Positions 1 to 64,000 of a stretch of 64,000 nucleotides of DNA are shown one piece after another (position 1 is the first letter of the stretch; each line of letters begins with the position of its first letter). This stretch comes from Bifidobacterium sp. ESL0682 (GTDB lineage: Bacteria > Actinomycetota > Actinomycetes > Actinomycetales > Bifidobacteriaceae): the NCBI RefSeq assembly GCF_029392815.1, contig NZ_CP113942.1, positions 868,001 through 932,000 of the forward strand. The letters run 5' to 3'. The position numbers and the translations under genes are program-made. Below the pieces are notes generated by a model that saw only the letters and a program-made list of their open reading frames with translations, was not told the origin of the DNA and searched no databases.

Positions 1-116
1 GGTACTGTTGCGCTCGCCTTATCAGGGCTGACGGTTATGGCGGGTGTTGTTTGTGCTTTGTCGGGTTTGTTTTCATCGTTTTTAGGCTGATTTTGGGTAT
101 AGTTGTCCTTATCCAT
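1..116 (-). CDS. N-terminal part of an unidentified protein, cut by the window edge
   Basis: An ATG at 116 on the minus strand follows an AAAGGA ribosome site about 8 bases upstream. The open frame runs off the left edge with about 38 codons visible. The visible part begins MDKDNYTQNQPKNDEN and is rich in Asn, Lys, Asp, Pro and Thr, so it is a hydrophilic, probably disordered N-terminus. Such tails often precede membrane domains in bifidobacteria, but no domain is visible here and no function can be given. It lies downstream of the DUF2975/XRE pair on the same strand. Confidence 0.5.
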   Translation of the reverse strand, partial: MDKDNYTQNQPKNDENKPDKAQTTPAITVSPDKASATV

Positions 117-198
117 GATGATTTCCTTTTAAATCGTATGGCTAATCGTGGTTATGAAGCCGCTACTCTGCGGCGAATTATTGTGTGGGCGTCTGAGG

Positions 199-411
199 CT
201 AATCCTCCGGTTCGTAATGTAAAAGGTCTGCAGGCTGACAATTGAGTTCGTCGCAGATGGCGGCGAGTGTTGTGAACCGTACCGCGCGTGCCTTGCCGGT
301 TTTGAGAATCGAAAGATTGGCCACCGTCACGCCCACACGTTGGGAGAGCTCGGTCAGTGTCATGCGTCGGTCGGCGAGGATGTCGTCAAGGGTTACCGTG
401 ATATGTCCCAT
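199..411 (-). CDS. small XRE-family (Cro/C1-type) HTH regulator
   Basis: A 70-residue protein that is essentially a single helix-turn-helix domain. MTLTELSQRVGVTVANLSIL (about residues 17-36) has the usual helix 2, turn and recognition-helix pattern, followed by a helix ending in LNCQPADLL, typical of YozG-like small repressors. It starts one base after the stop of the DUF2975 gene on the same strand, so the two are probably translationally coupled. DUF2975 membrane proteins are commonly paired with this regulator type. The likely role is control of its own operon or of the membrane partner; the target is unknown. Confidence 0.8.
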   Translation of the reverse strand: MGHITVTLDDILADRRMTLTELSQRVGVTVANLSILKTGKARAVRFTTLAAICDELNCQPADLLHYEPED

Positions 412-412
412 G

Positions 413-958
413 TCAGATCACCAGGTCGTTTTCGGTTTTCAGCTCCGTGGCTGCGGCGGTCAGTGAGGCGAGGGCTGCGGACACCACCGCAAGTACGACG
501 CAGAACACGAATGCCACACCCGTGCCCAAGATGGTGCGTCCGCGCGTTCTATTCAGGTTGAAAGCGGCCAATACCAGCTCGACCAGCCATATCGCGGCGG
601 AGACCCCGAACGCCGAGCCAATCATTCGTAACCGGTGGACATTGTTGTCCGTAAAGGTTTCCTCACGTCCGATTGCGGAGAAAAGTCGCCATGCACATAT
701 GGCCACTACTGCCAAAGGCAACATGCCGATGGCGGCGAACAGTGCTGCGCCATGCTTGAGATCGCCGACACTTTCGGCCGCGGGAAGTATCAAAAGCGCG
801 ATGACAAGGCATATCGCGACCGCGAAGGCATCGGTGACTTCGAGCAGGGTGGCCAGTGTGTGGTGTGACATGTGTGGCTTGCGTTTGACTCGTTCGATGT
901 TGGATGGATGCATTGTGTCTCCGTCGCCGGAAGCATTGGAATCTTCTAGGGGTCTCAT
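413..958 (-). CDS. DUF2975-type integral membrane protein
   Basis: A protein of about 181 residues with a charged cytoplasmic N-terminus and four hydrophobic segments, starting near LLEVTDAFAVAICLVIALLI, GAALFAAIGMLPLAVVAICA, AFGVSAAIWLVELVLAAF and LGTGVAFVFCVVLAVVSA. An in-frame ATG five codons upstream exists, but GAAGGAGAT lies right before the ATG at 958, which fixes the start there. Length, topology and the downstream XRE gene match the DUF2975 family, whose function is unknown. The upstream region (959-1130) is AT-rich and presumably holds the promoter. Confidence 0.75.
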   Translation of the reverse strand: MRPLEDSNASGDGDTMHPSNIERVKRKPHMSHHTLATLLEVTDAFAVAICLVIALLILPAAESVGDLKHGAALFAAIGMLPLAVVAICAWRLFSAIGREETFTDNNVHRLRMIGSAFGVSAAIWLVELVLAAFNLNRTRGRTILGTGVAFVFCVVLAVVSAALASLTAAATELKTENDLVI

Positions 959-1132
959 CTGAATCTCCTTCAATGGCTAAATTTCTTTCTGAGTTCATAT
1001 CATAATCACTTCATATTGTTTTTCGATAAAATGCATATCGTTTTTCAATAAAGACACAATTGGATTGTATGAAAAATTATTCTGCAAGAAAGATGGAGAA
1101 TTCGATGGGTTTATGGAAACGAATACAGATAT

Positions 1133-1181
1133 AAAAAGGAACCGTCCTTGTCTGAATACAGAAGAAGGGCGGTTCCTTTTA
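1133..1181 (-). terminator. Rho-independent terminator after katA
   Basis: Inverted repeat with arms AAAAGGAACCG and CGGTTCCTTTT, both extended inward. Read on the minus strand, the hairpin ends in a T-rich tract (CCTTTTTAT), as expected for the end of katA. Confidence 0.75.
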
Positions 1182-1216
1182 GGAGTTAGGAGTACTGTCT
1201 AATGACTTGCTGACAT

Positions 1217-2673
1217 TTACTGCTTGATGTCGTCAAGATCCAGCCCGAGCGCTTCGGCAACGCGGGTGCCGTAATCGGGGTCGGCCTGGTAGAACTGGCG
1301 GGTCTCGAGAACCTTGATTTCCTCGGCGTGCTTGCCCTCTACCTGGCCCAGGTTGGAGGCGATGGTGGCGACTAGACGCTGCTTTTCGTCCTCGCTCAGC
1401 ACGTTGTAAAGCGCACCGGCGGCAGAGAAGTTGTCGGGTTCGTGGGCGGTGTAGTTGCCGGTCTTGCCTTCCAACTGGTCGCCGTGGTTGCGTGCGGAGT
1501 TGTCCTCGGTCGGGCCGCCGAAGCTGTTCGGCTCATAGTCGACGGAACCGTCCTGAGCATTGTTCGACATGAAGCCGTCACGCTCGTAGTTGTGCACCTC
1601 GTTGATGGGGCGGTTGACCTTGAGCTGCTCGTAGTTGGCGCCGAGACGGTAGCGTGCGGCGTCCTTGTAGGCGAAGAGACGGCCCTGCAGCATCTTGTCG
1701 GGGGAGGGCTCGATGCCTGGCACGAAGTTGGCCGGTGCGAACGCAGATTCCTCGACGTCCTCGAAGTAGTTGTCGGGGTTGCGGTTCAGGGTGAACTCAC
1801 CGATTTCGATCAGCGGGTAATCCTTGTGGGAGACGACCTTGGTGATATCGAAGATATCGTGCTTGTAGTTGAGGCCCTCTTCGTAAGGCAGGATCTGTAC
1901 GCAGACCTTCCAGGACGGGTAGTTCTTGGACTCGATGGCGTCGAAGAGCTCGTGCAGCAGGTAGTCGGTGTCCTCACTGGCGGCCTTGGTTGCGGTCTCC
2001 TCGCTCATGTTGACCACGCCCTGCTCGCTCATGAAGTGGTACTTGACCCAGAAGGCGGTGCCGTCTTCGGTGACCCACTTGAAGGTGTGGCTGCCGTATC
2101 CGTTCATGGTGCGGTAGCTGGCCGGGTTGCCGCGGTCGCCCATCAGGTAGGTGACCTGGTGCACAGTCTCGGGGAGTGCGCCCAGAAGTCCCACTGACGG
2201 GTCGCATTGCGCAGGTGGGTGCGCGGGTCGCGCTTCTGGGAGTGGATGAAGTCGGGGAACTTCAGCGGGTCCTGGATGAAGAAGGTCGGCGTGTTGTTGC
2301 CAACGATGTCGTAGTTGCCCTGCTGGGTGTAGAAGCGCAGAGCAAAGCCGCGAACATCACGCAGGGTGTCGGGGTAACCGAGCTCGCCGGCCACCTGGGA
2401 GAAACGCAGGAAGATCGGGGTTTCCTTGCCCTCGCCGTTGAAGACGTCGGCCTTGGTGTACTCGCTCATGTCCTTGGTGAGCTTGAAGGTGCCGTAGGCG
2501 CCAGCGCCCTTGGCGTGTACCACGCGCTCCGGAATGCGCTCGCGATTGAAGTGCGCAAGTTTCTCGACTAGCTGGTAGTCCTGCAGCAGCACCGGGCCGC
2601 GCGCGCCGGCGGTCTGCGAATGGGTATTGTCGGCCCACGGCTGGCCGGAAGCGGTATTGAGATTATCGGTCAT
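1217..2673 (-). CDS. katA: monofunctional haem catalase, frame disrupted once
   Basis: Catalase converts hydrogen peroxide to water and oxygen in the cytoplasm and needs haem. The reading begins [13 protein letters not shown] at 2673 behind AGGAGGA; a longer upstream frame lacks such a site. Visible signatures are the distal His region [12 protein letters not shown], the active-site Asn in [32 protein letters not shown], and the proximal haem Tyr in [14 protein letters not shown]. The frame breaks near 2171-2174: after QWDFWAHSP it continues as ETVHQVTYL only if one base is added to the run of four C/G, which gives WAHSPETVHQV. Restored, the protein is about 485 residues, normal for small-subunit catalases. 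It diverges from yaaA. A true pseudogene cannot be excluded. Confidence 0.88.
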
Positions 2674-3023
2674 TGAAATCCTCCTGTCGTAACAATGTAT
2701 GAAGAAGATAACAATTTCGTCGGCGTAAAACAAGGTTTTTCTGTCGTTTTGTGGTCTTTGCGACATTTTGTCCTCAAACTATTGACTGAGTGATTTTCCA
2801 GCGTTGAGAACTATTTACATGGTGATTAATCCAAATCTGATTAGCAACAGGCGAGCGTGTCGAGTATTGCTGACGGGGCTGTTTGGATGTATTTCGGACT
2901 CATCAATGACGAGAGCATCGGCATGAGCCGGGGAATAGGTGCGGTAATTCCGGTGTGTTCCTTGCGGACTCCTTGATTGATGCGTTTCGGAATTTCGATG
3001 AGTCATTCGCTAGACTTGGAACC
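2674..3023. other. katA-yaaA divergent intergenic region
   Basis: About 350 bases without a convincing gene. It must hold the promoters of katA (leftward) and yaaA (rightward). The only element I can place is the -10-like TAGACT just before yaaA. I see no clear PerR, OxyR or other operator, and only weak short inverted repeats such as TAATC...GATTA near 2825. Confidence 0.5.
3011..3023 (+). promoter_or_regulatory. candidate -10 box giving a leaderless yaaA transcript
   Basis: TAGACT at 3011-3016 is followed by seven bases and then the ATG at 3024. No Shine-Dalgarno sequence precedes the ATG. This spacing would start transcription at or next to the start codon. No good -35 is visible. Confidence 0.45.
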
Positions 3024-3836
3024 ATGCATCTTCTTTTACCGCCGTCCGAAGGCAAGGCCTCACCGACCGAAGGCCCGACGTTTGACCTTGATCGTCTGTC
3101 ATTTTCGGAACTCAATGACGCCAGAAAATTGGTTTTGTCTGCATTGATCGATGTGTCGAACCGAGAAGACGCGGCGCGAATATTGAAAGTCGGAGCCAAA
3201 GGCGCTCATGAAATCGTTGCTCAGCGTGACATTCTTTCCGCTCCCTGCGCCTCGGCGCATGAGGTGTATACAGGTGTGCTATACGAAGCGGCGCAATTGC
3301 GTCACGACGATGATGTGTTGATCTTCTCGGGTCTCTTCGGTGTTACGCAAGGGTCGGATTTGATACCGTCGTATCGTCTTTCGATGAACGTCTCGCTTCC
3401 CGGCATCGGCCCGTTGAAAGCCTTCTGGCGCAAGCAGCTCGCGGGCTGGACTCCGGACAATGGTTTTGCCGACGGTTCGGAAATGCCCGCTCGGACAACG
3501 AATGGTAATGCAATTACTGATGCGACAATGCAAGAATCGTCGATATCTGGCTTCGTGCGTAATGATGATGTCACTGTCGATTTACGTTCCGAACTCTATC
3601 GAGTGACCAAGCCAGATCCGTCAAGCGAAAATAGTCAGTGGTGGAGCGTCCGCATCGCCGATTCCCGGAACAAGACAATCTCACACATGGCCAAGTACTA
3701 CCGAGGCCTGTTAACGAGAGCCTTGCTCGACTCTCCAACGCAACCCGTAGTCGAAGTTGCTCGCAACCTTGGTACAGTAAGCACAAAGATAGAGAACGGT
3801 ATCCAGCATCTGACGTTGGTTCCATTTGGCATGTAA
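3024..3836 (+). CDS. yaaA: YaaA/UPF0246 family peroxide-stress protein
   Basis: A 270-residue protein. MHLLLPPSEGKASP at the N-terminus is the family hallmark, followed by LIFSGLFGVTQGSDLIPSYRL and the FW motif (LKAFWRKQL). The C-terminal part has the conserved KYYRGLL block. In E. coli YaaA lowers free iron and Fenton damage during hydrogen peroxide stress, which fits its position divergent from catalase. An in-frame start 23 codons upstream is rejected because family conservation begins at 3024. About 40 poorly conserved hydrophilic residues are inserted around 150-195. A decayed copy of codons from 121 onward lies at 5770-5815. Confidence 0.88.
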   Translation: MHLLLPPSEGKASPTEGPTFDLDRLSFSELNDARKLVLSALIDVSNREDAARILKVGAKGAHEIVAQRDILSAPCASAHEVYTGVLYEAAQLRHDDDVLIFSGLFGVTQGSDLIPSYRLSMNVSLPGIGPLKAFWRKQLAGWTPDNGFADGSEMPARTTNGNAITDATMQESSISGFVRNDDVTVDLRSELYRVTKPDPSSENSQWWSVRIADSRNKTISHMAKYYRGLLTRALLDSPTQPVVEVARNLGTVSTKIENGIQHLTLVPFGM

Positions 3837-3937
3837 AATGCTTTTCTGCCCGACGCTGGATTTGCCCGGTATTATGCTTGGATTGAGAGATTTGCTATCT
3901 GACGATAGGCAAGAGGGCAAAAGAGATCGGTGGGTGT

Positions 3938-5707
3938 ATGTTTGGCAACGACAACGACGGTTCGTCGGATCAGATAGATTTTTCGGATGCCGCTTCCGAC
4001 AACTTCACTTCCTCGGACTCGCAGGTATTCGTCAATGACGAGGACTCATGGTCGGCTGCAACCGATGATGGTGCCGAGGGTGCCGAACAGCTTTCTTTTG
4101 ACCAGGGTGGTGCTGGCAAAACAAAATCGAAAAGCAAACATGGCGTGGCCCGTGTTTTCGGTGTTCTTCTGGTGGTTGTCGTAGTGATCGTTTTTGCATT
4201 CGGCTACATAGCCAAGAAGAACCCGTTCGTGGCTTTGAATTACTTGGCGATGACCGACAAATCCTATAAGGACAAGTACCAGCATGATTCGTCTAATCTC
4301 AGCCAGTTGGACAAAAGTGTCGAAGATATCCAGGATGACCATGTGAAAATCACAGGCACCATATCGAGCTTGACCCTTAACAATCACGTCAACGATGGCG
4401 ATCTTAGCAAACTCAAATCGATTGTCGACAAAACCGACAAGGACAACGCGACTTTCGCGGCTTTGCCATATATGGCCGTCCCTGAGGCGAAACCTCAGCT
4501 TGACCGCTATGCCAAGGCCACGGACGCTGAAAAGGGCGTGGTCAATGAGTATCTGAACAACGCGAAAACTATCTCGTCGGTCTACGAGGCCTGTGATATT
4601 TGGGACTATGTATCCGACCAATCGGATATCGACGATTACAACGCCAAAATGAAAACGTGCAGAAGCCGGATGCAGCCGCTGTCGGCTTCCACGGATCCGG
4701 CGATGAAAACGTTTGTTGCATCTATGAACACCGTGTTGGATACCAGCGAGCAGGCCGTCAAACAGATTGCGGCCATCAGCGGCGACACAATATTGGACAG
4801 GGCGGCCACAAAACAGATAGAAAAGCTCAACAAGGATGTTGATACCTCTTCGAAAGTGATGGATTATGTCGATAAATATGGTGACGACCTCTGCAAAGAG
4901 TGCGACAAGCCTCACCTCGAGTGGGCTTTCGACCGTTCCTATCAGACGGCGAGGGCGGCAAAGGATGCGAAGGATGAGGCCGACGGCATAGTGAAGATGT
5001 TCTTTGACGGGTATGGGAAAACTCTCAAAGGTGAGAACAGACAGAAAACCGGCACTGCTCTGGACAATGTCGCCAAGGCATGGAATTTCATGATTGAGAT
5101 TGCCAGCAATTGCAATCATAGCGGTTTTGGTAATCTGAAGAGTGAGGATATCGACGACATCAACAATGCCATCGCCGCGGCCGACCAAGCCAACCAGCGG
5201 CTGGCCGACCAGCTTGCTGCCGATAACGACAAAGACAACAAATGGTTTGCCGATTATCTGACTGCCTACAACAAAGACAAGACGCAAACCCAGCAATATA
5301 TCAAGACCCTGCTTGCTGTCTCCGACGCCGATTCCCTGTGCGTCAAAATTCCTATGCCCGACAATTCGGATCCGACCTATTCGGCGTATACCAATGGTGT
5401 CGCTGTGTGCCAAGCCGCGTTGAAACCGCTGGGTGAAAACGGCGACAACCGCATGCAGAAGATGGTTACCAGATTGAACGATAATTTTGATGGCAATCTA
5501 CGTGTCATACGCAAAATGAAGGCCCTGGGATCTCCTGATGAGGCGAGCTCGGGGAAGCACAAGAAGGAATATCATAATCTGAACAATAAGCTGGTCTACG
5601 ATCAGGAAGGCAAGCGCGAGGGGATATTCAATGACTACAAAAGGGAGTTCGACGATCTGCGCGAGCATTCCGGTGTCACCGAGGCGCTTTGGATTCGCAG
5701 GCAATGA
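3938..5707 (+). CDS. P1: single-pass membrane protein of a local four-paralog family
   Basis: Unrecognised 589-residue protein. Residues 1-70 are acidic and probably disordered (DQIDFS near the start, then DSQVF and DEDSWS), residues 71-92 are one strong transmembrane helix (VLLVVVVVIVFAFGYIA), and the remaining 490 or so residues are helical, Lys/Asp-rich and predicted outside the cell. The ectodomain holds two copies of a module with C-x21-C and C-x22-C, each followed by a PL...M...V..N stretch. It matches P4 over nearly its whole length and P2 and P3 in part. It follows yaaA by about 100 bases with only a weak ribosome site. A sensor, adhesin or envelope-binding role is speculation. Confidence 0.8.
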   Translation: MFGNDNDGSSDQIDFSDAASDNFTSSDSQVFVNDEDSWSAATDDGAEGAEQLSFDQGGAGKTKSKSKHGVARVFGVLLVVVVVIVFAFGYIAKKNPFVALNYLAMTDKSYKDKYQHDSSNLSQLDKSVEDIQDDHVKITGTISSLTLNNHVNDGDLSKLKSIVDKTDKDNATFAALPYMAVPEAKPQLDRYAKATDAEKGVVNEYLNNAKTISSVYEACDIWDYVSDQSDIDDYNAKMKTCRSRMQPLSASTDPAMKTFVASMNTVLDTSEQAVKQIAAISGDTILDRAATKQIEKLNKDVDTSSKVMDYVDKYGDDLCKECDKPHLEWAFDRSYQTARAAKDAKDEADGIVKMFFDGYGKTLKGENRQKTGTALDNVAKAWNFMIEIASNCNHSGFGNLKSEDIDDINNAIAAADQANQRLADQLAADNDKDNKWFADYLTAYNKDKTQTQQYIKTLLAVSDADSLCVKIPMPDNSDPTYSAYTNGVAVCQAALKPLGENGDNRMQKMVTRLNDNFDGNLRVIRKMKALGSPDEASSGKHKKEYHNLNNKLVYDQEGKREGIFNDYKREFDDLREHSGVTEALWIRRQ

Positions 5708-5719
5708 CTCCCAGGATGA

Positions 5720-5815
5720 CATGTAGGAGAGTCCCTCCAAAGTCTTGGCGATGACTAGCATTCAAACCCCGATGAATGTCCCGTTTCCCGGCATTGACCC
5801 GTTGAAAACCTGTTT
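5720..5815 (+). pseudogene. duplication scar: decayed aroA 5' end fused to a yaaA internal fragment
   Basis: Bases 5720-5768 resemble the sequence around the aroA start (7908-7955): TGTAGGAGAGTCCCTC against TGTAGGGGAGTTCCTC, then MTSIQT against MTSVEA in translation, about three quarters identical. Directly after, 5770-5815 resembles yaaA from 3382: MNVPFPGIDPLKT against MNVSLPGIGPLKA, about 85% identical over the first 40 bases. Both pieces are in one frame. The order aroA start followed by yaaA interior is what the junction of a tandem duplication spanning yaaA to aroA would leave. Confidence 0.65.
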
Positions 5816-5920
5816 GGACGGTACGAGTTATGATGGTTTTCACCATGTTAGAATATTTCGGTTGCCGCTTGTGAGGTTTGTGGCACATGAGTTATTCAGA
5901 GTTAAAGGGAGAGAATTTAT

Positions 5921-7273
5921 ATGGTTGACGGCGACAATATGAATGATGATGCATCGCAGTATCAAAACGGACCAGATCAGCCGGCTTCTGAAACGGGTTT
6001 GGAGCAGAACGGTCAACCGGACGTTACTGCAAATTCTGTGACGGATTCGACGCCGAAATCTTATGAGCAATCAGCTCAGTCAGGACGGCCGGTTCAGGCG
6101 AATCCGCTGAACCAGTCAGCTCAGTCTGTTCAGCCGAGCCAGCAGTGGCAGCCGGCTCAGCCGGAACAGGCTGGCAATTTTGCCCAACCTGGCATGCAAG
6201 CATATCCTGGCCAACAAGAGCCGATGACTCAGCAGCGCTTCGATAACCAATATGCACCGATGCAAGATCAGCCGTCTGCTGGGCAGAATCCGACTGCTCC
6301 GATGAGTGGAGCCCCATCTCCGGTGAACAGCTCTTTCCCATATCCTCCTCAGGCGTCGCAGAACCCGGAACAAGGCTATCAATATCCACCTGCCATGGGT
6401 CCCAACGGAGGTATGGCCATGGCCGAGGGCGTGCCAGTCAAGAAGAAGAGCAGCAAGGCTGTCGTCGCAGTGGTTACCGTCGTCATCGTTATCGTGGTGG
6501 TCGTCGCGGTCGTTCTTGGTCTCGATATCGCCGGAGTCATCGGAGGGCCGAAAGAGAAGGACTATAAGGCTGGGCAGGATGATATCGCGATCATGACTCA
6601 TTCCCTGACTTCGATGACCACTGATTTTGTCTCTGCGTCCTTAGGCGTTGGCAGGGATGGCGTAACCGATCAGAAGACCTCTCAGTTCAAGACGGACAAG
6701 GAAAAGTATGAGCAGGCCAATGCTGATTTCAAGAATCTCAAGGTGATGAAGGATTCGAACGTCAAGGCAGCATACGATGCCTACATGCCGAAGGCTCGCG
6801 GGTTCGATACCTATATGGACGGTCTTTCCACGGGAATGCAGAAAATTGCATCTCTCAAGGACTCCTGCACCAACGAGAACGATGGCGGAACCGTTGGCAA
6901 TGATTTCTATCACCAGCAGGATGCGTTCTTCTCTCAATGCTCGGCCAAGATTCAGTCTGTCGGCAAGCTTTCGAATAAGCCGATTGCTGATTTCCTGCAG
7001 AGTATGCAAAATTATCTGAACACAAAGAACGGTATCCTCAAGCAGATGGAGGCCATGGGAGACCCGAATGCGATGACTTCGCAGGCTCAGGTTGATCAAC
7101 TCAATGCTTTGGTTGACAAGTTCAACGCCGTTCCGTCGCCGGAAGAGAACGCCACGTCGCTTCAAGAGTCGGTGACCAAGGACATCTCCAAAACCGATCC
7201 TACAAAAAGTCTGAATAATCTAAAGACCGTAGTGGACAACGGGGCTCGTGCCAAGAGAGGGTCGTTGCTGTAA
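5921..7273 (+). CDS. P2: Gln/Pro-rich single-pass membrane protein of the four-paralog family
   Basis: Unrecognised 450-residue protein. Residues 1-170 are low-complexity, rich in Gln, Pro, Ser and Ala (SAQSVQPSQQWQPAQPEQ), then KKKSSK and a transmembrane helix at about 180-203. The ectodomain of about 245 residues carries one copy of the family module: NADFKNLKVMKDSNVKAAYD, then C-x23-C (DSC...SQC), then QMEAMGDP. GGGAGAG stands 8 bases before the ATG at 5921. The different cytoplasmic tail compared with P1, P3 and P4 suggests domain exchange. The Lys cluster before the helix supports N-in topology. Confidence 0.8.
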   Translation: MVDGDNMNDDASQYQNGPDQPASETGLEQNGQPDVTANSVTDSTPKSYEQSAQSGRPVQANPLNQSAQSVQPSQQWQPAQPEQAGNFAQPGMQAYPGQQEPMTQQRFDNQYAPMQDQPSAGQNPTAPMSGAPSPVNSSFPYPPQASQNPEQGYQYPPAMGPNGGMAMAEGVPVKKKSSKAVVAVVTVVIVIVVVVAVVLGLDIAGVIGGPKEKDYKAGQDDIAIMTHSLTSMTTDFVSASLGVGRDGVTDQKTSQFKTDKEKYEQANADFKNLKVMKDSNVKAAYDAYMPKARGFDTYMDGLSTGMQKIASLKDSCTNENDGGTVGNDFYHQQDAFFSQCSAKIQSVGKLSNKPIADFLQSMQNYLNTKNGILKQMEAMGDPNAMTSQAQVDQLNALVDKFNAVPSPEENATSLQESVTKDISKTDPTKSLNNLKTVVDNGARAKRGSLL

Positions 7274-7316
7274 GCCACCCCTTCCGATTATTGCGTGAAT
7301 ACTACTCCCACTGAAT

Positions 7317-7361
7317 ATTGTTGAGGTCAATGCCAAGAGTTACGACGTTGACCTCAACAAT
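7317..7361. repeat. 14-bp perfect inverted repeat between P2 and cdd
   Basis: Arms ATTGTTGAGGTCAA (7317-7330) and TTGACCTCAACAAT (7348-7361) separated by 17 bases. No T tract follows on either strand, so it is a poor classical terminator. It could end the P2 transcript, act as an operator for cdd, or mark a small element. Confidence 0.6.
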
Positions 7362-7483
7362 GTTGGATATTCGCTCATGTCGTTATTCCGGCTGATAATT
7401 GAACGTAAATTCTGGTGTTGTACGGTTACCATCAACGTTGACAGCCGTTTTGCAACAGATCGGATGCAATCAAAGGAGTGGAA

Positions 7484-7904
<421 letters not shown>

Positions 7905-7923
7905 GCGTGTAGGGGAGTTCCTC

Positions 7924-7936
7924 TAAAATCACTAGC
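7924..7936 (+). promoter_or_regulatory. candidate -10 box giving a leaderless aroA transcript
   Basis: TAAAAT at 7924-7929 is followed by CACTAGC and then the ATG at 7937, the same 7-base spacing as at yaaA. No Shine-Dalgarno precedes the ATG. A related sequence recurs in the scar at 5720-5768. Confidence 0.45.
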
Positions 7937-9526
7937 ATGACAAGCGTTGAAGCCGTAGACGGCATTGGTGATGTGCAAACGAATAAATCATCTGAATCTG
8001 TTCGTTCCGATGAGAGTCAACTGAGTGGAAATCAATCAAATAGGGATACTGATATGTCTTCTTCTCGAAGCACTTCCTCTGATGTTCCTGATCCATGGCC
8101 GGCGCCTCTGGCCATGCAACCGTTGAATGCGACGGTTGTGGTTCCGGGGAGCAAATCACTGTCCAACCGCTATCTGATTCTGGCGGCGTTGGGGAATGGT
8201 CCTGTCACGATTGCGGGTATGCTGCGCTCACGCGACACCGAGTTGATGGCGGACGCTTTGCGAACGCTTGGAGTTGGTGTTGAATTCGATGGAGAGGAAG
8301 ACCGTGTTACGGTCACTCCGCCGGCAAATAGCCGTTTCAAGGGCAATGTCACCGTTTTCTGTGGACTTGCCGGTACGGTGATGCGTTTCGTCCCTGGCCT
8401 GGCTTTGTTTGCGGACGGTCCCGTCCGCTTTGACGGCGACGAACAGGCTTACGCTCGGCCGATGCATCCGTTGCTTGATGGGCTTGAACAGTTGGGTGCC
8501 CACATCAAATATGAGGGCGAGCCCGGCTTTTTGCCATTTACCATTACGCCGCCGAGAGTGCTGGAATCCCAGGGGCCACAACAAAATGCTGGAAATTCAA
8601 GCCTTGTAAATAATTCCGCTGATTCTTCGACTTCGCATCTCGCAAAGGTTGAAATCGATTCGTCTTCGTCTTCACAGTTTATTTCAAGCTTGCTGCTGAT
8701 TGGCTCACGACTGCCGAATGGTTTGGATTTGAAACACACAGGCAGCAAACTTCCCAGCATGCCCCACATTCGGATGACGATGGCCGATGTAAGTGGTGCA
8801 GGCGGAGACGTTGCGATGCCTGAAATCGGCCATTGGCAGGTAACTCATCGTTCCTTGCAGTTGCCGGACGGAGTGGTCGTGGAGCCTGACTTGTCGAACG
8901 CTGCTCCGTTCCTAGGTGCGGCAATGATCGCCGGCGGAACGGTCAGTGTGCCGAACTGGCCGACTTCCACCACTCAGCCCGGTGGTCTGCTTCCTGATAT
9001 CCTCCAAAAGATGGGTGCTACGGTTACATTGGACGGACGTGCTTTCGATGAGGTTATGGCTGACACACGCGGTCAGCAAAATCGGAGTTCGATACCCAAG
9101 AACGGAACGTTGATGGTTACTATGAACGGGCCGATTCATGGGCTAGGCCATGGCTTTGACATGTCGGCGGCAGGGGAGATAGCTCCGAGCATCGCCGCAT
9201 TGGCGACGTTGGCTGACAGTCCCAGCGAGCTAGTGGGCATTGGCCATCTTCGTGGGCACGAGACGAACCGCCTGGCAGCTCTCGTCACTGAAATCACCCG
9301 CGTCGGAGCTTCAGCCATGGAATTGCCGGACGGGCTGGCCATTATTCCAGTGCCGCATAATCAATTGTACGGTGAAACCATGGAAACCTATGCCGACCAC
9401 CGCATGGCGACGTTCGCCGCGATGATTGGCCTGGCTGTCCCAGATACCCGCATCCGTAACATTGCCACCACCCGTAAGACCATCCCTGATTTCCCAAGTA
9501 TGTGGCGCAAAATGCTTGAAAATTAG
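7937..9526 (+). CDS. aroA: 3-phosphoshikimate 1-carboxyvinyltransferase (EPSP synthase)
   Basis: The sixth shikimate step: joins phosphoenolpyruvate to shikimate-3-phosphate. Signatures are the N-terminal VVPGSKSLSNRYLILAALG, GLAGTVMRFV, the central SSSSSQFISSLLLIG, LRGHETNRL and the C-terminal TYADHRMATFAA. The protein is 529 residues, longer than usual. The excess is a Ser/Asp-rich N-terminal tail of about 55 residues and a Ser/Asn-rich insertion around 215-235. An internal Met at codon 40 is an alternative start. Other shikimate genes (aroC, aroKB, aroQ) lie 40 kb away in this window. Confidence 0.93.
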   Translation: MTSVEAVDGIGDVQTNKSSESVRSDESQLSGNQSNRDTDMSSSRSTSSDVPDPWPAPLAMQPLNATVVVPGSKSLSNRYLILAALGNGPVTIAGMLRSRDTELMADALRTLGVGVEFDGEEDRVTVTPPANSRFKGNVTVFCGLAGTVMRFVPGLALFADGPVRFDGDEQAYARPMHPLLDGLEQLGAHIKYEGEPGFLPFTITPPRVLESQGPQQNAGNSSLVNNSADSSTSHLAKVEIDSSSSSQFISSLLLIGSRLPNGLDLKHTGSKLPSMPHIRMTMADVSGAGGDVAMPEIGHWQVTHRSLQLPDGVVVEPDLSNAAPFLGAAMIAGGTVSVPNWPTSTTQPGGLLPDILQKMGATVTLDGRAFDEVMADTRGQQNRSSIPKNGTLMVTMNGPIHGLGHGFDMSAAGEIAPSIAALATLADSPSELVGIGHLRGHETNRLAALVTEITRVGASAMELPDGLAIIPVPHNQLYGETMETYADHRMATFAAMIGLAVPDTRIRNIATTRKTIPDFPSMWRKMLEN

Positions 9527-9552
9527 TGGCGATGCCACCAGATAGATAGGGA

Positions 9553-9594
9553 AAGGCCGGAACCGAATATTCCAATCGGTGCCGGCCTTCTTTT
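9553..9594 (+). terminator. aroA terminator, near-copy of the P4/ackA terminator
   Basis: Arms AAGGCCGGAACCGA (9553-9566) and TCGGTGCCGGCCTT (9576-9589) with one mismatch, then CTTTT. The same hairpin with a perfect stem is at 12818-12855. It forms the left part of a duplicated segment of about 150 bp. Confidence 0.85.
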
Positions 9595-9636
9595 CGCGTT
9601 TCTCTAGATTTCAGAAGCTGGAGAAACACGGCGGGT

Positions 9637-9701
9637 TTACTTTTCGAAGACGTTGCCGCAGGAATCCTTGCCTTCGGTAGCAATCTTGTCGAGGTTGTCG
9701 C
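9637..9701 (-). pseudogene. ackA 3'-end fragment (duplicate)
   Basis: On the minus strand this reads DKIATEGKDSCGNVFEK followed by TAA, against DKIATEGKDSYGNVFEK-stop at the true end of ackA (12902). The similarity continues through the spacer into the terminator at 9553-9594, so about 150 bp upstream of and including the ackA end is present twice, 3.27 kb apart, flanking P3 and P4. Only about 20 codons remain and no start exists. Confidence 0.82.
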
Positions 9702-9801
9702 CTTGCAATACCATTAATTATAGGGATATGTTTTCGGAAGGGTTTCATCGTGGACTTTTCGCAAAACAAAGAGGATAAAGTCGCGTGTAACCGGAGAAAG
9801 A

Positions 9802-10866
9802 ATGTTTAACAAAAACGATAAAGGTCAGGATGACCAAATAGATTTCTCCGGCGACATGTCATCCACGTCGTTGTCGTCGGATCCTAAGGTTTTCGAGGAC
9901 GTTGATGACTCTTGGTCCGACGTCGTCGATGACGACGGCACGCAACGTTTGCGCAAACGAGAGGAGAGAAGGCGGCGGTCGGCTTATCGTAAAGCGGCCG
10001 GAGACAACGGCCACAGCGGGGGTGCACACGTGCTGAAGGTCGTTCTTCGTATCGCGCTGATCGTCATCATTCTCGCCGTAGTCGTGGTTGGCGTGCTTGT
10101 TGCTGTCGGCAAAATCAACGAGGCAAGGCATCCGATGCCAATATGTCAGGGCAAGGTCCAGTGCGACGCGGAATACAAACGTCAGGACCTGAATCGCGCC
10201 ACATACGACATGGACACTAAATTGCGTGACCTGATTGATGATATGACCACTGCAGATAGGCAAAGCGTGAAGCAAAGCGACGTGGATGCCGTGGCCAAGA
10301 GCATCACCAAGGTCGAAAAGTTGGGTGGGGAGTTCGAAAAGCTGCCGGCGATGGACAACGCCGGTGTGAAAAAGGCTTTTACGCAATATAAAGCCCGCTA
10401 TGAGCGCAAGATTGCCTATGCGCGTGACATCATGACGGTGGCTCCCGCCGCTTCCAAGGCCAATCGTATCTGCGGAAAAACGCCGCTGTACGTACCCATG
10501 GATCCGACATGGATGTCTCAGCAGAGCAATTATCTGACGACCTGCAAGGCTGCTGTAGACGCGATTCCAGACGTGAAAAACACCGACGTGGCGAGTTATA
10601 AGGCGTCGTGGAATGCTTATGCCACCAAGACCGGTGAGACCTATGCTGCCATCCAGGAGCTCGGGCCGAGTGACCAATTCTCCTCCAACCAGCAGGAAAG
10701 TTACGACAAGTTGCAGCGCACGCTGTCTCAGTCCGAAGAAAATGAACGCGACGTGACCAACAAACCTCTCCAGACATTGACGAAGGGACTGGACGATGCT
10801 GATGAGAAGGATGGCAACGATTCGGATCTGTCCACAGCCATCTGGGACATGGTCTCGAAGCATTAG
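9802..10866 (+). CDS. P3: shorter single-pass membrane protein of the four-paralog family
   Basis: Unrecognised 354-residue protein. The acidic N-terminus shares the P1 pattern (MF, DQIDFS, SSD, VF, DDSWS), then comes a basic stretch (RKREERRRRSAYRK), a transmembrane helix at about 80-102 (LRIALIVIILAVVVVGVLVAV) and an ectodomain of about 250 residues. It carries one Cys-pair module: FEKLPAMDNAGVKKAF, then C-x23-C (RIC...TTC). CGGAGAA precedes the ATG by a good distance. P4 follows 57 bases later on the same strand, so the two are probably co-transcribed. Function unknown. Confidence 0.8.
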   Translation: MFNKNDKGQDDQIDFSGDMSSTSLSSDPKVFEDVDDSWSDVVDDDGTQRLRKREERRRRSAYRKAAGDNGHSGGAHVLKVVLRIALIVIILAVVVVGVLVAVGKINEARHPMPICQGKVQCDAEYKRQDLNRATYDMDTKLRDLIDDMTTADRQSVKQSDVDAVAKSITKVEKLGGEFEKLPAMDNAGVKKAFTQYKARYERKIAYARDIMTVAPAASKANRICGKTPLYVPMDPTWMSQQSNYLTTCKAAVDAIPDVKNTDVASYKASWNAYATKTGETYAAIQELGPSDQFSSNQQESYDKLQRTLSQSEENERDVTNKPLQTLTKGLDDADEKDGNDSDLSTAIWDMVSKH

Positions 10867-10923
10867 ACAGGATATAAGTTTGGGAAACGGCAGTAAAAGA
10901 ATGCCATTGGGTGGGAGTTGATT

Positions 10924-12683
10924 ATGGGGCGTGATACAGGGCAACAGTCATTTGATCAAGGCAATAATCAGAGTTTCTCTGGTGTGGACGATGATATCGC
11001 GACATTCAGCTCGATGTCTGCAGACGGTGCTCCAGTAACTGATCAGGTTGCGTGGGCACCGTCGGATGGGTATCGTCCTCGGTCTGGAAAATCAAAGACA
11101 GTAGTGCTTATCGTCTGTATGGTGGTCATAGTAGCGCTGATTGTGGTTGCAGATCCGCTCATCAAGACAATCACGTCGTCATCGCTGAGTTCCAGCCAAT
11201 CACAAGATGCTGCTAACCGTCATACGCATCACGAGCAGCCCACACCCGCAGACAAAGTGAGCAAGGGGATTGACGACATTCATGACGATCACCGCAATCT
11301 CATATACAGTCTGGAGGCTCTGGTCACCGGTTCTCATGCTGCGGACAAGGATATCGCCAAACTCACCTCGCTTATCGACAAAACCGACAAGGACAATACC
11401 ACCTTTGCGAGTCTGCCGATTATGGACAACGCCGAAGCAAAACGGCAATTTGACCGCTATACGAAGGCTACGCAGGCTGACAAGGCAATTCTGAATGATG
11501 TTGTCGGGAAGGCCAAGGCTCTGTCTGCGGTGAACAAGGCCTGCGGAGGGCCTTGGAACTACATGTTCGGTTACGAATCCGAGGAGCACAGCTACGACAA
11601 GCGATCGGCCTCATGCGCCACAGCATTGCAACCGCTGTCCGGCTCCGATGACGAAGCCATGAAAACATTCGTTGCCTCGGTTACCAGCGCATTGGAAGAA
11701 AGCGGCAAGGCCGCCAAACAGCTTGCTGTGCTCCATGCGGGTGCGTCCAGTGATAGATCCGTTGAGCAGCAGGAAGATCAGCTTAACAAAAGTATCGACA
11801 TTTCCACCAAAGTGCGGGATTACAGCTACCGTTACAGCTGGGCTCTGCAGAAAAGACGTGATGCGCTGCATCTCGATTGGGCCTTCGATCGAGCCTATGA
11901 TGTCGCTCAGTCGCAGAAAAGTGCCGAGGATTGGGAAAAAGTGTGCTTGAAGGCTTTCCCAAGGGTCCGGGTAAAGCGTTCAAGGGGGACACGGCAAAGA
12001 AGATCACTGATGCCATGGCCGAGGTGGCCAAACGGTGGAGTCTCATGGATTCGACCGTCTATGACCGCAGTTTCAAAGGTATGGGCAATCTGGAACAGGC
12101 CGATATCGATGACATCAATGACGCTATAAGTGCTGCGGACCAGGCCAATCAGGCGCTCGCCGACCAATTGAGCACGAACGGGAATGCGGATTATCGTCCA
12201 TTCAAGGATTTCATGACCGCATACGACAAAGAAAAAGCGACGATTGGGGCGTATATTCCGACGATGCTTCCGGTTTCCCAGGCCAAATCGGTGTGTGTCA
12301 CGTTCCCCCAGCTTGATGAGTCGGATCCGACCTACGCCACTTACATCGGCGCTCTCGATTCATGCCGTGCGGTGTTGAAGCCGATGGACAATCCTCAAGA
12401 CCAGCGGTTGCATCGGCTGGTCACCAAGATGACGGCCAATCTGGACAAGAATGGCTCGGTCATCGACAGCATGAAGGCATTTGGCTCTTACCATGACGCC
12501 GAGGCTGGCAAACAAAGCAAAGCCTACGAGCAGTTGGGCCATCAACTGACTTACGATCAGGTCGGCGAACGTGAGCGGATATTCGATGAATACACCCATG
12601 CTTTCGCCAATAGCCGTACCCAATCCGGGGCATCGAATGCGCTTTACCAATTGCAGGGTGGAGGCTATGGGATACGGGAATGA
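10924..12683 (+). CDS. P4: single-pass membrane protein, P1-like, frame disrupted once
   Basis: Unrecognised protein of about 586 residues once repaired, nearly the length of P1. GTGGGAG precedes the ATG at 10924. A hydrophilic N-terminus is followed by a transmembrane helix at about 58-78 and a long helical ectodomain. IDKTDKDNTTFASLPIMDN and DINDAISAADQANQALADQL almost repeat P1 segments. Two Cys-pair modules are present, C-x23-C and C-x22-C. The frame breaks at the run of five A at 11936-11940; one more A turns EDWEKV into EDWEKSVLEGFPKGPGKAF, continuous with the P1-like C-terminal half. It ends upstream of the terminator shared with ackA. Confidence 0.8.
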
Positions 12684-12817
12684 TCGATGGCAGCGCGTTT
12701 ACGGTTGCGACTTGGGCTGGTCGAACTGATTCAATTTCGTGATATGCGCGTGACATGTGACATTGTCGATGTTAAGGTCGGTGCGATTGAGCCATAGCAT
12801 CTACAAATAGATATGAA

Positions 12818-12855
12818 AAGGCCGGAACCGAATATTTTCAATCGGTTCCGGCCTT
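12818..12855. terminator. bidirectional terminator between P4 and ackA
   Basis: Perfect 14-bp stem, AAGGCCGGAACCGA and TCGGTTCCGGCCTT, with a 10-base AT-rich loop, flanked by AAAA on the left and TTCTCATTATT on the right. It can serve P4 (plus) and ackA (minus). Confidence 0.88.
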
Positions 12856-12901
12856 CTCATTATTCTCGCTGGATCTCAGAATCTAGCAGAACAAAGCAGA
12901 C

Positions 12902-14131
12902 TTACTTTTCAAAGACGTTGCCGTAGGAATCCTTGCCTTCGGTAGCGATCTTGTCGGCCTTGTGGGCGATTGCCAGCTCCTCGTTGGTGGGGATGACGGC
13001 GATGATTACGGAGCTGTCGGGCGTGGAGATGATGCGCGGTTCCTTGGAACGGGTCGCATTCTTCTCCTTGTCGAGCTTGACGCCGAAAGGCTCAAGCTTC
13101 TCGCACACGCGGGCACGCACAGCGTCATCGTTCTCACCGACACCGGCGGTGAAGGTGATGACATCCACGCCGCCCATCTGAGCGGTGTAGTTGCCGATGT
13201 AGCCTACGATGCGGTGGATGTAGACTTCCATTGCGGTGATGGCGTCTTCGTTGCCTTCCTTGATGAGGCGATCGACTTCACGCATGTCGCCGAAACCGGT
13301 CATGCCGATCATGCCGGACTGCTTGTTGAAGAGCGTGTCGAGCTGATCCACGTCCATGTGGGCGTTGCGAATGAGGTGGAAGACCACTGCCGGATCGATG
13401 TCGCCGGTACGGCTGCCCATCATCAGACCTTCAAGCGGGGTCAGGCCCATGGAGGTGTCAATCGGCTTACCGGAAATCTGTGCGGAAGCGGAAGCGCCGT
13501 TGCCGATGTGCAGTACGATCTGCTTCAGGCCTTCGGCAGGCTTGCCGATGATGCCGGGGACGACGGAGCCGATGTACTCGTGGCTGGTGCCGTGGGCGCC
13601 ATAGCGACGAATCTTGTACTTCTCGGCGACTTCCTTGTTGAGAGCATAGGTGCTGGCTTCCTTCGGCAGTTGGAAGAAGAAGGAGGAATCGAAGACGAAG
13701 ATCTGCGGCACGTCGGGCAGAAGCTGTTCCATGACCTCAGCGCCGGTGGCTTCCGGACCGTTGTGCAGCGGGGCGAGCACGGCGAGGTCCTTGACCTGCT
13801 GAATCGTCTTTTCATTGACGAGCGCCGGTTCCGGGAAAACGGAGCCACCCTGCACCACGCGGTGGCCAACGGCAACGATGCCGGATTCGTGCAGATCAGG
13901 GCCATATTCCTTGAAGAAACCGAGGACGCGCTTCAGGCCATCGGCATGAGTCTTGATCGGCTCTTCGAGCTCGTGCTTCTCACCCTGATATTCGTGTTTG
14001 TAGTGGCCATCGATGGGTTCGCCGATCTTCTCCACGAGGCCGCTCGCCAGAGCATCCCCGCTTCCGAGATCCACCAGCTGATATTTGATTGAGCTGGAAC
14101 CGGAATTAATGACAAGGACGGTTTTCGCCAT
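12902..14131 (-). CDS. ackA: acetate kinase
   Basis: Makes ATP and acetate from acetyl phosphate and ADP, the energy-yielding end of the phosphoketolase pathway. 409 residues, normal length. Signatures are the N-terminal VLVINSGSSSIKYQL, VGHRVVQGG, VLHIGNGAS, DTSMGLTPLEGLMMGSR and TFTAGVGEN. Two ATGs compete: the one at 14140 abuts the GGAGG site, while the one at 14131 (MAKTVLVIN) is 8 bases behind it, so 14131 is chosen. It lies downstream of pta on the same strand, with a strong hairpin between them. A fragment of its 3' end is duplicated at 9637-9701. Confidence 0.97.
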   Translation of the reverse strand: MAKTVLVINSGSSSIKYQLVDLGSGDALASGLVEKIGEPIDGHYKHEYQGEKHELEEPIKTHADGLKRVLGFFKEYGPDLHESGIVAVGHRVVQGGSVFPEPALVNEKTIQQVKDLAVLAPLHNGPEATGAEVMEQLLPDVPQIFVFDSSFFFQLPKEASTYALNKEVAEKYKIRRYGAHGTSHEYIGSVVPGIIGKPAEGLKQIVLHIGNGASASAQISGKPIDTSMGLTPLEGLMMGSRTGDIDPAVVFHLIRNAHMDVDQLDTLFNKQSGMIGMTGFGDMREVDRLIKEGNEDAITAMEVYIHRIVGYIGNYTAQMGGVDVITFTAGVGENDDAVRARVCEKLEPFGVKLDKEKNATRSKEPRIISTPDSSVIIAVIPTNEELAIAHKADKIATEGKDSYGNVFEK

Positions 14132-14294
14132 TGTTTGCATCCTCCATATAAATAATTTGATCCGTGAGTGTTACCACGGCTACCAAGCTTCTAGCTTACT
14201 CACGAGATGTTACAAGAGTAAGGAAAATTAAACTTTTGAAAGCTTTTATCGAATTTCAATTTTTCTTTGTCTCAAATAGAATTTTCAGACTGAT

Positions 14295-14341
14295 ATGTAC
14301 AATCCCGTTCTCTCCGTTATGAAGAGAACGGGATTGTACAT
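14295..14341 (-). terminator. strong hairpin terminator between pta and ackA
   Basis: A perfect 19-bp stem, ATGTACAATCCCGTTCTCT (14295-14313) against its complement at 14323-14341, with a 9-base loop. It starts 13 bases after the pta stop. The T tract on the minus side is weak, but stem strength suggests termination or transcript-end protection, so ackA probably has its own promoter. Confidence 0.8.
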
Positions 14342-14353
14342 TGAACATGGATT

Positions 14354-16035
14354 TCACTGCTGAGCTTCCACGGCGGTGAGGGCTACCGTGTTGATGATGT
14401 CTTCTACCAGGGCGCCGCGCGAAAGGTCATTGACGGGCTTGTTGAGGCCTTGGAGCACCGGGCCGATGGCGATGGCACCGGAAGTGCGTTGCACGGCCTT
14501 GTAAGCGATGTTGCCGGCAGCCAGGCTCGGGAAGACGAAGACGTTGACATGGCCAGCCACATCGTTGCCCTTGGCCTTGGTGGCAGCCACGGTGGGCGAC
14601 CAGGCGGCATCGAACTGAATGGAGCCGACGGCTGGCAGATCCGGGGCTTTCTCATGGACAAGCTTTGTGGCTTCTTCGACCAGATCGACGTCCGGGCCCT
14701 TGCCGCTGCCCAGCGTGGAGTAGCAGAGCATGCCCACCTTCGGATCCACGCCGAAGGCTCGGGCGGTGTCGGCGGACTGGATGGCGATGTCGGCCAGCTG
14801 TTCGGCGTTCGGGTTCAAGTTGATGGCGCAATCGGCGAAGACGGCCACATGGTCCTTAAAGCACATCAGGAACGCGCCGGAGACCAGCGAGGCGCCGGGC
14901 TTGGTCTTGATGACCTGCAGTGCGGGGCGCACAGTGTTGGCGGTGGAGTTGATGGAGCCGGAGACAAGGCCGTCGGCCAAGCCCTGCACGACCAGCATGG
15001 TGCCGAAGTAGCTCGGATCGGTGAGCTGCTTGCGGGCCTGTTGCTCGGTCATGCCCTTCTTGGCGCGCAGCTCGCAGAGCTTGGCGACCATGGGCTTCAG
15101 GACCTCCTCATCGTCCATCGGCTGATAAGTGGCCTTGGAAAGTGAGTTGAGACCGAGTTCCTTGCCGCGCTCGAGGATGGCACTCTTGTCGCCGACGATG
15201 ATGAGCTTGACGATGTCACGCTGCAGCAGGTAATCAGCAGCCTTGATGATGCGATCTTCCGAGCCTTCTGGCAGAACGATAGTCTTCTGGTTGGCCTTCG
15301 CCTTGGCCAGAAGCTCGTTCTGGAAAGCATGCGGAGTGGTAGGTGCGTCGAATGATGTGCGGGCAGCGGCGACTACTTCGTCGGCCGGAGCATTGTCAGC
15401 GAAAGCCTTGGCGGCCTTATCGGCGGCATCGGGATCGGTGTCGGAGGGGAAGTCAACGGCCGGAATGGTCCAGACCGGAACGGGGAGTCTTTCAGTGCTT
15501 CCTTGGCATCGGCGGCCTTTTCGTCGGTGCAACCGGTGACGAAGACCCCGGCTACCTTTCCGCCGGCTTGTTCCACTTCGGCTGTGCAGGTCTCAACGGT
15601 GGCCTTCACCTGTTCGCCGTTGCGTGGAATGGTGCAGATGGCGAGGAACGTCTTGGCTTTGAGGTCAGATGCGATTTCGGCATTGAAAGTGAACGCTTCA
15701 GGGTCGAAGATGGAGGAACCGTCACTGCCGACGATGACCATCGAGTCGGGATCGGTACGCTCAAGTTCGGCGCTGTAGGTTGCGACGATGTCACCTCGTG
15801 CCGAGCTCTTGTCTTTGCGTGCGCACTTGGGGCACACGCCGCGAACCTGCTCCACGCTTTGCCCGGCGTTGGCTGCCTTGAGCAGTTCGGCGGAGAAGGT
15901 CTCCTTCTTGCAGGCTACAGGTCGGAAAACCGCCGTCTTGCCTTGCGCCGCCAGCGCCTTCACTACGCCATAAGCCACCACATTGCGGCCGTTCTTGCCC
16001 TCTGGGCTGGCGATATAAATGACTTCTTGTGCCAC
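14354..16035 (-). CDS. pta: phosphate acetyltransferase, frame disrupted once
   Basis: Interconverts acetyl-CoA and acetyl phosphate. The start is a GTG at 16035 (read as MAQEVIYIASPEGKNG) behind AAAGGAG. Residues 1-190 are the P-loop-like/DRTGG N-terminal region of long Pta proteins. The C-terminal catalytic domain shows QKTIVLPEGSEDRIIKAA, SGSINSTANTVRPALQVI and AIGPVLQGLNKPVNDLSRG. The frame breaks at the run of four C/G at 15482-15485; one more C gives KDSPVPVWTIPAVDFPSD. Restored length is about 560 residues, as in other bifidobacteria. Both halves are fully conserved, so a sequencing error is the best explanation. Confidence 0.95.
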
Positions 16036-16159
16036 GATATAACTCCTTTGTGCAGTCTATGCACGATTTTGTGAATCAACAACAATATTGATCATCATTA
16101 TTTTAAGCATAGAGTGTGACGGGGCGATATTACGCGGTATTCACGAGGCTTGAGAACAA

Positions 16160-16194
16160 GAAAAGGACGCCGGCCGAAGCCAAACGTCCTTTTC
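16160..16194. terminator. terminator between xfp and pta
   Basis: Arms GAAAAGGACG (16160-16169) and CGTCCTTTTC (16185-16194) around a 15-base loop. It lies downstream of xfp and upstream of pta, both on the minus strand, so it should end the xfp transcript. Confidence 0.75.
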
Positions 16195-16237
16195 TTTACA
16201 GCGTCACTGCGTGAAGCGTAGTCGAATGAGAATCAGC

Positions 16238-18718
16238 TCACTCGTTGTCGCTACCGGTGCTCATGGCAGCCTTGGCGGCTTCCTTGGAGTCCTGGTTCTT
16301 CACGTCGGAGTAAACGAAGCCGGTGTAATCCGGATGATCGTAGCCCTCGTCGACGGCGAACTGGAAGGCTTCGGTACGGAACTTCTCCAGCTTGTCGATG
16401 TCCTGAGCGTACTTGTCGGCGTCGAGGGTGCGGAGTACCTCGGCGGTCAGCTCGTAGCGATCCATGTCGTTGACGCGCACCATGTCGTAAGGCGTGGTGG
16501 TGGAGCCCTCTTCCTTGTAACCGTGAATGTTGAAGTTGTCGTGGTTCGGACGGTTGAAGATGATGGACTGGATGTCGTGGGCATAGGAGTGATACGCGAA
16601 GAGAACCGGCTTGTCTGCGGTGAAGAGCTCGGTGAACTCCTCGTCGCTCAGGGCCTCGTCGTTGTCCTTGGGGCTCTGCAGCTTCAGGATGTCAACAACA
16701 TTGACGACCTTGAACTTGATGCCGTATTCCTTGAGCTTCTCGCTGGCGGCCATGATCTCCAGAGTGGGGACGTCGCCGACGCAGGCGAGCACTACCTGTG
16801 CTTCGTCGTTGTTCTTGGCGGTGGAGGCCCACTTCCACTCGGCAGCACCCTTCTCGAGCTCGGCACGAGCCTCATCGAGGGTGATCCAGGTGGCGGCAGG
16901 CTGCTTGCCGGCGAAGATGGCGTTGATCTTGTTGGTGGACTTGAAGGCCTTCTCGGCGACAGCCAGCAGCATGTTGGCGTCGGCGGGGAAGTACTCGGCC
17001 ACAACGTGATCGTTGTTGAACGTCTTGTTCAGCAGGACGGAGCTCACGCCCGGATCCTGGTGGGAGAAGCCGTTGTGATCCTGACGCCACACGTGCGAGG
17101 AGATCAGCATGTTGATCGAAGCGACGGGCTTGCGCCACGGAATGTGACGAACCGTGGCCTCGAGCCACTTGGCGTGCTGGTTGAGCATGGAGTCGATCAC
17201 ATGAGCGAAGGACTCGTAGGTGCTCCAGATGCCGTGGCGGCCAGTGAGGACGTAGCCCTCGAGGAAGCCTTCCATCTGGTGCTCGGAGAGCTGCTCGACG
17301 ACCTGGCCGGTGACAGCCATGTGCTCATCGGTCTGCTCGGAGAGATAGCCGTTGTCCCACTGCTTGTTGGTGACCTCATAAGCGGCCTGCAGACGGTTGG
17401 ACGCGGTCTCGTCGGGTCCGAAGATGCGGAACGAATCCGGGTTCATCTTGATGATGTCGCGGGTGTAGTTGCCCAGCTGACGGGTGGCTTCGAGCTGACC
17501 CCAGCCATGGCCGTACTCCTTGACGCCCTTGACTTCGTAGGCGTCAAGCTCGGGGAGCTTCAGATCCTCGCGGATGCGGCCGCCGTTGGCGTTCGGGTTC
17601 TGGCCCAAGCGCAGCTCGCCCTGAGGCATGAAGTTCGTGACTTCGGGGCGAATCGCACCCTTGTCGTCGAAGAGCTCTTCCGGCTTGTAGGATTCCATCC
17701 AGCCCTTGAGGACCTGGAAGTGAGCCTCGGTGTCGCGGGCGCTGGCCAGCGGCACCTGGTGGGCGCGCCAGGAACCTTCGGTCTTCTTGCCGTCGATGTA
17801 CTTCGGGCAGGTCCAGCCCTTCGGCGTGCGGAAGATGATCATCGGGTAGGTCGGACGATCCATGTCGTCGGTCTGCGCCTTGGCCTTGATGTCGCAGATC
17901 TTGTCGAAGACCTCTTCGAGCATGTCGGCGAAACGACGGTGGATGGACATGTGGTCCTCATCGTCGAAGCCTGCGACGAACTCGTAAGGCTCATAACCCA
18001 TGCCGGAGAAGAACTCGTGGAGCTCCTCATCGGGGATACGGGCAAGAATGGACGGGTTGGCGATCTTGTAGCCGTTGAGGTGCAGGATCGGCAGCACGAT
18101 GCCGTCGGTGCGCGGGTTGACGAGCTTGTTGGACTGCCAGCTGGTCGCCAGCGGGCCGGTCTCAGCTTCGCCGTCGCCGACCACTGCCGGGACGAAGAGG
18201 CTCGGGTTGTTCATGACGGCGCCGTAAGCGTGGCTCAGCGCATAGCCGAGTTCGCCGCCCTCATGGATGGAGCCTGGGGTCTCCGGAGCGAAGTGGGAAG
18301 GAATACCGCCCGGATAGGAGAACTGGCGGAAGAACTTCTGCAGTCCACCCTCATCCTTGGTGATGTTCGGATAGTACTCGGTGTAGGTGCCGTCGAGGTA
18401 GGACTGCGACGTGCCTGCAGGGCCGCCGTGGCCCGGGCCCATGATGAACACGGTGTTCTGCTGATGGTCCGCGATGAGGCGGTTGATGTGGCCGAACAGG
18501 AAGTTCAGGCCAGGGGTGGTGCCCCAGTGGCCCACGAGACGATACTTGACGTCCTTGCGGGTGAAGGGCTCCTTCATCAGAGGGTTGCTGCGCAGATAAA
18601 TCTGACCGATGGAAAGATAGTTGGCGGTGCGCCAATACTTGTCGACTCCTTCGAGAGCCTCATCAGAAACCGGCTTGCCGAGCTTCTTCCACGGGGTGCC
18701 AATAACAGGACTAGTCAT
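16238..18718 (-). CDS. xfp: xylulose-5-phosphate/fructose-6-phosphate phosphoketolase
   Basis: The defining enzyme of the bifid shunt. It uses thiamine diphosphate and phosphate to cleave fructose-6-phosphate or xylulose-5-phosphate to acetyl phosphate plus erythrose-4-phosphate or glyceraldehyde-3-phosphate. 826 residues, the usual bifidobacterial length, with CAGGAG before the ATG. Signatures are [55 protein letters not shown], the TPP motif [20 protein letters not shown], and [14 protein letters not shown]. It diverges from guaA. A long open frame antisense to it is a shadow of its codon usage. Confidence 0.98.
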
Positions 18719-19158
18719 TTATGCTCCTGTACTCCTGTACACATTGTGTGCGATTGATTATTTTCTTCAGGCGCAAACCCTTGATATTATTGATGTTCAG
18801 GGTTCGTGCCCAATCGATGTTTACTTTACGTGGCGACTCAGACTTTTGGACGTTTTTTTGCTTCTATGTGTACTTCTGAGATATTTTTGTTGGATAATGT
18901 TGTATTCTACAAAAAATATGTTAGATTTCCGCACGTGAAAAAACGACTTATAAACGTTGCAATTGAGCCATAAACTCCGTTGTATCAACGCTTAGCGATG
19001 TTCGATTCACAGAAAATTCACGCGGCGTGTTGTTTTTTGTGATGTTGTTTTTTGTTTGTTCTGATATTGTTCAGGAAACACTTGATTTTGTCGCCTTGGG
19101 CCACGAGAATGGACACTACTTTATTAGTTTATACCGCCAATATACATAGGGAGAATCC
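18719..19158. other. xfp-guaA divergent intergenic region
   Basis: About 440 AT-rich bases with no gene. A credible guaA promoter is at 19082-19110 and its ribosome site GGGAGA is at about 19150. On the xfp side, TTGTATTCTACAA (18900-18912) is a short palindrome containing a -10-like TAGAAT on the minus strand. This length and base composition suit a strong regulated promoter for an abundant enzyme, but I cannot identify an operator. Confidence 0.5.
19082..19110 (+). promoter_or_regulatory. candidate guaA promoter
   Basis: TTGATT (19082-19087), a 17-base spacer, and GAGAAT (19105-19110) form a housekeeping-type -35/-10 pair, about 48 bases before the guaA ATG. Confidence 0.5.
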
Positions 19159-20721
19159 ATGGCAAAAGGTCCAGTGCTTGTCGTTGACTTCGGCGCGCAA
19201 TACGCCCAGCTAATCGCACGGCGCGTGCGCGAGGCACATGTCTATTCTGAATTGGTGCCGCATTCCATGCCGGTGGATGAGATGTTGGCCAAGGATCCGA
19301 AGGCTATCATCCTCTCGGGCGGTCCTGCTTCTGTCTATGAGCCGGGTGCTCCCGACATCGACAAGAAGATTTTCGAGGCCGGGGTGCCGGTTCTGGGCAT
19401 CTGCTACGGCTTCCAGGTCATGGCCAACGAGCTGGGTGGCAAGGTTGACAAGGCCGCGCTCGGGGAATACGGCAAGACCGAAGCCGTGATCGACGATGCT
19501 GAGGGCGTGCTCGCTGGTTCGCCGACCGAACAGACCACGTGGATGAGCCATGGTGTCGCCGTTGAGGAGGCACCGGAAGGCTTCAAAGTGCTGGCGCACA
19601 CCGAAGGTGCTCCTGTGGCTGCAATGGAAGACGAGTCTCGCAAGCTTTATGGTGTTCAGTGGCATCCTGAAGTCAAGCATACCCCGCTTGGCAACGAACT
19701 GTTCTCCACGTTCCTGCACAAGTGCGCCGGTTTGCCCAGTGATTGGGACGCCGACAGCATCATCGACACGCAGGTGGAGAAGATTCGCGAAGAGGTCGGC
19801 GATGCCGAGGTCATCTGCGGACTATCGGGCGGTGTCGATTCCGCCGTTGCGGCGACCTTGGTGCATAAGGCCATTGGCGACCAGCTCACCTGCGTCTTCG
19901 TCGACCACGGCATGCTGCGCAAGGGTGAGGCCGAGCAGGTCCGCCACGATTTCGTCGATGCCACTGGCATCAAGCTGATCGAAGTCGATGCCTCCGAAGA
20001 GTTCCTGACGGCGCTGAAAGGCGTTACCGAGCCGGAACGCAAGCGCAAGATCATCGGTGAGAAATTCATCCGCACTTTCGAGAAGGCGCAAAAGCAGGTC
20101 TTGGAAGAGGCCGGTGCCCGTGGCAAGGAAGTCAAGTTCCTGGTCCAGGGCACGCTCTACCCGGACGTCGTCGAATCCGGCGGCGGGGACGGTGCGGCCA
20201 ATATCAAGTCGCACCACAATGTTGGTGGTCTGCCCGATGACGTCAAGTTCAAGCTCATCGAGCCGCTGCGCAGCCTCTTCAAAGATGAGGTGCGTGCCAT
20301 CGGCACCAAGCTCGGCCTGCCTGACAACATCGTGTGGCGCCAGCCGTTCCCGGGCCCGGGCTTGGGCATCCGCATCATCGGCGAAGTCACCAAGGAACGT
20401 CTTGACCTGTTGCGTGAGGCCGATGCCATCGCCCGTGAGGAGATGACCAAGGCAGGTCTCGACCGCGACATCTGGCAGTGCCCTGTGGTGCTGCTCGCCA
20501 ACGTCCATTCCGTGGGCGTACAGGGTGACGAACGTACCTATGGCTCGCCGATTGTGCTGCGCCCGATTTCTTCGGATGACGCGATGACCGCCGACTGGTA
20601 CCGTCTGCCTTACGATGTGCTGGCCACGATTTCCACGCGTATCACGAACGAATGCCGCGGCATCAACCGCGTGGTGCTTGATTGCACCTCCAAGCCGCCG
20701 GCCACCATCGAATGGGAGTGA
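19159..20721 (+). CDS. guaA: GMP synthase (glutamine-hydrolysing)
   Basis: Converts XMP, glutamine and ATP to GMP in purine synthesis. 520 residues. The N-terminal class I amidotransferase domain holds the nucleophile Cys in [18 protein letters not shown] and the His/Glu pair in [11 protein letters not shown]. The ATP-pyrophosphatase PP-loop is [17 protein letters not shown]. The C-terminal dimerisation domain ends [18 protein letters not shown], the family terminus. GGGAGAATCC precedes the ATG. It is monocistronic, with a terminator 44 bases after the stop. Confidence 0.97.
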
Positions 20722-20764
20722 CGGCAGCGCAATCTCGCCGACATATCTAAAGGGTGGCGAATCC

Positions 20765-20805
20765 AAGGCGGCGTCTCAGCTAGAAACTGAGGCGCCGCCT
20801 TTTAT
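20765..20805 (+). terminator. guaA terminator
   Basis: Arms AAGGCGGCGTCTCAG (20765-20779) and CTGAGGCGCCGCCTT (20787-20801), then TTTAT. A 15-bp stem with one mismatch. Confidence 0.9.
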
Positions 20806-21009
20806 GTTGATGAGCGAGGGTCAAATTCGATGTTGTCGTGTGGAACATGGTGTTGCGATTGGGGCCTATGAAACGGCTGGCAGACACCAGTTGTGCGACG
20901 AATCTCATAGCTTCTGCGCGCTCACATTGCTAAAATAGATTATTTGGGTTCAAAAGTGTCAGTATTGGCATATCGAACTTTTATACATCCTATGGAAAGG
21001 AACGGTTAG

Positions 21010-22215
21010 GTGAGCAAGGGCAAACGTACATGGCTGATAGTGCTGGGTCTGGTATTGGCAGGGGCCAATCTGCGTCTTCCCATCACGATGATGCCGCCGA
21101 TTCTGCCGGAGCTTGAAGCGCAGATCGGTCTGCCTTCCGCATTGGCGGGTCTGCTGACCACGATTCCGCTGCTGGCCTTTGCTGTCGCTTCGCCGTTCAT
21201 GGGCAAGGCAGGTGCCAAACACGGTAACGGCACTGTTTTGTGCATGTCTTTGGCTGTGCTGTGCATCGGCAGTTATTTCCGTATCGTGCCTTCGACAGCG
21301 GCGCTCTTGATTGGTACAGTGGCTGTCGGTATCGGTATCGCTGGAGGCAATGTGCTGCTGCCGGCTGTTATCAAAGAATCGTTTCCTGACAGTACCGCAT
21401 CAAAAACGACCCTGTATACCACGACCATGGGTTTGGTGGCCTCATTGGGCACAGCGACTTCGGGGGTAATTGCCTCGCATGTAAGTGTTCGAGGCAGCAT
21501 GGGGCTGTTCTCGCTGGTAGGCCCGGTTGCGCTGGTGGTTTGGCTTGTCATCGTGATGGTTTCGAGGAATTCGAAACAGGCCGGCAAAGGGCTGAAGAAC
21601 GCGGCGGATCGTCCGATGATGGATAAAAGCCCATGGCGCTCGCCGTTGGCATGGGTCATTTTGTTGTATTTTGGCCTTCAGTCCATCCTCTATTATTCAT
21701 TGGTGACTTGGCTGCCGGCCATGCTCAAAGCCGTGGGATTCAGCGCGGTGGCCGCCGGAAATCTGGCGACGTTGTTCCAGTTGTGTGGTCTGCCGCTGAC
21801 GTTGTTGACACCGACACTTGCCGAGCGTCGGCACGGTCTAGCGATTGTCAACGTCATCGTCGGTGCTGGATTCGGCGTCGGCTTACTTGGACTGATGCTT
21901 TCCGGATCAAATATGGCGGTCGTCGTCGTTGCGATTGTGCTGATGGGGTTTGCCACGGCCGCGGCATTCAGCATCTGCGTGGTCTTCTTCCAGAAAAGGA
22001 CCTCGTCGGCCGATGATACGGCCCGGCTTTCCGGCATGGCGCAGTCGGGTGGCTATATCATCGCAGCCATCGGCCCGGTCGCCTTTGGCGCACTGAATGG
22101 TGTCGTGGGCTCATGGATGCCGGTGAAACTGCTCATGATTGCCATTACTGCAGTATTGTTCGTCGCCGGTGTCGTCATCATCCGTCATCATGATATTTAC
22201 GAGGGATTAGACTAG
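21010..22215 (+). CDS. MFS transporter, CynX/NimT-like
   Basis: 401-residue major facilitator protein with about 12 hydrophobic segments in two halves and a cytoplasmic loop near 195-210 (RNSKQAGKGLKNAADRPMM). The opening LIVLGLVLAGANLRLPITMM resembles the CynX/NimT group (cyanate, 2-nitroimidazole and related anion transporters), where that first-helix region is conserved. The start is GTG at 21010 with GGAAAGGA upstream. The substrate cannot be told from sequence. The aldo/keto reductase begins 34 bases later on the same strand and may share its transcript. Confidence 0.8.
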   Translation: MSKGKRTWLIVLGLVLAGANLRLPITMMPPILPELEAQIGLPSALAGLLTTIPLLAFAVASPFMGKAGAKHGNGTVLCMSLAVLCIGSYFRIVPSTAALLIGTVAVGIGIAGGNVLLPAVIKESFPDSTASKTTLYTTTMGLVASLGTATSGVIASHVSVRGSMGLFSLVGPVALVVWLVIVMVSRNSKQAGKGLKNAADRPMMDKSPWRSPLAWVILLYFGLQSILYYSLVTWLPAMLKAVGFSAVAAGNLATLFQLCGLPLTLLTPTLAERRHGLAIVNVIVGAGFGVGLLGLMLSGSNMAVVVVAIVLMGFATAAAFSICVVFFQKRTSSADDTARLSGMAQSGGYIIAAIGPVAFGALNGVVGSWMPVKLLMIAITAVLFVAGVVIIRHHDIYEGLD

Positions 22216-22249
22216 ATGTGTTACACCTCAATGTGAAAGGCTTGAACCA

Positions 22250-23098
22250 ATGACGATTCTTACTGATACCTATACCCTGAATAACGGCGTGCGCATTCCG
22301 AAGATCGGATTCGGCACCTGGCAGATTCCCGATGGGGAAGTGGCCTATGATTCGGTGCGTATGGCACTTGAATCCGGCTACCGACATGTTGACACGGCTT
22401 ATGTCTATGGCAACGAACGCAGTGTCGGACGCGCCATCCGCGAGTCGGGGATTGACCGTGACGAGATTTTCGTGACTTCGAAACTCCCGGCAGAGGTGAA
22501 GCAGGCGGATGAAGTGTTGCCGCATTTCGAGCAGACCATGGAGAATCTTGGTCTCGATACGCTCGATCTTTACCTGATTCATGCGCCTTGGCCTTGGAAC
22601 CACGCCGGCACGATGCGCATGGACGATGAGAATCTGGCCGTATGGGGCGAGATGGAGAAGCTTTACCGTTCCGGTCGCGTTCGCGCCATCGGTGTGTCGA
22701 ATTTTGACGACCATGATCTGAAGAACATCCTTGACCATTGCGAAGTGACACCTGCTGCCAATCAGATGCAGTATTATATCGGCGCCACTGAGCCAAGAAA
22801 CCGCACGTTCTCACAGTCTCATGGTTTGCTGATTGAAGCCTATTCGCCGCTGGCTACTGGCGGGTTGCTCAGTAATCCTGAACTGCAAGCAATGGCTGAA
22901 AAGTATGGGGTTTCCACCGCTCAGTTGGCAATCAGATTCTGCCTGCAGAATGGTGTGCTTCCGCTGCCCAAGGCGACGCATCGCGAACATATTGAGGCCA
23001 ACGCACAAGTTGATTTCACCATTGAGAACGCTGACATGACCACGTTAAACGGGTTTGCTGACCAAGACCCTGACAGGCACAATCCCAGCCAGCGCTGA
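22250..23098 (+). CDS. aldo/keto reductase, 2,5-diketo-D-gluconate reductase type
   Basis: 282-residue NADPH-dependent reductase with a TIM-barrel fold. Visible family elements are IPKIGFGTWQIPDG, the catalytic Asp and Tyr in RHVDTAYVYGNERSVGRAIR, Lys in FVTSKLP, His in LDLYLIHAPWPWN, GVSNFDDHDL, and the cofactor end LPLPKATHREHIEANAQ. Substrates of this AKR5-like group are small aldehydes and ketones, and the true one is unknown. It follows the MFS transporter and precedes a terminator. Confidence 0.88.
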   Translation: MTILTDTYTLNNGVRIPKIGFGTWQIPDGEVAYDSVRMALESGYRHVDTAYVYGNERSVGRAIRESGIDRDEIFVTSKLPAEVKQADEVLPHFEQTMENLGLDTLDLYLIHAPWPWNHAGTMRMDDENLAVWGEMEKLYRSGRVRAIGVSNFDDHDLKNILDHCEVTPAANQMQYYIGATEPRNRTFSQSHGLLIEAYSPLATGGLLSNPELQAMAEKYGVSTAQLAIRFCLQNGVLPLPKATHREHIEANAQVDFTIENADMTTLNGFADQDPDRHNPSQR

Positions 23099-23134
23099 GT
23101 GCTCGGCAATGCTATATGTATCTAGTCTCAATCA

Positions 23135-23175
23135 CGAACGCCGGAACCATCGATGAGGGATAGTTCCGGCGTTCG
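23135..23175. terminator. terminator after the aldo/keto reductase
   Basis: Perfect 13-bp arms CGAACGCCGGAAC (23135-23147) and GTTCCGGCGTTCG (23163-23175) around a 15-base loop. It lies between convergent genes. No strong T tract follows. Confidence 0.8.
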
Positions 23176-23228
23176 CAAATTCAAGTCAATAAAAGGCGTT
23201 ACCTTGATGACTTAATAACCTTAGTGTT

Positions 23229-23573
23229 TCACGGTTGAATCGTCTCAAGCAGCGCTTTGATTTCCGTATTTCGGCGTGTGACGTCCATGTCCTTGTTCTG
23301 GAACAGTTCAAGAATCTGACGAGTGGTGGCAAGGGTGTCTTCGTCACGGTCGGCGGCGTCGGTGAACGTGGCGATGTTGAGGAAGGACTCGATGGAATGA
23401 GGATCATTTTCCTGAACAGCCCTTTGGATAAGTCCTCTGACCATCAGCTTGAAGTTGCGAGAGCTTTTCTGATTGGCCCTGCGACGTTCGAAATACGGCA
23501 GGAACAGAGCGACCAACACTGCCGCGGTCTCTGCAACTGCAGTGGCCCATTCCGCGATTGATCCGATTTCCAT
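23229..23573 (-). CDS. small membrane-anchored protein of unknown function
   Basis: 114 residues starting MEIGSIAEWATAVAETAAVL, with one hydrophobic helix at about 9-28 (ATAVAETAAVLVALFLPYF) followed by the basic stretch ERRRANQKSSRNF and a soluble, charged C-terminal part. AGAAGG lies 10 bases before the ATG at 23573; a longer frame upstream has no such support. The layout (short anchor, basic junction, cytoplasmic tail) recalls small phage- or plasmid-type proteins often left as hypothetical, but no family is recognised. Confidence 0.55.
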   Translation of the reverse strand: MEIGSIAEWATAVAETAAVLVALFLPYFERRRANQKSSRNFKLMVRGLIQRAVQENDPHSIESFLNIATFTDAADRDEDTLATTRQILELFQNKDMDVTRRNTEIKALLETIQP

Positions 23574-23771
23574 GATAGATAGCCTTCTTTTGTCGAGATA
23601 TCGAAACGTAATGAAGTGTTGCACTGTTATCGGACAAGGTGGGGAACGTCTGTATTGAATCTCATCGGGGAAGAAGTGCAATGATGAATATTCGCAATCG
23701 GTAATGCCGTGAACACAAAAGCGTGGTTAAAATATATGAGTAAGCATTCTTATTTCAAGGAAGGAATCAAT

Positions 23772-24944
23772 ATGGACGAGAAAGAAGCCATGGACCTGCT
23801 GCGCAAGTTCGTCGGACTCCATACCGAAAACGGCAACGAGAAGGTCGTCGCCGATGAAATCAAGGCGATTTTCGACAAGGCGGGCATTCCCTGCAAGGTG
23901 ATTCCGCTCGAGGAAGACCCGACCCGCGCCAACCTCGTCGCCGAACTTGGCCACGGAGAGCCGGTTCTCGGCATCACCGGTCATATGGACACGGTTTCGG
24001 CACAGCAGGAAGGCTGGAAGACCGATCCGTTCGAGGTCACCGAAGACGGCGATCTGGTCTACGGTCGTGGCGTGACCGATATGAAGGCCGGTCTTGCCGC
24101 CATGGTCTTTGCCATGCTCAATCTGAAAAAGCATGAGGATCAGATGCACGGCACCGTGCGTTTCCTGGTCACCGCCGGTGAAGAGGTCGGTATGCCGGGC
24201 GCCACTGCCATGCAGGCTCAAGGCTATATGGAGGGCGTCGAGGCGCTGCTGGTCGGCGAACCTTCCGGCTACAACATCGTCTACGCCACCAAGGGCGAGC
24301 TCAACCTCAACATCGATATGAAGGGCAAGGCTGCGCACAGCTCGACTCCGGCCCTCGGCATCAACGCCGTGGAGAACCTGCTCGAGTTCCTCGACGTCAT
24401 CTCCAAGCGCATCAAGGCCGCCGCTGCAGGCAAGAGCAACCCGGACCTCGGCGACACCGTCTACAACATCGACGTCATCCGCGGCGGCCAGCAGGTCAAC
24501 GCGATTCCCGAATCGGCCAGCGCCGAAATCAACATCCGCATCATCCCCGAATTCAGCAACAAGGAGATCCTCGCGATTCTCGACGAGGAAGTGGATAAGT
24601 TCAACAAGAGCCACAAGGCGACCGTTTCCTACACGGTGGGCATGGATATCATCCCGGTCATCGGACCCAAGGACGCCAAGCTTGTCGACATCGTCAAGTC
24701 GGTGGGTGAACGCCATTTGAAGGAACAGGGCAAGTCTGCCGAGATTCCGATGTTTGGCGTTTCCGGCGGCACCGACGGCAGCGTGCTGCTGCTCGACAGC
24801 CCCAAGGACACGGCCTACGTGATGTTCGGACCGGGCAACGACACGATGCATTGCGTCAACGAGAGCCTGCCGAAGGCGATGTACCTCGACTTCATCGGCA
24901 TTTATCAGGAGATCATCGACGAGTACATGGGCATCGAAAAGTAG
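23772..24944 (+). CDS. M20 family metallopeptidase (ArgE/DapE-type deacylase)
   Basis: 390-residue zinc amidohydrolase. The first metal His is in GITGHMDTVSAQQ, the bridging Asp in YGRGVTDMKAGLAAM, the general base and metal Glu in TAGEEVGMPGA, and the distal metal His in PGNDTMHCVNESLP. The internal dimerisation domain carries GKAAHSSTPALGINA. AAGGAAGG before the ATG at 23772 sets the start, 21 codons inside a longer open frame. Related enzymes remove succinyl or acetyl groups in lysine or arginine synthesis, or cleave dipeptides. The exact substrate is open, so no gene symbol is given. Confidence 0.85.
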   Translation: MDEKEAMDLLRKFVGLHTENGNEKVVADEIKAIFDKAGIPCKVIPLEEDPTRANLVAELGHGEPVLGITGHMDTVSAQQEGWKTDPFEVTEDGDLVYGRGVTDMKAGLAAMVFAMLNLKKHEDQMHGTVRFLVTAGEEVGMPGATAMQAQGYMEGVEALLVGEPSGYNIVYATKGELNLNIDMKGKAAHSSTPALGINAVENLLEFLDVISKRIKAAAAGKSNPDLGDTVYNIDVIRGGQQVNAIPESASAEINIRIIPEFSNKEILAILDEEVDKFNKSHKATVSYTVGMDIIPVIGPKDAKLVDIVKSVGERHLKEQGKSAEIPMFGVSGGTDGSVLLLDSPKDTAYVMFGPGNDTMHCVNESLPKAMYLDFIGIYQEIIDEYMGIEK

Positions 24945-25011
24945 TTTCTGCCTGTGAACTTTGCTTTCGCTGGTCTTCCTGATTGGCTGAGACAAGGCGA
25001 ATAAAATTGAT

Positions 25012-25046
25012 AGGGCCTCACCGAATATGAATTTCGGTGAGGCCCT
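25012..25046. terminator. bidirectional terminator between the M20 peptidase and the purine permease
   Basis: Perfect 14-bp arms AGGGCCTCACCGAA (25012-25025) and TTCGGTGAGGCCCT (25033-25046) with a 7-base loop, between two converging genes. Confidence 0.88.
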
Positions 25047-25067
25047 GTTGTATTTGTATTGGTTTCT

Positions 25068-26624
25068 TTACTGGTTCTCTTCTTCGGAATCGGTATGCGT
25101 ATTGACCAGGAAATGTTCTTCGCTGGGCAGTGTGGCATTGAGGATGACTGCGACCACGAACGAAACGGCGATGCAGTTGGTGGCGAAGATCGATTGGAAC
25201 AGCTGCGGGAAGTGGGCGAAGATGCCGCCGACCTGCGTGAATCCGATGCCGATGGTCAACGAAAGCGCTGCGATGGTGGTGTTGCGCTGGCTGAAGCCCG
25301 CTTCGGCTATCATCTGGAAGCCGGAGAGGATGATATTGCCGAACATCATGATGGTGCAGCCGCCGAGCACGGCCTGGGGCATGGAGTTGAACAGCTGCGC
25401 CACGCCGGGAACAAAGCTGGCGAGGATGAGGATTAGACCGCCGGAGAGAATGACTTTGCGGTTGACCACCTTGGTGACGGCGACAAGGCCGATATTCTGG
25501 GCGAATGAGGTCAACGGCAGACAGCCGAACAATCCGGAAATCGTGGAGATAAGGCCGTCGCCGGCGATGGCTCCCGAAGTCTCCTTGTCGGTAGGCAGAC
25601 GGTTCAGACCGACCTGCGAAAGCGCTGCGGTGTCACCCAAAACCTCAACGGAAGAGACGACGTAAAGCAGAGCGAAGGAGATGATTGAACCGGCATCGAA
25701 AGTCGGGGTAAACGGCATGAAGTGGGGGACGCTCACGATTTGCAAATGTTGGAAGCCGGAGAAATCGACCTTGCCGAAGAAGATGGCGACGATATAGCCC
25801 ACAACGAGGCCGAAAAGGATGGACAGCTGTTTGATGGTGCCTTTCATCAACAATTGGAACGCGAGACAGGCGATCAGTGAGATAAGACCCAGCGTGAGGT
25901 TCTGCCAGCTGCCAAAGTCCTTGGCTCCGGCGCCGCCACCGAACGAGGAGGCGCCGGTGGAAAGCAGCGAGAACCCGATTGAGGTCACGACGATGGCGGA
26001 TACGATCGGTGGTACGTATTTCTTCCAAAATTGCGCCGTCAGGCCGAGAACCAGCTCAAGCAGGCCGCCAATGATGACGGCTCCGACGAGTGCCCCGTAA
26101 CCTTGTTTGCTGACGATGGCGGTGGCCGCAGCGACGTAGGTGAAGGAAATGCCGGTGACCATGGGCAGGCGGCTGCCGACGCGCCAGAGCGGATAGAGCT
26201 GCAAGCAGGTGCCGAGGCCGGCAACGAGCAGACCATTCTGGATGATCATCGCGGATTGTGCCGGCGTCAGGTGCGCCGCGCCCGTCACCAGGAAGATCGG
26301 GGCGAGGTTGGCGACGAACATGGCCATGACATGTTGCAGGCCGAAGGGGACACCGCGCCAGAAAGAGATCTGGCCGTTGAGGCTGGTCAGAGCCTCTTGG
26401 GTGCTGGGTCTGTGTCGAGACGAAGCGTTGGTCTGTGAACCGTTCTCGTTTCGTTTGCGCCAAGGCAGATGGGCAGACAGTCCGGAAGTCGGATTTTTGC
26501 CGGATTCGGCCTGCGCAGATGACGATGTCGGTGCGGTTTTTGCGGTAGCCGATTGCTCATCGTTTGATGGATTGATATTCGACGATTCTGCATCATTTTG
26601 GATGCTATGCTGATCAGTGCTCAA
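25068..26624 (-). CDS. xanthine/uracil permease (NCS2 family)
   Basis: Imports a nucleobase with protons across the membrane. The membrane core starts at GQISFWRGVPFGLQHVMAMF and has the expected 12-14 hydrophobic segments. The family signature FAQNIGLVAVTKVVNRKV, with the QNxG motif, is intact. The likeliest start is a TTG at 26624, which sits behind AGGAAAAGAGA. It gives 518 residues with an unusually long polar tail of about 85 residues. The frame is open further upstream but has no ribosome site. The gene downstream of which it lies is xpt, favouring xanthine or guanine as substrate, although a terminator separates them. Confidence 0.88.
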   Translation of the reverse strand: MSTDQHSIQNDAESSNINPSNDEQSATAKTAPTSSSAQAESGKNPTSGLSAHLPWRKRNENGSQTNASSRHRPSTQEALTSLNGQISFWRGVPFGLQHVMAMFVANLAPIFLVTGAAHLTPAQSAMIIQNGLLVAGLGTCLQLYPLWRVGSRLPMVTGISFTYVAAATAIVSKQGYGALVGAVIIGGLLELVLGLTAQFWKKYVPPIVSAIVVTSIGFSLLSTGASSFGGGAGAKDFGSWQNLTLGLISLIACLAFQLLMKGTIKQLSILFGLVVGYIVAIFFGKVDFSGFQHLQIVSVPHFMPFTPTFDAGSIISFALLYVVSSVEVLGDTAALSQVGLNRLPTDKETSGAIAGDGLISTISGLFGCLPLTSFAQNIGLVAVTKVVNRKVILSGGLILILASFVPGVAQLFNSMPQAVLGGCTIMMFGNIILSGFQMIAEAGFSQRNTTIAALSLTIGIGFTQVGGIFAHFPQLFQSIFATNCIAVSFVVAVILNATLPSEEHFLVNTHTDSEEENQ

Positions 26625-26845
26625 AGGGTCTCTTTTCCTGATGAAATTGAGATAGTGCTGATGTTGTGCATTGTACGCCTTGTGCAGGCAGCATGTTTTT
26701 AGGTGTTTCTTGATGATTCCGTCGTTGCTTTTCGACCAGAGAGGTACAGAATGGCAGACTTGGTTATTCGATATTAGCGCTCGATCGTTATGCGTGGCCA
26801 TTGCTCACGGCAATACGCAATGTGACTGGCGAAACGAATGACAGT
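26625..26845 (-). other. upstream region of the purine permease
   Basis: About 220 bases between the permease start and the xpt terminator. TACAAT read on the minus strand (26670-26675) is a possible -10. I looked for purine- and guanine-riboswitch cores and saw none. Confidence 0.35.
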
Positions 26846-26888
26846 AGTAGGGGCCACCTGGCTTGAATATTGTCAGGTGGCCCCTACT
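26846..26888 (-). terminator. xpt terminator
   Basis: Perfect 15-bp arms AGTAGGGGCCACCTG (26846-26860) and CAGGTGGCCCCTACT (26874-26888), 42 bases after the xpt stop on the minus strand. It uncouples xpt from the permease. Confidence 0.85.
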
Positions 26889-26929
26889 GATGAAGACTGC
26901 TGATTGAGTCTACAGCAACGATGGAATCA

Positions 26930-27508
26930 TCACTCGAACTCGATGGTGCCTTTGTCGCCATCCATGGATTCGACGATGGCGAGTGAGGCGACATCGTATC
27001 CGGCCTCGCGCAGTTCCTTGCCGCCGCGCTGGAAGCCTTTTTCGATGGCGATGCCGATGCCTTCAATAACGACCCCGGCTTCGTTGCAGATATCGATAAG
27101 GCCGTGCATGGCCTTGCCATTGGCGAGAAAATCGTCGATGAGCAGGACATGCTCGCCTTCGTTCAGGAAACGCTTGGAGACGATGACCGGGAATTCCTTC
27201 TGCTTGGTGTATGAATAGACGCGTGCGGTGTACTGGTCGCCATCGAGATTAATGGACTGGGTCTTCTTGGCGAAGACAACCGGAACGTTGCCGAAATGCT
27301 GCGCCACAATGCAGGCAATGCCGATGCCGCTGGCTTCGATAGTCAGGATTTTGTCGATCTTCTTGCCTTCGAAGATTCGTGCCCATTCCTCGCCCATGTG
27401 GTTGAAGAGCGTCACGTCGCACTGGTGATTGAGGAAGGCATCGACCTTGAGTACATCGCCCGGCTTAACAGTTCCGTCCCGACGAATCCTGTCTTCAAGT
27501 TCCTTCAT
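26930..27508 (-). CDS. xpt: xanthine phosphoribosyltransferase
   Basis: Salvages xanthine (and guanine) to the nucleotide using PRPP. 192 residues. The PRPP-binding motif is [18 protein letters not shown]. The upstream [19 protein letters not shown] and [16 protein letters not shown] are typical of Xpt. The start [12 protein letters not shown] at 27508 is behind GAGAGGACGAT; extra upstream codons in the open frame are not conserved. It is on the same strand as the NCS2 permease, which would supply its substrate. Confidence 0.92.
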
Positions 27509-27876
27509 ATCGTCCTCTCGTTTCCGTCGGTAGGTTTCTAGCGATGCCCCTCGCAACGCGCATATATGGTCTACGAGCATAATATCTGGATTTGACGTTC
27601 TGAAAAGCTATTGGAAAGTAATAAAGATATATCTTTTTCGTTTACTCTTTAATGGCTCTACACAGAATAAAAGGCAATACTGGTTTTGATTCGATTTTGA
27701 CCAGGTATTTGTAATTTTCCAAGTTGCTGTTGGCAAGCTGACGGCGTTAACATGCTGATTCCTGTTGGTCTCACGTTATTCGATGACAACTCTTTGTGAT
27801 AGAAATGAAGTCTTATGACAGGCGGGTGAACTCGAATTGAGGCTCCCGTAAAACGGCTTTTTCGAAGGGAACAGGT
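27509..27876. other. xpt-pcrA divergent intergenic region
   Basis: About 370 bases with no convincing gene, the middle AT-rich (27590-27660). It should hold divergent promoters. AAGGGA before the pcrA GTG is the only element I can place with confidence. No riboswitch fold was recognised. Confidence 0.45.
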
Positions 27877-30615
27877 GTGGCACAGGATCCGGATTTGATT
27901 GCACGAAGCGCCGAGGAATTGGTCGGTGATCTCAACGAGCAGCAGGCCAAGGCAGTGCAATACCGTGGGCCGGCCCTGCTCATCGGTGCAGGGGCCGGAT
28001 CAGGCAAGACTCGTGTGCTCACCCGCCGTGTGGCGTGGATTCTTTCGCAGTTCGGCGCATGGCCTAGTCAGATTCTGGCCATCACCTTCACCAACAAGGC
28101 CGCAGCCGAGATGCGTGAACGCTTGGAAACACTGATCGGGCCGGTGGCGGAACGCATGTGGATTTCGACCTTCCATTCCGCCTGCGTGCGTATTCTGCGT
28201 CGCGACGGCAAGGCCATCGGCCTCAATTCCGGCTTCTCCATTTATGACAGTGCCGACAGCCAGCGGCTCGTGAAACTTATCGCCACCAGTCTCAACATCG
28301 ATCTGAAGCGTTATACACCCCGTGCGATTCTGGGCCAGATTTCCGACTACAAGAACAAACTGGTCGGCTGGAAGGAACTGCTCAAAACCTATGCGCCGGA
28401 CTATACGCCCGGTCAGCAGGGCTACCAGCTCGGGCGTTACGACAATGCCGAGGCCCTTTACGCCGTTGTCTACTCGGAATACCAGCATCGTCTTGCCGCC
28501 GCGAACGCCGTCGATTTCGACGATCTGATTGTGCGCACCGTCGAGTTGCTGCACGACCATCCAGAAGTCGCGGATTATTATCATCACAAATTCCGTTACA
28601 TCCTGGTCGATGAGTACCAGGACACCAACCATGCCCAGTATCAGCTGGTGCGTGAGCTTTCCGGTATCGACGACCCGAATCGTCCGGCCATGGGGTCGGC
28701 AGCAGGCAACCAGCAGGCCGCAGGACGCGAAGGTCCGGCTTGGGTCACCGTCGTGGGTGATTCCGACCAGTCCATCTACGCCTTCCGTGGCGCCGACATC
28801 AGCAACATCCAGGACTTTGAGAAGGACTTCCCGGGCGCGTTGACCATCATGCTGGAGCAGAACTACCGTTCCACGCAGACTATCCTCGATGCGGCCAATG
28901 CCGTCATTGCCAAGAACACCGGTCGCAAGCCCAAGAAGCTCTGGACCGCACTGGGCAAGGGGGAGCCGATCGTCGGTTACGCGGCCGACAATGCCCAGCA
29001 GGAAGGTGCTTGGATCGCCAACGAGATTGCCAACCTGCGTACCGAGAACGGATACCGCTATTCCGACATGGCCATCATGTACCGTGCCAATGCGCAGTCC
29101 CGTGCGCTTGAGGAGGCGCTGATCAACGCCGGAATTCCTTACCAGCTGGTCGGCGGTACGAAGTTCTACGAGCGCCGTGAGGTCAAGGATGCCATCGCCT
29201 ATCTGCAGGCCATCACCAATCCGGCCGACAGTGTCAACATGCGTCGTATCATGAACACCCCAAAACGTGGGCTTGGTGCCCGTGCAGAATCCATGGTTGC
29301 GGGCTTCGCCGAAGCGCATAACGTGCCTTTCTGGAACGCTATCCAGCAGATGGACCAGATTCCTGACCTGCCCACCCGCACCCGTACCAAGCTTGGCGAA
29401 TTCCGTGACCTGATGAGCGGACTGATGCAGTTCGCAGCCGACCATGATTCCAAACCTTCCGAGATTGTGGCGGAAGTGCTCAACCAATCCAAACTGCTTG
29501 AAGAGCTGCAGCGTTCCACCGACCCGCAGGACGAGTCGCGCGTCGAGAACCTTTCGCAGTTGCAGTCCGTGGCCGCTGAGTTCGAACAGAAGACCCCGGA
29601 TGCCACGCTTTCCGGATTCCTTGAGACCACAGCGTTGGTCGCCGACTCAGACCAGCTGCCTGGCGAGGGGGAGGACTCGGGCAAGGTCACGCTGATGACC
29701 CTGCACACGGCCAAGGGACTCGAATATCCGGTCGTGTTCCTCACGGGCATGGAACAGGGCACGTTCCCGCATTCGCGCTCGCTGGAAGACGAGCAGGAGC
29801 TGAGTGAGGAACGTCGCTTGGCCTACGTTGGCATCACCCGCGCCAAGCAGCGGCTTTATGTTACTCGTGCCGCCGTGCGCTCGCAGTGGGGGCAGGCCAA
29901 CGATATGATGCCCAGCCAGTTCCTTGACGAGATTCCCGATGAACTCATCGAATGGAAGCGTCGCGAGGCTGGCGTGGAACGCATGCGTTCCGGCTGGAGT
30001 TCTGGTGGCGACGGCGATTTCGACGACGAGTTCGGTGGCTGGGACGATGACGATGACTTCTCTGCTGGTTCCACGTTCGGCAACTCGGGTTCGTCCTCTT
30101 ACGGCGGTTCACGTGGTTCCGGCCATTCTGGTTACGGCTCTTCGTATGGTGCGCATTCAGGTTACGGCTCATCTAATGGTTCCCGTTCTGGTTCGTCGTA
30201 TGGCTCGCGCTCCAGTTCACATTCCCTATATGGCTCTGGTTCCAACTACCGCAGTTCGTCATCGCATTCAGGTTACGGTTCGCATTCATCCGGTGGGTCC
30301 TCTTACGGCTCACGTTCTGGTTATGGCTCATCCTCGTATGGTTCCGGTTCTCATACCCGCGGTGGCAAAGTGACCACACGGCGGACCGCACCCAAATCCG
30401 CTTCGCGTTCGGTGCCTGCATCGGCCCTCAAAAAAGACAACAAGCTCGATATCTCCGATTTCAATATCGGCGACAAGATCACTCACGACCAGTACGGTTT
30501 GGGTACGGTCGTTGACACTCAGGACAAGGGACGCAACTCGATCATCACGGTCGACTTCGGTTCTGACGGCGTCAAACGCCTGATGCTTCGTGTCGCTCCG
30601 ATTGAAAAGCTGTGA
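27877..30615 (+). CDS. pcrA: ATP-dependent DNA helicase PcrA/UvrD
   Basis: Superfamily 1A helicase for nucleotide excision repair and removal of RNA polymerase. 912 residues from a GTG at 27877 behind AAGGGA. Motifs in order: Q-motif LNEQQAKAVQ, Walker A GAGAGSGKTRVLTRR, Ia ITFTNKAAAEMRERL, Walker B YILVDEYQDTNHAQY, III VGDSDQSIYAFRGAD, IV LEQNYRSTQTILDAAN, V TLHTAKGLEYPVVF, VI RRLAYVGITRAKQRLY. Residues about 730-830 are an almost pure Ser/Gly/Tyr linker with SGYGSS-type repeats. The last 55 residues (IGDKITHDQYGLGTVV) form the Tudor-like domain known to bind RNA polymerase. A terminator follows. Confidence 0.95.
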   Translation: MAQDPDLIARSAEELVGDLNEQQAKAVQYRGPALLIGAGAGSGKTRVLTRRVAWILSQFGAWPSQILAITFTNKAAAEMRERLETLIGPVAERMWISTFHSACVRILRRDGKAIGLNSGFSIYDSADSQRLVKLIATSLNIDLKRYTPRAILGQISDYKNKLVGWKELLKTYAPDYTPGQQGYQLGRYDNAEALYAVVYSEYQHRLAAANAVDFDDLIVRTVELLHDHPEVADYYHHKFRYILVDEYQDTNHAQYQLVRELSGIDDPNRPAMGSAAGNQQAAGREGPAWVTVVGDSDQSIYAFRGADISNIQDFEKDFPGALTIMLEQNYRSTQTILDAANAVIAKNTGRKPKKLWTALGKGEPIVGYAADNAQQEGAWIANEIANLRTENGYRYSDMAIMYRANAQSRALEEALINAGIPYQLVGGTKFYERREVKDAIAYLQAITNPADSVNMRRIMNTPKRGLGARAESMVAGFAEAHNVPFWNAIQQMDQIPDLPTRTRTKLGEFRDLMSGLMQFAADHDSKPSEIVAEVLNQSKLLEELQRSTDPQDESRVENLSQLQSVAAEFEQKTPDATLSGFLETTALVADSDQLPGEGEDSGKVTLMTLHTAKGLEYPVVFLTGMEQGTFPHSRSLEDEQELSEERRLAYVGITRAKQRLYVTRAAVRSQWGQANDMMPSQFLDEIPDELIEWKRREAGVERMRSGWSSGGDGDFDDEFGGWDDDDDFSAGSTFGNSGSSSYGGSRGSGHSGYGSSYGAHSGYGSSNGSRSGSSYGSRSSSHSLYGSGSNYRSSSSHSGYGSHSSGGSSYGSRSGYGSSSYGSGSHTRGGKVTTRRTAPKSASRSVPASALKKDNKLDISDFNIGDKITHDQYGLGTVVDTQDKGRNSIITVDFGSDGVKRLMLRVAPIEKL

Positions 30616-30696
30616 ATGAATTTCTGGGCTTTTGCAGGAAAGCCCTAAGCGTTCGAGCCTTTGAACTCTAAAGGGACTCGTGGTTCGTTTCAAGTA

Positions 30697-30734
30697 ATGG
30701 CCTACATTGTTTTGCACAATGTAGGCCATTTTTC
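30697..30734 (+). terminator. pcrA terminator
   Basis: Perfect 14-bp arms ATGGCCTACATTGT (30697-30710) and ACAATGTAGGCCAT (30716-30729), then TTTTTCG. Confidence 0.92.
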
Positions 30735-30804
30735 GTTTGACCATGTTCATGAAAAATGTTGATTCCGTCGTACTTTAGAGAGAACAAAAGTTCAACCTCA
30801 AAAC

Positions 30805-30842
30805 TTTACATTTGTAAAAAAGGTGATACGCTAACAATTGTT
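30805..30842 (+). promoter_or_regulatory. candidate operator/promoter of the nucleoside operon
   Basis: TTTACATTTGTAAA (30805-30818) has perfect TTTACA/TGTAAA arms; its left half could be a -35 with TACGCT 16 bases later. AACAATTGTT (30833-30842) is a second perfect palindrome. Both lie about 60-95 bases before the first gene of an operon that encodes its own SorC/DeoR-type regulator, so they are plausible binding sites for it. Confidence 0.4.
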
Positions 30843-30899
30843 CGGCCGATGAGACCGGATTGCAGTCACAAAACTTTTTAATGGCGAAAGGATTTGTAT

Positions 30900-31649
30900 A
30901 TGGACGAACAAGAGAGTTTCCAAGGCAATTACATTCAATGGCTTGGTGCAGAATTTAAGAAGATCAATCTGGTTGCTACGATAATCTGGTTCTTTGGCAT
31001 TGGATTCCAGACGGCGCTGTTGGTCACCAACCCCATCACATGGCAGGCTATCATCACTTATCTGGCGACTGTGGTCGGCTTGGGTTGTACTGTCTACATG
31101 ATGGTGGGTGCACCTATTAACGGGCTTCTCGGCTTGATCAGTGCCTTTGGCTTCATAACGGTTAATCTATTTGCTCACCATTGGTGGAGCGTCGTCGATC
31201 AGATTATCTTCGCATGCGCCATCGATATCCCTCTGATGATGAAGTGGAGGACTTGGGGCGAAGATTTCGGCGCAAAGGTTCGCAAACTGCATCTCAAGGG
31301 TTGGATGGTCACCATCGCGGCCATCGTCGTCGAATGGATTATTCTCTTCCAGGTTGCCCGTATCCTCAAGGATTCTCAGCCGGCAGTCGATGCCCTCGTG
31401 CTTTCCTTCGGAGCTACGGCTTCGGTGCTGTGCGTGATGCATGTTTCCAACACCTACACTCTGTGGCTCGCTGAAGATATTGTCAACGTTATCCTTTGGT
31501 TCTATGCGCTCAAGGATGGCTACAGCCCTTCAGCTCTGCCGATGCTCATCAGCACGCTCATGTATACTGCCACCGCGATTTACGGACAGTTCTTCAGCAT
31601 CTGGCATAAGGCAGGCAAAGCCAACGGAGAAGTTGCTCTAGAGAAATAA
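30900..31649 (+). CDS. PnuC-like membrane transporter, probably for nucleosides
   Basis: 249-residue integral membrane protein with about seven hydrophobic segments. AAAGGA precedes the ATG at 30900, two codons inside a TTG-started frame. QWLGAEFKKINLVATIIWFF near the N-terminus and the helical pattern resemble the PnuC vitamin/nucleoside transporter fold. It is the first gene of a cluster with deoC, deoB, deoD and a pyrimidine nucleoside phosphorylase. PnuC relatives in such clusters have been proposed to import deoxynucleosides rather than nicotinamide riboside. Family membership is a moderate call; the substrate is inferred from context. Confidence 0.7.
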   Translation: MDEQESFQGNYIQWLGAEFKKINLVATIIWFFGIGFQTALLVTNPITWQAIITYLATVVGLGCTVYMMVGAPINGLLGLISAFGFITVNLFAHHWWSVVDQIIFACAIDIPLMMKWRTWGEDFGAKVRKLHLKGWMVTIAAIVVEWIILFQVARILKDSQPAVDALVLSFGATASVLCVMHVSNTYTLWLAEDIVNVILWFYALKDGYSPSALPMLISTLMYTATAIYGQFFSIWHKAGKANGEVALEK

Positions 31650-31743
31650 TTTTTGATTGAGCCGCTCATTGAAGATGATGAAGTATTCGTCCTTTACACT
31701 AAAGTGGCTCTGTTTTCATTCAACAAGATTAGGGATAGATAAA

Positions 31744-32412
31744 ATGAACAAATCAACACTGGCCAAGTACATCGATCACACCTACCTCAAGGCTAATGCG
31801 ACCAAGGCGGATATCCTCCAGACCTGTGCCGAAGCCAAGCAATACAACACAGCTTCCGTGTGTGTCAACGCCTATTGGGCTGCATTAGTGACCGAACAGC
31901 TGGCCGGCACCGACATCAACACGTGCTGCGTCGTCGGCTTCCCGCTCGGAGCGACAAGCACCGCCTCCAAGGTTTATGAAGCTCAGCAGGCGATCAAGGA
32001 CGGCGCCGAGGAAATCGACATGGTCATCAACATCGGCGAGCTGATCGCCGGCGAGGACAACAATGTCGAAGCCGACATCAAGGCCGTTGCCGATGCCGTA
32101 CACGCTTCCGGTAAGCTTCTGAAGGTCATCATCGAGACCTCGTTCCTCGACCACGACCAGAAGGTGCGTGCCTGCCAGCTCAGTGAAAAGGCGGGTGCCG
32201 ATTTCGTCAAGACCTCCACCGGTTTCAGCTCGGCCGGAGCCAAGGCTGAGGATGTCGCGTTGATGCGCCAGACCGTTGGCGATCGTTTGGGTGTCAAGGC
32301 GTCCGGCGGTATTCACAGCTATGAGGATGCCATGAGGATGATTGAAGCTGGCGCCAGCCGTCTGGGTGTCAGCGCGACCGTCAAGATTCTTGAAGGAGCC
32401 GAAGAGGACTGA
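31744..32412 (+). CDS. deoC: deoxyribose-phosphate aldolase
   Basis: Cleaves 2-deoxyribose-5-phosphate to acetaldehyde and glyceraldehyde-3-phosphate, feeding nucleoside sugar into glycolysis. 222 residues from the ATG at 31744 ([20 protein letters not shown]); the longer upstream frame is not conserved. The catalytic Lys residues are in [11 protein letters not shown] and [14 protein letters not shown], with [16 protein letters not shown] and [13 protein letters not shown] typical of the short bacterial DeoC. It is followed two bases later by deoB. Confidence 0.95.
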
Positions 32413-32414
32413 TC

Positions 32415-33602
32415 ATGAAATACAATCGTATTTTTGGGTTGGTGATGGATTCGATCGGTACCGGCGCAGCACCCGATGCTGCGAAGTTCGGCGACGAGGG
32501 GTCCGACACCTTGGGAACCATCGGCAAGTTTTTCGATGGCAAGTTGAGGCTGCCGAATTTTGCAAGACTGGGCATCTCGAATCTGAGAGACACGCCGATC
32601 GAAGGCGTCCCCGCGGCTGAACATCCCATCGGTTGCTTCGGCAAGATGGAAGAGGTCTCGGTGAGTAAGGACAGCATGTCCGGTCACTGGGAAATGATGG
32701 GACTCCCGGTCACCCAGAAGCTGAGCTACTTCCCGAACGGTTTTCCCGATGACCTTCTCGATCCGATTTCAAAATTCTCCGGACGAAAGATCGTTGGTAA
32801 CCGTCCTGAATCAGGTACGCAGATTCTTGAAGAGCTCGGCGAGCATCAGATGGAGACGGGCGACCTGATCATCTACACGTCCGGTGATTCCGTCCTGCAG
32901 ATTGCAGCGCATGAAGACATTATTCCCGTTAAGGAACTCTATAGGATTTCCGAATATGCACGCAGTCTCGTCAATGGCCCGAAATACCTCGTCGGCCGCA
33001 TTATCGCACGGCCGTATGTCGGCAGCGGTAAGGGGCATTTCACTCGTACTGCGAACCGTCATGACTTTACGCTCAAACCGCTGGGCGAGACCGATCTCGA
33101 CAAGCTGCAGCAAGCTGGTTTCAAGACCATCGGCATCGGTAAGGTCAACGATATTTTCTCCGGAGAAGGTATCGACGAAGGCTATCACAATCAGAGCAAT
33201 ATGGATGGCATGGATCATCTTGACCATGTTATGACGCAGGACTTCACCGGTTTCTGCTTCACCAATCTGGTCGATTTCGATGCCATGTATGGCCACCGAC
33301 GCAACCCTGAAGGCGATGGACAGGCCTTGATGGATCTGGATCGTCGTTTGGGTACAGTCATCGACAATATGCGTGACGATGATCTGCTGATGATTACGGC
33401 GGACCATGGTAACGACCCATGTTTCAAGGGAACTGACCATACCCGGGAATACGTTCCGCTGCTAGCCTACTCGCCGAGCATGAAGCACCCGCAAAGTCTC
33501 GGTACCCGCACGACCTTCTCCGATTACGGCGCCACCGTTCTCGACAATTTCGGCGTGAAAACTGATATGCCGGGCACCAGCTTCCTGTCGGAGCTCAACT
33601 GA
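32415..33602 (+). CDS. deoB: phosphopentomutase
   Basis: Moves phosphate between C1 and C5 of ribose and deoxyribose, linking the phosphorylases to DeoC. 395 residues. Metal-binding alkaline-phosphatase-superfamily motifs are GLVMDSIGTGAAPDA at the N-terminus, the phosphorylated site in SKDSMSGHWEMMG, and LLMITADHGNDPCFKGTDH near the C-terminus. The start is two bases after the deoC stop, so translation is probably coupled. A strong hairpin follows before deoD. Confidence 0.95.
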   Translation: MKYNRIFGLVMDSIGTGAAPDAAKFGDEGSDTLGTIGKFFDGKLRLPNFARLGISNLRDTPIEGVPAAEHPIGCFGKMEEVSVSKDSMSGHWEMMGLPVTQKLSYFPNGFPDDLLDPISKFSGRKIVGNRPESGTQILEELGEHQMETGDLIIYTSGDSVLQIAAHEDIIPVKELYRISEYARSLVNGPKYLVGRIIARPYVGSGKGHFTRTANRHDFTLKPLGETDLDKLQQAGFKTIGIGKVNDIFSGEGIDEGYHNQSNMDGMDHLDHVMTQDFTGFCFTNLVDFDAMYGHRRNPEGDGQALMDLDRRLGTVIDNMRDDDLLMITADHGNDPCFKGTDHTREYVPLLAYSPSMKHPQSLGTRTTFSDYGATVLDNFGVKTDMPGTSFLSELN

Positions 33603-33629
33603 TCTCAGTCTAGGCAGCATAAACATATC

Positions 33630-33693
33630 GGTATCAATTTCGACGTACCATCTCGACGTTTTCAACGGAGCATGGTACGTCGGAATTGATACC
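33630..33693 (+). terminator. 21-bp hairpin inside the nucleoside operon (partial terminator?)
   Basis: Arms at 33630-33650 and 33673-33693 pair over 21 positions with one G-U type mismatch, with a 22-base loop, followed by AGAATTAATATTTTTAG. It lies between deoB and deoD, where it could lower distal expression or protect transcript ends. Confidence 0.65.
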
Positions 33694-33753
33694 AGAATTA
33701 ATATTTTTAGCCACTTTCGATAAGTGGCTGATGCAAATTAAAGGAGATTTGTG

Positions 33754-34464
33754 ATGAGCACTCACATTGATGCACAACGCGGCGATATCGCGGAAACCGT
33801 ATTGATGCCCGGAGACCCGTTGCGTGCCAAGTATATTGCGGAGAACTTCCTGACTGACCCCAAGCGTTACAACACCGTGCGCAACGCGTTCGGCTACACC
33901 GGCACGTATAAGGGCAAGCCCGTTTCCGTGCAGGCCACAGGCATGGGCATTCCCTCGCTGTCGATCTACACCACCGAACTCATCAAGGACTTCGGAGTGA
34001 AGAACCTGATTCGTGTCGGATCCTGCGGGGGATTAGGCAAGGACGTCAAACTTCGCGACATCCTCATAGCTCAAAGCGCCAGCACTGATTCTTCCATCAT
34101 TCACAACACCTTCGGCCAAGGTGTCTATTTCGCACCCACTGCCGATTTCGGTCTGCTTGAGGATTCTTACCAGGTGGCGAAGGCCAAGGGAATCTCGGTG
34201 AAAGTCGGCAACATTCTCTCCGAAGATCGTTTCTACGATGATGAGCTCGATATCAATAAGCTCGCCGATTACGGCATCATGGGTGCCGAGATGGAGGCTG
34301 CGGGCCTTTACCTGCTTGCCGCGAAGCACCATGTCAAGGCGTTGGCCATTTCAACCGTCAGCGATATGATTGGCACCAATGAGGGCCTGAGCGCCGAAGA
34401 GCGTGCGACCACTTTCAACGAAATGATTGAAATCTGCCTGGAGGTGGCTTATCAGCAGTCATGA
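33754..34464 (+). CDS. deoD: purine-nucleoside phosphorylase, DeoD type
   Basis: Phosphorolysis of purine ribo- and deoxyribonucleosides to base and sugar-1-phosphate. 236 residues. AAAGGAG precedes the ATG at 33754 (MSTHIDAQRGDIAETVLMPG); a GTG just before it is not used. Family marks are DPLRAKYIAENFL, GMGIPSLSIYTTEL, LIRVGSCGGLG, GAEMEAAGLYLLA and the catalytic Asp in STVSDMIGTNE, which separates the hexameric DeoD class from trimeric PNPs. Its last bases overlap the start of the regulator gene (ATGA). Confidence 0.94.
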   Translation: MSTHIDAQRGDIAETVLMPGDPLRAKYIAENFLTDPKRYNTVRNAFGYTGTYKGKPVSVQATGMGIPSLSIYTTELIKDFGVKNLIRVGSCGGLGKDVKLRDILIAQSASTDSSIIHNTFGQGVYFAPTADFGLLEDSYQVAKAKGISVKVGNILSEDRFYDDELDINKLADYGIMGAEMEAAGLYLLAAKHHVKALAISTVSDMIGTNEGLSAEERATTFNEMIEICLEVAYQQS

Positions 34465-35414
34465 GTGAGCGATACGACAAGAAGAAGCTGAAACAGAGCA
34501 TCACCGCTGCCAGACTGTACTACGAGGACGGTCTCGGACAGACCGAAATTGCGCACAGTATGGGGGTTTCGAGGCCGACGGTTTCCCGACTGCTGAAGAT
34601 GGCGAGGGAAACCGGGGTTCTCAAGATTGAGATTGACAATCCCTTCGTCGATGCTGGAGATCTCAACGAGCAGCTAATCGAGAAATACCATCGTGATATC
34701 TACGTTGTGCCCAACAATTACAACGGCGAGGTCTCCACATTGGCCAGTATCGGTGCTTATACCGCGCAATATCTGATGCAGTTGATCAAGCCTGGTGACA
34801 TTATCGGCTTGGGATGGGGCAAAACGATTCATTCTGTCACTACCCATTTGGATAGGCATCCGGTAGAGGATACTACGGTCGTTCAGCTCAAGGGCGGCAT
34901 CAATATCCGCTATCAGGACACGTATGCTGATGAAAGTGTCACTGAACTGGCTTCGGCTTTGGGCGCGACTGTGCATTTCCTTCCCTTGCCACCGTTTTTC
35001 GACAGTAAGGTGACCAAGGAAATCGTGGAACGTGATCGCTTCATCAAGCAGACGCTCGAGCTTGGCAAAAAGGCCAATATCGCCCTTTACAGCGTCGGCA
35101 CCGTGCGCAACGATGCGTTGCTGTTTCAGCTTGGATATTTCAATGCAAAGCAAAAAGCCGCGTTGAAGCAGACTGCCGTAGGCGATGCTGTGTCGCGTTT
35201 TATCGATAAGGACGGCAAGATCGTCAATGAGGATTTGAACGATCGGACCGTCGGAATCGGGCTGGCGGACCTAAAGAACAAGGAACACTCGATTGTGGTG
35301 GCTGCCGGGATTCTCAAGGCTCCTGTCATCCACGCGGTGATGAAGGCTGGGTATGCCAATGAATTCATCGTCGATCAGGCGATAGCCCAGGAATTATTAA
35401 CTTATGAAGATTGA
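34461..35414 (+). CDS. SorC-family transcriptional regulator of the nucleoside operon (DeoR-like)
   Basis: 317 residues with an N-terminal helix-turn-helix (AARLYYEDGLGQTEIAHSMG, then VSRPTVSRLLKMARETGVL) and a C-terminal sugar-phosphate-sensing domain with IIGLGWGKTIHSVTTHL and VVQLKGGINI. This is the SorC architecture of Bacillus DeoR, which is relieved by deoxyribose-5-phosphate. The ATG overlaps the deoD stop, so both are translated from one message. Its place inside the operon suggests self-regulation through the palindromes at 30805-30842. The effector is inferred. Confidence 0.87.
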   Translation: MSERYDKKKLKQSITAARLYYEDGLGQTEIAHSMGVSRPTVSRLLKMARETGVLKIEIDNPFVDAGDLNEQLIEKYHRDIYVVPNNYNGEVSTLASIGAYTAQYLMQLIKPGDIIGLGWGKTIHSVTTHLDRHPVEDTTVVQLKGGINIRYQDTYADESVTELASALGATVHFLPLPPFFDSKVTKEIVERDRFIKQTLELGKKANIALYSVGTVRNDALLFQLGYFNAKQKAALKQTAVGDAVSRFIDKDGKIVNEDLNDRTVGIGLADLKNKEHSIVVAAGILKAPVIHAVMKAGYANEFIVDQAIAQELLTYED

Positions 35415-35426
35415 GGTGTGGTAACG

Positions 35427-36725
35427 ATGCGAATGGTTGATGTTATCGACAAGAAAAGGAACGGCGGAGAGCTGAGCGACGAGGAGATCAAATTCTTCGT
35501 CGACGGTGTGGTCAGCGGGGAGATTCCCGATTACCAGACCAGCGCCCTGTTGATGTCGATTTATTTCAAGGATATGAACGATCACGAGCGCTCCCAGCTT
35601 ACGCTGGACATGATGAACTCGGGTGACCGACTTGACCTTTCGAGTATTCCGGGCATCAAGGTGGACAAGCATTCTACCGGAGGGGTCGGCGATAAAGTGA
35701 GCCTGCCACTCGCTGCCATGGTAGCGGCTACCGGCATTCCTGTCCCGATGATTTCAGGGCGCGGTCTGGGCCACACCGGCGGAACGCTTGACAAGCTTGA
35801 AGCCATCCCGGGTTATCAGGTCGAAATCAGTGAAGAGGACTTCATCGATCAGGTCAAGCGCGAAAAGCTGGCGATTATCGGCGCGACGGGCAACATCGCT
35901 CCTGCGGACAAGAAAATATATGCTTTGCGTGACGTCACGGACACGGTTGATTCGATTCCGCTGATCGCCAGCTCCATCATGAGTAAGAAGATCGCCTCCG
36001 GCACCGACGCTTTGGTCATCGATGTCAAAACCGGGGCCGGTGCGTTCATGAAGACACTGCCGGAGTCTGAGGAACTGGCGAAGGCTTTGGTCGAGATCGG
36101 CAAGGGTGTCGGCATGCAATGCATGGCCGTCATCTCGGACATGAACCAGCCGCTGGGCCGCAAGGTCGGCAACACCCTCGAGATTGAGGAGACTCTCGAC
36201 ACCCTGAAAGGCAAAGGTCCCAAGGACCTGCTTGAGCTGGTGCTCACTCTGGGCAGTTACATGGTCGTTCTGGGCAAGAAAGCGGACAACGAAGACGAAG
36301 CGCGAGCCATGCTCGAGAAGACCATCGAAGATGGTTCGGCGCTTGACCGATTCCGTGCCATGGTCGTCGCCCAAGGCGGCGACGGACGAGTCATCGACGA
36401 TTACAGCATCATGCCTCACGCGAAATACCGCATCGAATTGCCGGCCAAGAGCAGCGGCTATGTTTCGCAGATGCTTGCCGATGAGGTCGGCATCGCCAGC
36501 ATGAAGCTCGGCGGCGGACGTGAGAAGGCCGATGACAAGCTCAATTACGGTGTCGGCATTGAGCTCAACAAGAAGGTCGGCGATCAGGTTGAGCAAGGGG
36601 AATCCTTGCTGACTATCTGCAGCGACCGTGAGGATGTCGACGACATCAAGGAACTGTTGTATAGCTGCATCAAGATCGGCGACAAGGCCGAACCTTATCC
36701 GATGATTTACAAGATCATCAAGTAG
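35427..36725 (+). CDS. pyrimidine-nucleoside/thymidine phosphorylase
   Basis: 432 residues; phosphorolysis of thymidine, deoxyuridine and perhaps uridine to base and sugar-1-phosphate. The start is the ATG at 35427 ([20 protein letters not shown]), with GAGGTG upstream; a GTG three codons earlier is less likely. The signature [20 protein letters not shown] and [18 protein letters not shown] give the phosphate and nucleoside sites, [20 protein letters not shown] closes the site, and the C-terminal domain has [18 protein letters not shown]. Whether it is a thymidine-specific (DeoA) or general (Pdp) enzyme is not decided. It is the last gene of the cluster. Confidence 0.9.
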
Positions 36726-36749
36726 TAATCTCGGTTTGATTCGTAGTAG

Positions 36750-36781
36750 CGTGTGCCTTGTCCATCTCGACGGGGCACACG
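36750..36781 (+). terminator. terminator of the nucleoside operon
   Basis: Arms CGTGTGCC (36750-36757) and GGCACACG (36774-36781), extended by partial pairing inward. It starts 24 bases after the phosphorylase stop. There is no T tract, so strength is uncertain. Confidence 0.6.
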
Positions 36782-36795
36782 TCCATAGTCTGCGA

Positions 36796-36994
36796 GTAAA
36801 ATGATGGTTTGTGTCTGCCATGAGGTGGGCATTATCTGGAGTCTTAGCCCATCAGTGGGTCGGCGATGTGTTCGGCAAAACGAGGATATCGTTGGCGCTT
36901 GGCGCCTTGAAGCACTGGAGAGGCCCGGCTCAGCGCGGTTTCGCATGATTCCGCGTTCCGTTCAGATAACGACAGAATACAAAGGAACAACAGA
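36796..36994 (+). promoter_or_regulatory. candidate rpsD promoter and long leader
   Basis: TAAAAT at about 36797 may be a -10. It leaves an untranslated leader of some 185 bases with several short self-complementary stretches (GGCGCTTGGCGCC near 36894). S4 represses its own or its operon's translation in other bacteria, so an autoregulatory leader is possible. No known S4 leader fold was matched. Confidence 0.35.
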
Positions 36995-37621
36995 ATGACT
37001 AACATTCAGCGTTCTCGCCGTCAGGTGCGTCTTTCGCGTGCCCTCGGCATCGCACTGACCCCTAAGGCTCAGCGCATCTTCGAGAAGCGTCCGTACGCTC
37101 CTGGTGAGCATGGCCGCACGCGTCGTCGCACCGAATCCGATTACGCGGTTCGTCTGCGCGAGAAGCAGCGTCTGCGCGCTCAGTACGGCGTCTCCGAGAA
37201 GCAGCTTCGTGCAGCTTATGAAAAGGGCACCCACACCAAGGGCCAGACCGGCGATGCAATGCTCGTCGATCTCGAGACTCGTCTCGACGCTCTGGTGCTT
37301 CGCGCAGGCTTCGCCCGCACGACCGCTCAGGCACGTCAGTATGTCGTGCACCGTCACATCATGGTCGACGGCAACGTGGTGGACCGTCCGTCCTACCGTG
37401 TCAAGCCCGGCCAGACCATTCAGGTTCGTCCGAAGAGCCAGACCATGGTTCCCTTCCAGATTGCCGCTGAAGGCGTGCACCGCGATGTGCTGCCCGCAGT
37501 CCCCGGATACCTGGACGTCAACCTGCCTTCGCTCAAGGCGACTCTCACCCGTAAGCCGGAAACCAAAGAGATTCCGGTCGAGGTCAACATTCAGTACGTC
37601 GTCGAGTTCTACGCTCGCTGA
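36995..37621 (+). CDS. rpsD: 30S ribosomal protein S4
   Basis: 208 residues. It nucleates assembly of the 30S body and binds 16S rRNA. The S4 domain is seen as LETRLDALVLRAGFARTTAQ and ARQYVVHRHIMVDGNVVDRP. The N-terminal zinc-finger cysteines are absent, so this is the Cys-free form common in actinobacteria. AAAGGAAC precedes the ATG. It stands alone here, outside the alpha operon, with its own terminator. Confidence 0.97.
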   Translation: MTNIQRSRRQVRLSRALGIALTPKAQRIFEKRPYAPGEHGRTRRRTESDYAVRLREKQRLRAQYGVSEKQLRAAYEKGTHTKGQTGDAMLVDLETRLDALVLRAGFARTTAQARQYVVHRHIMVDGNVVDRPSYRVKPGQTIQVRPKSQTMVPFQIAAEGVHRDVLPAVPGYLDVNLPSLKATLTRKPETKEIPVEVNIQYVVEFYAR

Positions 37622-37653
37622 TTTCTGAATCCCATTCCTTTTAGGACATACCG

Positions 37654-37690
37654 CAAGGGCCCTGTGAGTTTCAAGCTCACAGGGCCCTTG
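37654..37690. terminator. bidirectional terminator after rpsD
   Basis: Perfect 15-bp arms CAAGGGCCCTGTGAG (37654-37668) and CTCACAGGGCCCTTG (37676-37690) with a 7-base loop, between rpsD and the converging ABC operon. Confidence 0.88.
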
Positions 37691-37783
37691 GCGTTGTCGG
37701 GTTGAATTGTTCAAACTTGCCAATGACAGCATCGACGAGTCTTTAGAACCCGTCTTCGAAGAACTCGAGCAGGTCGTTCATCG

Positions 37784-38596
37784 TCAGTTTCTTTTTTCTT
37801 CGGCGTTGAGGTCGCGAACGATCTGGCCCTTTTGCAGCACGATGAGACGGTTGCCGTATTTCAGGGCATCATCAAGGCGGTGCGTGATCATCAAGCAGGT
37901 CAGTTGCTGCTCGGCGATGGTGCTTGCGGTGATAGCCATGAGCTGTTTGGAGGTCTTCGGGTCGAGGGCAGCGGTGTGCTCATCAAGCAGCAGCAGGTCT
38001 GGCTTGGTGATGGTAGCCATGATCAGGCTCAACGCCTGACGCTGCCCGCCGGAAAGATTGCCGGCAGGAGTGTCAAGGTGCTCTTCAAGCCCGTTGCCGA
38101 TGCCCTTACACAGTTCATAGAACCGGTCATGGTTGGCCGCCATCTCACGCATTTTGAACCGGCGGGGCAGTCCGCGTCTGGTGGCGAGCAACAGATTTTC
38201 TGCAACGGTCATGCGTGGGGCAGTGCCCATCTTCGGATCCTGAAAGACGCGGGCGATGTATTTTGCTCGGGCTTCCTGTGAAGTCGAGGTGACGTCTTCG
38301 CCGTTGAGCAGCACACGTCCTTGAGTTGGGTGGAGGCCACCGGCGATGATGTTGAACAAGGTACTCTTGCCTGCACCGTTGCCACCGAGCACGGTGATGA
38401 AATCGCCGGGTTTCACCGCAAGGTTGGCATCGGTCAGAATCTCCTTGGTGTCGTCCATTCCGTTGTCGACTCTCACCGAGCAGTGCTCGATTGCGAGGCG
38501 GATATCCGTCGGATTGGTGACTGCTTGGGTTTCGGTCTCGCTGGCGGTCAAGGCAGCGTCCGTTTCATTCGGTTTGGTCATGGTCTTGCCTTTCAT
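37784..38596 (-). CDS. ABC transporter ATP-binding protein
   Basis: 270 residues. Walker A VLGGNGAGKSTLFNIIAGG, Q-loop FQDPKMGTAP, signature NLSGGQRQALSLIM, Walker B PDLLLLDEHTAALDPKT and the switch His in LMITHRLDDAL. The first 30 residues are a polar extension. The ATG at 38596 overlaps the stop of the permease gene (ATGA); a second ATG five codons on, also behind an AAAGGCAAG site, is possible. It energises the adjacent permease, and the binding proteins are of the TrpX type, so aromatic amino acid uptake is the family-level guess. Confidence 0.9.
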   Translation of the reverse strand: MKGKTMTKPNETDAALTASETETQAVTNPTDIRLAIEHCSVRVDNGMDDTKEILTDANLAVKPGDFITVLGGNGAGKSTLFNIIAGGLHPTQGRVLLNGEDVTSTSQEARAKYIARVFQDPKMGTAPRMTVAENLLLATRRGLPRRFKMREMAANHDRFYELCKGIGNGLEEHLDTPAGNLSGGQRQALSLIMATITKPDLLLLDEHTAALDPKTSKQLMAITASTIAEQQLTCLMITHRLDDALKYGNRLIVLQKGQIVRDLNAEEKRN

Positions 38597-39515
38597 GCTT
38601 CTGCCTTTCCGCTGGATTCCACGACGTCGTTCTTCTTGAAGTATTTTTCAAATCCCGTGGTCAGATGCAACGCTCTCTTGAATTGGGGGATAAGCATGCA
38701 CAAGGAAAGCACGACGGCCGAGAAGAACTTCAGGTATGTGGTGTCGAAACCGAGGCGGATAACCAGCAAAATAAGGAGCTGATAGATGATGCTGCCGACC
38801 ACGGTGGCAAGCATGCGCTGGAAGAAGGAGAGCTCGCCGAAGAGGACCTCGCCGATGATGATGGAGGAGAGGCCGATGACGATGGTGCCTACGCCCTTGC
38901 TCACATCGGCATAGCCGTCATGCTGGGAGATGAGTGCGCCGGAAAGCGCGATCAGGCCATTGAAAGCATGAGCCCGACGTTGGTCATACGTTCGGTGTGG
39001 ATGCCAAGTGATTTGGCCATGGATTCGTTGTCACCGGTGGCGATGTAGGCCTGTCCGAACTCAGTGTTGAAGAACAGGGACATCAATCCGATGACGATGG
39101 TGACGGCCAACAGTCCGATAAAGACGGTGTCGTAGTTTTCCGGAAGATTCAGCGGCTGGAAAACATCCTGTATTTTCGGCATGTTCAGCAGGGAGAGGTT
39201 CGGCGATTTCATGATGAAGAGCATCACGGAGTTCAATGCGGACATCACCAGAATGCCGGCGAGGACCACGGGAATCTTTCCTTTTGTATAGAGCAGGCCG
39301 GTCACCAGTCCTGCGCACATGCCGGCCAGAACGCCGAGCAGTGTAGCGAGGAAGGGATTGACGCCCATCGTAATCGCCGCGACGCACACCGCGCCTCCCA
39401 GGGGGAACGAGCCTTCAGTGGTCATATCGGGGAAGCCGAGAATGCGGTAGGTCATGAAGATGCCGAGACCGAGCATGCTCCACAGCATGCCCTGGCCGAT
39501 TGATGAGATGATCAT
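38593..39515 (-). CDS. ABC transporter permease, frame disrupted once
   Basis: About 307 residues when restored, with eight or more hydrophobic segments. It resembles the single-chain permeases that go with TrpX-like binding proteins, relatives of the branched-chain amino acid and sugar permeases. The motif region GFPDMTTEGSFPLGGAV is conserved in that group. The frame breaks near 38962: MTNVGLMLS runs into a stop unless one base is added, giving LMLSNGLIALSGALISQ, a family-conserved stretch. ATG and stop codons overlap those of its neighbours on both sides, showing tight coupling. Confidence 0.87.
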
Positions 39516-40575
39516 TTGTTGCTGCCTTCCTCTCCAACGATCTTCGCGTTCTTCATCACCGAGTCGGGCACGGTGATGCCGTTGAGATCTGCTTCCTTCT
39601 TATTGATATAGACGTCGCCGCCGTTAAACACATACACGGGCGTGGTGGCGGTCTTGGTTTTGCCGCTCAACACATCGGCCATCATTTCCCCGGTTTTCAG
39701 GCCGAAATCGTACTGGCTTGGAGCGATGGTAGCGACGGCTCCTTGCTTGACCATGGTATCGGCGGCCACGATAACCGGTTCGTGCTTCTTGTTAGCTTCC
39801 TGCGTCACGGTGGGCATGGCATTGGCGATGGCGTTGTCGTTGGGGATGAAGATGAAGTCGACCTGATCGCTCATGATCTGCACGGTCTGGGCGATTTCGT
39901 TGCTGCTGGGCACCGCGAAACGCTTGGTCTGCAAGCCCATCTTCTTGGCAATGGCGTCGGCATGCTCGACCTGTGATTTCGCGTTGACCTCATCGGAGTT
40001 ATAGAGAAAACCGACCGATTTTGCCTTCGGCAGGAGCTTTTGGGCCAGTTCCAGCTGCGCCTTGAGCGGCGGGACGTTGGAGACACCGGTGATGTTGCCG
40101 CCCGGGTGTTTGAGGTCCTTGACCACGCCTGCTGCGATCGGATCGGTGACCGCGCCGAGCATGATCGGAATGTCTTTGGTGGTGTTGGCCAATGCCTGCG
40201 TGGCGCCGGTGGCGATGCCGCAAAGGGCATCAGGCTTCTTGTTAACCAGCTGTTGGCTCATGGTGGCGAGCTTGCTCTGGTCGCCTTCGCCGTTCATGCT
40301 GGTGATTTCGAGGTTCTTGCCTTCGATGTAGCCGCCTTTTTGAGGCCGTCGATGACACCTTGGTGGATCTGGTCAAGCGCCGGATGGCTCATGGTCTGCA
40401 GGATGCCGACCTTTTTGGTTCCCTGTGTTTGTGCAGTGGCGGTCGTATTGGTCGCGGTGCTCTTCACACTGTGCTCGCCGACGAAATACATGACGACCCC
40501 GACGACGACCACGGCCACCGCTGTGACCGCAGCGGTCACTACGGTGCTTGGTGAACGATGTTCTTTTTCGGACAT
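39512..40575 (-). CDS. TrpX-like ABC substrate-binding protein 1, frame disrupted once
   Basis: About 354 residues when restored. The N-terminal anchor (TVVTAAVTAVAVVVVGVVMYFV) lacks a lipobox Cys, so it stays attached by a membrane helix. The binding fold begins KVGILQTMSHPALDQIHQGV, typical of the ABC_sub_bind (PF04392) group of putative tryptophan/tyrosine or purine binders. The frame breaks at the run of five A/T at 40337-40341; a sixth gives GLKKGGYIEGKNLEITSMNG. It overlaps the permease start and is a close paralog of the upstream gene. Confidence 0.87.
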
Positions 40576-40662
40576 GGTGATTTACTCTGATCTTTTTAAC
40601 GATTGGTTGTATTTAAGGTTTGTCTAATACAGACTGTTATCAACGTATAGCGGCGAAGTTGA

Positions 40663-41729
40663 TTACTTATTCTTGCCGGCATCGGTGGTGACGATCTTAG
40701 CGTTCTTCATCAGCTTTTCGGGCACATTGATGCCAAGTCGTTGCACCTGATCTTTGTTGATAATCGTGTCGCCGGTCGTAAACGTGTAAACGGGTGTTGT
40801 CGCCGGTTTGCTCTTGCCTTTAAGGATGTTCGCGGCCATCTTGCCGGTCTGGATTCCCAGCTGGTACTGGTTGACGCCGATGGTGGCGAGCCCTCCCTGC
40901 GTGACCATAGTGTCCACCGAAGTGATGACCGGCTTCTTCTGCTTGTTGGCCTCTTCGGTGACGGTGGGCATGGCGTTGGCGATGGTGTTGTCCAGCGGAA
41001 TGTAGATGAAATCAACCTGGCTGCTCATTACCTGCACGGTCTGGGCGATCTCGTTGCTGGATGGCACCGCGAATTTCTTGACCTTGAGACCGAGCTGCGT
41101 GGCGGCCTTGGCGGCCGTGTCAACCTGCGACTTGGAATTGTCCTCGGTGGAGGAGTAGAGCATGCCAACGGTTTTGGCGTGAGGCATCAGTTCTTTGCCG
41201 AGCTTGATTTCCGAAGCCACGGGAGGCTGGTCGGAGACACCGGTGATGTTTTTGCCAGGAGTCTTCATGTCACGAACCAATCCTGCGGCCACGGGGTCGG
41301 TGACAGCGCCGAGCACAATCGGAGTGGTACTGGTGGCATTGGCCAGCGCCTGTGCGGCCGGCGTGGCGATGCCGACCAATACGTCAGCCTTCTTGTTGAC
41401 GAGCTGCTCGCTCATCGTGGCGAGCTTGCTCTGGTCGGCCTGTCCGTTCTGGTCGATGATCTGGATGTTCTTGCCGTCGACGAATCCTTCTTTTTCAGCT
41501 CGTCGACCACACCCTTGTGAATCTGGTTCAGCGCCGGATGGCTGACATATTGGAGGATGCCTACGCGTTTCATGGTCGTTTGCTGCGATGTACTTGCGGC
41601 GTTGTTCCCGCCTAGGGCGTGACGCCTGCCAAGTTGGTAGGTAAAACCTCCGACAAGGATGAGTACGATGACGATGATGGTCGCCGTCAAGGCCTTTCCG
41701 TGCGAGGCTTGGTGATTTTCATTGTTCAT
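40663..41729 (-). CDS. TrpX-like ABC substrate-binding protein 2, frame disrupted once
   Basis: About 355 residues when restored, first gene of the ABC operon. It has a membrane helix at the N-terminus (LTATIIVIVLILVGGFTYQL) and then RVGILQYVSHPALNQIHKGV, as in its paralog. FAVPSSNEIAQTVQVMSSQV and DFIYIPLDNTIANAMPTVTE nearly match paralog 1, while the ligand-lining parts vary more. The frame breaks at the run of five A/T at 41491-41495; a sixth gives ELKKEGFVDGKNIQIIDQNG. Two binding proteins for one permease suggest two ligands or affinities. Confidence 0.87.
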
Positions 41730-42102
41730 AGCGTTTCTGTTACTCTTTCGATTGACTTAAAGCCATACCAAGCGAGGTATGTTATCAGCGCTGGAACAAC
41801 TGCGGATACAGACACAAAATACTGCAATTTCCGGAACAACCGAACAGACAAAATGATGCAGTGATTGCACACAAAACAAATGACGCCATGGCAAGGCTCG
41901 ATATTAAATTCTGGTTTACCTAACTTCTTATGTTAGCTACGCCAGCCACGCCAAACGAAATGCAACAGGAGCCGAGATGCTGAGATCATACTGGCTGCTC
42001 CTTTCATACATTTCAAAACACTTTTAAACATAGAGGAAGGCGTGGAAAATGACAAAACCGTCATTCATATTATGAGATATAAAGCTGTGCGATAATGGAG
42101 CT
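41730..42102. other. divergent intergenic region with a short inverted repeat
   Basis: About 370 bases between the ABC operon (leftward) and the phosphatase gene (rightward). CATACC-AAGCGA-GGTATG (41764-41781) lies some 35 bases before the ABC operon start and could be a hairpin or operator. AGGAGC...GCTCCT near 41970-42003 may be a weak terminator. No gene is seen. Confidence 0.4.
42091..42102 (+). promoter_or_regulatory. candidate -10 box close to the phosphatase start
   Basis: GATAAT (42091-42096) is followed by GGAGCT and the ATG at 42103. This would give a leaderless message, although GGAG also resembles a ribosome site if transcription starts further upstream. Confidence 0.35.
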
Positions 42103-42777
42103 ATGTTGTTGCATCTTCATCTGGTCCGCCATGGGCAGACCTATTTCAACCGTTATAACCGTCTGCAGGGCTGGTCGAATTCGCCGTTGACCGAGTCCGG
42201 CATTGCCGATGCCGACAAGGCCGGAACAAAACTCAAGAATTTCGATTTTGCCGCCGCCTATTGTTCCGACACGACGCGTGCTGAACAGACCGCTGCCCGT
42301 ATCCTCGATATCAACGAGCAAGCTGGTCACTCCCACCCGAAGCTTGTCGCCGACATGCATTTCCGCGAGCAGTTCTACGGGTATTTCGAAGGTCAGGACA
42401 TGAATATGGCCTGGTGGGCCGCTGGCGCCCCGCATGGTGCCAAAACCTATAACCAGATTGTCGAGCAATACGGACTCAAGGGGACCAGAGATTTTTTGAA
42501 GGAAGCCGACCCCTTCCACGACGCCGAAAGCGACGATGAATACTGGAAGCGTGTCGAGGGTGGGTTTGCTCTGATTGCCGCGAATCCCGATCTCAAGGAT
42601 GGTGACGATGTTCTTCAGATCTCGCACGGCAACACGCTACTGAGCCTGATGCATCGCTTTGCCGGGTCGGGTTATGACCTTTCCGAGCGACCGGCGAACG
42701 GCAGCGTCACCTCATTGGATTTCGATACCACCAAGCCGATGGAAACTGCGGTGACGGTCGTCTCTTACAATCAATGA
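42103..42777 (+). CDS. histidine phosphatase family protein (phosphoglycerate mutase-like)
   Basis: 224 residues. The RHG motif HLVRHGQTYFNRYNRLQGW carries the phospho-accepting His. SDTTRAEQTAARIL holds the second Arg, the Glu of REQFYGYFEG is the likely acid, and the second His is in VLQISHGNTLLSL. It lacks the length and motifs of glycolytic 2,3-bisphosphoglycerate-dependent mutase, so a broad phosphatase role is more likely. Substrate unknown. Confidence 0.87.
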   Translation: MLLHLHLVRHGQTYFNRYNRLQGWSNSPLTESGIADADKAGTKLKNFDFAAAYCSDTTRAEQTAARILDINEQAGHSHPKLVADMHFREQFYGYFEGQDMNMAWWAAGAPHGAKTYNQIVEQYGLKGTRDFLKEADPFHDAESDDEYWKRVEGGFALIAANPDLKDGDDVLQISHGNTLLSLMHRFAGSGYDLSERPANGSVTSLDFDTTKPMETAVTVVSYNQ

Positions 42778-42864
42778 TTCATTGCCCCAGCGTCGCGGGC
42801 GTTGGGTAATCTGGGAATTCATTGTGTCTGAAATGTCAATGGACTTCATCGGAAAGAGGCTTAC

Positions 42865-43290
42865 ATGAGTATTGGAGACATTGCAGGGCTTATCGCCGCC
42901 ATAGCGTTTGCTGTGCTGGCCGGGTTCCTGATTTATCCGCTCATCAGGCTGGGCAAGCTCTTCGATCAGCTCGCACAGACCGTCAAGGATTCCGGAGACC
43001 ATGCCATTCCGGCGTTGGACGAAGGTGTGACCACGGTGCGTCAGGTCAACAAGTCGCTCGAGGACGTCAACAAGATTTCCTCGGCCGCTTCCACTACCGC
43101 CGGCAACATCGGCGCACTGACCGATCTTTATGGCTCGTTCCTCGGCAAGCCGGTCATCAAGCTGGCCTCGTCGTTCTATGCCCTGAAATCCACCGCCCAA
43201 AGTTTCATGCGTCAGAAAGCTGCGGCTCCTGCAGGCAATATGGGCAAGAGCAAGGTTCCGACAGCTAAGACGAAGAGTGGCAGGGAGTAA
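42865..43290 (+). CDS. DUF948 family membrane-anchored protein
   Basis: 141 residues with an N-terminal transmembrane helix (IAGLIAAIAFAVLAGFLIYP) and a helical, coiled-coil-like cytoplasmic part ending in an Ala/Lys tail. GAAAGAGG precedes the ATG. In actinobacteria a DUF948 gene stands just before a small membrane gene and alaS, as here. The function is unknown. Confidence 0.83.
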   Translation: MSIGDIAGLIAAIAFAVLAGFLIYPLIRLGKLFDQLAQTVKDSGDHAIPALDEGVTTVRQVNKSLEDVNKISSAASTTAGNIGALTDLYGSFLGKPVIKLASSFYALKSTAQSFMRQKAAAPAGNMGKSKVPTAKTKSGRE

Positions 43291-43292
43291 CG

Positions 43293-43529
43293 ATGGTCAA
43301 ACGTATTTTCTGGGTATCGCTTGGTGTGGTCATCGGTGTGGTGGCAGTCTCGAAGGCTGAGGCCTATGTCCGCGCCAATACTCCCGACAAAGCCCGACAG
43401 TTCGTACTTGGCCCCGATCAGGACCACGTTATGGAGCGCTCGTTGCGTGGCCTGTTCGACGAGTTCAATGCCACTCGCGTTGCTCGTGAAGAGGAACTTA
43501 ACGCCCAATATGCCGACAAACTCAGCTGA
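43293..43529 (+). CDS. small conserved membrane protein upstream of alaS
   Basis: 78 residues starting two bases after the DUF948 stop, so translationally coupled to it. One N-terminal transmembrane helix (IFWVSLGVVIGVVAVSKAEA) is followed by a charged helix (MERSLRGLFDEFNATRVARE). The conserved order DUF948 - this protein - alaS in actinobacteria suggests a linked envelope role, but no function is known. Confidence 0.78.
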   Translation: MVKRIFWVSLGVVIGVVAVSKAEAYVRANTPDKARQFVLGPDQDHVMERSLRGLFDEFNATRVAREEELNAQYADKLS

Positions 43530-43603
43530 TTGTCCTGTCGTTGACTTGGGCAGCAGGTCTTCTTTCGTTTTGTCTGCTATCTGAATCGTATCGGATAAGA
43601 CAT

Positions 43604-43620
43604 AATCATTGACAATGATT
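43604..43620. promoter_or_regulatory. 17-bp perfect palindrome upstream of alaS
   Basis: AATCATTGACAATGATT is an 8-1-8 perfect palindrome, like operators of dimeric regulators and reminiscent of Fur/Zur-type sites. It lies about 120 bases before alaS. A second short inverted repeat (CGCAAC/GTTGCG, 43698-43715) sits in the putative leader behind TAGAAT. Confidence 0.45.
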
Positions 43621-43740
43621 GCGAATTAGGTTTGTACAAGAATAGGGAATTGAGTATTCGGTTCCTGACAATTATTTTTTAATGTGATAAGTAGAATCGC
43701 AACAATTTCGTTGCGAACGTAACAAGGAGCAGCAGCAAGC

Positions 43741-46422
43741 ATGCGCACCTCTGAAATCGCCAGTAGGTTCCAACATTATTTTGAGAAGCAGGGCCATCTG
43801 GTCCTTCCCTCGGCATCGTTGATTTCTCCGAACCCCACAACGTTGTTCACCATCGCCGGCATGGTTCCCTTTATTCCGTATTTGCTCGGCGAGCAGACCC
43901 CACCGAGCAAGCGTGTGACCTCCAACCAGAAGTGCGTGCGCACGTTGGACATCGACGAGGTCGGCAAGACCACCCGTCACGGCACCTTCTTCCAGATGCT
44001 CGGCAACTTCTCCTTCGGTGATTATTTCAAGGCCGAAGCCATCCATTACGCCTGGGATTTGCTGACCACTCCGCAAGACAAGGGCGGCCTGGGCTTCGAC
44101 CCTGAGACCCTGTGGGTCACCACCTACACCGATGACGATGAGGCACGCTCACTGTGGGTCAATGAGGGCATGGATCCCGAGCACATGGAAATCCTCGGCA
44201 TGGAAGACAACTTCTGGACCACAGGCGGCCCTGGCCCTGGCGGCCCCTGCTCCGAGATCTACGTCGATCGCGGCCCGAAGTACGGCAAGGAAGGCGGCCC
44301 CAGCGCCGACGACAACCGTTACATCGAGATCTGGGATCTCGTTTTCGAGAACTACGCCGTCGACAACGTCAAGTCCAAGACCGACCTGCACATCGTCGGC
44401 GAGCTCGAGCACAAGAACATCGATACCGGTGCCGGCCTCGAGCGCGTGGCCTATCTGCTGCAAGGCAAGCAGAACATCTACGAGACCGACGAGATTTATC
44501 CGGTCATCGAAGCCGCTGAGAAGATTTCTGGTCACAAGTACGGCGAGGATGAGCAATCCGATGTCCGCTTCCGCGTGGTGGCCGATCACGTGCGTTCCGC
44601 ACTGATGATTATGAGTGACGGTGTACGTCCGAGCAACGTCGGCCGTGGCTATGTGCTGCGCCGTCTGCTGCGTCGTACCGTCCGCTCGATGAAGATGCTC
44701 GGTGTCAACGAGCCCGTGCTGCCTACGCTTTTCCCGGTTTCCAAGGACGCGATGGTGCCCAGCTATCCGGAATTGAACGACACGTTCCATGACGTTTCCG
44801 AAGCCGCTTACGGTGAGGAGGATGCGTTCCGTCGCACGCTCGAAAACGGCACGACCATCCTTGATACGGCCGTCAAGAAAGCCAAGAAGTCAGGCAACGA
44901 CGAGGTCTCCGGGAAGGATGCCTTCACTCTGCACGACACCTACGGCTTCCCGATTGAGCTGACCCGTGAGATGGCCGGCGAGCAAGGTGTCAAGGTCGAC
45001 GACAAGGGCTTCCAGGAGCTGATGGACGAGCAGAAGTCCCGTGCCCGCGCCGATGCTCTGAAGAAGCGCCACAACGTTGATGTCAGCGTCTATGACGACT
45101 TCAAGAAGACTCTCAAGAAGCCGATTGAATTCCTCGGCTACACGGACCATTCCAGCCGCTCCACCATTCTCGGCATTTTCGAGGAAGGCAAGGGCAGCGT
45201 CCAGAGCGTCGAAGGCCCAGCCAATGTCGAGATCGTGCTCGACCGTACCCCGTTCTATGCAGAGCAGGGCGGACAGCAGGCCGACGAAGGCGAGATGATT
45301 TCTGACGATGGCGCTGTGCTGGAGATTGATGATGTACAGAAGCCGATCAAGGATCTGATCGTACACAGCTGCAGGCTTACCGAAGGCAAGCTCAGCGTCG
45401 GCGAGAAAGTCAACGCCACCATCGATGAGGAACGTCGTCGTGGTTTGGCGCGTTCCCATACCGCCACGCACATGTTGCACAAAGCGCTGCGTGAGGTGCT
45501 CGGAGAACAGGCGACCCAGCGCGGTTCGCTTGTGGCACCCGATTATCTGCACTTTGATTTCCAGTGGCCGACCGCCATGACTCGTGAGGAGATCGATCAG
45601 GTCGAGGCTCGCGTTGTTGAACGAGCTTGTGACGACCTGCCGGTCACCATGGAGGAAATGGACTATAAGGAAGCCATCAAGCTTGGATCCATGCATCTCT
45701 TTGGCGAGAAATATGGTGACCGTGTGCGTGTGGTGACCATCGGTGAAGACGCTTGGAGCCGTGAGCTCTGTGGAGGTACGCACCTCAACGCTACCGGTAA
45801 AATCGGCGAGTTTGTCATCACTTCCGAGTCTTCGGTCGGCTCGGGTGTTCGTCGTATCGAAGCGTTCATGGGTAAGAAGGCCTATGAATTCAACGACAAA
45901 CAGCATAAGACCGTTTCAGGCTTGGCCGATGAGCTCAAGGTTCGTCCAGAGGAGTTGCGCGATCGCGTGCTCGCTCTTGAAGACAAGGTCAAGGAAGCCG
46001 ATCAGCGTCTCAATGCACTCTACGAATCCCAGCTTGAGGCAGCAGTGCCGGCGTTGATCGAGCAGGCGGAAGCCGACGCCGATGCTCCGGTCGAACTGGT
46101 GGCTTCGAATGTCGGTCATTTTGGGTCCTTTGATGCGCTGCGCAAGACCGTGATGGACCTGCGCGCCAAGCTCGGTGACGCGAAATCTGCGGTTATCGCA
46201 CTTTCCGGCGTCAACGAGGAAGGCAAGCCGATGGTCGCGGTGGCTACCAACGACAATGCACGCAAGGCCGGCTTCAAGGCCGGTGACCTTGTTCGCGTAG
46301 CTTCCAAGGTGCTCGGCGGCGGTGGCGGCGGCAAGCCGGACTTCGCCCAGGGCGGCGGTGCTGATGCATCCAAGATCGACGAGGCGCTGAAGGCCCTTCG
46401 TCAGGCAGTTCGCAAGGACTGA
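43741..46422 (+). CDS. alaS: alanyl-tRNA synthetase
   Basis: 893 residues. The class II aminoacylation core starts [19 protein letters not shown], with motif 2-like [26 protein letters not shown] and [21 protein letters not shown]. The editing domain has the metal-binding [13 protein letters not shown] and [15 protein letters not shown]. The C-terminal C-Ala domain ends with the Gly-rich [16 protein letters not shown] typical of AlaRS. AACAAGGAGC precedes the ATG. ruvX follows 7 bases later. Confidence 0.98.
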
Positions 46423-46429
46423 AACCAGA

Positions 46430-46885
46430 ATGACATGGTTGGGCGTGGATTTGGGAGACGCCAGGGTCGGCTTGGCTTTAAGCGACCCTGAGCTCTCCTT
46501 CGCTCACCCTGAAGGCAATATTCAGGCCAATGGCGATTCATTTCGTGCGCTCGATGAGGTGGTGGACTTCATCGATGACCATACCGATATCGATACCGTG
46601 GTTATTGGCTTGCCGCTTCTTCTGAGCGGTGAACCAGGGAAAAGCGCCAAAAAAGCCAAACGATGGGCTGCAAATCTCGCCAAAAGACTTGAAATTGCCG
46701 TTCAGAGCGAGGATTATACGATCGACAAGGTTCCTGAGATAGTACTTCAGGACGAGCGTCTCACCACAGTGAGCGCTCACCATCAGCTGAGCCAAGCCAG
46801 TGTGCAGAGCAGAAATCATAGGCCAGTAGTTGATCAGCAGTCGGCGGTCGTCATCCTGCAGTCAGCTTTGGACAAGCGTAACTAA
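46430..46885 (+). CDS. ruvX: putative pre-16S rRNA nuclease (YqgF/RuvX)
   Basis: 151 residues with an RNase H-like fold. MTWLGVDLGDARVGLALSD gives the first catalytic Asp, DTVVIGLPLLLSGEPGKSA is the family GLP motif, and LQDERLTTVSAHHQL carries the Glu/Arg pair. YqgF trims the 5' end of 16S rRNA precursor in E. coli. It sits between alaS and mltG, an order common in Gram-positive bacteria. Confidence 0.93.
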   Translation: MTWLGVDLGDARVGLALSDPELSFAHPEGNIQANGDSFRALDEVVDFIDDHTDIDTVVIGLPLLLSGEPGKSAKKAKRWAANLAKRLEIAVQSEDYTIDKVPEIVLQDERLTTVSAHHQLSQASVQSRNHRPVVDQQSAVVILQSALDKRN

Positions 46886-46909
46886 CCAACCGAGATCAGA
46901 GGGGAATTC

Positions 46910-48091
46910 ATGCCAGAAGACTTCAACGAGCTTTTCGACACGAATGCCGAGTGGGTGGATGATTCCACCGGCTCATCTTCTGGTACCCAGCCGCCCGAGC
47001 CTCCCAAGTCACGTCATGAAATGCGTCTACGCAGGCAGCAGCAGCGTCGTCGGCAGACTATTGCCGCCGCCATTGTCGCGCTTATCGTGTTGATTGTGGG
47101 TTGTGGCGGTTTCTTCGGTGTGAGGGCCATTGTCCATCATATCGATGTCAACCGCTCACAGAATATTTCTACCGATTACCAAGGCCCCGGAACCGGTAAG
47201 GTCTGGTTCACCATCGAAAGCGGCGAAGGAGTGAACTCCGTCGCGCATAGCCTGGTCAAACAGGATGTCGTCAAGAATGCAGATACATTCGCCAGTACGG
47301 TGGCCGCCAACAACAGCACGTTGTATCCGGGCATGTATCAGCTCAAAAAACACATGTCATCCATGGACGCGGTGAAAATCTTGTCCGACAGGACCAAGGC
47401 CACCGGGTTCCTCGAAGTCAAAGCCGGCGAACGCAGTTCTGATGTGATAGCGCAGGCCGCGCAGCTTTCCGGAATAGATAAATCTCAGTTTGACGCAATC
47501 GTCAACGGCGGCGGACAAGGTATCCTGCCCGCTGAAGCCGGCGGCAAATTTGAAGGCTGGCTTGAACCCGGCATCTACGATGTGAAGAAAAAGGGCAGTA
47601 CTGCAGCCTCGATTTTGAAGCAGATCGTTGATAAGCGTGTCACTAAGCTCAACGCCTTGAATGTCCCTGCCGGAGCGCAACGTGAAACCGTTCTCAATAT
47701 GGCTTCCATCGCAGAGTCCGAGGTGAACCGTTCGGACTATTATGGCAAAGTCGTACGTGTCATCGTCAATCGACTCAACCAAAGTATGGCGCTGGGCATG
47801 GATTCGACCGTTGCCTACGGCGCCAACGTCAAGCCGAGCCAGCTCACCAATGCCATGCTCACCAATGCCGCTGACCCGTACAACACTCGCATTAACAAGG
47901 GGTTGCCGCCCACTCCAATCAGTTCGCCGGGCGACGAAGCCATTCAGGCCGCTATGAATCCGACACCTGGTGACTGGTTGTATTTCGTGACTACGAACTT
48001 GCAGACTGGCGAGACGAAGTTCGCCACGACCGAAGCCGAATTCAACCAGATTCGCCAGGAATACAAGTCTCAGAATCCGAATGCCAACTGA
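46910..48091 (+). CDS. mltG: endolytic murein transglycosylase MltG (YceG-like)
   Basis: 393 residues. A basic cytoplasmic N-terminus (RHEMRLRRQQQRRRQ) precedes a transmembrane helix (TIAAAIVALIVLIVGCGGFF) and an extracellular LysM-like/YceG domain. The catalytic Glu region is VLNMASIAESEVNRSDYYGK, followed by VAYG, YNTRINKGLPPTPISSPGDE and AAMNPTPGDWLYFVT, all typical. MltG cleaves nascent peptidoglycan strands and sets glycan length. AGAGGGG precedes the ATG, 24 bases after ruvX. Confidence 0.94.
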   Translation: MPEDFNELFDTNAEWVDDSTGSSSGTQPPEPPKSRHEMRLRRQQQRRRQTIAAAIVALIVLIVGCGGFFGVRAIVHHIDVNRSQNISTDYQGPGTGKVWFTIESGEGVNSVAHSLVKQDVVKNADTFASTVAANNSTLYPGMYQLKKHMSSMDAVKILSDRTKATGFLEVKAGERSSDVIAQAAQLSGIDKSQFDAIVNGGGQGILPAEAGGKFEGWLEPGIYDVKKKGSTAASILKQIVDKRVTKLNALNVPAGAQRETVLNMASIAESEVNRSDYYGKVVRVIVNRLNQSMALGMDSTVAYGANVKPSQLTNAMLTNAADPYNTRINKGLPPTPISSPGDEAIQAAMNPTPGDWLYFVTTNLQTGETKFATTEAEFNQIRQEYKSQNPNAN

Positions 48092-48189
48092 GCTGTTTAA
48101 TTTGTGTTCAGTTGTGTAGCTGAGTTGCTTGTCGTGGTTGGCCGTATATTCCCCCAAATTCACTCATGCTTCGCAAATAGTCGTATGAA

Positions 48190-48636
48190 CTAAATAAATA
48201 CAGCGGCGATTGCTGAAAACACTATCACTGGAGCAAACGGTGCCTTGCGGGCGCCGTTGTTGACAAATCTCGGCCAGATGAAGATCCAGAGCAGTCCCAG
48301 GGCGCCCATGAACAGCCACCAATAGAGGTAGGACATCAGTCCGAATGAGCCTACGGCAAGGCCTGTCAAGAACGATGCAGTGACATCGCCGAAGCCAAGT
48401 GCTCCTGGTTTCAGGCGCGAAAGCAAGAATTGAATAGCGGCCGATAGCGCTGCATATCCCAGAGGAAGCAGCACTTTGGCAGGGTTGCATTCGACGATGG
48501 CAAGGATGAGGAAAACCACGAATTGAATCAACGTACCGAACGCCACCCACGTTCTGGGCACACGCAAACGGCGGATGTCTTCGACGACGAGCATCAGTCC
48601 GCAGATGAGACTCGGAAACACAGCAATGTAGGCCAT
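48190..48636 (-). CDS. prepilin peptidase (A24 family), short form
   Basis: About 148 residues with four to five hydrophobic segments. The catalytic aspartates are in VVEDIRRLRVP and in the GFGD motif of GALGFGDVTASFL, which identify an aspartic prepilin peptidase lacking the N-terminal methylase domain. It would process type IV-pilin-like or Tad pilin leader peptides, but no pilin genes are in the window. An internal Met at 48636 is taken as the start because the preceding 22 residues are polar and unconserved; the ribosome site is weak. It is convergent with mltG and divergent from aroC. Confidence 0.75.
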   Translation of the reverse strand: MAYIAVFPSLICGLMLVVEDIRRLRVPRTWVAFGTLIQFVVFLILAIVECNPAKVLLPLGYAALSAAIQFLLSRLKPGALGFGDVTASFLTGLAVGSFGLMSYLYWWLFMGALGLLWIFIWPRFVNNGARKAPFAPVIVFSAIAAVFI

Positions 48637-48752
48637 ATCGGTAAGATAGTTCCTAAACCCATTATTCGACGAATGGAAAGCACGAAAACGCGGAAATTTC
48701 AAGGTTTGATTTTTCTGTGGCTGAATTCGTCAAGGTTCGATAAGGAGCAAGC

Positions 48753-49937
48753 ATGTTGCGTTGGCAGACGGCAGGGGAGTCGCACGGTGAGGCGTTGGTC
48801 GCGATGATTGAGGGCCTTCCGGCCGGCGTGGAAGTGCGTTTGCAGGATGTTGTCGACGCCTTGGCGAGACGGCGTCTGGGCTACGGCCGTGGCGCCCGCA
48901 TGAAGTTTGAAGAGGACAAGGTACGGCTTTTGACCGGTGTTCGTCACGGCAAGACGCTTGGTTCGCCGGTGACCATCGAGATTGCCAACACCGAATGGCC
49001 GAAGTGGACCGAAGTGATGAGCGCCGACCCGCTTGACCATGAACTGCCGCCCACGGGCCGCAACGAGCCTCTGACCCGTCCACGTCCTGGCCATGCTGAC
49101 TTGACCGGTATGCGCAAATACGGTTTTGACGACGCCCGAAATGCTTTGGAGCGTTCCAGTGCCCGTGAGACCGCTTCGCGTGTGGCCTTGGGCGAGGTCG
49201 CAGCGAAATTCCTCGAGCAATCGGTTGGCATTCGCACCGTTGCTCACGTTGTCTCTTTGGGCGGCGAAAAAGCCGACACCAGTACGTTGCCTACGCCTTC
49301 GGACGTCGAGGCGCTTGATGCCTCGCCGGTGCGTACGCTCGACAAGGATGCAGAGAAACGCATGATGGCCAAGGTTGATGAGGCCAAATCCCGCGCCGAT
49401 ACGCTCGGTGGCGTGGTTGAGGTCATCGCCTACGGCGTACCTGCAGGTTTGGGCACATATGTGGAAAGCGACCGCAGGCTCGACGCAGCGTTGGCCGGTG
49501 CGTTGATGGGCATCCAGGCCATGAAAGGTGTGGAGGTGGGTGATGGCTTCCTTGAGGCCGATAGGTTCGGTTCTGAAGCCCATGATGAGATGTTCACCGA
49601 CGACAATGGTCATATTGAACGTTATTCCAACCGTTCCGGCGGCACCGAAGGCGGCATGTCCGACGGACAGCCGATCCGGGTGCGTGCCGCGATGAAGCCG
49701 ATTCCCTCGATTCCGCGCGCGCTGCGCACCGTGGATGTCGCCACCGGCGAAGAGGCCAAGGCTATCAATCAGCGTTCCGATACTACTGCGGTCCCGGCTG
49801 CATCCGTGGTCGCCGAGGCCATGGTGCGGTTGACATTGGCCCAGTTCGTGCTTGAGAAGTTCGGCGGCGACAGCGTCGAGGAAACGCGCAGAAACGCGCA
49901 GAATTATCTTGATTCATGGCCGGAGCACATGCGCTAG
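48753..49937 (+). CDS. aroC: chorismate synthase
   Basis: Final shikimate step: converts 5-enolpyruvylshikimate-3-phosphate to chorismate with reduced FMN. 394 residues. Signatures are [59 protein letters not shown] and [26 protein letters not shown] stands before the ATG. It is followed by aroKB and aroQ on the same strand. Confidence 0.97.
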
Positions 49938-50074
49938 ATTGTTAACGGGTATTGGCGCTTGAAGATATTCAAGGTCGATATTGGAATAGATTAGCATTCG
50001 TTTCCGGGGCACTTGAGAGAGCGCTTTTAGAATAGGGAACGATTCGTGGTGAAGAGAGATAAGGTGCAGCAATC

Positions 50075-51699
50075 ATGAGTGGTCATCGTCCGCTTGCCGT
50101 CGTCATCGGCATGCCCGGTGCCGGCAAGACACGCGTGGGGCGTGAGGCGGCGCAGATGCTTAATGTCGATTTCGCGGATGCGGATATCGAGATCGAGCAG
50201 GAAGTCGGTATGAAGATTCCCCGGTATTTCAAGAAATACGGGGAACCCGCATTCCGTGAGGTGGAGGCCGATGTCATCGCTGATTTGCTTGAGTCGTTTG
50301 ACGGGTTGCTTGCATTGGGCGGCGGTGCTCCCATGACGGAGTCCACGAGAGATGCACTGGCTGACTATATCGCCGCAGGAGGCAAGCTGGTCTATCTGGA
50401 AGCCGATAGGCATGAGGCCATGGAACGTGCCGCACGTGGCGGCAACCGGCCGATGCTCAATGGTGACGCCAACAAACGTTGGATGAAACTCTATGAGGAA
50501 CGCGATCCCGTGTTCCGTGAAATCTCTAATCTGCATGTGCACACCCACGGTTCGACGCCGCGAGTGGCGGCAAGGAAGCTGAGCAATATGATCCAGGAAC
50601 GCATCGTCCATGTCACCGGTTCGGGTATCGAACCTTATGACGTCTGCATTGGCGAAGGCACGTTGAACCGTCTTCCGGAAGTGCTCGGACAAGACGTCTT
50701 GCGCGTCGCCCTGATTCACACCCAACCGGTGCAGCGCCATTCCGATCAAGCGCGAGCTTTGTTGCGTCAAACCGGTTATGAAGTATATGACATGCTCATT
50801 CCCGATGCGGAAAAAGGCAAGACCATCGACGTGGCCAAAACCATTTGGAAGCGGCTCGGGGAGATCGGTTTCACCCGTTCCGACGCCATTGTTGGTTTGG
50901 GTGGGGGAGCTGCGACCGATCTCGCCGGTTTCATTGCCGCCACCTGGATGCGCGGCATCCGCTATGTCAACTGTCCGACCTCGCTGCTGGCGATGGTTGA
51001 CGCCTCGACCGGCGGCAAAACCGGTATCAATACCGACGAGGGCAAGAATCTGGTCGGCTCATTCTATACGCCAGCCGGCGTGCTCGCGGACTTGCGCACC
51101 TTAAAGACCCTGCCTCGCGACATCTTCACCGAGGGGCTTGGGGAAGTCACCAAATCCGGGTTCATCCGCGATACCGAGATCCTAACATCCTGCAGGAGCA
51201 TGCCGAGGAGCTCCGGAACTTCAACGGTGACGATTTTCTCGGTTCGCCGCTCGAGGACGTGGTCGCCGAGCTCATCGAGCGCACGGTCCGCGTCAAGGCC
51301 TACCACGTTTCCAATGACTTGAAGGAAGCCGGTCTACGCGAATTCCTTAACTATGGTCATACGTTGGCGCATGCCATCGAAAAACTCGAGAATTTCCGCT
51401 GGCGTCACGGCAACGCGGTGGCTGTCGGTTGCGTCTACGCTGCCGAACTCTCCCATATCCTCGGCCATATCGATCAGGAAACCGTCGACCTTCACCGTTC
51501 GATTCTCTCCTCGCTTGGCCTGCCGATTTCATGGGACGGCGGCGATTGGGATTCGGTGCTGGCACTAATGCACAAGGACAAGAAGGCGCGTGGCAACACA
51601 TTGCGTTTCGTCATCCTCGACAGCATCGGCCATCCGATGCATCTTGAGGATCCGCCGATGGACGCACTCGTCGAGGCGTTTGAGCGGATTCGTAACTGA
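50075..51699 (+). CDS. aroKB: bifunctional shikimate kinase / 3-dehydroquinate synthase, frame disrupted once
   Basis: A fusion of about 541 residues. Residues 1-175 are shikimate kinase: Walker [25 protein letters not shown] and ALGGGAPM. Residues 185 to the end are NAD- and zinc-dependent dehydroquinate synthase: [49 protein letters not shown] and the metal His in [13 protein letters not shown] and RHGNAVAVG. The fusion is typical of bifidobacteria. The frame breaks at 51184-51185; one more A gives [20 protein letters not shown], joining the two parts. It lies between aroC and aroQ. Confidence 0.94.
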
Positions 51700-51815
51700 G
51701 CAATTGCACAAGTCGGCAAGTGGGTTTTGAGACTTGGCGGAATGTCAAAGTTTTAAAGGCTGGTCTGTTGACCTATGCAGGGAAATGTACTTCATCAAAT
51801 AGAAAGAACGAAACA

Positions 51816-52262
51816 ATGACCAAGGTAATCGTCGTCAACGGGCCGAATCTCGGACGTCTGGGTGTGCGTGAGCCTGACGTATACGGACATCAGGATTTGC
51901 AGACTTTGCGCAAGGATTGCGCCGAATGGGGCAAGGCTCTTGGCCTTGAAGTCGAGGTGCGTCAGTCCGACGACGAAGCCGAAGTCATCGGCTGGATGCA
52001 TCAGGCCGTCGACGAGCAGACCCCGGTGGTGATGAACCCTGCCGCGTTCACCCATTACAGCTACGGGCTTTCAGACGCTGCCAAAATGGTCACCGATGCC
52101 GGTCTGCCGCTGATGGAAGTGCACATCTCCAACCCGTCGTCGCGTGATTCTTTCCGTAAATACAGCGTCATCAGCCCCGTAGCCACAGGCACCATCACCG
52201 GCATGGGCTTCTACGGGTACAAGCTCGCCCTCGATGCAGTGGCCCATCTGTTGGCGCAATAG
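51816..52262 (+). CDS. aroQ: 3-dehydroquinate dehydratase, type II
   Basis: 148 residues. Dehydrates 3-dehydroquinate to 3-dehydroshikimate. Family marks are the N-terminal VIVVNGPNLGRLGVREPDVYG with the catalytic Tyr, VEVRQSDDEAEVIGWMHQA, VMNPAAFTHYSYGLSDA and MEVHISNPSSRDSFRKYS. The start MTKVIVVNGPN at 51816 has only a weak AGAAAGAA ribosome site; the longer upstream frame is unconserved. The fold forms dodecamers. Confidence 0.95.
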   Translation: MTKVIVVNGPNLGRLGVREPDVYGHQDLQTLRKDCAEWGKALGLEVEVRQSDDEAEVIGWMHQAVDEQTPVVMNPAAFTHYSYGLSDAAKMVTDAGLPLMEVHISNPSSRDSFRKYSVISPVATGTITGMGFYGYKLALDAVAHLLAQ

Positions 52263-52358
52263 AACACGAAAAATGCCCTATTGATGAAGCGTTAAATGGC
52301 GGAACGGACACCCAATTTCCGGTCCCGCCTACGAACACGCCGAGTCAATAGCGGCTGA

Positions 52359-52372
52359 TAGACTGAAGTTCC
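52359..52372 (+). promoter_or_regulatory. candidate -10 box giving a leaderless pyrG transcript
   Basis: TAGACT (52359-52364), the same hexamer as before yaaA, is followed by eight bases and the ATG at 52373. No ribosome site is present. Confidence 0.45.
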
Positions 52373-54052
52373 ATGGCAAGAGAAAATAATGATAATTCCC
52401 ATGGACATGTCACTAAGCATATTTTCGTCACTGGTGGCGTTGTTTCCTCCCTTGGTAAGGGCCTGACAGCATCCTCTCTCGGTCGCCTTCTGCGCAGCCG
52501 TGGTCTCCGCGTTCTGCAGCAGAAACTCGATCCTTATATCAACGTTGACCCGGGCACTATGAACCCGTTCCAGCACGGTGAGGTCTACGTCACCGAAGAC
52601 GGCGCCGAAACCGATTTGGACATCGGCCACTACGAGCGCTTCCTTGACGTCTTCCTTTCCCAGAAGGCCAACGTCACCACTGGCCAGATTTATCAGTCTG
52701 TGTTGGACAAGGAACGCGCCGGCAAGTACCTCGGCCAGTGCGTCCAGGTTATCCCGCATGTCACCAACGAGATCAAGAGCCGTATGCGTGCTCAGGCCGC
52801 AGACGACGTTGACGTGATCATCACCGAGATCGGTGGCACCGTCGGCGACATCGAGTCCCAGCCGTTCCTCGAGGCTGCACGCGAGGTCAAGCGTGAGCTT
52901 GGTCCGCACAACTGCATGTTCGTCCACGTCTCGCTGGTTCCGTACCTGCCTGCCGCCCATGAGCTCAAGACCAAGCCGACCCAGCATTCCGTAATGACCT
53001 TGCGCCAGCTCGGCATCACGCCGGATGCTCTCGTTCTGCGCAGCGACCGTCCGTTGAACCAAAGCATCAAGGATAAGATTTCCCTGATGTGCGACGTCGA
53101 CGAAGAGGGCGTGGTCAACTGCGTGGATGCTCCGAGTATCTACGATGTGCCGAAGATCCTGCACAACGAGGGTCTTGATTCCTACGTGGTTCGTTTCCTC
53201 GAGATGTCTGGTCATGACGTCGATTGGGCCGAATGGGACGACCTGCTGGAGCGTGTGCACCACCCGAAGGAAGAGGTCAACATCGCCGTCGTCGGTAAGT
53301 ACATCGACTTGCCCGATGCCTACCTGTCCGTCATCGAAGCTGTCAAGGCCGGTGGCTTCGGTAACTATGCCAAGGCCAACGTCAAGCTCGTCGCAGCGGA
53401 TCTGTGCGAGACCGAGGCGGGTGCCGATGCCGAACTGCGTGACATGGACGGCATCATCGTGCCCGGTGGTTTCGGTGTGCGTGGCATCGACGGTAAGATC
53501 GGCGCGCTGCGTTACGCTCGCGAGCACAAGTTGCCTGCCTTAGGTCTCTGCCTTGGCCTGCAGTGCATGGTCATCGAGTATGCGCGTGACGTGCTGGAGC
53601 TCGAGGACGCGGACTCTTCTGAGTTCGAGCCTGACTGCAAGAACCCGGTCATCGCCACGATGGAAGAGCAGAAGGATATTCTTGCCAACGGCGACATGGG
53701 CCATACCATGCGCCTCGGTGCTTATCCTGCAGTGCTCAAGGACGATTCGTTGGTCGCCAAGCTGTATGGCACCACCAACGTCAGCGAGCGTCATCGTCAT
53801 CGCTATGAGGTCAACGTGGCCTATAAGGATCGCCTGCGTGAAGCTGGTCTCGAAATCTCGGGTGAAAGCCCCGACGGCGAGCTCACGGAGTTTGTGGAAC
53901 TACCACAGGATGTGCACCCGTTCTATGTCGGAACGCAGGCCCATCCCGAGTTCAAGTCCCGCCCGACCAAGCCGCACCCACTGTTCCAGGGTCTGGTTAA
54001 GGCCGCGCTCGACCACCAGGCAGCCCGCAAGAGCCAGTCTGAAGAGGACTGA
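52373..54052 (+). CDS. pyrG: CTP synthase
   Basis: 559 residues. Makes CTP from UTP, glutamine and ATP. The synthase domain starts [20 protein letters not shown] (P-loop), followed by [20 protein letters not shown] and [19 protein letters not shown]. The class I glutaminase domain has the nucleophile Cys in [17 protein letters not shown] and His/Glu in [18 protein letters not shown]. No Shine-Dalgarno precedes the ATG, in keeping with a leaderless message. A terminator lies 80 bases after the stop. Confidence 0.97.
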
Positions 54053-54369
54053 ATCTAAGCGCTGAGAAGGACTCCGATTCTGTCTCATCAATAGATGTGA
54101 CAGTTATCGAGATTGTCTAGATTGAACGTATGAAGACCCCGCTTCGGTGGGGTCTTCTGCTATAAGGAACAGGTGGTAGGGAACGGCCGACGAAGATAAT
54201 AGCGATAGCGGCAAAAGCTGTGTAAGTACACAGAATTAAACGATATATACAACACATGTGAATTAAATCACTTTCATTATCAGCGTTGTTTTTCATGCAA
54301 CCCTAGTAATAAAAGTCCAATTCTGTTAGGTTTATATAGAGTGTAGTCAATGATGGGAGGCAGCGTACG
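54053..54369. other. pyrG-sufB intergenic region
   Basis: About 317 bases. It holds the pyrG terminator (54132-54157), an AT-rich stretch with palindromes CACATGTG (54253-54260) and GTGAATTAAATCAC (54258-54271) that overlap and could be an operator, and a TATAGA-like -10 near 54338 before sufB. No SufR gene is present. Confidence 0.4.
54132..54157 (+). terminator. pyrG terminator
   Basis: GAAGACCCCGC, loop TTCG, GTGGGGTCTTC: an 11-bp stem with one wobble and a stable UUCG-type tetraloop. Confidence 0.85.
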
Positions 54370-55866
54370 GTGGTAGAAAAACAAACGCCAAACGCCGCGT
54401 CTGATACGGAGATGAGCCAATATGTGGCTGATCGTGAACGTGTCAACGAGGATAAAATTAAACAGGATGACGAGATCATCCAGGAATTCGGTGAGTACAA
54501 CTACGGTTGGCACGATTCCGATGCGGCCGGTGAAGCCGCGAAGAAGGGCATTGACGAGAATGTCGTCCGTGCCATTTCGGCAGATAAGCACGAGCCTGAA
54601 TGGATGCTGGAGATGCGCCTCAAGGGCTATCATGCATTCATCGATAAGCCCATGCCCAAGTGGGGCGTGGATCTCTCTGACTTCGATGCCGACGATTTCA
54701 AGTACTATGTGAAGCCGATTGACAAGCCCGCCAAGAGTTGGGAAGAGCTGCCTACGGACATTCGCACCACTTATGACAAGCTGGGTATTCCGGACGCCGA
54801 GAAGAAGCGTCTGGTCTCCGGTGTCGCCGCGCAGTACGAGTCCGAGGTCATCTATAACTCCATCCAGGAGGATCTCAAAAAGGAAGGCGTGATCTTCACC
54901 GATACGGATACCGCATTGCGCGAGTATCCGGATTTGGTCAAGAAGTATTTCGCGACCGTCATTCCCTACGATGACAACAAATTCGCAGCGCTCAACACGG
55001 CGGCATGGTCCGGTGGCTCGTTCGTCTACGTCCCCAAGGGCGTCCATGTCGATATCCCGCTGCAGGCCTACTTCCGTATCAATACGCCGAACATGGGTCA
55101 GTTCGAACGCACGCTGATCATTGCCGAGGAAGGCTCCTACGTCCACTACGTCGAGGGCTGCACGGCTCCGATCTACGCGACGGATTCGCTGCACGCGGCC
55201 AACGTCGAGATCATCGTCGGCAAGAACGCACGTGTGCGCTATACGACGGTGCAGAACTGGTCGAACAACGTCTACAACCTGGTTACCCAGCGTGCCTACG
55301 TCAAAGAGGGCGGCACCATGGAATGGGTCGATGGCAACATCGGCTCCAAGGCAAGTATGAAGTACCCGTCCTGCATCCTGGCCGAGCCGTATGCCAAGGC
55401 CTCCACCATGTCACTGAGTTTTGCCGGCAAGGGCCAGTATCAGGACACCGGCGCCAAGATGATTCATCTGGCACCGCACACCAGTTCCACCATCGTGGCC
55501 AAGTCCATCTCGCGTGGCGGCGGACGTTGCGCCTATCGAGGACTGGTCAAGGTAATCGACGGAGCCAAGGCCTCGAACTCTTCGGTGGTCTGCGACACCC
55601 TGTTGGTCGACGACTATTCGCGTTCCGACACATATCCGCACGTCGACATCCGCGAGGACGACGTGACGATGGCACATGAGGCGACTGTTTCCAAGGTCTC
55701 CGAAGACCAGCTCTTCTACTTGATGAGCCGTGGCCTGGAGGAGAAGGAAGCCATGGGCATGATCGTGCGCGGCTTCGTCGAGCCGATCAGCCGTGAGCTG
55801 CCTATGGAATATGCGTTGGAGCTCAACAGGCTGGTCGAGTTGCAAATGGAAGGATCGGTGGGCTGA
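54370..55866 (+). CDS. sufB: Fe-S cluster assembly protein SufB
   Basis: 498 residues, the scaffold component of the SufBCD complex. The start is a GTG at 54370 behind GGGAGG. Family marks are [54 protein letters not shown] (conserved Cys), [16 protein letters not shown] and [20 protein letters not shown]. It is the first gene of a sufB-sufD-sufC-sufS-sufU set. The usual actinobacterial SufR repressor gene does not precede it. Confidence 0.95.
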
Positions 55867-55869
55867 TCG

Positions 55870-57093
55870 ATGGCCGAACAAGAAGTGAATATTCCAGTAG
55901 CGGATCCTAATGATCCCTATGCGATGCCGGCAGCCATGCCGTCCAGCGCCGACAACGAGCGCCGCTCGTTCGAGGTGGACGACTTCAAAATGCCGACACG
56001 CAAGCAAGAGCCCTGGCGTTACACGCCGCTCGAGCGCATCGAGGAGTTCTTCGATGTTTTCACCCTCAGTGGTGAGACGGAAGTGTCTGTCAGCAATATC
56101 GATGGCACGCCGATTGACGAAAAGAAGGTCACCAAGTCGGTCATCGACCGTACCGCGGCACCTTCCGGCACGGTGATGAAGCCGAACGACCGTGTTTCGG
56201 CTGTCGAATGGAACAGCGGTGACAAGACCGTTATCGTCTCCATCTCCGGAGAGCTGGACCAGCCGGTTCTGGTCGATGTCGAGGGCCATGGCACCGATCT
56301 TGATTCGTTGCACTTGGTGCTGCAGGTCGCCGATCGTACGCACGGCGATATCGTTGTGCGTCATGGTGGTCTGGCCCGTCTTGCCGAAGGTGTTGAAATC
56401 ATCACCGGCAAGGATTCCCACGTTTCCACGACTTTCGTGCAGGAATGGGAGAAGGGCTCCAAGCATGTAGGCAACCAGCGCATCCACGTCGGTGACAACG
56501 CCTCGCTGCGTCACGCCGTGGTCACCCTCGGCGGCGACATCGTGCGTCTGCGCATGGATCAGGAATTCGGCGGACCACAGGGCGACCTCAACATGCTCGG
56601 CATCTACTTCGCCGAGGCAGGCCAGCACTTGGAACATCGCACGATGGTGGTTCACAACTATCCAGAGTGCAAGTCCCGTGTGGTCTACAAGGGTGCACTC
56701 GATGGCAAGAACGCGCATTCGACCTGGGTAGGCAATGCTCTCATCAAGCCGCAGGCGCCGAACACCGACTCCTACGAGCTCAACCGTAACCTGGTGCTCA
56801 CTCCCGGTCCAGTGGCCGATTCCGAGCCGAACCTCGAGATCGAGAACGGCAATATCATCGGTGCCGGCCATGCCAGCTCCGTCGGCCATTTCGACGACGA
56901 GGAGCTCTTCTACCTGCAGTCGCGCGGCATCACGGAATCCGAAGCCCGCAAGCTCGTGGTCCGTGGCTTCTTCGCCGACCTGATCGAACAAATCGGTGTG
57001 CCTAGCATCGCCGAACACCTTATGAATGTCATTGACCGTAGGCTCGCGCGCGGTGAAAGCGCCGACATGCAAGCGGTATTGGAGGATAAGTAA
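55870..57093 (+). CDS. sufD: Fe-S cluster assembly protein SufD
   Basis: 407 residues, paralog of SufB and partner in SufBCD. It starts 3 bases after the sufB stop. Features are KQEPWRYTPLERIEEFF near the N-terminus, a beta-helix core (TFVQEWEKGSKHVGNQRIHV) and the conserved C-terminal GAGHASSVGHFDDEELFYLQ, with a conserved His. Its stop directly abuts the sufC ATG, so the three are tightly coupled. Confidence 0.94.
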   Translation: MAEQEVNIPVADPNDPYAMPAAMPSSADNERRSFEVDDFKMPTRKQEPWRYTPLERIEEFFDVFTLSGETEVSVSNIDGTPIDEKKVTKSVIDRTAAPSGTVMKPNDRVSAVEWNSGDKTVIVSISGELDQPVLVDVEGHGTDLDSLHLVLQVADRTHGDIVVRHGGLARLAEGVEIITGKDSHVSTTFVQEWEKGSKHVGNQRIHVGDNASLRHAVVTLGGDIVRLRMDQEFGGPQGDLNMLGIYFAEAGQHLEHRTMVVHNYPECKSRVVYKGALDGKNAHSTWVGNALIKPQAPNTDSYELNRNLVLTPGPVADSEPNLEIENGNIIGAGHASSVGHFDDEELFYLQSRGITESEARKLVVRGFFADLIEQIGVPSIAEHLMNVIDRRLARGESADMQAVLEDK

Positions 57094-57870
57094 ATGTCTA
57101 CATTGGAAATCAAGGATCTCTACGCATCGGTGGAGACCAAGGAAGGCCGCAAGCAGATTCTCAAAGGCGCGACCCTGACCGTCAACTCCGGCGAGACCCA
57201 TGCCATCATGGGTCCCAACGGTTCCGGCAAGTCCACGCTGGCCTACACACTGGCCGGCCACCCGAAGTACTTCGTTGACTCCGGCGAAGCATTGCTCGAT
57301 GGCGAGGACATCCTCAAGATGACTGCTGACGAGCGTGCCAAGGCAGGTCTGTTCCTGGCCATGCAGTATCCGGTCGAGGTGCCGGGCGTCTCGATGACCA
57401 ACTTCCTGCGTACCGCCAAGACTGAGGTCGACGGCAAGGCTCCGGCCATCCGCACATGGAGCAAGGAACTGCAGGACGCCATGAAGAACCTGCGCATGGA
57501 CAAGAAGTTCGCTTCCCGTTCCGTCAACGAAGGCTTCTCAGGTGGTGAGAAGAAGCGTGCCGAAGTGCTGCAGCTCGAGCTGCTGAAGCCGAAGTTCGCC
57601 ATCATGGACGAGACCGATTCCGGCCTCGACGTCGATGCGCTGCGCATCGTCTCCGAAGGCGTGAACCGTGCCAAGGACAACACCGGACTCGGCATCATGC
57701 TCATCACGCACTACACGCGAATCCTCAAATACATCAAGCCGGATATCGTGCATGTGTTTGCCGGCGGTAAGTTCGTCAAGACTGGCGGACCGGAATTGGC
57801 TGATGAACTCGAAGAGACCGGGTATGATCAGTATCTGCCGGAAGGATCTACGGAATCGGCTTTGGCTTGA
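57094..57870 (+). CDS. sufC: Fe-S cluster assembly ATPase SufC
   Basis: 258 residues, a cytoplasmic ABC-type ATPase that drives SufBCD. Walker A MGPNGSGKSTLAYTLAG, a Q-loop region FLAMQYPVEVPGVSM, the SufC-type signature NEGFSGGEKKRAEVLQL, Walker B KFAIMDETDSGLDVDAL, and switch His in LITHYTRILKYIKPD. The ATG follows the sufD stop with no gap. Two strong hairpins separate it from sufS. Confidence 0.97.
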   Translation: MSTLEIKDLYASVETKEGRKQILKGATLTVNSGETHAIMGPNGSGKSTLAYTLAGHPKYFVDSGEALLDGEDILKMTADERAKAGLFLAMQYPVEVPGVSMTNFLRTAKTEVDGKAPAIRTWSKELQDAMKNLRMDKKFASRSVNEGFSGGEKKRAEVLQLELLKPKFAIMDETDSGLDVDALRIVSEGVNRAKDNTGLGIMLITHYTRILKYIKPDIVHVFAGGKFVKTGGPELADELEETGYDQYLPEGSTESALA

Positions 57871-57936
57871 TTTTCTCTTTCTGATGAGTTAGTTTTGGCT
57901 GGCTTTCGTGATCATCTCGCTTTTTTGCGGTTGGTC

Positions 57937-58025
57937 GCGGATGGGAAGGAGATGTCATGTTTCGGAACCCTCAAGGCCGGTAGGCCAAGCTTTATTCCTC
58001 AACATGACATCTCCTTCCCATCCGC
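57937..58025. repeat. 25-bp perfect inverted repeat between sufC and sufS
   Basis: The arms at 57937-57961 and 58001-58025 are exact complements over 25 bases (core GGATGGGAAGGAGATGTCAT) with a 39-base loop. This is longer than any terminator stem nearby. Candidate roles are attenuation of sufS-sufU, transcript processing, or a small mobile or intergenic repeat. Confidence 0.8.
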
Positions 58026-58067
58026 TTATGTAACGTTTAGCGGTCAGGTTTATTTTTAGGGGCTTTG

Positions 58068-58100
58068 GCAGATTTCGATACATCGAGTATCGAAATCTGC
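58068..58100 (+). repeat. second hairpin between sufC and sufS
   Basis: Perfect 13-bp arms GCAGATTTCGATA (58068-58080) and TATCGAAATCTGC (58088-58100) with loop CATCGAG. It lies 43 bases after the 25-bp repeat. A terminator or attenuator role is possible. Confidence 0.7.
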
Positions 58101-58174
58101 ATACTTCGCTTGAAACACAATATTAAGATTGTTTGAGAAGTCATTAGAGCTGTGGCTGAAGATTGAAGGCAATG

Positions 58175-59446
58175 ATGGTGGATTTTTTGAAGATCAGGGA
58201 TCAGTTTCCTATTTTGGGGCAGGAGATCCATGGGCATCCACTGGTGTACTTTGACTCTGCGGCTACCGCGCAGAAGCCTCAGTGCGTGATCGATGCCGAG
58301 AGCAAGTTTTATGAGACCATCAATGCCGGGGTGCATCGTGGTGCTCATGAGCTCGCTTCACGGAGCACGGTCGCCTTTGAGGAGGCTCGGGCCAAAGTCG
58401 CCAAGCTGGTCGGTGCCAATGCTGACGAAGGGCAGGAAGAGATCGTTGTCACTGCTGGAGCTACTGCAGGGCTGAATCTGCTGGCTACTGCGTTTGGCAA
58501 CGCCTCACTCGGGCGTGGTGGGGAAGCGGCTAAACGGTTCGCTTTGAAGCCCGGGGATGAGATTGTCGTCTCCAAAGCTGAGCATCATTCGGTGCTGTTG
58601 CCGTTCCAAGAGCTGGCTTACCGCACTGGAGCCACATTGAAGTGGTTCGATTTGACTGAAGACGGGCGGATTCGTTCTGATACTGCTGATGAGGTCATCA
58701 CAGATCGCACCAAGATTGTCGCGATTACGCATATCAGTAACGTCACCGGGGCCATTACTGATATCGATCCCATCATTAAGCGCGCGCATGAAGTCGGGGC
58801 CATCTTTATTCTTGACGCCTGCCAGTCGGTACCGCATCTGAAACTCGATTTCCATAAGATGGACGTTGACTTCGCTGCGTGGAGCGCTCACAAGATGTAC
58901 GGGCCCACCGGTGTCGGCTTCCTCTACGGCAAACGCGAGCTGCTGGAAGCGTTGCCGCCGGCCAGTTTTGGCGGATCAATGGTCGAACTGGCCTGGATGG
59001 ACAAGCCAGCCGAATATATGGCGCCGCCGGAACGCTTCGAGGCCGGTACCCAGCCCGTTGCACAGGTCGTCGCCGCAGGAGTAGCCGCCGACTGGATGCG
59101 CGAGATCGGTATGGAGAACGTGGAAGCCCACGAAAAGGCGATTACTGCGGAGCTTTTGAAGTTGAACGATGTTCCTGGCTTCCGTGTGCTCGGGCCAGTG
59201 GAGAACAAGGACCGTATCGGTACGGTGTCGTTTGATGTCGAAGGTGTGCATCCCCATGATGTCGGCCAGTTCTTCGACGCACAGGGCATTGCGGTGCGTG
59301 TCGGCCATCACTGCGCCCAGCCGGTTCATCGTCATTTCGGGTTGTTCGCTTCGAGTCGCGCTTCGACCGGCGTGTACAATACCGTCGAGGAAGCCAAGCA
59401 AGTAGTCGAAACGGCGGGCAAGGTCCGTTCGTTCTTTGAGGTGTGA
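58175..59446 (+). CDS. sufS: cysteine desulfurase SufS
   Basis: About 423 residues. A PLP enzyme that takes sulfur from cysteine for Fe-S assembly. Features are FPILGQEIHGHPLVYFDSAA near the N-terminus, SKAEHHSVLLPF (cofactor His), VDFAAWSAHKMYGPTGVGFL with the PLP Lys, and the catalytic Cys in RVGHHCAQPVHRHFG. GAAGG lies before two tandem ATGs; the second (58175) has the better spacing, the first (58172) is possible. sufU follows 2 bases after the stop. Confidence 0.95.
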   Translation: MVDFLKIRDQFPILGQEIHGHPLVYFDSAATAQKPQCVIDAESKFYETINAGVHRGAHELASRSTVAFEEARAKVAKLVGANADEGQEEIVVTAGATAGLNLLATAFGNASLGRGGEAAKRFALKPGDEIVVSKAEHHSVLLPFQELAYRTGATLKWFDLTEDGRIRSDTADEVITDRTKIVAITHISNVTGAITDIDPIIKRAHEVGAIFILDACQSVPHLKLDFHKMDVDFAAWSAHKMYGPTGVGFLYGKRELLEALPPASFGGSMVELAWMDKPAEYMAPPERFEAGTQPVAQVVAAGVAADWMREIGMENVEAHEKAITAELLKLNDVPGFRVLGPVENKDRIGTVSFDVEGVHPHDVGQFFDAQGIAVRVGHHCAQPVHRHFGLFASSRASTGVYNTVEEAKQVVETAGKVRSFFEV

Positions 59447-59448
59447 GC

Positions 59449-60007
59449 ATGAGTGATTTTGGTATGAGCGGTGATGATCTCGAGCAGATGTATCAGGAGG
59501 TCATTCTTGATGCGTCCAAGCATCCGCACGGCAAAGAACATTTCGCCGAGGATGTCACGAAGGAACCAAGCCAAGGCAGTGATAGCGGCGAGACTACGGT
59601 GCGTGCCAGCCACGAATATTGCACGCCAGGGGAGTCCCACCAGTTCAACCCGACTTGTGGCGATCAGGTGACCGTCCACGATCGAGGTTTCCGAATCCGA
59701 ACCACATAAAATCGAGCGTTTGGTATGGGACGGCAGCGGCTGCTCCATCTCCACGGCCAGTCTGTCGATGATGGTCGATCTGGTTGAGGGCAAGACGGTC
59801 GATGAGGCCATGCAGCTCGAAGGTGTCTTCCAGAAGCTCATGAAATCACGTGGTGCCGGGCTTGACAGTGATGCTGATGAAGAGGCTCTTGGCGATGCCG
59901 TAGTATTCCAGGGTGTTTCGAAATATCCGATGCGCATCAAATGTGCACTGCTTGGCTGGGCTGGTCTGAAGGATTCGCTCGCGAAAGCGTTGGCGGCGGA
60001 CAAGTAG
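59449..60007 (+). CDS. sufU: Fe-S assembly sulfur-acceptor SufU, frame disrupted once
   Basis: About 185 residues when restored. SufU takes persulfide from SufS through zinc-bound cysteines. These appear as HQFNPTCGDQVTV, WDGSGCSISTASLSMM and RIKCALLGWAGLKDSL, with the insertion between the second and third that marks SufU rather than IscU. The frame changes at 59676-59677, where one of two Cs is surplus; removing it gives DQVTVTIEVSESEPHKIERL. It is the only insertion among the disruptions in this window. GAGGTG precedes the ATG at 59449. Confidence 0.92.
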
Positions 60008-60192
60008 AAAGTTGTTGGTCTATCAACAGGCCGCATAATAGTAATCGGCAAATGCCTGGCAAATCACGGGCAGGCAATACACGTAAATGTGCTGACTTAA
60101 TCGAATGGAACAGCTGATTAAGCTATCTGCTTGCGTCAGCGGCATTGAATACATGACATAATGGTGGTGGTTGCACCACAGCAGGAGGCAAT

Positions 60193-60768
60193 ATGGAAAG
60201 CCAAGACAATCTCGTCCCGACACCGCAATCCTCGATTCTTGATTCGGCCACGAAGGCCCTCGGCAGCGAGGAAAAAGGTGAGGCAGCGCTTGCCAATCCG
60301 ACTGCGGTGAGTTCGCTTGACAAGTTCGACAAACAGGATGAAACAGGTTCCGCAAAGACTGCTGATTCAGCTCAATCGGCCGGTAACACCGTTGAAGATG
60401 AAGAGACTGGTATTCCGTTGACTTCCTTCAACGACATCGGCAAGGCCACGGCTGCCGACGTGCGCGAGGCGTTGCATCAGGTCATCGATCCGGAACTGGG
60501 CATTGATGTCATCGATCTCGGCCTCGTCTATGGCATTGAAATCGACGAAAAGGGTCGTGCCATCATCACCATGACGCTGACCACTCCGGCCTGCCCGCTG
60601 ACCGACCTGCTTGAAGACGAATGCGCGTCGACTCTGGCCGGCTTGGTTGAGGAATTCCGCATCGACTGGACGTGGCAGCCGCGTTGGACGCTCGACATGA
60701 TTCGTCCGGAAGGCCGCGAACAGCTGGAAGCCATCGGTTTCAACTTCGACAACATGCCAAAATACTGA
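60193..60768 (+). CDS. SufT-like MIP18/DUF59 family protein with a long N-terminal tail
   Basis: 191 residues. The first 85 are polar and probably disordered. The DUF59 domain follows: VREALHQVIDPELGIDVIDL, then GLVYGIEIDEKGRAIITMTL, then TTPACPLTDLLEDE with the conserved Cys. Such proteins help mature Fe-S proteins and are often last in actinobacterial SUF operons. Here a 185-base gap separates it from sufU, with CATAAT (about 60156) a possible -10 and AGGAGG before the ATG, so it may have its own promoter. Confidence 0.88.
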   Translation: MESQDNLVPTPQSSILDSATKALGSEEKGEAALANPTAVSSLDKFDKQDETGSAKTADSAQSAGNTVEDEETGIPLTSFNDIGKATAADVREALHQVIDPELGIDVIDLGLVYGIEIDEKGRAIITMTLTTPACPLTDLLEDECASTLAGLVEEFRIDWTWQPRWTLDMIRPEGREQLEAIGFNFDNMPKY

Positions 60769-60784
60769 TGATTTGAAATTGCGA

Positions 60785-60836
60785 TATCAGAACGCCGGAC
60801 CCATTTCATATGAGGTCCGGCGTTCTGATATATTTT
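60785..60836. terminator. bidirectional terminator between the SufT-like gene and glgC
   Basis: Perfect 17-bp arms TATCAGAACGCCGGACC (60785-60801) and its complement (60814-60830), then TATTTTT. It lies between two converging genes. Confidence 0.92.
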
Positions 60837-60849
60837 TCAGTATTTTATG

Positions 60850-62091
60850 TCAGTCCTTGATTACCGTGCGCTTGGGAACGATGGTGATGCCATCCTTGAC
60901 GGTGAATCCGCGTGCAAGATCGTGCTCATGGTCGATGCCGACGGTCGCGTTTTCTTCCAAGACAACGCTCTTGTCGAGAATGGCCTTGCAAACGCGAGCA
61001 CGACGGCCGACAATGACGCCGTCGAAGAGGATGGAATCGACGACCTGCGACCATGAATTGATACGGACGTTGGGTGAAAGCACCGAATGCTGCACGTCGC
61101 CGCCCGAGACGATGACGCTCGGGGAAATGATGGACTCGGTGGCCCTGCCGATGCGGTTGGTTTCCGAACGGACGAACTTGGCCGGCGGCAGATTGCCGGA
61201 AAGCGTATAAATCGGCCAATCCTGGTTATACAGGTTGAACGGGGGATTGTACTCGATCAGGTCCATGTGGGCCTCGTAGAACTGTTTGATGGTACCGACA
61301 TCCCGCCAATAGGCGCGGTCGTATTCGGTAGCTCCAGGAATCTCATTCTCGCTGAAATCGTAGACGCCGGCTTCGTGTCGCTCCGAGAAGTAGGGCGCGA
61401 TGTCGCCGCCCATGTCATGCTTGGTGTCTTCGGCCTTTTCGTCGCGAGCCAAGGCATCGAAGAGCGCGTCGGTGCTGGCGATGTAATTGCCCATGGAGGC
61501 GAGAATCTGATTGGGATGACCCGGCATGCCTTCGGTAGTTTCAGGCTTTTCCTTGAATCCGCGGATCATGTGAGGGTGGTCAGGGTCGACATCGATGACA
61601 CCGAACTGACCGGAGGCCTCAATCGGTTGCCGGATGCCTGCCACCGTGAATTCCGCGCCGGACTCGATATGCTGCTGAAGCATCTGGTTGAAGTCCATGC
61701 GGTAGACGTGGTCGGCGCCGACGATGACCACATAATCGGGCTGTTCGTCCTCGATGATGTTGATGGTTTGGTATACCGCGTCCGCAGAACCCAAATACCA
61801 ATGTTTGCCGAGTCTTTGCTGGGCCGGCACAGGGGAAACGTACGCGTCGAGCAAAGGTGAAAAACGCCAGACTTTGGAGATATGGCGATCAAGCGAGTGA
61901 GACTTGTATTGCGTCAGCACGACGATTTGCGAATAACCGGAATTGACCAGATTGCTCAGCGGAAAATCGATGAGACGGTAGACGCCACCGAATGGCACTG
62001 CAGGCTTGGCGCGGTCACGGGTCAATGGCATCAGACGCGTACCTTCGCCTCCGGCCAATACGATGGCCAGTACTTTAGGATTCTTCGCCAT
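60850..62091 (-). CDS. glgC: glucose-1-phosphate adenylyltransferase
   Basis: 413 residues. Makes ADP-glucose from ATP and glucose-1-phosphate, the committed step of glycogen synthesis. The nucleotide motif is [20 protein letters not shown], followed by [49 protein letters not shown] and [15 protein letters not shown]. The C-terminal beta-helix has the usual hexapeptide pattern ([17 protein letters not shown]). CAGGAGG precedes the ATG. No other glg genes are in the window. Confidence 0.96.
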
Positions 62092-62278
62092 TCAATACCT
62101 CCTGATCACCGTTTCCTGTCGGCCGCTTCCGATTTCTGGCCTCAGCACAGGTGCCAATGTGAATCGTTCTCACGCCACCTGTACGGCCGTGAGATGTTCA
62201 TCTTTGCACACGACCTTATTCTAATCATCACTGTATCGGATTGAGCAGACGTGAAACGCCCGAGAATGAACGAAACGT

Positions 62279-63210
62279 CTAGTTTTGCTTGACTCTTGTG
62301 GCGTAGAAGGCAACAGCGCTGGAAGCGGCCACATTGAGACTGTCGACGCCATTGCTCATGGGGATCTTGACGGTCAGATCGGTGTTGGCGATGGTGCGGT
62401 GCGAAAGCCCGTCGCCTTCCGTGCCGAAGACAAGGGCGAGTTTGTCGATATGATCGTGTTCATCCGATTCGTTGTCGAGTCGTCTCGTCAATTCGTCAAG
62501 ACTGATGGAATCATCGGTCAATGCCATGGCCACGGTGGTGAAACCGAGGTCGTTCAGTTCCTTCAGTCCTTGCGTCGGCCAATATTTGCGATCTTCTTCT
62601 TTGGTGTGTTTCCCAGATTCGGCGTCATCGACCTTCGCAGAGCCAGCAAGTGTTTCGGCATCGATACGGGTCCAAGGCACTTGGAAAACGGTACCCATCG
62701 AAACGCGCGCTGCACGGCGGTAAAGGGGTCTCCGCAGGAAGGCGTGACCAAAACCGCATCGACATCGAGTGCAGCCGCAGAGCGCATAATCGCGCCGACA
62801 TTGGTGTGGTCGACGATATTTTCCATCACCGCAATCCGGCGGGCGTCCTTGCAAAGCTCAGCAACGGTTGGCAGTTTCCAGCGGCGCATCGCGGCCAGCG
62901 CTCCGCGATGGAGACGGTAGCCGGTCAGCTTTTTGAGTTGTTCAGGTGACGCTACATAGACCGGAACATTGTCGCCCCAGCGCTTGTTGATACGCTCGAA
63001 CATATCCTCCATACCGGCAAGCCAAGGTTCTTCGACGAGCAGGGAGACGGGCTCACGTCCCGCCGCCAGCGCCCGGTCGATGACCTTTGGCGATTCGGCG
63101 ATGAAAATGCCCTTTTGGGGTTCGAGTCGATTGCGCAGCTGTGCCTCGGTAAGGCTTACATATGCGGCCACCCGTTCGTCGTCGAAAGAATCGATGTTGA
63201 TGATGCGCAT
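62279..63210 (-). CDS. SpoU/TrmH-family RNA 2'-O-methyltransferase, frame disrupted once
   Basis: About 310 residues when restored. The N-terminal part resembles the substrate-binding region (KGIFIAESPKVIDRALAAGR). The SPOUT knot shows IAVMENIVDHTNVGAIMRSA, RVSMGTVFQVPWTR, LALVFGTEGDGLSHRTI and KIPMSNGVDSLNVAASSAVA, motifs 1-3 for SAM and dimer contact. The frame breaks at the run of four C/G at 62725-62728; one more C gives SCGDPLYRRAARVSMGTVF. The modified rRNA or tRNA base is not told by sequence. Confidence 0.92.
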
Positions 63211-63314
63211 GCGTTACCGTCCTCTTGATGGCGAAGCTACTGATGAAAACCGTGCCCTGGTTGCGACCGAGGTATTCAAATCGGATTCGAATCCAACTTG
63301 GGGAGTGGCTGGAT

Positions 63315-63351
63315 ACACTAAGACCCCTTGGAAACCAAGGGGTCTTAGTGT
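63315..63351. terminator. 17-bp hairpin between tRNA-Leu and the methyltransferase
   Basis: Perfect arms ACACTAAGACCCCTTGG (63315-63331) and its complement (63335-63351) with loop AAA. It lies 11 bases beyond the tRNA 3' end on the minus strand, so it probably ends the tRNA transcript. Confidence 0.8.
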
Positions 63352-63361
63352 TAGGTTTTCG

Positions 63362-63450
63362 TGCCCAGGACGGGAGTTGAACCCGTACTCCTGTAAAATT
63401 ATAGGAACTAGCACCTCAAGCTAGCGCGTCTACCATTCCGCCACCTGGGC
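63362..63450 (-). tRNA. tRNA-Leu, anticodon GAG
   Basis: On the minus strand the acceptor arms GCCCAGG and CCTGGGC pair over 7 bp. The D-arm starts GGCGGAATGGTAGACGC, and the anticodon stem CTAGC/GCTAG encloses loop TTGAGGT, giving anticodon GAG (reads CUC and CUU). A long variable arm marks it as a class II tRNA, followed by the T-arm GGGTTCAACTCCC. The discriminator is A and CCA is not encoded. Length 89 bases. Confidence 0.94.
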
Positions 63451-63684
63451 AGGTGTCGTTTAAGCAACAGATAGAACTATACACCATTCCGGCGCCGTTT
63501 GGCATATCGGTGTGTCGAACGGCATTTATCGGATTCGCAATATCCGATTTATTTCCGTTGCATTGTCGCGAATATGGTATCCAGAGCTTGAATGATGGTT
63601 TCAAATCAAGCGGGCGAATATTCTTAACGGACACACGATAGAATAAGACCTTGTTCGTTGGATACACCGGAAATTGGGGACGAT

Positions 63685-64000
63685 ATGGCGAAAGCAGAGC
63701 AGTCGCGGAAAAGCAGTGGGAAACGTGGCGCACGTGTTGTCTTAGTCATATTGCTGGTGGTCGCGTTGGTCGTTGTTCTGGCAGTAGCACTCTTCAACCC
63801 TGCGTACTCCTATTACCGCAAGGGCATGGGCCAGTGCGTGCAGTGGGGGAATTCGTATAAGCTCTCTGCCGCACATTTGGATACGGTGATTTCGCAGGAT
63901 ACCGAGTTGGTCAGCCAAGCAGAATCGAACAGTGAATCACACTCAGAAACCGTATCAGGCCATACCCTTAAACAGGCGCAAAAAGCTTTGAAAACCGCGC
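63685..64000 (+). CDS. single-pass membrane protein of unknown function, cut by the window edge
   Basis: An open frame from the ATG at 63685 to the right edge, 105 codons. A basic N-terminus (MAKAEQSRKSSGKRGAR) precedes one strong transmembrane helix (VVLVILLVVALVVVLAVALF) and then a polar, Ser/Glu/Lys-rich helical ectodomain with one Cys (GMGQCVQWGNSYKLS). The layout resembles P1-P4 but without clear sequence match in the visible part. No strong ribosome site is visible. Confidence 0.65.
   Translation, partial: MAKAEQSRKSSGKRGARVVLVILLVVALVVVLAVALFNPAYSYYRKGMGQCVQWGNSYKLSAAHLDTVISQDTELVSQAESNSESHSETVSGHTLKQAQKALKTA

Follow-up and report, generated by a model that had tools for sequence, protein, structure and literature searches.

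A worn aroA-yaaA fusion between two P genes of Bifidobacterium sp. ESL0682, most likely the seam of an old duplication

The window analyzed here is a 64-kb stretch (G000:C1:868001-932000) of a 2.09 Mb genome. It carries the order yaaA-P1-[aroA'|'yaaA]-P2-cda-aroA, in which a short remnant of two core genes lies between two P genes. On the + strand, intact yaaA (3024-3836; Pfam PF03883, peroxide stress protein YaaA) is followed by P1 (3938-5707), for which one predicted-looking membrane segment was judged by eye, and then by the remnant, the P2 upstream region (5812-5920), P2 (5921-7273), the cytidine deaminase gene cda (7484-7904), and aroA with its leader (7908-9526; leader 7908-7936, gene 7937-9526). 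Beyond aroA lie a P3-P4 block (9692-12760, +) and, on the - strand, ackA (12902-14140). P1, P2, P3, and the two P4 pieces match no Pfam or NCBIfam family at its cut-off, and one piece of cda matches TIGR01354 with E=5e-13, under that family's cut-off. The cda gene has an ATG, and its frame is broken in the assembly; catalase (1217-2766), P4 (10918-12683), and pta (14354-16035) are, like cda, split into overlapping frames. Since the assembly is a single contig of 94% completeness and the split genes are conserved, these breaks look like assembly indel errors, not gene loss. The aroA leader (TGTAGGGGAGTTCC, with a -10-like TAAAAT a few bases before the ATG) is near-invariant in 12 relatives. Our own reading is that TAAAAT is a -10-like box and that the arrangement suggests leaderless transcription, with an upstream element under conservation.

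The remnant consists of two halves in direct orientation, both on the + strand and sited between yaaA and aroA. The left half (5722-5768) aligns to the aroA leader and start (7908-7954) with a local score of 20, against a maximum of 14 in dinucleotide-preserving shuffles (0/1000 reach the real score); ungapped, it agrees with the window's own leader at 33/47 positions. The right half (5770-5811) aligns without gaps to yaaA 3382-3423 at 36/42 positions (E=3e-8 in the 64-kb window), and again none of 1000 dinucleotide-preserving shuffles matches the real score. Pairwise alignments of both halves place the joint at 5768-5770 (+), where the two have 0-1 nt in common and one base (5769) belongs to neither. 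The left half is a worn copy of the aroA promoter plus the gene's first six codons, with its ATG at 5751, and is fused in frame to a worn copy of yaaA codons 120/121 to about 134. The frame is unbroken through the joint (MTSIQTPMNVPFPGIDPLKT...) and stays open for 63 codons from 5751, past the P2 start. In the scar, CAAAGT stands where the leader has its -10-like TAAAAT, and amino-acid changes have turned the yaaA motif MNVSLPGIGPLKA into MNVPFPGIDPLKT; both fit the expectation for decay. No function is inferred for the scar itself. P1, P2, and cda are each single-copy in the first 16 kb of the window, with no two full copies of a block; what remains is a fossil junction rather than a live duplication. 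A sequence-only reading of this DNA had proposed such a junction of the aroA start with the yaaA interior, in direct orientation and one continuous frame, over 5720-5815. Junction, orientation, and frame all hold, and the region aligns to yaaA and aroA far better than shuffled sequence does; the homology is real but runs from 5722 to 5811, slightly inside those limits.

The scar is unique among the sequences compared. A 47-nt consensus of the aroA leader, built from 12 relatives with the window genome excluded, scores 42/47 at aroA and 35/47 at the scar, and 25/47 at the next best of 127,906 positions on both strands of the 64 kb. It finds one site per locus in 13 relatives (36-46/47; second best <=27/47) and none at the loci of the remoter G012 and G014 (best 25/47). 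Likewise, each of the 12 relatives that have yaaA shows a single site for the window's yaaA 42-mer (34-39/42; second best <=27/42), and the G091 locus shows none. Across the window and these 15 loci (13 relatives plus G012 and G014), two leader sites (42 and 35 of 47) and two yaaA sites (42 and 36 of 42) occur in the window alone. The supposition that relatives would be found without the scar is thereby borne out at 13 loci, which hold single copies, one leader site each, and at most one yaaA site. Self-comparison of 16 sequences, at settings that miss the aroA half of the scar (a half covered by the leader-consensus scans), found repeated yaaA or aroA-ackA pieces at E<1e-6 in the window alone; repeats in G088 and G091 were weak (E 7e-5 to 6e-4), those of G091 being between coding parts of ackA and pta, and the large repeats of G087 fall in other genes. 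A genus-wide search with 5700-5920 gave matches in 5 of 112 genomes, the window genome included. Those in G086, G088, and G025 fall within their own yaaA, and that in G091 is the P2 upstream region; this search is insensitive to old scars, as it listed the yaaA of just three relatives.

These controls leave very little probability for a chance resemblance, or for a conserved promoter or small gene that has nothing to do with yaaA and aroA. The 63-codon open frame overlapping the P2 start would suit a small gene, but the shuffle result for each half, the distance between the scar and the next best leader match in the window, the lack of a second site in 13 relatives' loci, and the amino-acid changes in the yaaA motif all speak against it. 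The scar is a worn fusion of the aroA start to the middle of yaaA, and most likely the seam of an old duplication.

Gene orders were compared over 20 regions, including 13 close relatives (L007-L019), with G025 as the outgroup. In the genus as a whole, yaaA is matched in 20 of 112 genomes (two of them weakly) and aroA in 111 of 112. G085 and G089 have single copies in the order yaaA-P2-cda-P1-aroA, with no scar and with one leader site and one yaaA site each, and G087 has P0-P2-P1-aroA after other genes. The order is thus P2, P1, aroA in all three relatives with both P1 and P2, and P1 stands ahead of P2 in the window alone. G093 has P0-P2-aroA, where P0 is a remote relative of P1 (24.5% amino-acid identity). 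In 8 of the 13 relatives (G085, G089, G087, G090, G086, G084, G092, and G083, where it is broken) the gene immediately upstream of aroA is of the P1/P4 type, and the yaaA-aroA interval of G025, G082, and G088 contains no P gene. In G091 the order is P2-cda-aroA, joined at nearly the same point as in the window, with no P1 and with just a 5' remnant of yaaA. The yaaA remnant of the scar stands on the P2 side, and the aroA leader remnant lies 14 nt after P1; in the eight relatives with a P1/P4-type gene next to aroA the gap from P gene to leader is 50-167 nt.

A core tree of 14 genomes (17,612 columns, each filled in at least 10 of 14; G012 and G014 omitted) unites the 12 other ingroup genomes to the exclusion of the window genome (SH-aLRT 99, bootstrap 98), and G091 is not the sister of the window genome in it. 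Given that position, gene order at the shared node has to be reconstructed. Single-locus trees (yaaA; aroA; ackA plus catalase) are poorly resolved. Two side observations concern the same interval. The yaaA remnant of G091 lies before P2 at L019 5665-5727 and that genome has no yaaA match elsewhere, from which it appears that yaaA may be dispensable in at least one relative. G087 carries between yaaA and aroA a tandem pair of large repeat-rich genes of 1087 and 1078 aa with 84% DNA identity (L009 4725-8203 and 8427-11873).

The ancestry of the P genes bears on what the event did. In a tree of 21 P proteins, from which the window P4 and the P1 and P4 pieces of G083 were omitted because their frames are broken, the window P1 groups with P1 of G085 and G089 (100/99), where it stands directly upstream of aroA. 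The window P2, which has orthologues in G091, G085, G089, G087, and G093, groups with that of G091 (100/99) and then with those of G085 and G089 (96/95). Long branches meet at the base of the P2 group and weaken the deep branching, leaving the orthologue groups used here unaffected. Because P1 and P2 fall in separate clades, with their own orthologues in G085 and G089, both are older than the event; being old and separate paralogues, they had their order swapped by it and were not created as a pair. The tree rules out P1 and P2 as sister duplicates, and with it the proposal in the sequence-only reading that they are products of the duplication: its main idea was right, its account of P1 and P2 wrong.

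The spacer before the window P1 is similar to the one between cda and P1 in G085 (score 24) and in G089 (23.5), with 0/500 shuffles reaching either score, and matches the P1 upstream region of G084 weakly (16.5, 0/500); a better match than any of these is the upstream region of P3 in G083 (39). P1 itself also starts with ~50 P3-like residues, followed by a P1-type body, so that it is a possible fusion (window 3837-4100). Of five relatives tested, the P2 upstream region is homologous to that of G091 alone, with no match in G085, G089, G087, and G093; a resemblance to G085 and G089 seen by eye was ruled out by shuffling (489 and 765 of 1000 reach the score). Visual inspection of the 32 bases that separate cda from the start of aroA showed no P1 remnant. 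Several further candidates were rejected in the same way: the yaaA-P1 spacer against scar-P2 (327/1000 shuffles reach the score) and against aroA-P3 (996/1000), scar-P2 against aroA-P3 (286/1000), and the P2-cda spacer against the scar (526/1000). At a supposed common yaaA-to-P2 joint in G091 just eight bases agree (GAAAACCT), too few to count.

Very probably, then, the scar is the seam of some duplication, formed either in situ or by insertion of a relative's DNA with homology on one side only. We lean, by a modest amount, towards a tandem duplication in place followed by reciprocal loss, by which P1 would have moved ahead of P2. In an ancestral yaaA-P2-cda-P1-aroA, the stretch between yaaA codon 120/121 and roughly codon 6 of aroA would have been doubled, its ends joined with almost no common sequence, setting aroA' directly before 'yaaA. 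The first copy would then have lost P2 and cda, and the second P1 and most of the partial yaaA, after which both core-gene pieces at the seam would have decayed; the net result would be P1 ahead of P2. We infer the in-situ origin of the second copy, and also the losses, the doubled genes now being gone. This reading is favored by the reality of both halves, by the paired leader and yaaA sites found in the window alone, and by the joining of the downstream (aroA) end to the upstream (yaaA) end in the same orientation. It is also favored by the window P1 being nearest to P1 of G085 and G089, whose haplotype has P2 and cda as well, by the similarity of the spacer before P1 to their cda-P1 spacers, by the P1/P4-type gene next to aroA in 8 of 13 relatives, by the yaaA piece being nearer to the window's own yaaA than to any of 12 orthologues, and by an order of P1 and P2 that differs from that of the relatives as reciprocal loss predicts. 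The leader remnant so close behind P1 is as expected if P1 kept its old neighbor.

It is improbable that repair simply used the neighboring aroA and yaaA as templates for two pieces of ~45 bases, without any large duplication. Both pieces are indeed short, and neither source is more than 2.5 kb from the scar, but such a templated insertion leaves unexplained why they correspond to the sequence following P1 and to the gene preceding P2 in G085 and G089, and it leaves the swapped order of P1 and P2 unexplained as well.

A stronger competitor, though one to which we give clearly less weight than to duplication in place, is the addition of a relative's DNA by homology on one side and end joining on the other. 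A yaaA-P1-aroA recipient would have taken up G091-like 'yaaA-P2-cda-aroA, recombining by homology in aroA, with the other end joined without homology to the recipient's aroA start; two alternative P cassettes would thus be stacked in one step, with no reciprocal loss needed. The affinities of P2 and cda count for this route and against duplication in place. P2 is 71.5% identical at the amino-acid level to that of G091 versus 54-55% to those of G085 and G089 (in DNA, three stretches of P2 are 74, 84, and 80% identical to G091), and cda is 86% identical in DNA to G091 versus 80% to G085 and G089, though G091 and the window genome do not pair in the core tree. (These DNA identities, like those for P3, P4, and the aroA quarters below, come from a table that omits G025.) The gene order of G091, with P2, cda, and aroA, no P1, and a decayed yaaA, indicates that a P1-free haplotype may have existed, and the minimal overlap at the joint agrees with an end joined without homology. 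Also against duplication in place are the P2 upstream region, unlike that of G085, G089, G087, and G093, the P1 upstream region, nearer to that of P3 in G083 and followed by a P3-like start of P1, and the position of P0 in G093, where a remote P1 relative precedes P2 as P1 does in the window. On the other hand, a G085-like P1 without P2 is present in no sampled genome, the aroA that follows the scar is not of the G091 type (leader 63%, quarters 73-81%), and the yaaA piece of the scar is nearest to the window's own yaaA (36/42 vs 30-35/42 for 12 orthologues). The aroA piece is no closer to its own leader than to those of relatives (33/47 vs 31-36/47); this counts against duplication in place, and as evidence for choosing between the two routes it helps neither. 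The tandem duplication proposed in the sequence-only reading therefore stands as regards the junction and the unduplicated relatives, with recombination with another strain's DNA as an alternative route.

A second scar lies on the other side of aroA. At 9539-9698 (+), the spacer between aroA and ackA with the terminator and the 3' end of ackA occurs a second time, 80% identical (E=8e-35) to 12804-12963 (+), the copy in its usual place beside ackA, and P3-P4 lies between the two. The P3-P4 block has 85.6% DNA identity to G092 (L015, oriented, 4493-7571), where its counterpart stands upstream of aroA; in the window P3-P4 is downstream of aroA. P3 is 88% and P4 87% identical to G092, compared with 74-81% for the four aroA quarters, which suggests transfer between lineages. 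On this evidence P3-P4 look acquired from a G092-like relative, and the second scar looks to be the mark of a further addition here, of DNA from another lineage; the aroA copy that would have accompanied it would since have been lost. A single event for both scars can be dismissed by reasoning, since one duplication leaves one new junction and two are present. The apparent entry of foreign cassettes beside the second scar also favors insertion of a relative's DNA at the first. We raise, tentatively, the possibility that the yaaA-aroA-ackA interval is a stacking site, where alternative membrane-protein cassettes from different lineages would be added in tandem by one-side-homologous recombination, each addition leaving a core-gene stub as a scar (aroA'|'yaaA, then ackA'|P3-P4). 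Binary capsulated transformants of pneumococcus reportedly carry two alternative capsule cassettes in one chromosome after DNA uptake. The window would likewise hold two alternative surface cassettes; unlike those transformants, it has no donor strain identified for P1 or P2, and the stacking is read from scars only.

Tandem duplications in bacteria are described as frequent but unstable, and as being made by transformation, in PMC3784515, and tandem duplication after gene transfer in bacteria is a subject of PMC11111574. In the Streptococcus pneumoniae merodiploids of PMC3784515, the far end of a block is joined to its near end in direct orientation, as at our scar, and DNA uptake can drive the duplications; there the junctions are laboratory-made and situated in repeats, whereas the scar here has 0-1 nt in common and is decayed. 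The tandem duplication-random loss of animal mitochondria (PMC5745709) offers the closer likeness in outcome: a tandem block is doubled, copies are lost, the order changes, and decayed pieces persist. Here, by contrast, the setting is a bacterial chromosome, the residue is ~90 bases of two core-gene fragments, and the loss is one we infer and not one caught in progress. Literature matches on tandem duplication, random loss, gene order, and bacteria nearly all concerned mitochondrial genomes among those listed. Among the titles listed for further searches none dealt with a bacterial fossil seam of this kind, a weak negative, as the listings covered a minority of the matches and subscription papers were mostly uncovered. 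Searches for Bifidobacterium yaaA with aroA and for Bifidobacterium asteroides with tandem duplication returned nothing; PMC3447821 treats catalase in B. asteroides, and aroA and yaaA are absent from its main text.

The scar is a well-supported fossil seam of a known type of rearrangement. Because tandem duplications are unstable, local changes of gene order are mostly deduced without traces; here the seam, together with single-copy relatives, lets one such change be read at the level of bases. Another seam about 4 kb off suggests two rounds of growth at this locus, each by a similar route. These observations also offer a search rule, to look for short core-gene stubs between paralogues, and if the interval is indeed a stacking site, the number of such stubs could serve as a record of how surface genes grew there.
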